Assembly (NCBI GenBank): GCA_014584605.1 | Contig: JACTMO010000022.1 | Span: 1 to 42,698, forward strand | Origin: Bacteroidota bacterium | GTDB taxonomy: Bacteria; Bacteroidota; Bacteroidia; Flavobacteriales_F; PHOS-HE28 | DNA: 42,698 nt | Direction: 5' to 3' | In this document: positions 1 through 42,698 of the stretch, in pieces | Layout: every line of letters starts with the position of its first letter | Numbering within the stretch: the first letter of the stretch is position 1 | Position numbers and translations under genes: made by a program | Notes under the pieces: model-generated | Databases searched by the model: none | Told to the model about the DNA's origin: nothing | The model's input: the letters and a program-made list of their open reading frames with translations, nothing else

Positions 1-325
1 CCAGCAGGCCTTCCAGAAGGATCGATCAGCAGTAGAACCAGCCAACATCCCGAACCAGTTGATTTTGTTCGACTTTTAACCGGACAGCAATGACTTCAGT
101 ATATATCCAAACCCTTCACAAGGAGGGGCGACAATTGCCGTTCGTGATGATGATGTGATCGCATCGATCACCCTCTACGATCAAACCGGTCGGATGATCC
201 GAGCGAGATCTGGATCTGGAGGTTCGGCCTATCGAATGGAACTTTCCGACATGGAACCAGGCCTGTATCTGGTTGAGGTCCGATCCGGATCAGGCCAGAG
301 AATGAAGAAACTGATCATCAACTGA
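1..325 (+). pseudogene. 3' end of a T9SS-exported protein, sorting domain cut off by an in-frame stop
   Basis: The frame ending at 325 encodes a type A T9SS C-terminal sorting domain: the FSIYPNPSQGG entry motif (about 104-136), a middle strand ITLYDQTGRMIR, then GLYLVEV and the basic end MKKLIIN. Such domains direct proteins through the outer membrane by the Por system in Bacteroidota. In the same frame a TAA at 77-79 separates the domain from an upstream stretch that reads as plausible protein (NQLILFDF). A CAA glutamine codon mutated by one C-to-T change would explain it. A frame change is also possible, since frame 1 is open up to 93. The gene begins outside the window, so its product is unknown. 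The next gene starts three bases after this stop, so the two are probably co-transcribed paralogous cargo genes. Confidence 0.6.
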
Positions 326-328
326 CGG

Positions 329-1886
329 ATGAAAGGGAGAGCCATTCTCATGACCACGTTGCTTGGGGGTAGTGCCTGCCTCCATGGCCAATCCACCTTC
401 CAGCGCGTCTACCTCTCAGGTGCCGCCGACAGGATGAACATGCATGAACTGCCCAGTGGGAATGTCTTCGTGGGGATGGGATGGGGCCCTGGGATCTCCC
501 TGCTGGCCCCGGACGGGAATATCATCTATTCGGATCACTATTGGAGCGACTCGATCCTGGTGCAAGCATCGATACGACCCGCAGGGGTGAACGATTACTA
601 TTTCGTTACCGGATACCAGCGTGATTCGTGCACTGTGAATGGCACATTCACCGTACCGTACACATACGCTCTGATCGGTAGGATGGATTCCCTTGGAACG
701 ATCTCATCGGTCAACTGCTACCAGCCGAACACAGATAGATGCTGGTCGAGGGTTGCGGACCTTGAGATCGCACAGAACGGTGATGTGATCATCTGGGGCA
801 GTGGTGGCGAAGGTATCCAGTGGAGCTTCTATACCATGCGCACCGATCCGTTCGGCGAGGTGGTCTGGGGCAAGCACTACGGTGCCCACGGCAGTTTTCA
901 GTTCATCAAGGAGCTCCCCTCCGGGGATCTGCTGGCAGGGCTGAACATGGACAATGCGGGTGCGGTGGTGGCCCGGATGAACGCACAGGGCGAACTCCTC
1001 TGGTGCAAGAGCTATTTCCGACCAAAGGGTATGATCCACGACGCCATCATTTTATCAGATACGAACTTCGTAGTTACCGGTTATACGGATAGTCTGTCCA
1101 GTACGAACCCCTTTGAACCCATCCCAAGTGGATATCATCCGCAGCTCTTCATGCTGAATGTGGATGGTGATGGGGACGTCTTGTGGTGCAAAGGCTATGA
1201 CAGTGCCCCCCACTTGTGGTGGGCATTGAGTTCTTCCCGGCTTGTCGAAAGCCAGGATGGCGGTTTCGTGGTCCTGGCCACGCTGAGCAGCCCCGGCTTC
1301 AGTGCGGCATACCGACCCTATTTGATGAAGACCGACTCGAACGGCGATACGTTGTGGACGAACAGTGCGGGGGAGGCCGGTTACAGATATAGAACGATTG
1401 ATCTGCTAGCAACTTATGACGGTGGATACATGTTCAATGGGGTCGTCCGCGGCAACATGCCGCAGGGATGGCTGGGTTCACCCTATATCTTCAAGGCGAA
1501 TGCGCTCGGGCAACTACCCTGTTCCGAGCGGATCCATACCGTGGAGGTCAATTCGCTCTTCCCGTCAGACAGCAGCTTCATGCTGAGCGCCGTTGATGGG
1601 GGCATCCGTTTCAGCATCTCCCTGAGAGATACGAGCTTCAACCCGATAGCACAATACGATGCGTGTGACTTCACCAACGCACTTGTCCCTAGTGCCCGCA
1701 AGAGCCCGCAACAAAGCGTTTCGCCGAATCCCAGCCAAGGTCAGGTGACCATCAAGTTCACCGACCCGCTCCGTGCGGACAGCTTCTACAGCGTGTACGA
1801 CGGCCGAGGTCGGCTCCTGTTCCAGCGTCCGCTGCCCAGTGGCGCCACCAGCGAGCTTCCACGAACGGGTGGTGGTGTCGCCGTAG
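329..1886 (+). CDS. Secreted T9SS cargo protein with damaged C-terminal sorting domain
   Basis: A signal peptide (residues 1-21, ending CLHGQ) is followed by a body with a recurring G(E/D)xxWxKxY pattern (GEVVWGKHYG, GELLWCKSYF, GDVLWCKGYD), typical of Bacteroidota secreted proteins with beta-propeller-like repeats. No enzyme motif is visible. A T9SS type A sorting domain starts near residue 463 (SVSPNPSQGQ) and continues through VYDGRGRLLFQ. After about base 1852 the frame runs on, nonsensically, to 2173 across the opposite-strand DUF420 gene. The next frame, from 1854, gives SFHERVVVSP and TAG at 1884-1886, which is how these domains normally end. The middle of the domain (about 20-25 residues, the usual LDLS..GTYVVR part) is missing. 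I infer a small deletion that also shifted frame, or a local assembly error. The start at 329 gives the signal peptide; an ATG at 350 is an alternative. Confidence 0.7.
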
Positions 1887-1906
1887 CGCACCGCACTGCG
1901 CCCCCC

Positions 1907-2464
1907 TCAGTAATACGGGCTGATCATCAGGTACACCACCACGCCGGTGACGCTCACGTAGAACCACACAGGCCAAACCCGCTTGGCCAACCGGCGGTGC
2001 TCGGGATACTGTGCGGACAGGGCGCGGTAGGCGGTGAACAGGATGAAGGGCAGGCTGAGGCCGGCCAGCACGATGTGGGTGAAGAGGATCACGTAGTACA
2101 GCACCTTCATGGCGCCGGTGCCTCCGTAGGGTGTGCTGCCGGCGAAGAGGTGGTGGAGGATGTAGCTCCCTAGGAAGAGGATGCTGAGCCCCATGGCCCC
2201 CAACATCGCTGCGCGGTGCACGGCCCAGCGGCCGGCCCTGGCGGCGAAGAGGCCCATGAGCAGAAGCACGCTCACCAGGCTGTTGAGCACCGCATTGATG
2301 CGGGCGAAGACATGCACGTCGAGCCCGTCCGGGGCGGGCACCTGCACGCGGTCCAGCACCACCACCGCGGTGAGCACGATGGCCGAGAAGGTCCAGATGA
2401 GGCGCCGGGCGGGGCGCTCCTCCAGGCGGAGGCTGCGGGCGGGATGGGCTTCGCGGGGGGGCAT
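1907..2464 (-). CDS. DUF420 membrane protein (CtaM/YozB-like oxidase assembly factor)
   Basis: 185 residues with several hydrophobic spans (for example IWTFSAIVLTAVVVL, LNSLVSVLLLMGLFAA, AMGLSILFLGSYILHHLF, YYVILFTHIVLAGLSLPFI and WPVWFYVSVTGVVVYLMI) and histidines in HHLF and TH that are typical of DUF420. The Bacillus homologue YozB (CtaM) is needed to assemble the copper A centre of cytochrome oxidase; that role is known for the family and inferred here. It is the last gene of the oxidase operon, 30 bp after the SCO gene, which also handles copper for the same centre. Its stop at 1907 faces the left-hand T9SS gene, with only about 20 bp between the two ends. Confidence 0.85.
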   Translation of the reverse strand: MPPREAHPARSLRLEERPARRLIWTFSAIVLTAVVVLDRVQVPAPDGLDVHVFARINAVLNSLVSVLLLMGLFAARAGRWAVHRAAMLGAMGLSILFLGSYILHHLFAGSTPYGGTGAMKVLYYVILFTHIVLAGLSLPFILFTAYRALSAQYPEHRRLAKRVWPVWFYVSVTGVVVYLMISPYY

Positions 2465-2494
2465 GCGGGGCGGACCTTCAGCGGGCGGCGGAGC

Positions 2495-3217
2495 TCACGA
2501 CGACGGCCGGGCGGCCTCGCGCTTGCGCAGCTTCTCCTCCTTCAGCAGCATCTTGATGTCGCCCGCCAGGCGGTCCACCTCGGCGAACCGGGTGCCGTCG
2601 TAATAACCGCGGATGTGCCGGTCCTTGTCCACCAGCACGAACATCTCCGAGTGCAGGAAGCCGTCCGGGGCCATCACGTCCTCACGCGCGGCCAGGAAGT
2701 AGCCTTCGCTGCCCAGCAGGTAGAGGTCGGCCTTGGGGCCGGTGAGGAACTTCCAGCGGGCGGTATCGGCCTGGTGGCGCCGCGCATAGGCGTTGAGCAC
2801 CTCGGCCGTGTCGTTCTCCGGGTCCACCGTGTGGCTCAGGAACACCACGTCGCGGAAGGCCTCATCGTCGAGCTTGAGCTGCAGCTGCTGCATCTGGCGC
2901 GTCATGCGCGGGCAGATGGTGGTGCAGCGCGTGAAGAAGAAATCCACTACCAGGATGCGGCCTTCCACATCGCGGTCGCTGAAGGGACGGCCGAACTGGT
3001 CGGTGAAGGCGAAGGGGGGCACGGTGAAGTAGGTGGTGTCGCCGGGCGCGTTCACCTCCTTGGGGCCGTAGTAGGGCGGGAAGACGAAGCGGTGCTTCAC
3101 CAGCCCGAGCACGGGCGAGAAGAACAGGAAGAGCGCGACGATGAACAGCAGGATGCCGCCGAGGATGGCGCGTTGCTTCCAGCGGGGCGCCGGGCGCATG
3201 ACCCCGGGTTCAGCCAT
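2495..3217 (-). CDS. SCO1/SenC family copper chaperone
   Basis: 240 residues from the ATG at 3217. The open frame reaches a TTG at 3241, but the ATG version gives a short basic stretch then one transmembrane anchor (about residues 18-38). The soluble part is a thioredoxin fold with the copper-binding CTTIC (Cys98, Cys102) after VVDFFFTR and the distal histidine ligand in GFLHSEM (His189). SCO proteins deliver or reduce copper for the CuA site of oxidase subunit II, facing the periplasm. It sits between subunit IV and the DUF420 gene, a common order in Bacteroidota. All three copper ligands are present, so it should be active. Confidence 0.93.
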   Translation of the reverse strand: MAEPGVMRPAPRWKQRAILGGILLFIVALFLFFSPVLGLVKHRFVFPPYYGPKEVNAPGDTTYFTVPPFAFTDQFGRPFSDRDVEGRILVVDFFFTRCTTICPRMTRQMQQLQLKLDDEAFRDVVFLSHTVDPENDTAEVLNAYARRHQADTARWKFLTGPKADLYLLGSEGYFLAAREDVMAPDGFLHSEMFVLVDKDRHIRGYYDGTRFAEVDRLAGDIKMLLKEEKLRKREAARPSS

Positions 3218-3324
3218 GGCGGAACCCTGCTGGGGCGCCAACGAACGACCGGACCGGAAGGGCCCGGAGGCCGGCCGCGGGGATGGTGATGCGCCGGAAA
3301 GGGAGCGGGGCCGTCACGGCAGGA

Positions 3325-3693
3325 TCAGAGGAACTCGGTCCACACGCGGTGGATGTAGTTCGACTCCCAGATGGCGATGAAGACCAGGTAGAGCAGGAAG
3401 AGCGCGTAGGGCAGCAGGATGATCGCCCGGATGTTCCGGCGCTCGTCGCCCAGGTGCATGAAGGTCATCACGATGTAGGTGGCCTTCACGATGGTGAGCA
3501 CCACGAAGGTCCACTTCACCAGGTGCCAGCTGCCGGGCATCCACTCCTTCCAGTAGGCGCCCAGGGCCACTTCCACCGTGGTGACCACGGCCAGCAGCAG
3601 GGTCACCATCCAGATCTTGCGGCGGATCCTGCGGCCCTCCTCCTCACCGTGGTGGGCGTCCAGGCTGTATTCGATGATGTCGTCGCGTTCCAT
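3325..3693 (-). CDS. Cytochrome c oxidase subunit IV family protein
   Basis: 122 residues with three transmembrane segments (about 28-47, 57-77 and 90-110) and the motif KATYIVMTFMHL, which marks the prokaryotic subunit IV (COX4_pro) family. The N-terminus is charged (DDIIEYSLDAHHGEEEG), as usual for caa3-type enzymes of Bacteroidota. Subunit IV is a small non-catalytic subunit of the heme-copper oxidase in the inner membrane. It lies 42 bp downstream of the main subunit III gene and 107 bp upstream of the SCO start. No separate promoter was seen. Confidence 0.88.
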   Translation of the reverse strand: MERDDIIEYSLDAHHGEEEGRRIRRKIWMVTLLLAVVTTVEVALGAYWKEWMPGSWHLVKWTFVVLTIVKATYIVMTFMHLGDERRNIRAIILLPYALFLLYLVFIAIWESNYIHRVWTEFL

Positions 3694-3735
3694 GTCGATG
3701 CGCCGAAGCCCCGGCGAAGCGTTTGGAGGGATGGA

Positions 3736-4605
3736 TCAGAGCAGGTAGAAGAAGGTAAAGACGAACACCCACACCAGGTCCACGAAGTGCCAGTACAGGC
3801 CCGCCTTCTCGACCATCTCGTAGTGACCGCGGCGGTGGAACACGCCGCGGATCACCATCAGCAGCACGATGAGGTTGATGACCACCCCGCTGAACACGTG
3901 GAAGCCGTGGAAGCCGGTGATGAAGAAGAAGAAGTTGGCGTACTGCGGCGGACCGTACTCGTTGCGGGTCATGTTGGCCCCGTCGATGTAGGCCACGCGC
4001 GAATCCCACAGCGCCTTCGCCTGGGCGCCTTCCACATGGGCGTGCTCACCCTCGGCGGGCAGCAGGTAGTGGCCCGGGCGCGCCTTCACCAGGTGGAAAC
4101 CGGGGGCGTTGGCCGGGTCGTGCGTGTCGTGGGTGTCGTTGTGCACCCAGTATTTGCCGCCGTCGGGCGTGGTGATGTAGCCGCCACCGCCGTGGATGAA
4201 GTGGCTCCACTCCCACGCCTGGCTGCCCACGAAGAAGGCGCCGCCGATCACCGTGAGGAAGAGCCACTTGATGACGCCCTTCTTGTCCATCCGGTGGCCG
4301 GCCTCCACGGACAGCACCATGGTGACCGAGCTGAAGATCAGGATGGCCGTCATCAGGGCCACATAGACCAACGGATAGCTGCCGTGCAGGAAGGGCAGGG
4401 CGCGGAAGACCTCCTCGCCGATGGGCCAGGCCTCGGTGGTGCTGTGCCGGGCGAAGCCGTAGGACACCAGCAGGCCCGAGAAGGTGAGCGCATCGGACAC
4501 CAGGAAGAACCACATCATCATCTTCCCGTAGCTGATGCTGAACGGGGAGCGCCCGCCGCCCCAAAGGACGTCGTTGCTCAAGGCCTTGGTCGCTTCTCCT
4601 GCCAT
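3736..4605 (-). CDS. ctaE: Cytochrome c oxidase subunit III
   Basis: 289 residues with seven likely transmembrane helices and strong subunit III signatures: MMMWFFLVSDALTFSG near residue 30, SQAWEWSHF in the middle, and FFFFITGFHGFHVFSG plus GLYWHFVDLVWVFVFTFFYL at the end. Subunit III supports the catalytic subunits of the proton-pumping oxidase. A hydrophilic insert of about 60 residues (HNDTHDTHDP to about ANMTRNEYG), rich in His and Asp, sits between helices; inserts here occur in Bacteroidota homologues. A good -7 box lies about 20 bp upstream, overlapping the stop of the preceding gene, so this gene may also have its own promoter. Confidence 0.93.
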   Translation of the reverse strand: MAGEATKALSNDVLWGGGRSPFSISYGKMMMWFFLVSDALTFSGLLVSYGFARHSTTEAWPIGEEVFRALPFLHGSYPLVYVALMTAILIFSSVTMVLSVEAGHRMDKKGVIKWLFLTVIGGAFFVGSQAWEWSHFIHGGGGYITTPDGGKYWVHNDTHDTHDPANAPGFHLVKARPGHYLLPAEGEHAHVEGAQAKALWDSRVAYIDGANMTRNEYGPPQYANFFFFITGFHGFHVFSGVVINLIVLLMVIRGVFHRRGHYEMVEKAGLYWHFVDLVWVFVFTFFYLL

Positions 4606-4625
4606 GGGTTCGGATTGTCCGGCCG

Positions 4626-4633
4626 CAAACCTA
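4626..4633 (-). promoter_or_regulatory. Bacteroidota -7 promoter box upstream of ctaE
   Basis: On the minus strand these bases read TAGGTTTG, an exact match to TAnnTTTG, 20 nt before the ctaE ATG. The box overlaps the TAG stop of the upstream subunit III paralogue. No clear -33 TTG element was found, so this is a likely rather than certain internal promoter. Confidence 0.5.
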
Positions 4634-5359
4634 ATGAACGAAGGTCAAGAACAAAAAGAGGTAGATCCACAGGAAGCCCAGGAAGTGCCAGAACATGGTC
4701 CCGGCCCACAGCCCGGCATGGTCGGCCTTGGAATAGGCGCCCCGGGCGGCCTGCACGAGCATCACCAGCAGGCTCACCAGGGCCAGGGCCAGGTGGGCCA
4801 GGTGGGCGGCCGTTAGGGCGTAGATGTAGGAGCTTGCCGTGTTCTTCTGTTCCTGGAGGTCGGCGTTGAGCGCGTGGCTGCGCCCGGTGTCGTCCGGCAG
4901 GTAGAACTTGCCGTCCTCCAGCACCAGCTCCTGGCCTTGGAACCGGATGCTCCAGTCCTTGCCGTAGGTGCCGGTGCTCTGGAGCACCTTGCCCACCACG
5001 AAGTTGCCCTTGCCGACCAGCTGCCCCCAGCCCTGCACCTGGCTGATGGCGAAGCCGACGCCGAAGGCCAGGGCCAGGGCGATCAGCAGGGCCGTGCCCG
5101 CCGTGCGGCCCAGGCGGGTGCGGTGCAGGGCCATTTGCAGGAAGAGGCTGCTCACCACGATGCAGGCGGTACTGACCAGGAAGGCGTCCGGCAGGCGGAT
5201 GTCCACCCAGTAGCCGCCGCTCATGCTCACCACATAGGCGCTGGTGAGCCCGGCAAAGAACATCACGATGGCGATGATCAGGAACCAGGTGAGCAGCTGG
5301 CGGGCCCTGAACTTGCGCGACAGGTCCTCGATGGTCGGCGAATAGGAGAAAGTGGTCAT
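4631..5359 (-). CDS. Second cytochrome c oxidase subunit III family protein
   Basis: 242 residues. The start is the ATG at 5359, which overlaps the cyoE stop (ATGA). Subunit III-like helices are visible: LTWFLIIAIVMFFAGLTSAYV at the N-terminus, DAFLVSTACIVVSSLFLQMAL, and the C-terminal AGTMFWHFLGFLWIYLFLFLTFV. A soluble stretch of about 45 residues (KVLQSTGTYGKDW to NADLQEQKN) separates helices 4 and 5. Bacteroidota oxidase operons commonly carry two subunit III paralogues in tandem and this is the less conserved one. Whether it replaces or accompanies the other subunit III in the complex cannot be told from sequence. Confidence 0.85.
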   Translation of the reverse strand: MTTFSYSPTIEDLSRKFRARQLLTWFLIIAIVMFFAGLTSAYVVSMSGGYWVDIRLPDAFLVSTACIVVSSLFLQMALHRTRLGRTAGTALLIALALAFGVGFAISQVQGWGQLVGKGNFVVGKVLQSTGTYGKDWSIRFQGQELVLEDGKFYLPDDTGRSHALNADLQEQKNTASSYIYALTAAHLAHLALALVSLLVMLVQAARGAYSKADHAGLWAGTMFWHFLGFLWIYLFLFLTFVH

Positions 5360-6246
5360 GGGCGGTCCAGCACGTATGCCAGCTGCACCAGCGGGAGGTA
5401 GATGAAACTGGCGAACATGAGGCGGCGGGCGTGGCGGGTGTCGCAGCTTCGGAACAGCTGCCAGGCGGGCACGAGCATCACCAGGGCGGCCAGGACCGAG
5501 ACGGTCATGGCCAGGGGCCCCACCAGGTCGAACACCCAGGGCAGCAGGCCGACGGGGATGACGAACAGGGTGTACAGCAGGATGAGGAAGGCGCTGGAGC
5601 GGTCGCGGGCACCGCTGGGCAGCAGGCGGAAACCGGCGCGGGCATAGTCCTCGTGCAACACCCAGGCGATGGCCCAGAAGTGGGGGAACTGCCACATGAA
5701 CTGGCCGGCGAAGAGCAGGCCCGGGGCCAGGCCGAAGTGCCCGGTGGCGGCCACGTGGCCCAGCATGGGCGGGAAGGCGCCGGGGAAGGCGCCCACGAAC
5801 ACGGCCCAGGGGCTCACGCGCTTCATGGGGGTGTACAGGGCCGCGTACATGAACAGGCTGAGCAGGCCGAGGATGGCCGTGAGCGCGCCGAAGGCGGCCC
5901 ACAGGGTCCACAGGCCGGCAAGGGCCGCACCGGAGGCCAGGGCCAGGGCGGTGCCCACGCTCATGCTGCCGCGCGCCAGGGGCCGGTCCGCGGTGCGGTG
6001 CATCAGGGCATCGGTGTTCACCTCCCAGATCTGGTTGTAGGCGTTGCTGGCCCCGGTGACCAGGGTGCCGCCCAGCAGCAGCAACAGCAGGCCGCCCACG
6101 TCCATCGCACCGGCGGGGCTGCCCATCGCGTAGCCCAGGCCGGCCGAGAGCACCACCAGGCTGGCCAGGCGCAGCTTGAACAGGATGGCCACATCGCGCA
6201 GCAGCCCGGTGCGGGCGGCGACGGCGGTGGCGGCGGGGCGTGGCAC
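5356..6246 (-). CDS. cyoE: Heme O synthase (protoheme IX farnesyltransferase)
   Basis: 296 residues from a GTG at 6246. No in-frame ATG is suitably placed, and a -7 box lies 22 nt upstream. The protein is a UbiA-family prenyltransferase: the first Asp-rich motif is NAYNQIWEVNTDALMHRTADRP, followed by the second-half loop PHFWAIAWVLHEDYARAGF, with eight or nine membrane spans. It farnesylates heme B to heme O, the precursor of the heme A used by aa3-type oxidases. It is first in the oxidase operon and overlaps the next gene by four bases. Subunits I and II, often just upstream in this phylum, are replaced here by a polysaccharide-type gene, so they must lie elsewhere. Confidence 0.92.
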   Translation of the reverse strand: MPRPAATAVAARTGLLRDVAILFKLRLASLVVLSAGLGYAMGSPAGAMDVGGLLLLLLGGTLVTGASNAYNQIWEVNTDALMHRTADRPLARGSMSVGTALALASGAALAGLWTLWAAFGALTAILGLLSLFMYAALYTPMKRVSPWAVFVGAFPGAFPPMLGHVAATGHFGLAPGLLFAGQFMWQFPHFWAIAWVLHEDYARAGFRLLPSGARDRSSAFLILLYTLFVIPVGLLPWVFDLVGPLAMTVSVLAALVMLVPAWQLFRSCDTRHARRLMFASFIYLPLVQLAYVLDRP

Positions 6247-6268
6247 GGCAGGACGGCTTGGGGCGGCG

Positions 6269-6276
6269 CGAAGGTA
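6269..6276 (-). promoter_or_regulatory. Bacteroidota -7 box for cyoE
   Basis: Reads TACCTTCG on the minus strand, 22 nt before the GTG chosen for cyoE. It matches the variant seen before several other genes in this window. No -33 TTG is evident. It supports the GTG start and a transcription unit beginning at cyoE. Confidence 0.45.
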
Positions 6277-6305
6277 GGCCTTCGCGGGCTTCCCGGGCTC
6301 GCGCC

Positions 6306-7904
6306 TCAGGGCCTGCCGGTGCGCAGCTGCTGATCCACGTACCGGTCGCGGAAGGTGGCGGCCACCCCCACGCGCACCCAGTGCTGCAGGAGCGCCGCGT
6401 CCGGCCCGCCCACAAAGGACCGCAGCACGTAGGCCGCCTCCAGCTGCAGGCCGGCCCGCTCGCTCAGGAGGTAGGCGCCGCGCAGCTCGTTGTGCAGCAG
6501 CTCGGCCTGCACGGGGGACGCCAGGTAGAAGCCGTAGTTCTGCAGGCGGCCTTCGGCATCGCGCACGGGCCGGTCCTTCTCCGGACGGAAGATGTCGCTG
6601 CCCCACGAATACTGGCCGGTGTCCAGGCCCATCACGGCGAAGCTCAGGTGCTCGCGCAGGCTCCATCGCCCCTTGCGCCAATCCACGATGGCGAGCGATT
6701 CGTGGAAGTTGCTGCCGTAAGGGTGCGCCAGCGGCTGACCGAAGTGGGCGTGGTTCTGCCGGGTGTCGCTGTGGGTGTACATGAAGGGCCTTACGTAGTT
6801 GAACTCCAGCCGCAGGTCCAGGCCCTTCACCCGGAAGGCGTTGTAGGCCACCCAGCCCAGCTGGAAGCCCTGCTTGTTGGCGAACCAACCCTCCCCGCCG
6901 CGCACCTCGCGCAGCAGGAACTCGTCCAGGACGAGCTGGCTGTAGAAGAGGCTGTTCCAGCCCGCTTTGACGTTCAGGGCGAAGCCCATGATGGCGTTGT
7001 CCGGCGACCCCAGTCCGAACTCGATCGGGCGGTAAAAGATCACGGGGTTCCAGTAGTTGATGTCGAAGCCCCGCGGATGGTCGGGGTCGTTGTCCTGCCA
7101 GATCACCGCCTCGAAGAGCCCGAAGTTGATCCGCGGGGTCACGTTGTAGCTGAGGTAGTGCATGCTGGTGGCCTTGCGCTGGAAGCGCCGGGGCACACCG
7201 TCGGCGCCGCGGATGTCGTCCATCAGCGCGTAGAGGTTCACGTAGCGCACCTTCCAGAAGGTGGTGGCGATGCGCAGGTAGGGGTAGCTGGTGGCGTTGT
7301 CCGACAGCATCAGCGACCGGTGGCCCTCGCCCCAGAAGTTGCGGCCGCGCCCCACGGTGATGTTGAAGTAGGTGGAGGTGGTCCAGTTGAGGTGGGCGTT
7401 CCAGTCGTAGTGCGCGTAGGCGGGCCTTGTGCCGTAGGCGTAGCCCTCGGAGGGCGCCGCACCGGAGGCCTGCACCAGGGTGTCCAGGTGGGCGGGGAAG
7501 CGTTCCAGCCAGCCCATGCCGTCGGCGTGCAGGGTCAGGGAGGGGTGCAGGTCCACCTCGGCCCAGCCGCCGGCGCCCAGGCGGTAGGCGGGGTCGGTGG
7601 TGCGGGCGCTGGAGAGGCCGCCGAGCAGGTCCACGAGCGGGGCGCCGCGGAAGCGGCCGCTATCGCCCCGGGCCCAGCGGTCCAGGAAGGGCAGCGCGCC
7701 GGGGCGGGGCAGCGTGTCGGCCCCGGGCAGGGCGGCGATGTCGGCGCGCAGGTAGGGCCGCACGGCGGTGTGGTGGCCGCGCTTCCAGCGGTGCAGGCCG
7801 GCGGCGTAGGGGGCCTCCAGGGTGCGGCTCAGCGGAAAGAGGCCCGGCTGGGCGTGCACAAGGCCGGCCCACAGCAGCAGGCCATACAGCGGCAGCGGCC
7901 TCAT
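6306..7904 (-). CDS. Wzi/RemB-like outer-membrane protein (first copy)
   Basis: 532 residues with a signal peptide (1-19, ending LVHAQ). The body alternates aromatic strand segments like an outer-membrane beta barrel, with family motifs GRGRNFWGEGHRSLMLSDNA, NYWNPVIFYRP and QPLAHPYGSNFHE. This resembles the capsule-assembly Wzi family, including flavobacterial RemB, which affects gliding and surface adhesion. Its role is probably to hold or organise surface polysaccharide at the outer membrane; this is inferred. The ATG overlaps the stop of the WecA-like gene, and the upstream neighbour beyond that is a paralogue of this gene (9026-10588). cyoE follows 60 bp downstream. Confidence 0.78.
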   Translation of the reverse strand: MRPLPLYGLLLWAGLVHAQPGLFPLSRTLEAPYAAGLHRWKRGHHTAVRPYLRADIAALPGADTLPRPGALPFLDRWARGDSGRFRGAPLVDLLGGLSSARTTDPAYRLGAGGWAEVDLHPSLTLHADGMGWLERFPAHLDTLVQASGAAPSEGYAYGTRPAYAHYDWNAHLNWTTSTYFNITVGRGRNFWGEGHRSLMLSDNATSYPYLRIATTFWKVRYVNLYALMDDIRGADGVPRRFQRKATSMHYLSYNVTPRINFGLFEAVIWQDNDPDHPRGFDINYWNPVIFYRPIEFGLGSPDNAIMGFALNVKAGWNSLFYSQLVLDEFLLREVRGGEGWFANKQGFQLGWVAYNAFRVKGLDLRLEFNYVRPFMYTHSDTRQNHAHFGQPLAHPYGSNFHESLAIVDWRKGRWSLREHLSFAVMGLDTGQYSWGSDIFRPEKDRPVRDAEGRLQNYGFYLASPVQAELLHNELRGAYLLSERAGLQLEAAYVLRSFVGGPDAALLQHWVRVGVAATFRDRYVDQQLRTGRP

Positions 7905-9019
7905 GGGGTGGTTCGCTTCTGCGGCAGGGCGAAGGGCAGCAGCGCGAGCACCACGGCCGTGCTGCCCAGCACCATCAGGCCCACGTTGGGGTGCCACTTG
8001 CGGGTGAGCAGGCTGAGCCCGATGATGGTGAGGGCGTAGGCGTACAGGGCGAAGGTGGTGCGGCGGTGGCCCAGGCCCATGTCCATCAGGCGGTGGTGGA
8101 TGTGGTTGCGGTCGGCGGCCAGGGGCGACACGCCGCGGGCGGTGCGCACGATGAAGATGCGCAGGGTGTCCACCAGCGGGTAGGCGATCACGGCCATGGT
8201 GAAGATGGGCGTGGGGATCTGGCGCAGGGCCAGCGGCAGGCGGCTGGTGTCGTGGTCCACCACCTTCATGGCCAGCACGGCGATGATGGCGCCGATGATC
8301 AGCGAGCCGCTGTCGCCCATGAAGATGCGCGCCGGGTGAAAGTTGAAGACCAGGAAGCCCACCAGCGCGCCGGCCAGCACGAAGGCCAGCAGGCTGAGGG
8401 CGATGTCGCCGGCCATGTACAGCCACACGCCGTAGACCGTGGCGGCGATGAGGCCGATGCCGCCCGCCAGGCCGTCCACCCCGTCGATGAGGTTGAAGGC
8501 GTTCACCAGCACCACGTAGGTGAAGAAGCTCAGCGCGATGCTCATCGCCGCCGGCAGCTCGTACACACCGAACAGGCCGTGCATGTCGGTGATGCGGATG
8601 TCCGCCGTGATCACCAGGATGTAGCCCACGATCATGTGGCCCACCAGCTTCTTCACGGGGCTGAAGCCGATGATGTCGTCCTTGACGCCGATGAAGAAGA
8701 GCAGCACCATGGCGGCCAGCACGAACTTGAAGTCCTTGTACGCCTGCCCCATGGCCAGGTAGAGGGCCTTGTAGCCCTCGCCGTCCTCGCCGATCAGGGC
8801 CGCCTGGGGGAACCAGAGGGCGTAGGAGAAGATGACGGCGGCGAAGATGATGATGCCGCCGATGGTGGGCACGCTGCGGTGGTGCACCTTGCGGGCATCG
8901 CCGGGCTCGTCCACCAGGTGCTTCAGGCGGGCCACCTTGATCAGGCTGGGCATGGTGAAGAGCACCACGATGAAGGACGTCACCGCGCCGAGGACCAGGA
9001 TGTAGCCGTGCTCCTTCAT
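7901..9019 (-). CDS. WecA/TagO/MraY-type undecaprenyl-phosphate sugar-1-phosphate transferase
   Basis: 372 residues, about ten or eleven membrane helices. Family motifs in order: DEPGDARKVHHRSVPTIGG (37-55), VKDD (Asp114, Asp115), NAFNLIDGVDGLAGG (173-187), FMGDSGSL (233-240) and the histidine motif HIHHRL (306-311). The HIHHR and RKVHH forms point to the WecA/TagO branch, which moves GlcNAc-1-phosphate or a related sugar phosphate to undecaprenyl phosphate at the inner membrane to start glycan synthesis, rather than to MraY of peptidoglycan. It lies between two Wzi/RemB-like genes and downstream of fcl and gmd, so it probably starts the polymer those genes feed. The exact sugar is not decided by sequence. 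Confidence 0.88.
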   Translation of the reverse strand: MKEHGYILVLGAVTSFIVVLFTMPSLIKVARLKHLVDEPGDARKVHHRSVPTIGGIIIFAAVIFSYALWFPQAALIGEDGEGYKALYLAMGQAYKDFKFVLAAMVLLFFIGVKDDIIGFSPVKKLVGHMIVGYILVITADIRITDMHGLFGVYELPAAMSIALSFFTYVVLVNAFNLIDGVDGLAGGIGLIAATVYGVWLYMAGDIALSLLAFVLAGALVGFLVFNFHPARIFMGDSGSLIIGAIIAVLAMKVVDHDTSRLPLALRQIPTPIFTMAVIAYPLVDTLRIFIVRTARGVSPLAADRNHIHHRLMDMGLGHRRTTFALYAYALTIIGLSLLTRKWHPNVGLMVLGSTAVVLALLPFALPQKRTTP

Positions 9020-9025
9020 CCGCGG

Positions 9026-10588
9026 TCAAAAGTCGTAATAGCGGTTGAACAGGGCCATGCGGAAGGCGGCGTAGAGGTAGCCGGTGTTCTGCTGGTCGGG
9101 CGCCGGGCTCAGGTCGCGCATCCAGTAGCCGATGGTGAACCGCATGTTGCTCATCTGGTTGATGAGGTAGCTGGCGTTCAGGTCCAGGTAGGTGAGCTGC
9201 CGCAGGATGGGCCCGTCGGGCAGGGCGTTCAGCTGGTCGGGCCGCAGCAGGTCGCTGCCGTGGTTGGCGCCCAGGCTGTCGGGACCGTCGGTGCGGTAGG
9301 TGGCCAGGTTCAGCTTGGCCTGCAGCAGCACCTTGCCGCGGATGCGGTGGTCCAGCACCACCACGGCCTCGTCGAAGTTCGCGCCGTAGGGGTGCGCCAG
9401 GGGCTGCTGGGTGTGGGTGTGCGCCGTCAGGGCGTCGCGCTGCATGTACAGGAAGGGCTGCGCGCTGTTGTACTCGGCCTGCAGGTGCATGTCCAGGCCG
9501 AAGAGGTTGAACCAGCGGAAGCCGGCCTGCCAGCCGTAGCGCCCGGGCTTGTCGGTGACGCCCTGGCCGTACACGTACAGCTTGTCGGTGAGCTTCACGC
9601 GCAGGTCGAGGCCCAGCACCTGCTTGTGGTCGCCGTCGAAGCCGTTCACCAGGGTGTTGACGCCGATCACGGGGTTCAGCACCAGGGCGTTGAAGGGCCG
9701 TACGCCGGTGCTGTCGATGCGTTTGAAGATGGAGGCCTCGAAGAGGCCGATGGTCACGCGGCCCAGGTCGAGGCTCAGGTGGGTGAAGGTGGCGCGCTTC
9801 CACAGGAAGAGGCTCTCGCTGCTCTCGCCGGTGGGCAGGCGCTTCAGCATGTTCAGCTGGGCGTAGATGGTGCTGTACTGCAGCCGGTCCTGCCAGCCCA
9901 GGTGGCTCAGCTTCAGGAAGGGATAGGTGGGGCTGGCGTCGCTCAGCAGCATGCTGCGGTAGCCGTGGCCCACCTGGTGGCGCCCCTGCCCCAGCTGCAC
10001 GTTCAGCCAGCGGCGTGGCGTCCAGCTCACGTTGCCCATGGCCCAGGCGTAGTCGTAGGCGCGGCCGTTGAAGGGCTTCACACGGCCCTGGCCGGGCACC
10101 ACGCCCACCTCGCGCGTCCAGTTCCACAGGTATTGCGGGTACAGGGCCTGGTTCTCGAAGAAGGCGGTCTGGAACGACAGGCGCGGGCCCAGGTCGCCGG
10201 CGACCCAGAAGCCGCGGGTGTTCTGATAGAAGCGGGTGGTGTCGGCGAAGCCGGTGTTGTCGCGGAAGTCCTGGCCGATCTGCAGGTCGAGCATCAGGTC
10301 GGCGTGCAGGCGCACGCCCTTCTGGCGCACCTGCAGCAGGTGGCGGCGAAAGAGCACCTCGGTGAGCCAGTAGTAGCGGCGGGTGCTGTCGGACCGGAAG
10401 CCCATCACGCCGGTGAGGTCGGCGCGGCTCTGGATCACGGGCTTCAGGCCGGTGTGGATGCGGGCGGTGCGGCAGGCCGCGTTGCGCTCCACGTCCAGGT
10501 AGATGTCGCGCTGCAGGGGGATGTCGTTCTGCTGCGCGGCGGCGTGCAGGGCCAGGGGCAGCAGCGACAGGAGCAGGCGGCGGCGCAT
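9026..10588 (-). CDS. Wzi/RemB-like outer-membrane protein (second copy)
   Basis: 520 residues with a signal peptide (MRRRLLLSLLPLALHAAAQ). It shares its plan with the product of 6306-7904: GQGRHQVGHGYRSMLLSDAS, FNALVLNPVIG, QPLAHPYGANFDE and GSDLLRPDQ against GSDIFRPEK in the other copy. The two are diverged paralogues. The C-terminal strand ends in aromatic residues (ALFNRYYDF), as expected for a protein inserted by the BAM machinery. A promoter with a -33 TTTG and a -7 TACCTTCG lies directly upstream, after a terminator, so this gene begins a transcription unit with the WecA-like gene and the other copy. Known roles of the family are capsule attachment and, for RemB, gliding. Confidence 0.75.
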   Translation of the reverse strand: MRRRLLLSLLPLALHAAAQQNDIPLQRDIYLDVERNAACRTARIHTGLKPVIQSRADLTGVMGFRSDSTRRYYWLTEVLFRRHLLQVRQKGVRLHADLMLDLQIGQDFRDNTGFADTTRFYQNTRGFWVAGDLGPRLSFQTAFFENQALYPQYLWNWTREVGVVPGQGRVKPFNGRAYDYAWAMGNVSWTPRRWLNVQLGQGRHQVGHGYRSMLLSDASPTYPFLKLSHLGWQDRLQYSTIYAQLNMLKRLPTGESSESLFLWKRATFTHLSLDLGRVTIGLFEASIFKRIDSTGVRPFNALVLNPVIGVNTLVNGFDGDHKQVLGLDLRVKLTDKLYVYGQGVTDKPGRYGWQAGFRWFNLFGLDMHLQAEYNSAQPFLYMQRDALTAHTHTQQPLAHPYGANFDEAVVVLDHRIRGKVLLQAKLNLATYRTDGPDSLGANHGSDLLRPDQLNALPDGPILRQLTYLDLNASYLINQMSNMRFTIGYWMRDLSPAPDQQNTGYLYAAFRMALFNRYYDF

Positions 10589-10605
10589 CGGCGGTGAAGG
10601 CCCGC

Positions 10606-10613
10606 CGAAGGTA
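10606..10613 (-). promoter_or_regulatory. -7 promoter box (with -33 TTTG) for the second Wzi/RemB-like gene
   Basis: Minus strand TACCTTCG, 17 nt before the ATG at 10588. A TTTG lies 16 nt further upstream, inside the tail of the fcl terminator. The pair resembles the Bacteroidota sigma-ABfr promoter, although the spacing is on the short side. Confidence 0.5.
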
Positions 10614-10625
10614 GACGATGCCGGA

Positions 10626-10651
10626 AAAGCAAAGCCCCGGCGGACCGGGGC
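10626..10651 (-). terminator. Rho-independent terminator after fcl
   Basis: On the minus strand a 7-bp GC stem (GCCCCGG, loop TCCG, CCGGGGC) is followed by TTTGCTTTT. It lies 27 bp after the fcl stop and just before the promoter of the next gene, so it separates the gmd-fcl unit from the Wzi-WecA unit. Confidence 0.65.
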
Positions 10652-10677
10652 CTTGAGATGCGTGCGGAACGGACGGT

Positions 10678-11616
10678 TCACACCTTCGCCAGCTCGCTCT
10701 GGGCGAACTCGGCGTATACGGCGGTGATGCCTTCGCGCAGCCCGATGCGGTGCTTCCAGCCCAGGTTGTGCAGGCGGCCCACGTCCATCAGCTTGCGCGG
10801 CGTGCCGTCGGGCTTCTCGGTGTTCCACTTCAGCTCGCCGGTGTAGCCCACCACCTCCTTGATCATCTCGGCGAGGGCCTTGATGGTGAGGTCCTCGCCC
10901 GTGCCGATGTTGAGGAAGAGCTCCTCGTCGTAGTTCCCCATCAGGAAGTAGCACGCATCGGCCAGGTCGTCCACGTGCAGGAACTCGCGCATGGGCGAGC
11001 CGGTGCCCCACACCTCCACGCTGGGCGCGCCCGTCACCTTGGCGGTGTGGAACTTGCGGATGAGCGCGGGCAGCACGTGGCTGTTGTTGAGGTCGTAGTT
11101 GTCGTTGGGCCCGTAGAGGTTCGTGGGCATCGCGCTGATGTAGTTGCACCCATACTGGCGACGGTAGCTCTCGGCCAGCTTGATGCCCGCGATCTTGGCG
11201 ATGGCGTAGGGCTCGTTGGTCTGCTCGAGCAGGCCGGTGAGCAGGCTCTCCTCCTTCAACGGCTGGGGGGCCATCTTGGGGTAGATGCAGGAGGATCCCA
11301 GGAAGAGCAGCTTCTTCACCCCGTTCTCGTAGGCGGCGTGGATGATGTTGCTCTCGATCATCAGGTTCTCGTACAGGAACTGCGCGCGGTACACGTTGTT
11401 GGCGTGGATGCCCCCCACTTTGGCGGCGGCCAGGTACACGTACGCGGGCTTCTCCCGGGCGAAGAAGTCGCGCACGGCCTGCTGGTCGATGAGGTCCATC
11501 TCCTTGCTTGTGCGCGTGACGATGCTGGTGTGGCCCTCGGCCTGCAGCTTGCGCACGATGGCGCTGCCCACCATGCCGCGGTGGCCGGCCACGTAGACTT
11601 TGTCTTGCTTGTTCAT
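10678..11616 (-). CDS. fcl: GDP-L-fucose synthase
   Basis: 312 residues, an extended short-chain dehydrogenase: NADP-binding GHRGMVG (11-17), catalytic YAIAK (Tyr137, Lys141), the GSSCIYPK segment (107-114), and the [13 protein letters not shown] and YGPNDNYD motifs of the Fcl/WcaG family. It converts GDP-4-keto-6-deoxymannose to GDP-L-fucose by epimerisation and reduction in the cytoplasm. The partner dehydratase gmd lies 106 bp upstream on the same strand. The C-terminus ends AQSELAKV, the usual length. A terminator follows. Confidence 0.95.
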
Positions 11617-11692
11617 GATCGGATCCGTTTCAAGTTGGCAGGTTCGAACGTTGCCAGGTTCCTCAGCCGCTGAGCGCGGCCATCAACTTGCG

Positions 11693-11719
11693 AACTTGTC
11701 AACTTCCCAACTTGTCAAC
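11693..11719. repeat. Short direct repeat between gmd and fcl
   Basis: AACTTGTCAAC occurs at 11693-11703 and 11709-11719, a 16-bp period, with related fragments (CAACTTGC at 11684, CAAGTTGGCAGGTT near 11632) nearby. The gap of 106 bp between the two genes is otherwise empty. It may be a decayed simple repeat; no function can be assigned. Confidence 0.5.
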
Positions 11720-11722
11720 CGG

Positions 11723-12844
11723 TCACTCCTGTTCGTGCAGGATCTTGTGGCCGCCCTTCTTGAGGTACACGTCGCGCTTGAAGAGCTCCAGGTCGCTGGC
11801 CATCATCTCCTTCACCAGGGCCTTCAGGTCGTACTTGTGCTTCCAGCCGAGCTCGCGCATGGCCTTGCGGGGGTCGCCCTCCAGGTGGTCCACCTCGGCG
11901 GGACGGTAGTAGCGCTTGTCGATGGCCACGAGCACCTTGCCGGTCTTCTTGTCGTGGCCCTTCTCCTTCTCGCCCTTGCCCTTCCACTCGAGCTTGATGC
12001 CCACCTCCCCGAAGGCGAGGTCCACGAAGTGGCGAACGGTGTAGGTCTTGCCGGTGGCGAGCACGTAGTCATCGGGGCGCTTGGCCTGCAGCATCAGCCA
12101 CATGCCCTCCACGTAGTCCTTGGCGTGGCCCCAGTCGCGCTTGGCGTCGAGGTTGCCCAGGTACAGCGTGTCCTGCAGGCCCAGCTTGATCTTGGCCGCG
12201 GCGCGGGTGATCTTGCGGGTCACGAAGGTCTCGCCGCGCAGCGGGCTCTCGTGGTTGAAGAGGATGCCGTTGCAGGCGAAGATGCCGTAGCTCTCGCGGT
12301 AGTTCTTGGTGATCCAGAAGCCGTACAGCTTGGCCACGCCATAGGGGCTGCGCGGGTGGAAGGGCGTCTCCTCGTTCTGCGCATGCGGACGCACGCCGCC
12401 GTAGAGCTCGGAGGTGGAGGCCTGGTAGAACTTGGTCTTCTTCTCGAGGCCCAGGATGCGGATGGCCTCCAGGAAGCGGAGCGTGCCGATGCCGTCGGCG
12501 TTGGCCGTGTACTCGGGCATCTCGAAGCTCACGTGCACGTGGCTCATGGCGGCGAGGTTGTAGATCTCGTCCGGCTGGATCTGCTGCACCAGGCGCAGGC
12601 AGTTCACACTGTCGGTGAGGTCGCCGTAGTGCAGGTGGAAGGGACGGCCTTTCTCGTGCATGTCGTGGTACAGGTGGTCGATGCGGTCGGTGTTGAAGAG
12701 CGAGCTGCGCCGCTTGACGCCGTGCACCTCGTAGCCCTTGTTCAACAGCAGTTCGCTCAGGTACGCGCCGTCCTGACCGGTGACACCGGTGATGAGGGCG
12801 ACCTTGCGCTTCTTTCCGCTCGACTTCGTGCTTTTCTTGGCCAT
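11723..12844 (-). CDS. gmd: GDP-mannose 4,6-dehydratase
   Basis: 373 residues. After a lysine-rich lead ([14 protein letters not shown]) comes the NADP-binding GVTGQDG (20-26), then [12 protein letters not shown], the catalytic [10 protein letters not shown], and the Gmd-typical [12 protein letters not shown] and [16 protein letters not shown]. It makes GDP-4-keto-6-deoxymannose from GDP-mannose, the first step to GDP-L-fucose. A Lys-rich insertion ([20 protein letters not shown]) near residue 310 lengthens the C-terminal part slightly. cysQ lies 40 bp upstream and fcl downstream on the same strand. Confidence 0.96.
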
Positions 12845-12884
12845 GGGATCGGGGCGACGTTCGATCGCCCGTGGTTTTGGTTGT

Positions 12885-13721
<837 letters not shown>

Positions 13722-13728
13722 CGGGGGC

Positions 13729-13736
13729 CAAAGGTA
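13729..13736 (-). promoter_or_regulatory. -7 promoter box for cysQ-gmd-fcl
   Basis: Minus strand TACCTTTG, an exact TAnnTTTG match. Only seven bases separate it from the ATG at 13721, which implies transcription starting at or very near the start codon. No -33 TTG is seen in the GC-rich upstream sequence. Confidence 0.55.
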
Positions 13737-13803
13737 GCCGCGCCCGAAGCGGGTGTTCCGCGGCGTCGGGCCGTTCCATCAACAGCGCGTGTGCACGGCG
13801 GCC

Positions 13804-15102
13804 TCAGGGGCGCGCGATGCGCGAGCGGTACATCTCGTGGAGCTCCTCCTGCACGTTGTCCAGGGCGATGGCGCGCCCATCGATGAAGGCGTGGCGCACG
13901 GCGTTGGTGCGCATGTCGAGCGCATCACCGGACGACAGGAAGAGGGTGGCGCTCTTGCCCACGGCGAGGCTGCCGTAGCGGGCATCGATGCCGAGCACCT
14001 GGGCGGCGGCGAGCGTGGCGCAGCGGACGGCCTCCTCGGGAGGCAGGCCGTGGGCGCGGGCGGTGCCGGCCACGAAGGGCAGGTTGCGCGCGCCCATGCG
14101 CTCCATGTCGCCGGTGTAGCTCAGGCAGAAGGGGACGCCGCGTTCGTGCAGGAGGGCCGGCAGGCGGAAGGGCAGGTCCACGTCGTCGTCGTTGCGCAGG
14201 GGCAGGCTGTGGAGGCGGCGCAGGACCACGGCCACGCGCTTGTCGCGCAGCAGGTCGGCCACGCGCCAGGCATCGTAGCCGCCCACGAGCACGGTGCGCT
14301 TCACGCCCATGCGGTCGGCGAAGAGCACGGCCTCCTGGATGTCCTGCGCCTGCTCGGCCTGCACGAAGAGGGTGGCCGCCCCGGTGAAGAGACCGGCCAG
14401 CGCCTGGACGCGGACATCGGCGGGCGCGGCCTCGGGCCGGCGGGCGCGGGCGGCGGCCTCGGTGAAGAGCGTCTCCAGGTCGCGCAGGCGGCGTTGGCGT
14501 TCCTCGGCCTTCTCGCGCACCACGGGTCCGGGCTCGGCCCACCAGCCATGGCGGGCGAAGGCCCCGGGCCAGTTGAGGTGCACCCCGTTGTCCCGGACGA
14601 TCAGGGCGTCACGACGGTCCCAGGCATCGAGCTGCACCACGCTGCTGCGCCCGCTGACCATCCCGCCGCGGGGCACCACCTGGGCGATGAGCACGCCGTT
14701 GCGGCGCACGGTGGGGATGATGCGCGAGTCCACGTTGTAGGCGGCGGAGGCGCGCACCTCGGGCGTGATGTCCCCCGCTTCATCCTCGTCGATGGTGGCC
14801 TGCACCTGATCGATCTCGGCCAGGCCGAGCGTGGCATCGGGCAGGATGAAGCCGGGATAGAGATGGCCGCCCGCCGCATCGATCACCGTGTCGTAGCGCG
14901 CCGCCGGGGCCGTGGGCCCCACATGATCGATCACCCCGTTGCGGAAGCCGACGAAGCCCCCGGCGATCAGCCGGCCATCGCCGGTATGCACCTGTGCATC
15001 GCGGATGAGCACGCTGCGCGCCTGGGGCGGAGCGGGGGCCGGCCGCTGGGCCAGGACCAGGCATGCGGCCAGGGCCGCCAAAAGGGTCATTGCGGTCCTC
15101 AT
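13804..15102 (-). CDS. Secreted amidohydrolase-like protein lacking the HxH motif
   Basis: 432 residues with a signal peptide (1-18, ending LVLAQ). The fold signature of composite-domain amidohydrolases is present: an N-terminal barrel (VLIRDAQVHTGDGRLI), the hinge HLYPGFILPDATLGLAEID, and a C-terminal EEAVRCATLAAAQVLGIDARYGSLAVGKSATLFL. Where active enzymes have HxH after the PGF(I/L) turn this protein reads DATLG, so the usual metal site is missing. Related Bacteroidota proteins show the same change and often sit beside a larger partner, as here: its ATG overlaps the stop of the 1,021-residue amidohydrolase gene by four bases. It may be a non-catalytic partner; substrate unknown. Confidence 0.8.
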   Translation of the reverse strand: MRTAMTLLAALAACLVLAQRPAPAPPQARSVLIRDAQVHTGDGRLIAGGFVGFRNGVIDHVGPTAPAARYDTVIDAAGGHLYPGFILPDATLGLAEIDQVQATIDEDEAGDITPEVRASAAYNVDSRIIPTVRRNGVLIAQVVPRGGMVSGRSSVVQLDAWDRRDALIVRDNGVHLNWPGAFARHGWWAEPGPVVREKAEERQRRLRDLETLFTEAAARARRPEAAPADVRVQALAGLFTGAATLFVQAEQAQDIQEAVLFADRMGVKRTVLVGGYDAWRVADLLRDKRVAVVLRRLHSLPLRNDDDVDLPFRLPALLHERGVPFCLSYTGDMERMGARNLPFVAGTARAHGLPPEEAVRCATLAAAQVLGIDARYGSLAVGKSATLFLSSGDALDMRTNAVRHAFIDGRAIALDNVQEELHEMYRSRIARP

Positions 15103-18100
15103 GGTTCCTCGCCGATGGTCTCACAATGCCAGTGCCCGTCCTTCCGGGGCGCCGGGCTCTCCGTGCGGGCCCCGAGGCGTTGCGCGGCGAGCACCTTGCC
15201 CGTCAACCGCTCGCGTTCGGCGCGCAGCGCCGCGCGCAGCCGCTCGTCCCGTGCGCGCTCGAACAGGGGGCGACCGTCCACCAGGGTCATCTCGGCGCGG
15301 GCGTCGATGCTCAGCGGGTGCGCGCTCCACAGCACGAGGTCGGCGTCCTTGCCGGGTTCCACGGTGCCCATGCGGTGGTCCAGCCGCAGCATGCGGGCGG
15401 GGTTGAGCGTCACCATCTTCAGCGCCTCCTCCTCGGGCACACCGCCGTACTTCACGGCCTTGGCGGCCTCCTGATTGAGCCGGCGGCCCATCTCCGCGTC
15501 GTCGCTGTTGATGCCGGTGAGCACGCCGGCCTGCCAGAGCAGCGCCGCGTTGTAGGGGATGGCCTCGTAGACCTCCCACTTGTAGGCCCACCAATCGCTG
15601 AAGGTGCTGGCGGCCACGCCGTGCTCGCGCATGCGCGCGGCCATCTTGTAGCCTTCGAGGATGTGCGTGAAGGTGTTCACCGTGAAGCCGAGGCTGTCGG
15701 CCAGGTCCATCAGCATCTCGATCTCGCTCTGCACATAGCTGTGGCAGCTGATGAAGCGTTCGCCGCGGAGGATCTCGCCGAGGGCCTCCAGCTCCAGGTC
15801 GCGGCGCGGAGCGGGCGGCGGTGCGGTGCGCCGTCGACGGGCCCGGGTCCCGGCGGTCGCGGCCGCGTGGGCATCATGCAGCGCGCGGTGGTCGCGGGCG
15901 CGGAGGAAAGCGTCGAGCATCAGCTGCTCCACGCCCATGCGTGTGCGCGGGTAGCGGCTGCCGTACGGGGAGGTGCTCTGCTTCACGTTCTCGCCGAGGG
16001 CGAACTTGATGAAGCCCTTGGCGCCCTGCACCGGGTAGGCGTCGGCCGGCAGGCCCCAGCGCAGCTTCACCACGGCGCTCTGGCCTCCGATGGGGTTGGC
16101 GGAACCGTGCAACAGCTGTGCGGCGGTGACCCCTCCGGCGAGCTGGCGGTAGATGTCCACGTCGTCCGGGTCGATCACGTCGGTCATGCGCACCTCGGCA
16201 CTGATGGCCTGGCCCCCTTCGTTGACCCCGCGGCGAAGCGCGATGTGCGAGTGCTCGTCCACGATGCCCGGGGTGAGGTGCAGGCCCTTGGCGTCCACCT
16301 CCCGCACCACGGGGGGCGTGCGGGCGGTGAGGACGGTGAAGGGATCGAGGGCGGTGCCGACGGCGGCCACGCGGCCCTGATGCACCAGGACGTCCACATG
16401 GCGCAGCACGCCCTGGGACGTGTTGGTCCACACCGTGGCCCCCTTGAACAGGATGGTGGCGGAGTCGGGCACCAGCGTGTCGCCGAAGGCGGAGAACGGC
16501 GCCCACACGGTCCCGGGAGCGCCGGCGAGCAGGCTGTCGAGGGCCGAGCGGCGAGCGACGGGCTCCTTCACGGGCCCGGCATCGGTGCGGCGCACCGCGC
16601 TCCACGGCGCCCAGGTGCCGCCGGGGAGCACCCCCTGGCCGTCCCAGATGGCGCCATCGGCGTGCACGGTGCCGTTGAGCCGCACATCGCCGGCGCGGCC
16701 GATCGCCTTGGCATCGAAGCGAAGGCCGATGCGTTCGCCGGTGTGCGTGAGGTCGACGGCGTACTTCACGGTGTCGCCGGAGGCCCCCTGAAGCACCGCC
16801 TTGCGATCGCGCCAGCGTCCGCCGGAGACCTCCAGGCGCAGGGTGCGGCCATCGAGGTTGAGGTCATAGGTGCCGCGCACATCGGCCAGGCCGCGGTCGG
16901 TGTGCACGAAGCGTTCACCGGCGACCCAGGTCTCCTGCACGCTGTTGTCCTCGGCCAGCAGGTGGTCCGTGGTGATCAGCAGGTTGGCCAGGGCTCCGGT
17001 GGCGAGGACGCCCAGGCGGTCCTGCAGGCCGAGGTAGGCCGCGGGCACGGTGGTGCAGGCGGCGATGGCGATGCTGCTGTCGAGGCCGCAGCGCACCAGG
17101 CGGCGCAGCGCGGGCCACCAGTCGTCGGGGTCCTTCAGGCCCTGCCGGGTGAAGGCGAAGCGCAGACCGGCCTCGTGCAGGATGCGCGGTCCGTGCGGGG
17201 CGAGCTCCCAGTGCTTGAGGCGGGCGATGGGCACCTCGAGGGCATCGTGCGGATCGCGGACATCGGGCGCATCGGGCTGCACCACGGGCAGGATGAGGTC
17301 GAGGCCGGCGGCGGCCACCTCGGGCCAGCGCGCGTACTCATCCCCTCCACCCCTGACGATGGCGCGGAAGCCGTGCTCACGGCCCAGGGCCGCGATGCGC
17401 AGGACGTCGTCGCGGTCGCGGGCCTCGAAGACCCAGGGCAGGCGTTGTTGCGCGGCGAGGGCCTCCAGTTCGGCATCGCGCAGGTCGGCGGCACCTCCTT
17501 CGGCATACCAGCGCGCATCGAGCAGGGTCTGCCGGAAGAGGGCGATGGCACCGGTGAGCGAGGACGGGTAGGGATCGGTGGAGCTGCCTTTCTGGAAGGA
17601 GAAATGCGCGGACGCATCGGCCACCAGCACATCGAGCTGGGGCGAGCGGCCTGCGGGGAGCACCACGGCGCCGGTGCCGCGCACGATGCCATCGGCCTGG
17701 TGCACCCACACGGCCGTGACGCCCTGAGCGCGAAGACGGGCCGCCTGCTCGGCATCGGGCGCGTAGCGGGTGGCCGCGCGCTGGGTGGCCCGGACGGCCG
17801 GGTTCCAGTGGTGGGCCCCGGCGGGCGCGCGGGCGGGGGCCGGTGCCTCCTTGGGCATGCCGAGGTCGCCGTACGGCTCCACGAGCCCGGGCCACACGTG
17901 CGCCCCGTGCAGGTCGTGCACCACGGCGTCCTTCGGCACACTGACGCCCTGGCCCACGGCGGTGATGCGGTCGCCGCTCACCACCACGGTGGCATCGTAC
18001 AGGGTCCGCCCCGGCGAGGGATGCACGGTGGCGTGGACGAAGGCGTGCACCGGCACGTTGCGGTCGTGCGGGCCGTTCACCGGGGCGGTCACCTGGGCCA

Positions 18101-18164
18101 GGGCCGGTCGGTGGGCGGCGACGGCACCGAGCAGGCCGGAGGCAAGGACCAGGAGCGACCGCAT
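15099..18164 (-). CDS. Tandem two-domain secreted amidohydrolase
   Basis: 1,021 residues from the ATG at 18164, which gives a signal peptide ending RPALAQ and lies six bases after a -7 box. Two amidohydrolase units are fused. The first (about 30-440) has [18 protein letters not shown] and [14 protein letters not shown] with no HxH. The second (about 570-1000) is complete: [11 protein letters not shown] with His638 and His640, later HSY and TH histidines, [12 protein letters not shown] with the metal Asp, and a C-terminal [37 protein letters not shown]. A proline/arginine-rich insert ([17 protein letters not shown]) interrupts the second domain. It is probably a periplasmic or secreted imidazolonepropionase- or dipeptidase-like hydrolase. 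The single-domain, HxH-less protein encoded next may pair with it. Confidence 0.83.
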   Translation of the reverse strand: [1021 protein letters not shown]

Positions 18165-18170
18165 GGCCGG

Positions 18171-18178
18171 CGAAAATA
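18171..18178 (-). promoter_or_regulatory. -7 promoter box for the amidohydrolase pair
   Basis: Minus strand TATTTTCG, a near match to TAnnTTTG, six bases before the ATG at 18164. It lies back to back with the plus-strand box at 18210, making a short divergent promoter region. Confidence 0.45.
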
Positions 18179-18209
18179 GGGGCGCGGGCGCTGCGGTCGC
18201 GACGGCGGC

Positions 18210-18217
18210 TACCTTTG
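18210..18217 (+). promoter_or_regulatory. -7 promoter box for the 18238-22597 gene run
   Basis: TACCTTTG, an exact match to TAnnTTTG, 20 nt before the ATG at 18238. The preceding bases are GC-rich and show no obvious -33 TTG. Confidence 0.5.
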
Positions 18218-18237
18218 CCGGCCAGCAGAGCATCCGC

Positions 18238-18678
18238 ATGGAAACGAACATCCTGGGCTTCTTCCACAGCCTGTTGCGCTATGGCGTGCTGGCCTTCGTG
18301 GCCGCGGCGGGCCTCACGGCGCTCAACGGCCTGCTGCGCGGGCGGCCCATCCTGGTCTACGAACGCACGCTGGCGATGGTGGCCGTGGTGTTCTGCCACG
18401 TGCAGCTGGTGCTGGGCCTCATCCTCTACTTCATGCGCTTCAAGGCCTTCGGGATGATGCAGCCGGCGCATCAGCGCTTCTGGAAGATGGAGCACATCGG
18501 CACCATGGTGATCGCCATCGTGCTGGTGACCGTGGGGCGGGCGATGAGCAAGCGGGCCAAGGAGGAGCCGCGCAAGCAGCGGCTGATCGCCATCTTCTTC
18601 CTGATCGCCCTGGTGCTGATGCTGTGGGCGACGCCCTGGCCGTTCAAGGAGGTGGGGCGCGATCTGGGCTGGCTATGA
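18238..18678 (+). CDS. Four-helix membrane protein annotated as cytochrome b-like in Bacteroidota
   Basis: 146 residues with four transmembrane segments (about 14-33, 43-64, 88-104 and 119-135). Histidines lie in or near the membrane: His10 (FFHSLLRYG), the CHVQLVLGLILYFM motif and MEHIGTMVIAI. Their position suits heme binding, and database homologues in Bacteroidota are usually called cytochrome b, but no biochemical role is established that I know of. The next gene is a membrane-anchored cytochrome c overlapping by four bases (ATGA), which supports an electron-transfer role. The start is the ATG 20 nt after the -7 box. Confidence 0.7.
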   Translation: METNILGFFHSLLRYGVLAFVAAAGLTALNGLLRGRPILVYERTLAMVAVVFCHVQLVLGLILYFMRFKAFGMMQPAHQRFWKMEHIGTMVIAIVLVTVGRAMSKRAKEEPRKQRLIAIFFLIALVLMLWATPWPFKEVGRDLGWL

Positions 18679-19025
18679 GGAGGCGCCTTCTTCCCCTGCC
18701 GGCGATCGTGCTGCTGGCCTGCACGGCGGGCGGTTCCACGGAGGACCCGGTGATGGCCGAGGCGCACCCGGACGGCACCCCGAACGGCACGGCCCTGTTC
18801 CAGATGCACTGCACCCTGTGCCACGGCAAGGACGGCCGGCTGGGGCTGAGCGGAGCGAAGGACCTCACCCTGTCGGTGCTCACGCGCGACGAGGTGTCCA
18901 CGGTGGTGGCGGGGGGCAAGGGCAAGATGGTGGGGTACCGCAACGTGCTCAAGCCCGGTGAACTGGATGCCGTGGTGGACCATGTGATGGCCCTGCGGTC
19001 GGCCACCCCTTCGGCGCGGCCATGA
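18675..19025 (+). CDS. Lipoprotein cytochrome c (single heme)
   Basis: 116 residues. A lipobox LLAC places lipidated Cys16 at the mature N-terminus. The heme c site is CTLCH (Cys46, Cys49, His50) and the likely distal ligand is Met85 in GKGKMVGY. This is a small class I cytochrome c fixed to a membrane on the periplasmic side, probably carrying electrons for an oxidase. It overlaps both neighbours by four bases (ATGA), tying it into one transcript with the membrane protein before it and hflX after it. Confidence 0.88.
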   Translation: MRRRLLPLPAIVLLACTAGGSTEDPVMAEAHPDGTPNGTALFQMHCTLCHGKDGRLGLSGAKDLTLSVLTRDEVSTVVAGGKGKMVGYRNVLKPGELDAVVDHVMALRSATPSARP

Positions 19026-20254
19026 TCGAGACGACGCGGGCGAAGGCCGAGACGGCCGTGCTGGTGGGCCTGGTGACCGATGAGCAGGACGCCGAGCGGG
19101 TGAAGGAATACCTGGACGAGCTGGAGTTCCTGGCCACCACGGCGGAGATCCGCACGGTGAAGCGCTTCACGCAGAAACTGCACCGGCCCGACGGGCGCAC
19201 CTACGTGGGCAGCGGCAAGCTGGCGGAGGTGAAGGCGTGGATCGAGGCGAACGACGCGCACAGCGTGATCTTCGACGACGAGCTGACGCCGGCGCAGCAG
19301 CGCAACCTCGAGAAGGAGCTCGGACGCCCGGTGCTCGACCGTCCGCGGTTGATCCTGGACATCTTCGCCCGGAGGGCCCGCACGGCGCACGCCCGCACGC
19401 AGGTGGAGCTCGCCCAGTACGAGTACATGCTGCCGCGCCTCACCAAGCTGTGGACACACCTGGAACGGCAGCGCGGCGGCACGGGCACACGCGGCGGGGC
19501 GGGCGAGAAGGAGATCGAGACCGACCGCCGCATCGTGCGCGACCGCATCGCGCTGCTGAAGGCCCAGCTACGCGACATCGACCGGCAGAAGGCCACCCAG
19601 CGAGGCAACCGTGGCAAGCTGGTGCGCGTGGCCCTGGTGGGCTACACCAACGTGGGCAAGAGCACGTTGATGAACCTGCTGAGCAAGAGCGACGTCTTCG
19701 CCGAGGACAAGCTCTTCGCCACGCTGGACACCACGGTGCGCAAGGTGGTGCTCGGCAACCTGCCCTTCCTGCTGAGCGACACGGTGGGCTTCATCCGCAA
19801 GCTGCCGCACCAGCTGATCGAGAGCTTCAAGAGCACGCTGGACGAGACGCGCGAGGCCGACCTGCTGCTGCATGTGGTGGACGTGAGCCACCACGACTTC
19901 GAGCAGCAGTACGCCACGGTGAAGCAGACGCTGAACGAGATCGGCGCGGGCGACAAGCCGGTGATCGTGGTGCTGAACAAGATCGACGCGTACCGCCCGG
20001 CCCCGCACGACCCGGACGACCTGGCGCCCAAGCGCCGCGACCAGTTCTCGTTGGAGGAGCTGCAACGCACGTGGATGTCCAGCATGGACGGTGCGGAGTG
20101 CATCTTCATCAGCGCCGCGCGGCGGACGAACATCGACGCGCTCCGTCGTCTGCTGTACGACCGCGTGAAGGCCCTCCACATCGCGCGCTATCCGTACGAG
20201 AGCGACCTGCTGTTCAAGGACGCCTACCTGGAGGGCCGCGTGGAGGAGGAGTGA
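19022..20254 (+). CDS. hflX: Ribosome-associated GTPase HflX
   Basis: 410 residues. The N-terminal HflX domain has the GRTYVGSGKLAEVK motif and the RPRLILDIFARRARTAHARTQVELAQ helix. The linker has the glycine-rich RGGTGTRGGAGEKEIETDRR segment. The G domain has GYTNVGKST (207-215), DTTVRK, DTVGFI and NKID. HflX binds the 50S subunit and splits stalled ribosomes, especially under stress. The length suits the family. Its ATG overlaps the stop of the cytochrome c gene. Confidence 0.96.
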   Translation: MIETTRAKAETAVLVGLVTDEQDAERVKEYLDELEFLATTAEIRTVKRFTQKLHRPDGRTYVGSGKLAEVKAWIEANDAHSVIFDDELTPAQQRNLEKELGRPVLDRPRLILDIFARRARTAHARTQVELAQYEYMLPRLTKLWTHLERQRGGTGTRGGAGEKEIETDRRIVRDRIALLKAQLRDIDRQKATQRGNRGKLVRVALVGYTNVGKSTLMNLLSKSDVFAEDKLFATLDTTVRKVVLGNLPFLLSDTVGFIRKLPHQLIESFKSTLDETREADLLLHVVDVSHHDFEQQYATVKQTLNEIGAGDKPVIVVLNKIDAYRPAPHDPDDLAPKRRDQFSLEELQRTWMSSMDGAECIFISAARRTNIDALRRLLYDRVKALHIARYPYESDLLFKDAYLEGRVEEE

Positions 20255-20314
20255 TCGGGAGGGGTGTGCCGGGCGCATACGCCCCGGCGCGCCGCCCGCG
20301 TTGCACAAGCACCG

Positions 20315-22597
20315 ATGGCGAGGAAACGCGGCAAGGGAAAACGAAAGGCGCCGGGCATCGGCGCCATCCTGTTGCTGGTCGCGCTGGCGGCGGTGTGCGC
20401 GTCCGTGCTGTTGGTGGCGCTGGTCTCGTTCAACGTGTTCGGGCGTCTGCCCAGCCAGGCCGAACTGGCGGCGATCGAGCACGAGGAGGCCACGCTGGTG
20501 TTCGCCGAGGACGGCACGCTCATCGGCAAGCTGTTCGCCGAGGACCGCACGAACATCCGGTACGAGGACCTGCCGCAGCATCTGATCGATGCGCTGGTGA
20601 GCACCGAGGATGCGCGCTTCTTCGAGCACCAGGGGGTGGACGGCACGAGCTATGTGCGCGTCTTCTTCCGCACCATCCTCGGTGGCGACCGCAGCGGTGG
20701 CGGAGGCAGCACCATCAGCCAGCAGATCATCAAGAACCTGTACGGCCGCGAGCGGCATGGCCTGCTCACCGTGCCGGTGAACAAGATCAAGGAGGCGCTG
20801 GTGGCGCAGCGGTTGGAGCGCGTGTACGACAAGCGCGGCGTGCTGGTGCTCTACCTGAACAGCGTGCCCTTCGGCGAGAACCTCTACGGCATCGAGTCCG
20901 CCGCGCGGCGCTTTTTCGGCCGGTCGACGGCGCGGCTGGGCGTGGAGGAGGCCGCGGTGCTGGTGGGCATGCTGAAGGCGAACACGGCGTACAACCCGCG
21001 GCTGCACCCCGACCGGGCGCGCGAACGCCGCAACACGGTGCTGTCCCTCATGGAAAGGCACGGGCACCTGGACGCGCGCGCGGCCGACAGCCTGCAGGCC
21101 CTGCCCCTGCGGCTGCGCTACACCGGCCTCGACGCGTACGATGTCTACGGCTACTTCGTGGCCCGCGTGGCCGAGGAGGCGGAGGCGCTGCTGCGCGAAC
21201 AGGCGGCGCCCAAGCCCGCGCGCGACCGGAAGAAGCGCAAGCAGCCCGCTCCCCCGCCGGCGATGATCCCCGACCTGCGCAAGGACGGCCTGCGCATCCA
21301 CACCACCCTGGACCCGGAGCTCCAGCACCTGGCCGTGGAGGCGTCGCGGGCGCACCTGGCGCGCATGCAGCCGAAGCTCGATGCGGAGCTCAAGGCGGCG
21401 AAGGCGCGCACGGCGTGGGAGCGCGCGAAGGGGAAGAAGGCCGACCGCGCCTGGAGGACGGATGCCACCGCACCACGCGAGATCTACGATCACCAGGGGG
21501 TGCGGGTGGACACGATCGGCCACCGCGACAGCCTGTGGCACTACCACCGGCTGCTGAACGCCGCGGTGCTGATGATGGAACCGGCCACGGGCAACGTGCG
21601 CGCTTGGGTCGGTGGCGGCCACCACCGCTACCTGCCCTACGACCTGGTGGAGGCGCGTCGCTCCATCGCCAGCGCGATCAAGCCGGTGATCTACGCCGCC
21701 GCGCTGGAGGCCGGCCATGCGCCGTGCACCTACCTGAGCAACGCCCCGCGCACCTACGCGGCGTACGATGACTGGGCGCCGAGCAACTTCGACGGCGACA
21801 CCACCGGCGGCGAGGTCGCGCTGTGGGCGGCGCTGGCGCGCAGCATGAACCTGCCCACGGTGGACCTCTACTTCCGGCTGGACCAGGACTCGCTCCGCGA
21901 CGTGGTGCGGGCGTTGGGGATCCCGGGCGTGCAGGTGCAGCATCCGGCGGTGTGCCTGGGCGCATCGGACCTGAGCCTGCTGGACATGGTGCCGGTGTAC
22001 GCGGCCTTCGCCGCCCGGGGTCAGCGGCCGCGGCCGCGCCTGATCACGCGCATCACCGACGCGGACGGCAAGGTGCTGTACGAGGCCCCGCGGCCGCGCA
22101 GCCATCGGGCGCTCACCACCGGGGCGGCCGATGCGATGAACGCCATGCTGCGCCGGGCGGTGGACCAGGGCACGGGCACGGCGCTGCGCACACGCCACGG
22201 CGTCGGCGGGGCGGTGGCCGGCAAGACGGGCACCTCGCAGGACCAGCGGGATGCCTGGTTCTTCGGCTACACGCCCGGGCTGGTGGTGGGCACCTGGGTG
22301 GGTGCGCGCGACCCGGCCGTCCACTTCCGCGGCGCGCTGGGCACCGGTTCGCAACTGGCCCTTCCCATCGCCGGCCAGGTCTTCCATGGCATCGAGGCGA
22401 GCGCCGAGCTCCGCCGGCGCTACATGCGTCCCTTCACCGCGCCGGACTCCGCGCTGTACCGACTGGACTGCCCGCCCCGGCACGAGCCCGGCTGGCTCGA
22501 GCGGCTCTTCGAGGGCCCGCCCGAGGACCCGACGGACACCAGCAAGCGACCGGGCTTCCTGCAGCGCCTCTTCCGCGACCGCGAGGGCGAACCCTGA
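20315..22597 (+). CDS. Class A penicillin-binding protein (PBP1a type)
   Basis: 760 residues from the ATG at 20315. The open frame continues upstream, but this start gives a short basic tail (ARKRGKGKRK) before the membrane anchor (about 14-43). The glycosyltransferase domain has EDARFFEHQGVD with catalytic Glu98, STISQQIIKNL and the FGRS segment. The transpeptidase domain has SAIK (Ser453, Lys456), SMN and KTGTSQ (Lys637 onward). It polymerises and cross-links peptidoglycan on the periplasmic face. An Ala/Lys-rich linker (EQAAPKPARDRKKRKQPAPPP) lies between the domains. It follows hflX after 60 bp; its stop directly abuts the stop of the convergent GH38-like gene. Confidence 0.94.
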   Translation: MARKRGKGKRKAPGIGAILLLVALAAVCASVLLVALVSFNVFGRLPSQAELAAIEHEEATLVFAEDGTLIGKLFAEDRTNIRYEDLPQHLIDALVSTEDARFFEHQGVDGTSYVRVFFRTILGGDRSGGGGSTISQQIIKNLYGRERHGLLTVPVNKIKEALVAQRLERVYDKRGVLVLYLNSVPFGENLYGIESAARRFFGRSTARLGVEEAAVLVGMLKANTAYNPRLHPDRARERRNTVLSLMERHGHLDARAADSLQALPLRLRYTGLDAYDVYGYFVARVAEEAEALLREQAAPKPARDRKKRKQPAPPPAMIPDLRKDGLRIHTTLDPELQHLAVEASRAHLARMQPKLDAELKAAKARTAWERAKGKKADRAWRTDATAPREIYDHQGVRVDTIGHRDSLWHYHRLLNAAVLMMEPATGNVRAWVGGGHHRYLPYDLVEARRSIASAIKPVIYAAALEAGHAPCTYLSNAPRTYAAYDDWAPSNFDGDTTGGEVALWAALARSMNLPTVDLYFRLDQDSLRDVVRALGIPGVQVQHPAVCLGASDLSLLDMVPVYAAFAARGQRPRPRLITRITDADGKVLYEAPRPRSHRALTTGAADAMNAMLRRAVDQGTGTALRTRHGVGGAVAGKTGTSQDQRDAWFFGYTPGLVVGTWVGARDPAVHFRGALGTGSQLALPIAGQVFHGIEASAELRRRYMRPFTAPDSALYRLDCPPRHEPGWLERLFEGPPEDPTDTSKRPGFLQRLFRDREGEP

Positions 22598-25500
22598 TCA
22601 CGGCAGCTGCGCCACGCGCACCGCGGTGGGCACACTGCCCCCGATGTTCACCAGGATGGGGTCGCGATCGTTCGTTCCGCCGGCATACTTCACCACCCCG
22701 TCCATGTTCACGTCCTCGCGCAGGTAGCCCTGGAGGGTGGCGGTGGGCACCGCACCGCCGATGGCGGCCAGGATGGGGTCGCGGTCGTTGGCCGCACCGG
22801 CGTACTTCACCTGCCCGTTGAAGGTGACATCACCCGCCCACAGCGCCATGGTGCCACCGAGGTTCTTGCGCGCGTCGGTGCCGAAGGTGGCCGTGGCGGG
22901 CGCGGTGAGGTCCACGGCGAGCGGGGATCCGCTCAGGGTGTAGGCGGTGGCCGTCATCGCGCCCAGGTGGTTGCGGTGGCGCACCGCGATGCGGTAACCG
23001 CCCGTGGCGGCGGTGAAGGAGAGCGGCGATACGCCGTCCGCGGCCACCACATCCCCATCGCGTTGGAGCAGGCCGCAGCGCGTGGCGATCACCGTGGCGG
23101 GCGTGGTGGCATCACGCAGTTCCACCACCACCCAGTCCACCACCGCGTTGGCGCCGCTGGTCTGCAGCACGGTCGGTGTGGTGGTCTCCCCTCCCCCGCC
23201 GACATGCGCGTAGCTCAGCGCCGTGTAGGGTTCGGTGAGCGGAAGCAGGCCGGCGGCGCGCAGGTCGTCGCGCATCAGTTGGGCGCCGGAGGACCAGGGG
23301 CCTTCGAGCACCACGCGGAGGGCCAGCTGCACGGCGGGGCTGTTGGGGGTGAGGCGGAAGGTGCGCAACTGCTGCGGCGCGAAGGCGGCGGTGAGCGTGC
23401 CGTTCACCAGCGGGGCGGCGCCCGTGTTCGTTTCGATGTGGGTGGCGGTCTGTGCTGCGCCGAGGCCCCAGGCGGAGGCGATGCCGGTGCTCTGCGCCGC
23501 ATTGCTCACGTTCCACAGGCGGGCGATGATGCCGCTGGCGATGCCCTCCTCGGCGGGCTTCAAGGCCCACAACAGCACATCGGGATCGCTGAAGGTGAAG
23601 GCCCCGAAGCTGGTGGCGGGGTAAGGTCCTCCGCTGCCGGTGCAGGGGCCCACCACGAAGGGGTTCTGGTGTTCCAGCGCGAAGCGCATCGCGGCCACCT
23701 GGTCGTAGGCGCCCTCGTGCGGCCGCAGGCTGAAGGCGTAGTGGAACAGGGTGTCGCCGTGCTGGTCGGGGATGCCCGGGCCGCTGCCCTGGAAGTTGCC
23801 GCCCGCGGTGAAGCGCAGCTGGCTGCTGCCGCTGTCGAACGTGCCGGTGGTGCTGTTGCCGAGCTTCATGAAGGCCGGGCCGCTGGTGCTCACCGTGAGG
23901 CCGTACGTCGCGTTGCTGATGTCGGCGAAGTGGCCCAGGGTGAGCTGGTCGTAGCGCGCGTTCTGTGTGGCGTAGTGGCCGCCCGTGCTGCTCGGCTTGG
24001 CCGTGAGGATGGCGCCCAGTTCCTCGTGCCGCACCGTGGCGTTCACGATCTGCACCCCGTAGGCCCAGTCGAGCGTGCTGCTGAAGTTGTCGGTGATGCG
24101 GTCCTCCACGTCCACACGGTGCAGGTCCTTGTACAGGGTGACGCGCACATCGTGGCCCAGGGGGATGACCCCTTCGGTCTGCACGGTGGCGCTGATGGGC
24201 CCGTTGTTCACCAGGTACTTGATCCCGCCGGGGGCGGTGTAGGCGCCCAGGTCGTTCATGATGCGTCCGTTCACCGTGCCGGCATAGCTGCGGTTGGCGA
24301 GCTTGTCGCGCAGGCTGGTGATCACCCCTTCGCCGCTCATGCTGATGCGGAAGCGATCGCTCTCGAAGAGGTGGATGTCCAGCGTCGCCGTGTTGGGCGC
24401 CACGGGCGGGTCGCCCGGTTGCACGGTGTACACCTTGTAGCCCGCCGCGGGCACATCGGTGGCCAGGATGCGCACGAAGGTGGCGCCGTCCTTGAGGATC
24501 ACCTGCGAGGGGATCACCGTGGCGGTGGTGCGGTCCACCACCTGCACGGGCTGCGGGCCGGCGTAGGGCAGATCGGCCACGTCGGTGCGCAGGTGCCCCA
24601 GCGGGTTCACCACCACGAAGCGCTGCTCACCGCCCGCGTCGATCTGCGCCCCCAGCGAGGCCAGCGCATTGCTGAGCAGCTGCGTGCCGTAGCCGGTCAC
24701 CTGCGCCTCCAGGCCGCGCTGCCAGAGGGCGCGGTCGTTGGCGGACACCACGCCGCCGCCGCCGAGGTTGTGCTCCCAGTAGAGGCTGATGGCGGTGTGG
24801 GCCTGTTCACGTTGCGCCGCGAGGTTCGACCACACGGCCGGATCATATCGGGCGGCCAGCGTGGCCACGGCCTCGGCGCTGCGCAGGCGTTCGATGCCGC
24901 GGCGCATGCGGCCGGTGACCTCTGCGATGCTCGCGCAGTCGAGGTCCCACTCGTTGCCGAAGCTCAACGACTGGCTGGGCAAGGTGCCGCCGTACGTGGC
25001 CTCGATGTCCTGGAAGAAGTCCTTCATGTTGCTCACGTGGCACTGCGTGGTGGCGTTGCTGCGGGCCTGGGCCACGGTGGGGAAGCTGCTGTCGAGCGTG
25101 AGGGTGTTGTCCCATCCGCGGCCGAAGGCCCCGGCCACGGTGTAGGGGTAGTTGTGCGGGAAGGCCACGCTGTTGAGCTTGTCCAGGCATTGGTCCACGG
25201 CGGTGTTGGGCACGAAGGCCTCGGCATAGCCGCCCAGCCCCTGGTTGTAGGTGAGGCTGTACCACTTCATCAGCACGCTGGAGCCATCGAGGCCGGTGTA
25301 GCGGTAGAGCTCATGCTGCCGCTGGCCCAGTCCGGTGACCTGCGTGGCACAGCCGCACACGCCCTTCCAGCTGTAGCGGGCGCCCATGCCGTTCCAGAGC
25401 GAGGCGAGCCCCAGCGGCTGGGTCTGGTTCTCCATGCTGATGGCCATGGGGATGTCGATGCCGTACTGCCGTTGCAGGCGTCCGGCATAGTAGCCGCTGC

Positions 25501-25876
25501 GGATCACGCCCTCGGTGGTGTTGCCCCCATGCGTGCACACCAGGCCGTTCAGGGGCACGGTCATCTGGCCGCTCTGCAGCTGGGCGATCAGGCGGTCGAA
25601 CTGCGCGGCCGGGCGGTTGCGCTTGTAGATCTCCACCCAGTACCAGCCGTCGCAGTTCCACTTGTTCCGGTAGGGGGCCGGGTTGCCGGCGGTGGCGTCG
25701 TTGAGGTCGAGGTAGTGGTCGATCATCTGCGGGATCCACTGCTCGTAGTCCGCCACCGTGCCGCTCCAGAGGTAGTCCGTGTGGTCGTCCGGGGCCAGGT
25801 AGATGCGGTTGGTCTGGCCGGTCGCCAGGGCGGCGGCGAGCAGGGCGGGAAGCACGGAAAGGGCACGGCGCGGCAT
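22598..25876 (-). CDS. Large secreted glycosidase, GH38 alpha-mannosidase-like, with NDRDPIL C-terminal module
   Basis: 1,092 residues with a signal peptide (MPRRALSVLP to ALATGQ). Directly after it comes DDHTDYLW (His32, Asp34), which resembles the zinc-binding HxD at the start of GH38 mannosidases, then NKWNCDGWYWVEIYKR and VPLNGLVCTHGGNTTEG. Beta-rich regions follow, with the GH38-like FVVVNPLG near residue 480. The catalytic nucleophile could not be placed with certainty. The last 82 residues are two copies of a D(x)NxDGxVKYxGxxNDRDPILxxIGGxVPT unit. There is no T9SS sorting domain. It probably acts on glycan outside the cell; substrate unknown. The ATG at 25876 lies 20 nt after a -7 box. 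A truncated relative of the tail occurs at 33911-34690. Confidence 0.7.
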   Translation of the reverse strand: MPRRALSVLPALLAAALATGQTNRIYLAPDDHTDYLWSGTVADYEQWIPQMIDHYLDLNDATAGNPAPYRNKWNCDGWYWVEIYKRNRPAAQFDRLIAQLQSGQMTVPLNGLVCTHGGNTTEGVIRSGYYAGRLQRQYGIDIPMAISMENQTQPLGLASLWNGMGARYSWKGVCGCATQVTGLGQRQHELYRYTGLDGSSVLMKWYSLTYNQGLGGYAEAFVPNTAVDQCLDKLNSVAFPHNYPYTVAGAFGRGWDNTLTLDSSFPTVAQARSNATTQCHVSNMKDFFQDIEATYGGTLPSQSLSFGNEWDLDCASIAEVTGRMRRGIERLRSAEAVATLAARYDPAVWSNLAAQREQAHTAISLYWEHNLGGGGVVSANDRALWQRGLEAQVTGYGTQLLSNALASLGAQIDAGGEQRFVVVNPLGHLRTDVADLPYAGPQPVQVVDRTTATVIPSQVILKDGATFVRILATDVPAAGYKVYTVQPGDPPVAPNTATLDIHLFESDRFRISMSGEGVITSLRDKLANRSYAGTVNGRIMNDLGAYTAPGGIKYLVNNGPISATVQTEGVIPLGHDVRVTLYKDLHRVDVEDRITDNFSSTLDWAYGVQIVNATVRHEELGAILTAKPSSTGGHYATQNARYDQLTLGHFADISNATYGLTVSTSGPAFMKLGNSTTGTFDSGSSQLRFTAGGNFQGSGPGIPDQHGDTLFHYAFSLRPHEGAYDQVAAMRFALEHQNPFVVGPCTGSGGPYPATSFGAFTFSDPDVLLWALKPAEEGIASGIIARLWNVSNAAQSTGIASAWGLGAAQTATHIETNTGAAPLVNGTLTAAFAPQQLRTFRLTPNSPAVQLALRVVLEGPWSSGAQLMRDDLRAAGLLPLTEPYTALSYAHVGGGGETTTPTVLQTSGANAVVDWVVVELRDATTPATVIATRCGLLQRDGDVVAADGVSPLSFTAATGGYRIAVRHRNHLGAMTATAYTLSGSPLAVDLTAPATATFGTDARKNLGGTMALWAGDVTFNGQVKYAGAANDRDPILAAIGGAVPTATLQGYLREDVNMDGVVKYAGGTNDRDPILVNIGGSVPTAVRVAQLP
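22601..22846 (-). repeat. Coding repeat: two NDRDPIL units at the end of the GH38-like protein
   Basis: The segment encodes two units of about 40 residues. Both contain a V(T/N)(F/M)(N/D)G(Q/V)VKYAG segment followed by NDRDPIL and (A)IGG(A/S)VPTA. The second has DVNMDG, which resembles an EF-hand or dockerin-like calcium loop. The same pair, diverged, is found at 34031-34300 on the same strand. Confidence 0.75.
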
Positions 25877-25896
25877 GGCGCAAGGGGTTGGTCCGG

Positions 25897-25904
25897 ACAA
25901 GTTA
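25897..25904 (-). promoter_or_regulatory. Possible -7 box for the GH38-like gene
   Basis: Minus strand TAACTTGT, an imperfect match to TAnnTTTG, 20 nt before the ATG at 25876. It supports that ATG over the further upstream TTG at 25900. Confidence 0.35.
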
Positions 25905-25929
25905 CCGGATCGCCGGGACCTGTCGCGCC

Positions 25930-27567
25930 TCAGCGTCGGCGGTCCATGCCGGGCACCGAGGCGGGCGCACGCTCCTGCTTGGCCGGCGGTGGTTCCTTCA
26001 CCTGCGAGCCGTCGCGGTACTCGATGGACCGGGTGACGCGGCCATCGGTGTCGAGGAACTCCATGGTGCCGTGCAGGCGGCCCTGCACATAGCTCATGCG
26101 CTGCACCACGCGGCCGCGGTGGTCGTACACCTCGCAGCGCCCGTGCGGGTCGCCGTTCAGCAGCTCCTGTTCGCGCAGCTTCACACCGGCATCATCGAAG
26201 TAGGTCCATCGGCCGGTGGGCATGCCGTTCTCGTACATGCCTTCGCTGATCGGAAGGCCTGCGGTGTTGAAGGCTGCCCAACGCCCGGCGCGTTTGCCCG
26301 CTGCATAGTAGCCCTCCTCCTTCAGCTTGCCGTTCTCGTACCAGAACTTCCAGGCGCCGTCCTTCAGGTCGTCCTTCCAACCGCCCTCGTACTCCTGCTG
26401 CCCGTCCGGGTACCAGCCTTTCCATACCCCGCTGATCCGCCCCGCAGTGAACCCGCCCTGGTCCTTCATGCGGCCGTTCTCGAACCAGCTCGTCCACTGG
26501 CCTTCGCTGAGGTCGTTCACGTAGGGACCCTCCTGCAGCTTCTGCCCGCTCTCATACCAGGTGGTCCACACGCCCTGCTTCGCTCCCGCCGCATAGCGGC
26601 CTTTCTTCCAGAACTGGCCGCCTTCGTAGAAGTACACCCATTCCCCTTCCTCGCGGTCCCCGGCGTAGGTGCCCGTGCTGCTCAACTGCCCGCTGGGATA
26701 CCAGTACTTCCAGAGCCCCTGCCGCTTGTCGGCCACAAACCCGCCCTGCATGTCGACCTGGCCGGTGGAGGTGTACCAGGTCCAGGTGCTGTCCTTGAGG
26801 CCTTCCCGGTAACGCCCGGTGATGTTCACCTGCCCGCTGCGGAAGAGCAGCCGGAAGGGACCGTCCAGCCGTCCGCGCACGTAGTGCTCCTCCTTCTCGG
26901 GCCGGCCGTCGCTGTAGAAATAGGACCAGGCGCCGTGTTTCACACCGCCGAGATGGGTGCCGGTGACCTGCGGATTGCCGGCGGGGTACAGATCGCGGCA
27001 GGCGCCGCTGGGCACCCCGCCCACATATCCGGTCCCGGAGCGCAACGCACCGCTGGCGAACCAGGTGTGCAGGGTGCCCGATCCGTCCTTCACGGTGCGC
27101 GCACCGGCCTTGTCCCAGGCATCGAGCAACAGGCAGATCGTATCGGCACATTGTTCGCGCATGTAGGGCTTCCCATCGGCGTACCAGTACTCCCACAGGC
27201 CCTTCTTCCGGCCTTGTGCATAGTGCCCGCGCTCCATGGGCGTGCCGCTCTGGTAGAAGCTCTGCATCAGGCTGTCCTGTTCCCCGCGTGTGAACCAACC
27301 GTCGTGCCTGACCTGGCCATTGTCGTAGAAGATGCGGACATGGCCGTCGCGTTCACCGCCTTTGAACTCGGCCTCCTCGTACAGATGGCCCTGCGGGTCC
27401 CAGAAGCGCCACAGGCCCCATTCGCGCCCGTTGACGAAGAGGCCCTCGCTGCGCTTCACCGTGCGGGTGCTGTCCCAGTGGTCCACGAAGGGCTGGACCG
27501 ATTGGGCAGGGGACGTTCCCGGCGCAAGGAGCAGGAACGGGATGCAACGGCGAAGGGGGAAGGGCAT
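25930..27567 (-). CDS. Secreted MORN-type (YwqK-like) repeat protein
   Basis: 545 residues with a signal peptide (MPFPLRRCIPFLLLAPGTSPAQS). Nearly the whole protein is a tandem of units of about 23 residues with the pattern G.W.YWYxNGQ..xxGxYxxGxxxG, for example GLWEYWYADGKPY, GLWKYWYPSGQLSSTGTYAGD and GAWKFWYENGKLKEEGYYAAGKRAG. This is the MORN_2 variant found in so-called YwqK family proteins of Bacteroidota. Despite the toxin-antitoxin label often given to this family there is no toxin here, and a surface or periplasmic scaffold is as likely. The C-terminus is proline- and charge-rich (KEPPPAKQERAPASV). A perfect -7 box lies only four bases before the ATG. Confidence 0.85.
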   Translation of the reverse strand: MPFPLRRCIPFLLLAPGTSPAQSVQPFVDHWDSTRTVKRSEGLFVNGREWGLWRFWDPQGHLYEEAEFKGGERDGHVRIFYDNGQVRHDGWFTRGEQDSLMQSFYQSGTPMERGHYAQGRKKGLWEYWYADGKPYMREQCADTICLLLDAWDKAGARTVKDGSGTLHTWFASGALRSGTGYVGGVPSGACRDLYPAGNPQVTGTHLGGVKHGAWSYFYSDGRPEKEEHYVRGRLDGPFRLLFRSGQVNITGRYREGLKDSTWTWYTSTGQVDMQGGFVADKRQGLWKYWYPSGQLSSTGTYAGDREEGEWVYFYEGGQFWKKGRYAAGAKQGVWTTWYESGQKLQEGPYVNDLSEGQWTSWFENGRMKDQGGFTAGRISGVWKGWYPDGQQEYEGGWKDDLKDGAWKFWYENGKLKEEGYYAAGKRAGRWAAFNTAGLPISEGMYENGMPTGRWTYFDDAGVKLREQELLNGDPHGRCEVYDHRGRVVQRMSYVQGRLHGTMEFLDTDGRVTRSIEYRDGSQVKEPPPAKQERAPASVPGMDRRR

Positions 27568-27571
27568 GGGC

Positions 27572-27579
27572 CAAAAGTA
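27572..27579 (-). promoter_or_regulatory. -7 promoter box for the MORN-repeat gene
   Basis: Minus strand TACTTTTG, an exact TAnnTTTG match, ending four bases before the ATG at 27567. The predicted transcript would be leaderless or start inside the codon region. Confidence 0.5.
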
Positions 27580-27655
27580 CCGGCAAGTACGCGCACCGTG
27601 TCGGGTATGGAACGAAGGCGGAGGCCCGATCCGCGTGCGGCACAAGGGGCCCGGC

Positions 27656-27663
27656 TACCTTGC
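27656..27663 (+). promoter_or_regulatory. Weak -7 box candidate for the MOSC gene
   Basis: TACCTTGC in the GGCTACCTT context seen at other starts, 55 nt before the ATG at 27719. The last two positions deviate from TAnnTTTG. Confidence 0.3.
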
Positions 27664-27718
27664 GACCCTGTTCCGTCGGTGCCAGGGCAGCCTGCCGCAG
27701 CGACGGCGCATCAGGCCC

Positions 27719-28510
27719 ATGCACATCCTCGCCTCCATCCACCGCTATCCGGTGAAGTCGCTCGGGGGGCACGCTGTGCGGGAAGCACGCCTGACGGACC
27801 GCGGGCTGGAGCACGACCGCCGTTGGATGCTGGTGGATGAGCAGGGACGCTTCATCACCCAGCGCGCGCTTCCGGTCATGGCCTGCCTGGCCACTGCTCC
27901 GGACGACGAAGGCTTCACGGTGACCGACCGGCGGGACGGTCGCAGGCTGCGGCTGCCGTGGGTGCTCGCGCAAGGCCCGGAACGAACGGTGGAGATATGG
28001 GGAACGCGCGTGCGCGCGCGCGAAGCGGAACGAGCGTACGCGGCGTGGTTCAGCGATCGCCTGGACCGCGCCGTACACCTGGTGCATCTGCCGGAAGAGA
28101 CACGGCGCCTTGTGGACCCGCAATACGCCACCGGACCGGTCTCCTTCGCCGACGGCTTTCCCTACCTGCTCCTCTCCCAAGCCTCGCTGGACGACCTCAA
28201 CACGCGGCTGGACACACCGGTGCCCATGGACCGCTTCCGACCGAACCTGGTGATCGCGGGGGGAGCGGCGTTCCAGGAGGATGACTGGCGCAGCATCCGC
28301 ATCGGGGACCTGCCCTTCAGGCTCGTGAAGCCCTGCGCCCGCTGTGTCATCCCCACCACCGACCAGCGCACGGGGTTGCGAGGGCAGGAGCCGATCCGCA
28401 CCCTGGCCCGGTATCGCAGCAGGGACGGCAAGATGATGTTCGGGAAGAACGCCGTGGGCCCGGAAGCGGGTGTGCTGCGGGTGGGGATGCCGCTGGCCGT
28501 GGGGCTGTAG
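27719..28510 (+). CDS. MOSC domain protein (YcbX-like)
   Basis: 263 residues from the ATG at 27719; the frame is open much further upstream but only as antisense of the MORN-repeat gene. The N-terminal MOSC beta-barrel domain begins IHRYPVKSLGG and includes GLEHDRRWMLVD. The C-terminal MOSC domain carries the conserved cysteine segment KPCARCVIPTTD and ends near GKNAVGPEAGVLRVG. MOSC proteins bind molybdenum cofactor or sulfur and may reduce N-hydroxylated compounds; the substrate is not known here. It may be linked functionally to the molybdoenzyme genes at 31660-38632, but nothing in the sequence proves it. Confidence 0.88.
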   Translation: MHILASIHRYPVKSLGGHAVREARLTDRGLEHDRRWMLVDEQGRFITQRALPVMACLATAPDDEGFTVTDRRDGRRLRLPWVLAQGPERTVEIWGTRVRAREAERAYAAWFSDRLDRAVHLVHLPEETRRLVDPQYATGPVSFADGFPYLLLSQASLDDLNTRLDTPVPMDRFRPNLVIAGGAAFQEDDWRSIRIGDLPFRLVKPCARCVIPTTDQRTGLRGQEPIRTLARYRSRDGKMMFGKNAVGPEAGVLRVGMPLAVGL

Positions 28511-28561
28511 GACCGCGGACAGACCTTGCTGCCGGGTCGGCGCCGGGCGCGCAGGCCGGGT

Positions 28562-28903
28562 TCACGCACCCAGCGCCTCCAGCACATCCGCGTAGGTGAT
28601 GGCCGTGTGGGTGGCGCTGTACGTGCAACGCCCATCCCGGATCACCAGCACCTGCGGCGACTCGTGGCGGACCTGATAGCGTTCGGCGACGGCGTTGGAG
28701 ACGGCGCGATGCGCCAGCAGGTCCAGCAAGAAGGCCGGATGCCGGGCAGCATCCTCGCCGCTCCAGTTGCGCTCCAGCCGGTTCAAGGCGGCCTTGCTGA
28801 TGGAGCAGCGTGTGCTGTGCTTGAAGATCATGACCGGACGCTCCGCGGACAGCGCGTCCACGTGGTCCAGTCGGTCGAGGGTGCTGAGGTCCTGCCAGTG
28901 CAT
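28562..28903 (-). CDS. ytxJ: YtxJ-like monothiol redox protein
   Basis: 113 residues with a thioredoxin-like fold. The motif FKHSTRCSISKAAL holds one cysteine in the active-site position and matches the YtxJ (DUF2847) family, associated with bacillithiol systems in Firmicutes and Bacteroidota. The probable task is removal of bacillithiol from mixed disulfides; this is the family annotation rather than a shown activity here. The gene converges with the MOSC gene (51 bp between the stops) and diverges from the queuosine precursor transporter gene. No clear promoter box was found before its ATG. Confidence 0.85.
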   Translation of the reverse strand: MHWQDLSTLDRLDHVDALSAERPVMIFKHSTRCSISKAALNRLERNWSGEDAARHPAFLLDLLAHRAVSNAVAERYQVRHESPQVLVIRDGRCTYSATHTAITYADVLEALGA

Positions 28904-29073
28904 GCGTTCGATCCGTGCTTGAATGGAGTCCCAAAGAAAGGTCCAGCCATCCGCCCCGTCCGCTCAACCTGCCCTCGATGGGGTCGCTCCGGGCTGCTGC
29001 CAGGTGCGTGTGCAGGAGGCCCGTGGCTTCACCACGCCCATGCGGTTGAAGCACAGCGCTCAAGGGCATCGGC

Positions 29074-29081
29074 TACCTTAC
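29074..29081 (+). promoter_or_regulatory. Weak -7 box candidate for the queuosine precursor transporter
   Basis: TACCTTAC in the same GGCTACCTT context as other starts, six bases before the ATG at 29088. The final bases deviate from the consensus. It is the only promoter-like signal in the 184-bp divergent gap 28904-29087. Confidence 0.35.
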
Positions 29082-29087
29082 CGGCCG

Positions 29088-29873
29088 ATGATCCACGCCC
29101 TCCTGTCCGACAAGGCCACCCGCCTCTACCTCGTCCTGGGCGGGCTCTTCGTGGCCAACGCGCTGGTCGCGGAGATGATCGGCGTGAAGCTCTTCCAGCT
29201 GGAGGATGCGCTGGGGACCGCCCGGGCGGACTTCACCTTGCTCGGCCAGCCGCATCTGAGCTTCGTGCTGAGCGTGGGGGTACTGCCGTGGCCGGTGGTG
29301 TTCATCATGACCGATGTGATCAACGACTACTACGGGGTGCGCGGCGTGCGCTTCCTGACCATGCTCACGGCGGCGCTCATCGCCTTCGCCTTCCTTGTTC
29401 TGTGGTGCGCGATCCACATGCCGGCGGCGGACTTCTGGACCACGAGCAGCGCCGATCAGGGGGTGCCGGACATGCAGGCGGCCTTCGCGAACATCTTCGG
29501 ACAGGGCATGAACATCATCGTCGGTTCGCTCACGGCCTTCATCGTGGGCCAGCTCGTTGACGCCTTTTGCTTCCGGGCGATCAAGCGGTTGACGGGCGAC
29601 CGGCGGATCTGGTTGCGGGCCACGGGCAGCACCCTGGTCAGCCAGCTGATCGACAGCGTGGTTGTGACCTACGTGGCCTTCTGGGTGTTCAAGGGCTGGA
29701 GCTTCGCCCTGTGCACCGCCCTGGTGCTCACGGCCTACGCCTACAAGCTCGTCGTTGCCGTGTTGAGCACCCCGCTGGTCTACCTCGTACACGCCGGCGT
29801 GGAGCGCTATCTTGGCACGGAGCGCGCTGCGGCCCTGCGTGCAGCGGCCGTGCGACAACGGGACGCGACATGA
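29088..29873 (+). CDS. Queuosine precursor transporter (YhhQ/DUF165 family)
   Basis: 261 residues with about six membrane helices. Family signatures are NALVAEMIGVKLF, the central FIMTDVINDYYGVRG, GSLTAFIVGQLVDAFCF and the C-terminal GSTLVSQLIDSVVVTYVAFW. The family imports queuine or its precursor for tRNA modification across the inner membrane. The start at 29088 was chosen because the upstream part of the frame (from 28923) is proline-rich and not membrane-like, and a -7-like box sits six bases ahead of the ATG. The stop overlaps the start of the GNAT gene (ATGA). Confidence 0.9.
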   Translation: MIHALLSDKATRLYLVLGGLFVANALVAEMIGVKLFQLEDALGTARADFTLLGQPHLSFVLSVGVLPWPVVFIMTDVINDYYGVRGVRFLTMLTAALIAFAFLVLWCAIHMPAADFWTTSSADQGVPDMQAAFANIFGQGMNIIVGSLTAFIVGQLVDAFCFRAIKRLTGDRRIWLRATGSTLVSQLIDSVVVTYVAFWVFKGWSFALCTALVLTAYAYKLVVAVLSTPLVYLVHAGVERYLGTERAAALRAAAVRQRDAT

Positions 29874-30397
29874 GCGATTCGGTCATCATCGAGCCGGCCA
29901 GCAAGGCGGACGATGCCGGCTTCCACCGGCTGGTGAGCCGCGAGCAGACCCGTCTGCGCCCGTACTTCCCGATGACCGTCGGGCGGTGCACCGACGTGGG
30001 TGCCACGCGCAGGTACCTCAAGGAGCTCGTCGCCCTGGCGAAGGCGGGCACCTTCCACTGCTTCATGCTGCGCGACTATGAAGGCTCCGACCCCATCGGC
30101 GCGCTCATCCTCAAACAGTTCGACCAGGCCCTGGGCAAGTGTGAAGTGGCCTACTTCATCAGCGAGGCCCACGGCGGGCAGGGCTACGCCACCTTGGGCG
30201 TGATGTGGGCCGTGGACCACGCCTTCGGACGGCTCGGCATGCGCAAGGCGGTGGCCCGCATCGCCCCGGACAACGTGGCGAGCATCCGGGTGGTGGAGCA
30301 GTGCGGCTTCGTGCGTGAGGGCGTGCTCCGGGGCGAGTTCCGCAGCGGCGACGGCACGTTCAGCGATCTGCTGTACTACGGCATCCTGCGCACATGA
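29870..30397 (+). CDS. GNAT family N-acetyltransferase (RimJ/RimL-like)
   Basis: 175 residues with the GNAT fold. The central acetyl-CoA strand and loop is EVAYFISEAHGGQGYAT, followed by MWAVDHAFGRLGMRKAVARIAPDNVASIRVVEQCGFVREGVLRGEF, as in RimJ/RimL-type enzymes that acetylate protein N-termini or small molecules. The substrate is unknown. It overlaps the transporter gene before it and the very small gene after it, each by four bases, so all three should share one transcript. Confidence 0.87.
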   Translation: MSDSVIIEPASKADDAGFHRLVSREQTRLRPYFPMTVGRCTDVGATRRYLKELVALAKAGTFHCFMLRDYEGSDPIGALILKQFDQALGKCEVAYFISEAHGGQGYATLGVMWAVDHAFGRLGMRKAVARIAPDNVASIRVVEQCGFVREGVLRGEFRSGDGTFSDLLYYGILRT

Positions 30398-30567
30398 CCG
30401 CCAAACGCAGACCCCGGCGCCGGACGCCCGCCTCGGTGGACCGCTCGGCCAAGCGCGCGGCGCAGAAGGAGGCCGGCGCCTTCGACGGTCGCTTCCGCCC
30501 GCGCGTGGTACGCAGCCGGAAGACCTATGCGCGCCGACCCAAGCACCGGGGCGGCGCCACCGAATGA
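30394..30567 (+). CDS. Very small, highly basic protein of unknown function
   Basis: 57 residues (MTAKRRPRRR to RGGATE), with roughly a third Arg or Lys. Its ATG overlaps the stop of the GNAT gene (ATGA), the same arrangement as other true gene pairs in this window, which is the main reason to call it. The basic, low-complexity make-up suggests RNA or ribosome binding, but that is only inference. It is too short for confident recognition. Confidence 0.55.
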   Translation: MTAKRRPRRRTPASVDRSAKRAAQKEAGAFDGRFRPRVVRSRKTYARRPKHRGGATE

Positions 30568-30573
30568 GACGGC

Positions 30574-31572
30574 CTATGAGGCCGGGGTCCACTTCTCGAC
30601 CTTGCCGGGCACCGGCTTCAACGCGGCGAGGTAGTCGTAGATCGCACCCAGGTCCCGTTCGGTCATCGTGGCGTACATGGTCCAGGGCATGACGGTCTGG
30701 AACCCGCCCGGGCCGACCCTTTGCGGCACATACGTGCTGTCCGTGTACTGCTTGAACCTGCGGATGAAGTCCGCCTTGCTCCATGCCCCGATGCCGTCGG
30801 TGGGATGCGGGGTGATGTTGGTCGAGCGCAGCACCGAACCGTCGGGGAAGTTGAACGCGAAGCCGCCCGCGAAGAGCTCTCCGGTCCGTTCGCCCTTATC
30901 GGACCTGGTGTGGCATTCGATGCAGGCGGCCGCATTGACCATGTAGGCGCCATACTGCGGATCATCCGGCGCGGGACGTTCCACGGGCTCTGCGGGCTTC
31001 GGGAAGGTCCGCATGATGAGGTTCATCGGAAGATCGACCACGCTCTCCGGATACGGCGGGGTGCTGATGGGATCCACCGTGCGCAGGTAGGCGATGATGG
31101 CGTACACGTCCTCGGTGGCCATCCGGTTATAGTTCAGGTAGGGCATCATCGGGAAGAAGGGATGCCCATCCCGGCTGACCCCACTGGTGATGGCGCGGTA
31201 CAGCTCGCCGTCGGTCCAGTCCTTCAATGCGAAGGGCGTGATGTTGCGTGCGTAGAACTCGCCCGGGAACTGCATGCTGCGGTCGAACCTGTCCCCACCG
31301 GCACCCATGGTCCCGGGCTTCGGCGGTGCGCTGAACAGGCTCCAGTCCCGCTGGGCGTGGCAGTCCATGCACACGCACACGCTGTTGGCCAGATAGCGTC
31401 CGCGCTCGATGCGTTCGGGGGTCGGCTCCACCTTCAGGTCCGCCGGAGCCTCCACGTCGGGGAGGGCCTGCGTGAGGTAGAGATAGCCTCCCAGACCGGC
31501 GACAACGACCAGGGCCAGGAGGATGCCAAAGATCTTCAACAGCCGTTTCATGTCCTGTTGGGTTTGGTCCAT
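30574..31572 (-). CDS. Membrane-anchored diheme cytochrome c
   Basis: 332 residues. One N-terminal membrane anchor (about 10-33) is followed by two cytochrome c domains with heme sites CMDCH (Cys68, Cys71, His72) and CIECH (Cys217, Cys220, His221). The repeated segments RNITPFALKDWTDGELYRAITSGV and TNITPHPTDGIGAWSKADFIRRFKQY resemble the cytochrome subunits of alcohol or nicotinate dehydrogenases. Likely ligand methionines are in FFPMMPYLNY and TVMPWTMYATM. No partner dehydrogenase lies beside it, so it may serve a general electron carrier role. The start could also be the ATG at 31551, which gives a more usual MKRLLKIFG anchor. It diverges from fdsB. Confidence 0.85.
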   Translation of the reverse strand: MDQTQQDMKRLLKIFGILLALVVVAGLGGYLYLTQALPDVEAPADLKVEPTPERIERGRYLANSVCVCMDCHAQRDWSLFSAPPKPGTMGAGGDRFDRSMQFPGEFYARNITPFALKDWTDGELYRAITSGVSRDGHPFFPMMPYLNYNRMATEDVYAIIAYLRTVDPISTPPYPESVVDLPMNLIMRTFPKPAEPVERPAPDDPQYGAYMVNAAACIECHTRSDKGERTGELFAGGFAFNFPDGSVLRSTNITPHPTDGIGAWSKADFIRRFKQYTDSTYVPQRVGPGGFQTVMPWTMYATMTERDLGAIYDYLAALKPVPGKVEKWTPAS

Positions 31573-31645
31573 CGAAGTTGAAGAAAGGGCGATCGTCGTG
31601 CAAGTATCCGGGCAGCTTGGTGTCCATCCGATCCGGCAGGTCCGC

Positions 31646-31653
31646 TACCTTCG
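31646..31653 (+). promoter_or_regulatory. -7 promoter box for fdsB
   Basis: TACCTTCG in the CGCTACCTTCG context, ending six bases before the ATG at 31660. This predicts a leaderless or very short-leader transcript. A TTGG at 31617 is too far for a standard -33 element. Confidence 0.5.
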
Positions 31654-31659
31654 GAGCGC

Positions 31660-33345
31660 ATGTCCAAGAACATCACCTCCCTCTCCGGCCGGGACGGCAA
31701 GGAGCTGGACGACGCGCTGTGGGACCGGTTGCAGCAGGCGGCCGACGGGGTGGGCGCCCCCTCCACCGATGCGCTCACCGCCATCGCGGATGAATTCCTG
31801 GTCGGCGAGGCCGTCACGTACGGCACCAGCACCTTTTACGACTTCCTCAAGCCGGCGAACAAGGGCCTCAAGGCCTACGTGTGCAACGGCAGCGCCTGCC
31901 TGGTGGCCGGCACGCAGGACAAGGTGCACCATGCGCTTCGCCGGCACTTCGCGGAGGAGGAGATCGGGCACATGTGCTGCCTGGGCCGCTGCCACGAGAA
32001 CAGCGCCTTCCATGTGGGTGGGCGGAACTACAGCGGGAGCGCCATCGACCGCCTGGATGAAGTGGTGAGGGCGCAGCACGACGCCTCGGTTCCCGCCGGG
32101 GGCGTCCATCATGTGGGCAGCAGCATGGAGCAGCCCATCCTCACAGCCCCGATGCCGCCCCTGCACGAGTTCTACGCCCTGTGGGAAAGGGTGCTGAGGA
32201 GCGACCCGGCGGACGTGCTCCAGGAGATCAAGGTGGCCGGCATCCGCGGACGTGGTGGCGCAGGCTTCCCCATGGGCCTCAAGCTCGAGGCGTGCCGCAA
32301 CGCGGAGGATGTCACCGGCAACGGCACCCCGCGCAAGTACATCGTGTGCAACGCCGACGAAGGCGACCCGGCGGCCTTCAGCGACCGCTACCTGCTGGAG
32401 CAGCGCCCGCACCGCGTGCTGCTGGGCATGATGATCGTCGGTCGTTGCGTGGGGGCGGACACCGGGGTGCTGTACATCCGTGCCGAGTACCCCGAGGCCA
32501 TCGCCGCCGTGCGGGAGGCGCTGCGCGAACTGGAGTCCAACGGCTGGACCGGCAAGGACATCAAGGGCAGCGGGGTCAACTGGCGCTTCAAGGTGATCAA
32601 GGCGGCGGGTGCCTATGTATGCGGGGAGGAGACGGCGTTGCTCAACAGCATCGAAGGCAAGCGCGGCGAGGTGCGCACCCGTCCCCCCTACCCGGCCCAG
32701 CAGGGCCTGTTCAACCGGCCCACGGTGGTGAACAACGTGGAGACGCTGGCGTGCGTACCGTGGGTGGTGGAACATGGCGGGGCGGCCTTCGCACGCCTCG
32801 GCAGTGAGAAGAGCAACGGCAGCAAGCTCGTGTGCCTGGACAGCGGCTTCAACCGCCCCGGCCTGTACGAGGTGGAGTGCGGCACGCCGCTCGCCCGTGT
32901 GATCGACGAGCTCGGTCAGGGCTTTGCCCGCCCCACCAAGGCGCTGCACATCGGCGGTCCGCTCGGCGGCATCGTGCCGCTGGAGAAGGTCAACGCCCTC
33001 TCGATCGATTTCGAGAGCTTCCAGAAGGAAGGCTTCCTGCTCGGGCATGCGAGCGTGCTGAGCATCCCGGCAGGCTTTCCCATGATCGAATACCTGGAGC
33101 ACCTCTTCGCGTTCACCGAAGCCGAGAGCTGCGGCAAGTGCTTCCCCTGCCGCATCGGTTCGGTGCGGGGCCGGGAGCTCATCCAGGGGGTGCGTGCAGG
33201 CCGGCCGATGGACCGCGCGCTCTTCGAGGACCTCATCGAGACCATGGAGATCGGCTCGCTGTGCGCGCTCGGCGGAGGCCTGCCGCTTGGTGTGCGGAAT
33301 GCGCTCCGCTACTTCGCCGACGAACTGCGGACCGCCTTCGCCTGA
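31660..33345 (+). CDS. fdsB: NuoE-NuoF fusion subunit of NAD-linked formate dehydrogenase (FdsG-FdsB type)
   Basis: 561 residues. Residues 1-125 form a NuoE/FdsG-like thioredoxin fold with the [2Fe-2S] ligands Cys75, Cys80, Cys107 and Cys111. Residues from about 165 form a NuoF/FdsB unit: glycine-rich IRGRGGAGFPMG (195-206) for NADH and FMN, CNADEGDPAAFSDR, GAYVCGEETALLNSIEG, and the [4Fe-4S] ligands Cys491, Cys494, Cys497 and Cys535. It passes electrons between formate oxidation and NAD in the cytoplasm. In many bacteria the two parts are separate genes, so this is a natural fusion. Its partner, the molybdenum subunit, lies at 35696-38632 with unrelated material between. Could also serve another NAD-reducing complex. 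Confidence 0.82.
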   Translation: MSKNITSLSGRDGKELDDALWDRLQQAADGVGAPSTDALTAIADEFLVGEAVTYGTSTFYDFLKPANKGLKAYVCNGSACLVAGTQDKVHHALRRHFAEEEIGHMCCLGRCHENSAFHVGGRNYSGSAIDRLDEVVRAQHDASVPAGGVHHVGSSMEQPILTAPMPPLHEFYALWERVLRSDPADVLQEIKVAGIRGRGGAGFPMGLKLEACRNAEDVTGNGTPRKYIVCNADEGDPAAFSDRYLLEQRPHRVLLGMMIVGRCVGADTGVLYIRAEYPEAIAAVREALRELESNGWTGKDIKGSGVNWRFKVIKAAGAYVCGEETALLNSIEGKRGEVRTRPPYPAQQGLFNRPTVVNNVETLACVPWVVEHGGAAFARLGSEKSNGSKLVCLDSGFNRPGLYEVECGTPLARVIDELGQGFARPTKALHIGGPLGGIVPLEKVNALSIDFESFQKEGFLLGHASVLSIPAGFPMIEYLEHLFAFTEAESCGKCFPCRIGSVRGRELIQGVRAGRPMDRALFEDLIETMEIGSLCALGGGLPLGVRNALRYFADELRTAFA

Positions 33346-33439
33346 TCGGCGCGCGGTCTTTCCGCATCGGTCGGTACGACACCGGGTGAACGGCCCGTAC
33401 ATAAGAACGGCGCAACGCGATGCGCTGCGCCTGAAATGG

Positions 33440-33466
33440 CGAAGGGCCCGGAGACCGGGCCCTTCG
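33440..33466. terminator. Strong hairpin, bidirectional terminator between fdsB and the H1-like gene
   Basis: A perfect 12-bp stem (CGAAGGGCCCGG, 33440-33451, with its complement at 33455-33466) and a three-base loop AGA. It lies between convergent genes, 94 bp after the fdsB stop and 20 bp after the stop of the H1-like gene. There is no long T run, so it is a strong hairpin but not a textbook intrinsic terminator. Confidence 0.6.
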
Positions 33467-33486
33467 AACGTTCGGAGCTTAGCTCC

Positions 33487-33603
33487 TCACTTCTTCTTCG
33501 CGGCCTTCTTCGTGGCCTTCTTCGCGGCCTTCTTCGGGGCGGCCTTCTTGGTCGCCTTCTTCGCGGCCTTCTTCGTGGCCTTCTTTGCTGCCTTCTTTGC
33601 CAT
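33487..33603 (-). CDS. Histone H1-like lysine/alanine repeat protein, 38 residues
   Basis: The minus strand from the ATG at 33603 encodes only Met, Ala, Lys, Thr and one Pro in a repeating KKA(A/T) pattern (MAKKAAKKATKKAA to KKK). This resembles the C-terminal tails of eukaryotic H1 and bacterial Hc1/H1-like nucleoid proteins; it would bind DNA non-specifically as a cationic helix. Codons vary between repeats (GCC, GCG, GCA; ACG, ACC), which argues that the protein sequence is under selection and not merely a DNA slippage product. A TACGTTTG -7 box lies 19 nt upstream and a hairpin downstream, so it is a complete small gene. It lies inside the gap that splits the fds pair. Confidence 0.75.
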   Translation of the reverse strand: MAKKAAKKATKKAAKKATKKAAPKKAAKKATKKAAKKK

Positions 33604-33622
33604 GACGGTTAAGGGTTTGAGA

Positions 33623-33630
33623 CAAACGTA
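33623..33630 (-). promoter_or_regulatory. -7 promoter box for the H1-like gene
   Basis: Minus strand TACGTTTG, an exact TAnnTTTG match 19 nt before the ATG. A TTTTG lies 23 nt further upstream, slightly beyond the usual -33 spacing. Confidence 0.55.
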
Positions 33631-33910
33631 TCACCTCGAACGCTTTTGCGCATCAAAAGGTTGCAAAGATGTTCCAACCAAATATTGTTGATAACGCTGC
33701 CGGTCGATCAACGACCAACTGCATGCCACACGATGTGATGCGATCGATCACGCGCACACCGACCTTCTACAACCCTTGCCATCAGCGGCATTCCGGACAA
33801 CACCTGTCCCCGCTATCGAAGCTCTGTCCTTGATCGGACCTGCGGATCCTCTGTCCCCGGCGAGCGATCGATCCGTCGAGGAAGCGATCGCACAAGGCAT
33901 GCATCGCACA
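33631..33910. other. Non-coding or decayed stretch with no recognisable gene
   Basis: This stretch has lower GC at its left edge (the H1-like promoter region) and several GATCGATC-type palindromes (near 33705, 33743 and 33866). A plus-strand frame 33776-34012 could encode 78 residues but shows no family resemblance, no promoter box and no normal spacing. I see nothing here that supports a gene. Confidence 0.4.
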
Positions 33911-34690
33911 TCAACACGCACCATCGAGACTGTTCATCCCTCCACTCAACCACGGCGCAAGGCACACATCGGACGCGATACGTCCGCCGACCACCAGCGC
34001 GGCATCACCTGATACATCCTTGTGAACGGGGATGGGCATGGAACAGGCGCCATACCGGGCACGATGCATGGACAGCAGGGCCCGGTCGCGATCATGTCCC
34101 GCACCGGTATATTTCACTTGCCCGTCCATGTTCACGTCCTGGCGGTGATACCCGGTCACAAGGACGTTCGGTTGTGCCCCGCCGACCAGGTTCAGGATGG
34201 GATCGCGGTCGTTGCCGACGCCGGTGTATCTCACCTGGCCATTGCCGTTTGCCTCGCCGCTCCAGAGCACGGCACGGTCCCCGATGAACTTCCGGGCACC
34301 TGCACCCCATACCACCAGGAGCGGATCACTGAGATCGAGCGTTACGGCGTCCGGGCCGAGGAAGTACGCGATGGACGTCATCACCCCCAGGTGGTTCCGG
34401 TGCTTGATGGAGAGGTAATAGAGGTCGAAGGCCACGGTGAAGGTGATGGGCGAAACACCATCCATGCCAACGACATCGCCATCACGCTGAAGCAACGTAC
34501 TGCAGGTGGCCACGCGGGATCCGTTGGCCACGGCCTCGCGCCATTCCACCACCACCCGGTCCACGATGGCGTCGTCGCCCACGGCATCGGGCACGCCGGG
34601 TCGCACCTGCTCCCCGCCACCATCCCCCACGTAGAAATACCCCAACGCGGAGTACGGCTCCTCCACCGGCAACACCTGCTGCGCGCGCAG
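33911..34690 (-). pseudogene. Truncated copy of the GH38-like protein tail
   Basis: The minus-strand frame matches the end of the 22598-25876 protein segment by segment: LRAQQVLPVEEPYSALGYFYVGDGGGE against LRAAGLLPLTEPYTALSYAHVGGGGE, LLQRDGDVVGMDGVSPITF against LLQRDGDVVAADGVSPLSF, KHRNHLGVMTSIAY against RHRNHLGAMTATAY, and two NDRDPIL-type units. Homology starts abruptly at 34690 and everything upstream (the signal peptide and catalytic part) is absent. It fades after HDRDRALL near 34060. The frame has no internal stop but no credible start. It is a 3' remnant of a paralogous secreted protein, cut where the cyclase remnant begins on the other strand. Confidence 0.75.
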
Positions 34691-34935
34691 GCATCCACAC
34701 CGGACCTTTGGTGGCGGGGATCGTGGGCGTGAAGAAGTTCCAGTACGACATCCGGGGCGACACGGTGAACATGGCCAGTCGGATGGGATCATCCGGCGAG
34801 GCGGGAAGAGTGAACATCAGGGAAGCGTCCCGTGAACAGATACGGCACATGGCCGAGTTCGTCTTCACGCCGTGAGGAAGAGTGCAGGCGAAGGGGAAAG
34901 GGGAACTTGAGATGTTCTTCGTTGGCATTGCATGA
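34681..34935 (+). pseudogene. 3' remnant of a class III adenylate/guanylate cyclase
   Basis: The plus-strand frame from about 34681 reads RAGIHTGPLVAGIVG, then KKFQYDIRGDTVNMASRM, SSGEAGRVNI, and later AKGKGELEMFFV, a clear match to the end of the class III cyclase catalytic domain (GxHxGPVVAGIVG..KFxYDxWGDTVNxASRM). The first part of the domain, with the first metal aspartate, and any sensor region are missing. The usual Trp of DIWGDTVN is Arg here. A TGA at 34873-34875 interrupts the frame between FTP and GRVQAKG; Arg (CGA) would be expected, so one C-to-T change made it. The frame ends at 34933-34935. The remnant cannot be functional. Confidence 0.8.
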
Positions 34936-35009
34936 GCACGAGATCCACATGGGACTCCCCTTCCAGTGGCGAAGCTTGGATCCCAGCACCGGCTCCCAGA
35001 AGCGCCCGA

Positions 35010-35558
35010 TCACTTCAACCCAGGCGGCAACGGCCATAGCTTGTGCGCACCGGTGAGTCGTGCGAGCAGCGAGGCGAAGCCGAAGAGCGCATCCTGCAAC
35101 CAGAACGGCATGCCCGCCAGACGGTATTCCTTCCGCATCCTCCACAGCAGGTGCATGGCAGCGAGGGGTGGCACCTTGTTCCAATCGCCACCGCGTTCCA
35201 TGGCCGTGTCACCCATGGATTGCAGCATCCACTCGATGTGCAAGGCGGGCTCGTACCAGAAATCGGCCTCCACACGTTCGGTATCGCTCGCGTTGCGGAA
35301 GTTGTGCGGTTCCCCGGAGCGGATCACGGCGCTTTCCCCAGGGCCGAGCGCCACTTCCTTCTTCCCAACGATCACGATCAACCTCCCGTTGTTCACCTTG
35401 AAGCCTTCGTCCTGCCCGATGTGGATGTGAGCTCCGGGACCCTTGTTGCCCGGCCCCAGGCTCAAGGTGGCCTCGCTGCGTTGGCCGTTGGTGCGCTCGC
35501 GCGCATCGTTGAAATGGATGCGCTCGCCGATGGCGTGCAGGTCGATCACGCGTTTCAT
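35010..35558 (-). CDS. Cupin domain protein
   Basis: 182 residues from the ATG at 35558, which gives the usual N-terminus (MKRVIDLHAIGERIHF); ATGs further upstream are possible. The single cupin domain has both family motifs: GPGNKGPGAHIHIGQDEGFKVNNGRLIV with the His-x-His and Glu metal ligands, and LGPGESAVIRSGEPHNFRN with the final His. A helical C-terminal part (LLWRMRKEYRLAGMPFWLQDALFGFASLLARL) looks membrane-associated, as in several Bacteroidota cupin proteins of unknown activity. It diverges from fdsA with a 137-bp gap and lies beside the cyclase remnant. Confidence 0.8.
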   Translation of the reverse strand: MKRVIDLHAIGERIHFNDARERTNGQRSEATLSLGPGNKGPGAHIHIGQDEGFKVNNGRLIVIVGKKEVALGPGESAVIRSGEPHNFRNASDTERVEADFWYEPALHIEWMLQSMGDTAMERGGDWNKVPPLAAMHLLWRMRKEYRLAGMPFWLQDALFGFASLLARLTGAHKLWPLPPGLK

Positions 35559-35650
35559 TCGGATGCGGTTTCCCACGAAGATGATCATTCCATCGCAGAT
35601 CCCTCTCCCCCCGTGGCAGCCCAAGGCCTCTGTCGCGCGGTCCCAACGCC

Positions 35651-35658
35651 TACCTTGA
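35651..35658 (+). promoter_or_regulatory. -7 promoter box for fdsA
   Basis: TACCTTGA in the GCCTACCTTG context, 37 nt before the ATG at 35696. It deviates from TAnnTTTG at the last two positions. It suggests that fdsA is transcribed separately from fdsB. Confidence 0.35.
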
Positions 35659-35695
35659 CGTGGTTCCTATCTTCGTCCTTGAAGCCCAGCAGCCC

Positions 35696-38632
35696 ATGAG
35701 CACGCCCCACGCCAAGCACGGGACCCCTTCCGCTCCGACAGCGCGTACACAAAGCGCTCCCACCACGTCCAACCAAGTGATAGCTGACGTGGATGTCGCC
35801 TACATCGACGGCGTGGCCTATCCCATCAACAAGAACGAGACGATGCTCTCGTTCATGCGCCGGCACATCGGCCCCAACCCGGTGCCCACGCTCTGCGATG
35901 CGCCCAACCTGGAGCCCTTCGGGAGCTGCCGTGTGTGCTCGGTGGAGGTGGCGCTGCAGGAGGACGGCCCCACCAAGGTGATGGCCAGCTGCCATACCCC
36001 CGTGGGCAAGGGCATGTACATCACCAGCAACAGCCCGCGCATGGAGCGGCTGCGGAAGAACATCGTGGAGCTGGTGCTCACCGACTACGACACCGAACGG
36101 CTGAAGACCGAGGACCACGGCCGCAACGAGCTGTACAATGTGGTGCGGCAGATCGGCTTCGACATCGACAGCGTGCGCTATCCGAAGGGGAAGAACCACC
36201 TGGACACGCCGATGGACACCAGCCATCCGTATATGGTGAGCGACCTCAGCGCGTGCATCGGCTGCTTCCGCTGCGTGCGTGCCTGCGACGAGGTGCAAGG
36301 CGAGATGGTGCTCACCATGGCCGGCCGCGGCTTCGACAACCACATCGTGAAGGGCACCGACGAGAGCTTCTTCGACAGCGATTGCGTGAGCTGCGGCGCC
36401 TGTGCGCAGGCCTGCCCCACCAGCGCCATCACCGATGTGTTCAAGAGCAAGGAGAACATCCCCGACGAGGTGGTGCGCACCGTGTGCACCTATTGCGGCG
36501 TGGGTTGCAACCTGGAGGTGAACGTGAAGGACGACAAGGTGGTGAGCATCCGCGCACCGTACAGTGCGGAGGCCAACCAGGGCCACACCTGCCTCAAAGG
36601 CCGCTATGCCTTCAGCTTCTACGACCACCCCGACCGGCTGCGCACCCCGCTGATCAAGCGCAACGGCGTGCTCGAGCCCGCCACTTGGAATGAAGCCTAC
36701 GACTTTATTGTGGAGCGCCTGGCGAAGATCCGCGAGGAGCACGGCCCCGACGCCATCGCTGGCATCAGCAGCGCCCGATGCCCCAACGAGGAGAACTACC
36801 TCATGCAGAAATTCATGCGCGCGGTGGTGGGCACCAACAACATCGACTGCTGCGCACGCGTGTGCCACAGCCCCACCGCCCTGGGCATGCAACAGACCTA
36901 CGGCACCGGCGCGGCCACCAACAGCATCGACGACCTGACCGACACGGACACCATCCTGCTGATCGGCGCCAACCCCACCGACGCGCACCCGGTCACCGGC
37001 GCCCGGATCAAGCAGCAGGTCATGAAGGGGAAGACGCTGATCGTGATCGACCCGCGGCGCATCCACCTGGCACGCTACGCCCACCACCACCTGCAGCTTC
37101 GGCCCGGCACCAACGTGGCCCTGCTGAACATGATGATGCACTACATCATCAAGGAGGATCTGGTGGACACGGACTTCATCGCAAAGCGCACCGAAGGCTG
37201 GGAGAACTTCCGCAGGGAGCTGCTGGCCTTGGACGTGGACCGGATGGAGGAGGTCACCGGGGTGGACCGCGAGCAGGTGCGCCGTGCGGCCATCGCCTAC
37301 GCCAAGTCGCCCGCCGCCATGAGCTTCCACGGACTGGGTGTCACCGAGCATTCACAGGGTTCCTTCACCGTGATGCAGATCGCCGACCTGGCCATGATGA
37401 CCGGCAACATCGGCCGCCGCGGCGTGGGCGTGAACCCGCTGCGCGGACAGAACAACGTGCAGGGCGCGGCCGACATGGGGGCCCAGCCGCACCAGGGCGC
37501 CGGCTATCTGGAGGTGGAGGAGGCCGAGGTGAACAGGCTTTATGGTGCGCATTACGGCGTGCCCGTGCCGCAACACAACGGCTGGAAGATCCCCGAGATG
37601 TTCGACGCCGCTATAGACGGTCGACTCAAGGCCCTCTGGCTCATCGGCGAGGACGTGGTGCAGACCGACCCCAACACCAACAAGGTGATCCGCGCCATGG
37701 AAGGGCTGGACCTACTGGTGATGCAGGAGATATTCATGACCGAGACGGCGCGTTACGCGGATGTGATCCTGCCCGGCGCCACCTTCCTGGAGAAGAGCGG
37801 CACCTTCACCAACGGCGAGCGCCGCGTACAGCGTGTGCAAGCCGCCGTGGAACCGCTGCCCGGCACCAAGTCCGATGGGCAGATCATCGTGGACATCACC
37901 GAGCGCGTGGCCGAACGCCTCGGCCTGCCCAACCCCTTCAGCAACGGGAGCGGCGCGGCACCCAGCATCGTGAAATACCAACACCAGGAGCAGCAGGACG
38001 GACGCACCGTGACGCGCACCGCGTACCACCCCTCCTGGGCGCTGGAGGAGATCAGCGCCATCGTGCCCTTCTTCAAGGGCATCCGCTGGGAGAACCTCGG
38101 GGACAACGGCAAGCAGTGGCCCGTGGCCGCCGACGGCACCGACACCAAGATCCTGCACACGCAGACCTTCAAACGCGGCAAGGGACGCTTCATCGCCCCG
38201 CACTGGCAGGAAAGCCGCGAGGTGCTGGACCACGGCAAGGACTATCCCTACATCATCACCACCAACCGCGAGCTGGAGCACTACAACAGCGGCACCATGA
38301 CGCGGCGCACCGCCAACAGCACCATCCTCACCGAGGACCTGCTGATGATCCACCCCGCCGACGCCGAACGCCACGGCATCGCCGAGGGCGACATGGTGTG
38401 CGTGGAAAGCCCGCGCGGCAAGGTGGACATCAAGGCCCGCATCACCGATGAGGTGAGGCCCGGCATCCTCAGCAGCACCTTCCACTTCCCGGAGATCATG
38501 CTCAACGTGATCACCAGCGACGTGCACGATTCCGAGGCCAAGTGTCCCGAATACAAGGTGGTGAGCTGCAGGATCAGGAAAACGAAGAAGGCGCACCTGA
38601 GGAAGGCGGGAGAGGTGAGCGTGAAGGGGTGA
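35696..38632 (+). CDS. fdsA: Molybdenum subunit of NAD-linked formate dehydrogenase (FdsA type)
   Basis: 978 residues from the ATG at 35696; a GTG at 35660 is a weaker alternative. Cofactor sites in order: [2Fe-2S] Cys67, Cys78, Cys81, Cys99; two ferredoxin-type [4Fe-4S] clusters at Cys187, 190, 193, 197 and Cys230, 233, 236, 240; the proximal [4Fe-4S] at Cys264, 267, 271, 299; and the molybdenum ligand Cys390 in CARVCHSPTALG, followed by His391. The remainder is the bis-MGD-binding fold ending in the dinucleotide-binding domain NRELEHYNSGTMTRRT. The enzyme oxidises formate to CO2 and passes electrons to the NuoEF-like subunit. Cysteine rather than selenocysteine is used. Its last 50 codons are duplicated, altered, at 40726-40923. 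Confidence 0.9.
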   Translation: MSTPHAKHGTPSAPTARTQSAPTTSNQVIADVDVAYIDGVAYPINKNETMLSFMRRHIGPNPVPTLCDAPNLEPFGSCRVCSVEVALQEDGPTKVMASCHTPVGKGMYITSNSPRMERLRKNIVELVLTDYDTERLKTEDHGRNELYNVVRQIGFDIDSVRYPKGKNHLDTPMDTSHPYMVSDLSACIGCFRCVRACDEVQGEMVLTMAGRGFDNHIVKGTDESFFDSDCVSCGACAQACPTSAITDVFKSKENIPDEVVRTVCTYCGVGCNLEVNVKDDKVVSIRAPYSAEANQGHTCLKGRYAFSFYDHPDRLRTPLIKRNGVLEPATWNEAYDFIVERLAKIREEHGPDAIAGISSARCPNEENYLMQKFMRAVVGTNNIDCCARVCHSPTALGMQQTYGTGAATNSIDDLTDTDTILLIGANPTDAHPVTGARIKQQVMKGKTLIVIDPRRIHLARYAHHHLQLRPGTNVALLNMMMHYIIKEDLVDTDFIAKRTEGWENFRRELLALDVDRMEEVTGVDREQVRRAAIAYAKSPAAMSFHGLGVTEHSQGSFTVMQIADLAMMTGNIGRRGVGVNPLRGQNNVQGAADMGAQPHQGAGYLEVEEAEVNRLYGAHYGVPVPQHNGWKIPEMFDAAIDGRLKALWLIGEDVVQTDPNTNKVIRAMEGLDLLVMQEIFMTETARYADVILPGATFLEKSGTFTNGERRVQRVQAAVEPLPGTKSDGQIIVDITERVAERLGLPNPFSNGSGAAPSIVKYQHQEQQDGRTVTRTAYHPSWALEEISAIVPFFKGIRWENLGDNGKQWPVAADGTDTKILHTQTFKRGKGRFIAPHWQESREVLDHGKDYPYIITTNRELEHYNSGTMTRRTANSTILTEDLLMIHPADAERHGIAEGDMVCVESPRGKVDIKARITDEVRPGILSSTFHFPEIMLNVITSDVHDSEAKCPEYKVVSCRIRKTKKAHLRKAGEVSVKG
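38474..38632 (+). repeat. Left copy of duplicated fdsA 3' end
   Basis: The final 159 bases of fdsA recur at 40726-40923 with a few substitutions and one 42-for-3 base replacement. A block of 65 bases (38549-38613) is identical to 40840-40904. The two copies bracket the restriction-modification genes. Confidence 0.92.
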
Positions 38633-38644
38633 GTTTGAACCTTC

Positions 38645-39253
38645 ATGATTTTCGTCGAGCATTCCTTCCGCCACGCCTCGGTCATCCTGCGGGAGTCTGA
38701 ATTCCAGCAGGAGAGCGAGGAACTAATGGGCATCCTACGCGGGATAACCGAACAAGAGATCATCGCACAGCACGAGACATACCGTGGTGCTCAGAAGAGC
38801 CTATCAAGAGCCATCAATGATACTCTGAAGCGCCACCTCACGGATCGTGGCTGGGCAGCCGAGTCGCCCATTTTTCAAGACACACAGTACGAAGGCGACA
38901 AGTGGCGGCTTGACTTCGCCAAGGGGTTGATCTCGGTCGAGGTAGCCTTCAACCACGGGGAGGCAACGGCTTGGAACCTATTAAAGCCCGTTTTGGCCAG
39001 CGAGCTCAATCACGTGCAGAAGGCCATCCAAACGCAAGCCGGGGTCATCATTACCTGCACAGAAGCGTTGAAAGGCGAAGGGGGCTTTGACAGCGCTGTG
39101 GGCACCTACGAAAAGTTCATTGACTACCTCAAGCCGCTGGGCTCCGTGCTCACTGTGCCGATCCTGTTCATCGGCCTGGAGCCGTTCGACACATTCCGCA
39201 TCCAACATCGCAAGGTTGGAAATAAGCTGACCGGTGATGTGGTGATGAAGTGA
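38645..39253 (+). CDS. BglII/BstYI-family type II restriction endonuclease
   Basis: 202 residues. The central segment KWRLDFAKGLISVEVAFNHGEATAWNL resembles the catalytic core of the BglII family. Asp90 and Glu99 have the same nine-residue spacing as BglII Asp84 and Glu93, whereas the position of the third BglII residue (Gln95) is Ala101 here. Further family-like segments are LLKPVLASELNHVQKAIQT and VGTYEKFIDYLKPLG. Relatives cut GATC-centred sites (AGATCT, RGATCY); the site of this enzyme is not deducible. It starts 12 bp after fdsA with no visible promoter, so read-through from fdsA may drive it. GC is clearly lower than in fdsA. Its stop is two bases from the convergent methyltransferase stop. 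Confidence 0.7.
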   Translation: MIFVEHSFRHASVILRESEFQQESEELMGILRGITEQEIIAQHETYRGAQKSLSRAINDTLKRHLTDRGWAAESPIFQDTQYEGDKWRLDFAKGLISVEVAFNHGEATAWNLLKPVLASELNHVQKAIQTQAGVIITCTEALKGEGGFDSAVGTYEKFIDYLKPLGSVLTVPILFIGLEPFDTFRIQHRKVGNKLTGDVVMK

Positions 39254-39255
39254 GG

Positions 39256-40542
39256 TTACGCTGGCACTACCGCAGTTCGCTTCTTCTTCACCGGTGCATC
39301 AACGGCGCGCGCTGCCAGCACGGCCCCAGCACGCTCAATGATGCCCACCACCAAAGCATTGCCCATCAGGAAGGCCCGGCGACCATCCGAAGCGCCTGCG
39401 GTATGGTTATCCGGGAACATGTTCAAGCGCTCGAGCTCGATCGGGGTCAAGCGTCGGAGCTTCCCATTCTCGGTGCGTATCGCGTGCTTGAAGCGAGAGG
39501 GCGTTGCGCCACCTTCGGCGGTGATGATCGTCCGTGAAGGCTTGTCCAATGCATCGGGGAACACCATGCCACCTTCCGTGTAGTGGTACGTGAAGCCCGT
39601 TGCCTTGTTCGTGCGCATCTCGCTCTTTCTTCCCTTCAGGTACTCCCATTGGGGCAGTTGCTTCGCATCCACGAAGAACTCCTTGGGCACCTTGCTGCTG
39701 GGTAGGATGATGTCACCCAAGGTGACCCGCGGCCCGTCGTAAACAGGCATGGTGTTAATGGTCCAAACCTTCCGGTCGGCCATGATCCCCGCATTCTCGA
39801 ACGGACTTGTCCCTGCAGTCTTACTCGCATTGAACTTGTCCGACACCTCTGCAAGATCGCCCTTGATCACGAACTCACTGAAGGGAGTGCCAAGCGTGGT
39901 GATGGGGAATGCCTCAGCAAATACGCCATCCTCAAGAACCCAGTCCTCGAAGCCCTTCTCCTTCAACAATGCTTGGCCGATCGCGGTGGTCTTGTGGTAA
40001 CCCATGAAGAAGACACGACGGCGCCGCTGTGGCATGCCATAGTCCGCCGCGTTGATCACACGCCATTCCACGACATAGCCGAGGTCTGAGAGCGAGGCCA
40101 GCATCACAGCGAAATCGCGCCCGCGCTGCTTGGCTGGTGACTTCAATAGCCGATCCACGTTCTCGAGGAAAATGAAGCCGGGCTTGTTCTTCTTGCCCTT
40201 CAGGATGCGATGGATATCCCACCAGAGCACGCCCTTCTTGCCAGCAAGCCCTTCAGCCTGATTCAAGGTGCGGGCAACCGAGTAGTCCTGGCACGGGAAC
40301 CCGCCGACGAGCAGATCGTGATCCGGGATGTCCTTCACCGCAACTGTGGAAATATCCTGGTTGGAATGTCCTTGCGGACCGAAGCGCACGACGTAGATAT
40401 CTGACGCTTCCTGCTTCTTGGTGGAAGGTTCCCACTGATTGCTCCACACCACCTTATACTGGTCGGAAGCCCGTTCAAGTCCAACACGGAATCCGCCGAC
40501 CCCGGCGAACAGCTCGATCACTTCCAGTTTGTTCATCAACAT
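39256..40542 (-). CDS. DNA (cytosine-5-)-methyltransferase
   Basis: 428 residues with the m5C methyltransferase motifs in order: I ELFAGVGGF (10-18), IV GGFPCQDYS with catalytic Cys84, VI FLENVDRLL, VIII QRRRRVFFMG, a variable target-recognition region of about 150 residues (from roughly EDWVLEDGVF to FTYHYTEGG), IX-X PSRTIITAEGG to RRLTPIELERLNMFPD and RAFLMGNALVVG. It methylates a cytosine in double-stranded DNA using S-adenosylmethionine. It has its own promoter (40556-40563), which allows protective methylation to be made independently of the endonuclease. The start may be either ATG (40542 or 40536). The C-terminus is basic (VKKKRTAVVPA). Confidence 0.93.
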   Translation of the reverse strand: MLMNKLEVIELFAGVGGFRVGLERASDQYKVVWSNQWEPSTKKQEASDIYVVRFGPQGHSNQDISTVAVKDIPDHDLLVGGFPCQDYSVARTLNQAEGLAGKKGVLWWDIHRILKGKKNKPGFIFLENVDRLLKSPAKQRGRDFAVMLASLSDLGYVVEWRVINAADYGMPQRRRRVFFMGYHKTTAIGQALLKEKGFEDWVLEDGVFAEAFPITTLGTPFSEFVIKGDLAEVSDKFNASKTAGTSPFENAGIMADRKVWTINTMPVYDGPRVTLGDIILPSSKVPKEFFVDAKQLPQWEYLKGRKSEMRTNKATGFTYHYTEGGMVFPDALDKPSRTIITAEGGATPSRFKHAIRTENGKLRRLTPIELERLNMFPDNHTAGASDGRRAFLMGNALVVGIIERAGAVLAARAVDAPVKKKRTAVVPA

Positions 40543-40555
40543 GTCATTCTCTGGT

Positions 40556-40563
40556 CAAAGTTA
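40556..40563 (-). promoter_or_regulatory. Promoter (-7 box with -33 TTG) for the methyltransferase
   Basis: Minus strand TAACTTTG, an exact TAnnTTTG match, 13 nt before the first ATG. A CTTG lies 20 nt upstream of it, the right spacing for a Bacteroidota -33 element, making this the best complete promoter in the window. The rest of the gap up to 40725 (162 bp) holds only a weak hairpin (CCCCAGCTCTGGCAGGGG) and no gene. Confidence 0.6.
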
Positions 40564-40725
40564 TCTCCTGCGATGTTGGGGATCAAGACCCTGGCCTCAG
40601 CGATTTGAACACAATTCACTTTGTAGCCATTCGTGTCAAACCCCAGCTCTGGCAGGGGTTGCCGAAAATCCTGGCAAGGCAAGCCTGTTGAAGGTCATGT
40701 GCCCGATCACGGCACTCGGTCATGA

Positions 40726-40923
40726 AGCACCCTCCACTTCCCGGAGATCATGCTCAACGTGATCACCCGCTCGTTCATCGGCCACAACACGGGTTCAAGG
40801 ACTCGCTGCGACGTGCACGACAGCGAGGCCAAGTGTCCTGAATACAAGGTGGTGAGCTGCAGGATCAGGAAAACGAAGAAGGCGCACCTGAGGAAGGCGG
40901 GAGAAGTGGTGGCGAAGGCTTAG
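40726..40923 (+). pseudogene. Displaced, altered copy of the fdsA 3' end
   Basis: The frame reads LHFPEIMLNVIT, then a 14-codon replacement (40768-40809) where fdsA has a single Ser, then DVHDSEAKCPEYKVVSCR and on to KAGEVVAKA with TAG at 40921-40923. Apart from that replacement it matches the last 53 codons or so of fdsA, and 65 bases in a row are identical. It has no start and cannot be a gene by itself. It is either the original end of fdsA, displaced by the restriction cassette, or the last trace of a second fdsA. The substitutions sit mostly at codon third positions and at the extreme end. Confidence 0.9.
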
Positions 40924-40930
40924 GCGCGTG

Positions 40931-40985
40931 TCACACCGAGCGAAGTCGAAGTGTGGGCGTGCCCCCGCCTCAAATGCAGGCGGGG
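40931..40985. repeat. Two small inverted repeats after the displaced fdsA end
   Basis: The first (40931-40956) has CACAC and GTGTG arms around CGAGCGAAGTCGAA. The second (40963-40985) is a perfect 8-bp stem CCCCGCCT / AGGCGGGG with a seven-base loop. Such short palindromic units between genes resemble dispersed intergenic repeats of Bacteroidota and may also act as a terminator. The 41 to 105 bp that follow, up to the ATG at 41091, show no clear promoter. Confidence 0.5.
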
Positions 40986-41090
40986 TCGCGTGCTCCGCTT
41001 TAGCCGGACTTGTCAGGGCCGGCACCCACGGCGCTGCCTGCCGGTTCGTCTGCCGAAACCCGCAACCAAGAACGAACCTAGAAATAGCAG

Positions 41091-42698
41091 ATGGAGCTCA
41101 AGAAGGTCATCGAAAGCATACCTCAAGACCTGGTTGAACGTTGGTGGCGTGATGAAGCACCAGCGACCGCACCAGCACAGAACGAGGGGGTCTATTACCT
41201 TGAGAAGGACGGAAAGGAACTGCCCTTCAAGTTCGTTGTGGTGGAGGTCGCGCGAAAAGCCGGGCATGACCTCTCTGTCAGTGACTTCGCTTCGGATGGC
41301 TCGAAGCGCGCATTGTTCGCTGATCGTTTTGGCTTCCGGATCGAGGAGAAGCTCGGATACAACAATACCGAACTGGCTGATCTCCAACGCTTGCATTCGG
41401 ACCTGCGTGATACGGGTTCATTCAAGGCGTTCCTCGGTCACGCGAACCATCTGGTCACGGCCATAGGCATCGCTCCGTATGTGATCCGCATGGCGCTCCC
41501 GGAAAAGGCCTGCTTGCTCGAATTGGGTGCACGCGCGATCCTCAAATACCGGGAGACATCCTCGGGCATCGAAGTCAAGTTCATGCTCCTTGATGAGAAC
41601 GTAAAGCAACTCGACGTGGCCCTGAGTCCAGAAGTCGAGCATTTCCGGCCCGTGGGTGCTTCATGGGTAACGCTGCGCTTCGCTTCATGGTCGGACATTC
41701 CAGCCGCATTGCTCGAGCAGAACGAAAGAGCTGTAAGGCTCGAATACGACCGCGTGAAGGACACTCGCTTGAGCGAGATCAGACTCGGGTCAAAGACCAC
41801 CAACGCCGCATTGAAGTATGCGGTGTACCGGAACGAAGACATTTCGACCATGCGACCCATCGACAGGTTCGCCCAAAGTCAAAGCGCTATGGACATCTTC
41901 AAGCTCGGGTGCAACTGGGGTAAAGGCCAACCGGATTATTATGACATGATCCGCGAGCGTTCCATCATCATCACGGTCCCGGACTACTTATGCTCCATTG
42001 GTGATCTGATCGTAGTTACAAGCGGTTATCGTGTCAGGGCAATTGCGCGAGTGACAGGTGCTCCTGTACCTGTTACGAGGATGCCCGAACTCATGGCGCC
42101 GTTCGCCGACCACAACATCGACTATCGCGATGCAGTGCTGGTCGCTAATGCCGATTGGTATGTACTACCTGCTGACAAAGCGTTTGAATACCGTCTACAG
42201 CAGGGCATAGTACGGGTCCAAGATCAAAACGTCCGCCGAAAGGTAGTTGAGCTCTGGAACGAGCGATCGATATCACAAGGCATGCCTCAGATACCATTGA
42301 ACACCATTCTCTACGGTCCTCCAGGCACCGGCAAGACCTACACCTCAGCGAGCTATGCGGTAGCTATTGTGGAGGGACGAGAACCTAAGCTAGTGATAAC
42401 AGAGTGCGATACACCCGAGGGTCGCGCGGCTGTTCTGCAACGCTTCAGTAAGTATCGCGCTGATGGCCGTGTAGCACTCGTTACCTTCCATCAGAGCTTC
42501 AGCTATGAGGACTTCATCGAAGGCATTAAGCCTGTGTTAGGTGCAGGCGACGGCTTGGTCCAATATGAACTGAAGGATGGTCTATTCAAGAGGATGTGTT
42601 GTAAGCACCCCCTGAAACAGGTGCGGGTGAAAGTAGAAACACCTAACCTTGATCAGGATGAAGAAGAGCAGATTTTCAGAGACGCAGATCGTAGCGAT
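41091..42698 (+). CDS. McrB-like AAA+ restriction NTPase (5' part, continues past the window)
   Basis: The frame is open from the ATG at 41091 to the window end (536 codons so far). An AAA+ domain begins near residue 400: Walker A YGPPGTGKTY (408-417) followed by VTFHQSFSYEDFIEGIKPVL, the hallmark of the McrB family of modification-dependent restriction GTPases; the Walker B and MNxxDRS motifs lie beyond the window. The first 400 residues are not classical McrB. A segment around 275-345 (FKLGCNWGKGQPDYYDMI, then VGDLIVVTSGYRVRAIARV-like strands) resembles EVE/PUA-like modified-base readers; this is inference. An McrC partner would be expected just downstream. GC is lower than in the core genes and the gene lies beside a cytosine methyltransferase. 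Confidence 0.82.
   Translation, partial: MELKKVIESIPQDLVERWWRDEAPATAPAQNEGVYYLEKDGKELPFKFVVVEVARKAGHDLSVSDFASDGSKRALFADRFGFRIEEKLGYNNTELADLQRLHSDLRDTGSFKAFLGHANHLVTAIGIAPYVIRMALPEKACLLELGARAILKYRETSSGIEVKFMLLDENVKQLDVALSPEVEHFRPVGASWVTLRFASWSDIPAALLEQNERAVRLEYDRVKDTRLSEIRLGSKTTNAALKYAVYRNEDISTMRPIDRFAQSQSAMDIFKLGCNWGKGQPDYYDMIRERSIIITVPDYLCSIGDLIVVTSGYRVRAIARVTGAPVPVTRMPELMAPFADHNIDYRDAVLVANADWYVLPADKAFEYRLQQGIVRVQDQNVRRKVVELWNERSISQGMPQIPLNTILYGPPGTGKTYTSASYAVAIVEGREPKLVITECDTPEGRAAVLQRFSKYRADGRVALVTFHQSFSYEDFIEGIKPVLGAGDGLVQYELKDGLFKRMCCKHPLKQVRVKVETPNLDQDEEEQIFRDADRSD

Follow-up and report, generated by a model that had tools for sequence, protein, structure and literature searches.

Based on the gene content of the right-hand end of the window (the entire 42,698-nucleotide stretch of Bacteroidota DNA that was analyzed), we propose with considerable confidence that a broken EVE-fold McrBC (Type IV-like) locus here adjoins an independent Type II restriction-modification (R-M) unit. 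The window lies on contig C79 of a 3.7-Mb genome, assembled into 89 contigs and rated 99.9% complete, and ends within a forward-strand open frame of 536 residues, which begins at position 41091 and runs off the end of the contig. The Walker A motif of this frame, GPPGTGKT, starts at about residue 408 (LYGPPGTGKT near 406), in agreement with the roughly 400 residues that the initial annotation had placed ahead of an AAA+ domain. The N-terminal part of the AAA+ GTPase (42276..42599, forward strand), which combines LYGPPGTGKT with FHQSFSYEDFIEG, matches the McrB profile NF008457 (1.5e-8) as well as solved McrB structures (6ut3 and 6hz4 among others). The earlier description of the frame as a McrB-like protein thus stands for 41091..42599 (forward strand), the 5' part of mcrB, whose 503 codons specify three N-terminal modules, here termed A, B and C, and the first part of the GTPase; it fails for the final 33 residues (42600..42698), which belong to the left end of an IS3-family element rather than to McrB.

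This left end (forward strand) truncates mcrB and opens with a 13-bp terminal inverted repeat (TIR), TGTAAGCACCCCC; the orfA start, MKKSRFSETQIVA, has its ATG at 42658. Immediately before the element, at 42596..42599 (forward strand), lies GTGT, the left copy of a 4-bp target-site duplication (TSD) whose right copy is on contig C5. The 98-nt sequence from 42600 recurs identically at the end of contig C56, the TGTAAGCACCCCC start of the left end has a mirrored counterpart, GGGGGTGCTTACA, on contigs C5, C34 and C22, and both the 13-bp TIRs and the 4-bp TSD are seen within this genome. The interior of the element is unassembled here; a more complete copy, from a sister genome (locus L036) and with the same right end as that on C5, encodes an IS3-type OrfB, identified by eye. 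An IS66 identity, raised by the TIR (GTAAGC...), was rejected, as PF03050 found no match in the genome and both the orfA start and the OrfB of L036 point to IS3. The right end of the mcrB-interrupting element also terminates a contig of the sister genome G435 (L081 3410-3463), just past its fdhA region (see below).

The remainder of mcrB is found on C5. When the flanks on C79 and C5 are joined without the element, the frame stays open (ELKDGLFKRMC|DAALDNYLGSS), and coverage of NF008457 is divided between the two contigs, with profile positions 221-265 on C79 and 266-447 on C5. All McrB-type motifs are present across the pair of contigs: Walker A on C79, and Walker B (IDEINRGN) and the NxxD signature (MNTADRS) on C5. 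A downstream mcrC, which had been set beforehand as a test of the McrBC assignment, occurs intact on C5 after the mcrB remainder, whose end it overlaps (PF10117 2.3e-59); it is the only mcrC in the genome, and it is absent from the window because the contig ends there. Past mcrC, C5 aligns collinearly, at 85-92% identity, with the stretch of the sister genome G399 that immediately follows fdhA. In light of the TSD, the continuous frame, the split profile coverage, the sole mcrC and the G399 collinearity, we conclude from the assembled sequence that C79 and C5 are neighbors and that mcrB is interrupted by the IS3-family element. An assembly or binning artefact that unites unrelated contig ends could be suspected from C79 and C5 being separate contigs that both end in a repeat; however, the agreement of all these lines of evidence makes it highly improbable. 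More generally, contig ends at IS copies can conceal a partner gene and an interruption alike.

The N-terminal region of this McrB is unlike that of E. coli McrB, as had been noted from the sequence at the outset: no match to DUF3578/ADAM (PF12102) was found in it at E-values up to 1. Three modules could be recognized in the region because its relatives, McrBs from the same genus and from more distant genomes, combine them differently; in the query McrB none of the three has a Pfam match, including module C to the EVE profile PF01878. Module A (residues 1-88; 41091..41354, forward strand) is a helix/beta-hairpin domain, the AF2 model of which (pLDDT mostly 64-93) has as its best structural neighbor the first ~90 residues of ScoMcrA (5zmm_B 4-93; VIA Z 5.9 over 65 aligned residues, with the next row at 3.8), a likeness of model to structure that is suggestive only. 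Module B (residues 88-253; 41352..41849, forward strand) is an uncharacterized domain of ~165 residues, which shows 37-42% identity in the McrBs of four same-genus genomes, where it stands first. Modules A and B co-occur in locus L029, and a similar N-terminal segment lies ahead of module C in loci L028 and L032, the alignment of A to L028 being weak. A comparison with PDB sequences yielded nothing convincing for module B or module C.

Bacteroidota McrBs contain a domain with 42-52% identity to module C (residues 254-395; 41850..42275, forward strand), and in them it is followed by a canonical EVE domain (PF01878 3.8e-12 in L028). With module C alone as the query, a scan of genome contigs gave three loci, and two scans of viral contigs found no relatives of it. 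AF2 modeled the full N-terminal region poorly except for module A (mean pLDDT 46); a separate prediction for module C by itself, from four sequences, gave a model of moderate confidence (pLDDT 64.5). Compared with known structures, this model matched the EVE domain of VcaM4I (Z 9.2), MJECL36 (9.1), YTHDC1 (9.0) and Mmi1 (8.9), and all 50 of its listed neighbors are EVE/YTH domains or small proteins of the same fold (Z 7.8-9.2, 109-129 aligned residues), with Foldseek in accord. Module C (residues ~258-399) is in this model of EVE/YTH (PUA-like) fold, a putative modified-base reader, in line with the EVE/PUA-type reader that the initial annotation had suspected in the N-terminus. EVE readers of 5mC/5hmC and YTH readers of m6A tie in the comparison, and the modeled fold does not name the base that is read; the assertion that the reader must ignore the site methylated by the neighboring enzyme does not follow, given that YTH (m6A) and EVE structures score equally. 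The McrB N-terminus as a whole displays a modular exchange of reader domains, the unnamed module B included. In profile comparisons, module C did not significantly match the canonical EVE domains of its relatives (probability 3%) and gave a suggestive 88% (hhalign) against an EVE-like insert in the AAA domains of sister McrBs. In these same-genus McrBs, the EVE-like domain, which has no Pfam match, interrupts the AAA+ domain in the stretch from FHQSY...EG to Walker B (L024:10207-10731; L026:7402-7917, reverse strand; L027:9385-9900).

The gene next to mcrB codes for a C5-cytosine DNA methyltransferase (39256..40542, reverse strand; PF00145 2.2e-61), as had been recognized from the start. It is convergent with a gene that had escaped notice then, as had the fdhA 3' duplication surrounding it, and that codes for a BglII/BstYI-type restriction endonuclease (38645..39253, forward strand; PF09195 4.8e-10, 39.9 bits against a cut-off of 26). 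The endonuclease is 49-56% identical to annotated plasmid enzymes, and its active-site residues D90 and E99 are invariant across five endonuclease sequences. As the endonuclease was not found in the 394 further genomes sampled from the phylum, its spread was judged from plasmids: on three of four, including 4-kb plasmids with little else, methyltransferase homologs (41-54% identical) lie near the endonuclease gene, and no McrBC gene is annotated on any of the four in the PLSDB gene tables, which are incomplete. Based on this conserved pairing, we infer that the methyltransferase protects the host from the adjacent BglII/BstYI-type endonuclease and is not cognate to McrBC. The same genome carries four further loci of the m5C methyltransferase family (PF00145), one of them partial, on contigs C68, C18, C24 and C9, and the host may, going by these sequences, be rich in m5C marks.

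In a different pairing of these genes, McrBC would itself serve as the restriction enzyme in a Type II R-M system of the kind represented by LlaJI, BsuMI and PcaRCI, with the m5C methyltransferase as its cognate partner and McrBC cutting the unmethylated site. In such known systems m5C methyltransferases adjoin McrB/McrC-like subunits (PMC1459862, PMC8989522), the gene order in the window is superficially similar, and one branch of McrB is reportedly associated with predicted methyltransferases (PMC11090510). However, this assignment is rendered improbable by the adjacent endonuclease, by the recurrence of the pair without annotated McrBC, and by a second copy of the fdhA 3' end that stands between the pair and mcrB. 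It is further weakened by the neighborhoods of those McrBs that share module B or C: McrC comes next in these, the typed methyltransferases nearby are Type I HsdM or Eco57I-like N6-adenine enzymes, and the neighborhoods examined contain no homolog of the methyltransferase or the endonuclease of the window.

The R-M pair, which we continue to regard as independent of McrBC, is enclosed by a direct repeat. The first copy is the 3' end of an intact fdhA-like gene (38474..38632, forward strand) and the second is a partial copy of the fdhA 3' end (40726..40923, forward strand), 92-97% identical and with a 39-nt internal insertion. What follows fdhA varies greatly across the genus, and among the same-genus genomes with a match, 10 of 27 have an additional partial copy of the fdhA 3' end within ~3 kb of fdhA; for a control gene an extra copy was found in 0 of 39 genomes (Fisher p = 4e-5, a value that is indicative since the genomes are related). 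The cargo beside or between the copies (loci L076, L079, L081, L083 and L087-L090) includes R-M genes, a PIN-domain gene, HicA and unknown ORFs, and G399 has a DUF5615/DUF433 pair there. The extra copies of G433 and G408 resemble fdhA from other species more than the fdhA of their own genomes, as expected if they were brought in with foreign DNA. Several of the extra copies share an insertion at roughly the same codon, following ...LNVIT (window 40726-40923; L088 1297-1539 and L087 3535-3792, both in fdhA orientation).

The duplication around the R-M pair resembles the insertion with long target duplication that has been proposed for R-M genes (Nobusato 2000, as cited in PMC3031569). We suggest that the pair would have inserted as a unit, with this event causing the duplication of the fdhA 3' end, and that the proximity of mcrB and the R-M genes would reflect a shared hotspot. 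A broader proposal, which we advance tentatively, is that small addiction-like cargo (R-M and PIN/HicA-type toxin-antitoxin genes) devoid of a recognizable integrase lands repeatedly, driven by homology, at the fdhA 3' end in this genus, each insertion bringing or duplicating a piece of the fdhA 3' end; the R-M unit of the window would be one such arrival, and its m5C may have helped to select the loss of McrBC. The fdhA 3' duplications thereby offer a tractable natural series for the study of insertion with long target duplication. Elsewhere in the window, a repeat with 72-nt spacing occurs four times at 26311-26588, the copies being 61-73% alike, and a nearby translation shows WYENGKLKEEGYY-type repeats that look MORN-like by eye.

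In its intact form, the McrB of this locus would detect a modified base on incoming DNA by means of modules A and B and of reader C with its EVE/YTH fold; GTP hydrolysis by the AAA+ domain would drive translocation, and McrC would cut, as is known for the family (PMC11090510, PMC7641849). The IS3-family element separates the sensor and Walker A, on C79, from C5, which holds Walker B and the NTAD signature, and full-length McrB cannot be made from the IS-split allele; with mcrB divided in this manner, the McrBC system is probably inactive in this genome, and the R-M pair would act on its own. Given this probable inactivity, there would be no m5C clash for the specificity of the reader to explain, and the apparent paradox of a 5mC-maker beside a presumed 5mC-cutter is resolved by an unrelated R-M pair and a broken mcrB. 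The initial annotation had instead seen two coexisting defense systems with opposite logic, a picture that the IS-interrupted mcrB, the methyltransferase having its own endonuclease and the recurrence of the pair on plasmids without annotated McrBC do not support. Its underlying premise was that both systems are functional, and compatible since the reader ignores the mark of the methyltransferase. The EVE/YTH fold is indeed able to read marks besides 5mC, and if the site were RGATCY-like the methylated cytosine of GATC would follow T rather than present RmC; yet with mcrB interrupted by an IS in this genome, we consider this premise quite unlikely to hold.

Compatible with the preferred reading of a broken McrBC beside an independent R-M unit, while adding a cause to it, is a conflict that was resolved by loss: the R-M unit, or other m5C methyltransferases, would have made McrBC toxic and thereby selected the IS-disrupted mcrB. 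There is precedent in E. coli McrBC, which kills cells once the genome becomes methylated (PMC2614495), and in Pectobacterium, where a mobile R-M unit silences a methylation-dependent endonuclease (PMC8989522). The four additional PF00145 loci of the genome fit such a scenario, as does the state of the mcrB pieces beside the IS, which are otherwise still open and so suggest a recent insertion. Against it, the genome has several copies of the IS with other insertion sites too, and m6A is an equally possible target of the reader. We accordingly give this added cause a minor share of the probability, and treat the loss of McrBC under methylation pressure as possible but unproven.

Among characterized systems, E. 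coli K-12 McrBC shares with the window locus the GPPGxGKT and NTAD motifs of McrB and the PF10117 domain and PD-(D/E)xK motif of McrC. The Walker A motif of E. coli McrB lies near residue 200; in contrast, the McrB of the window is without DUF3578/ADAM and its N-terminal region is about twice as long. Module A brings to mind the N-terminal ~90 residues of ScoMcrA, a phosphorothioation-dependent Type IV enzyme (Z 5.9); ScoMcrA is an HNH nuclease and, to our knowledge, has neither an AAA+ domain nor McrC. As in LlaJI and PcaRCI, an m5C methyltransferase is found near McrB/McrC-like genes, but that of the window has a BglII-type endonuclease of its own. In this respect the R-M pair resembles the BglII/BstYI R-M units of small Bacillota plasmids (CP124581.1, NZ_CP031224.1 and NZ_CP095106.1), with 51-56% identity in the endonuclease and 41-54% in the dcm-type methyltransferase; the genes of the plasmid units are divergent or separated, whereas those of the window are chromosomal and convergent. 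An EVE/YTH-fold reader fused to the McrB GTPase is shared with McrB of Thermococcus gammatolerans, whose YTH domain reads 6mA in DNA (as cited in PMC7641849), the window McrB adding modules A and B. Close counterparts of the whole arrangement are the EVE-McrB fusions, which are reported from nearly 300 genera and as abundant in Bacteroidetes (Bell, Wolf and Koonin 2020, PMC7641849): in these too a domain of the EVE superfamily lies N-terminal to the McrB GTPase and McrC is encoded alongside, although the window McrB has modules A and B ahead of its reader, module C lacks a match to EVE in Pfam and an IS disrupts the allele. The EVE-fold McrB of the window is, then, of an already known and ordinary kind of anti-phage enzyme.
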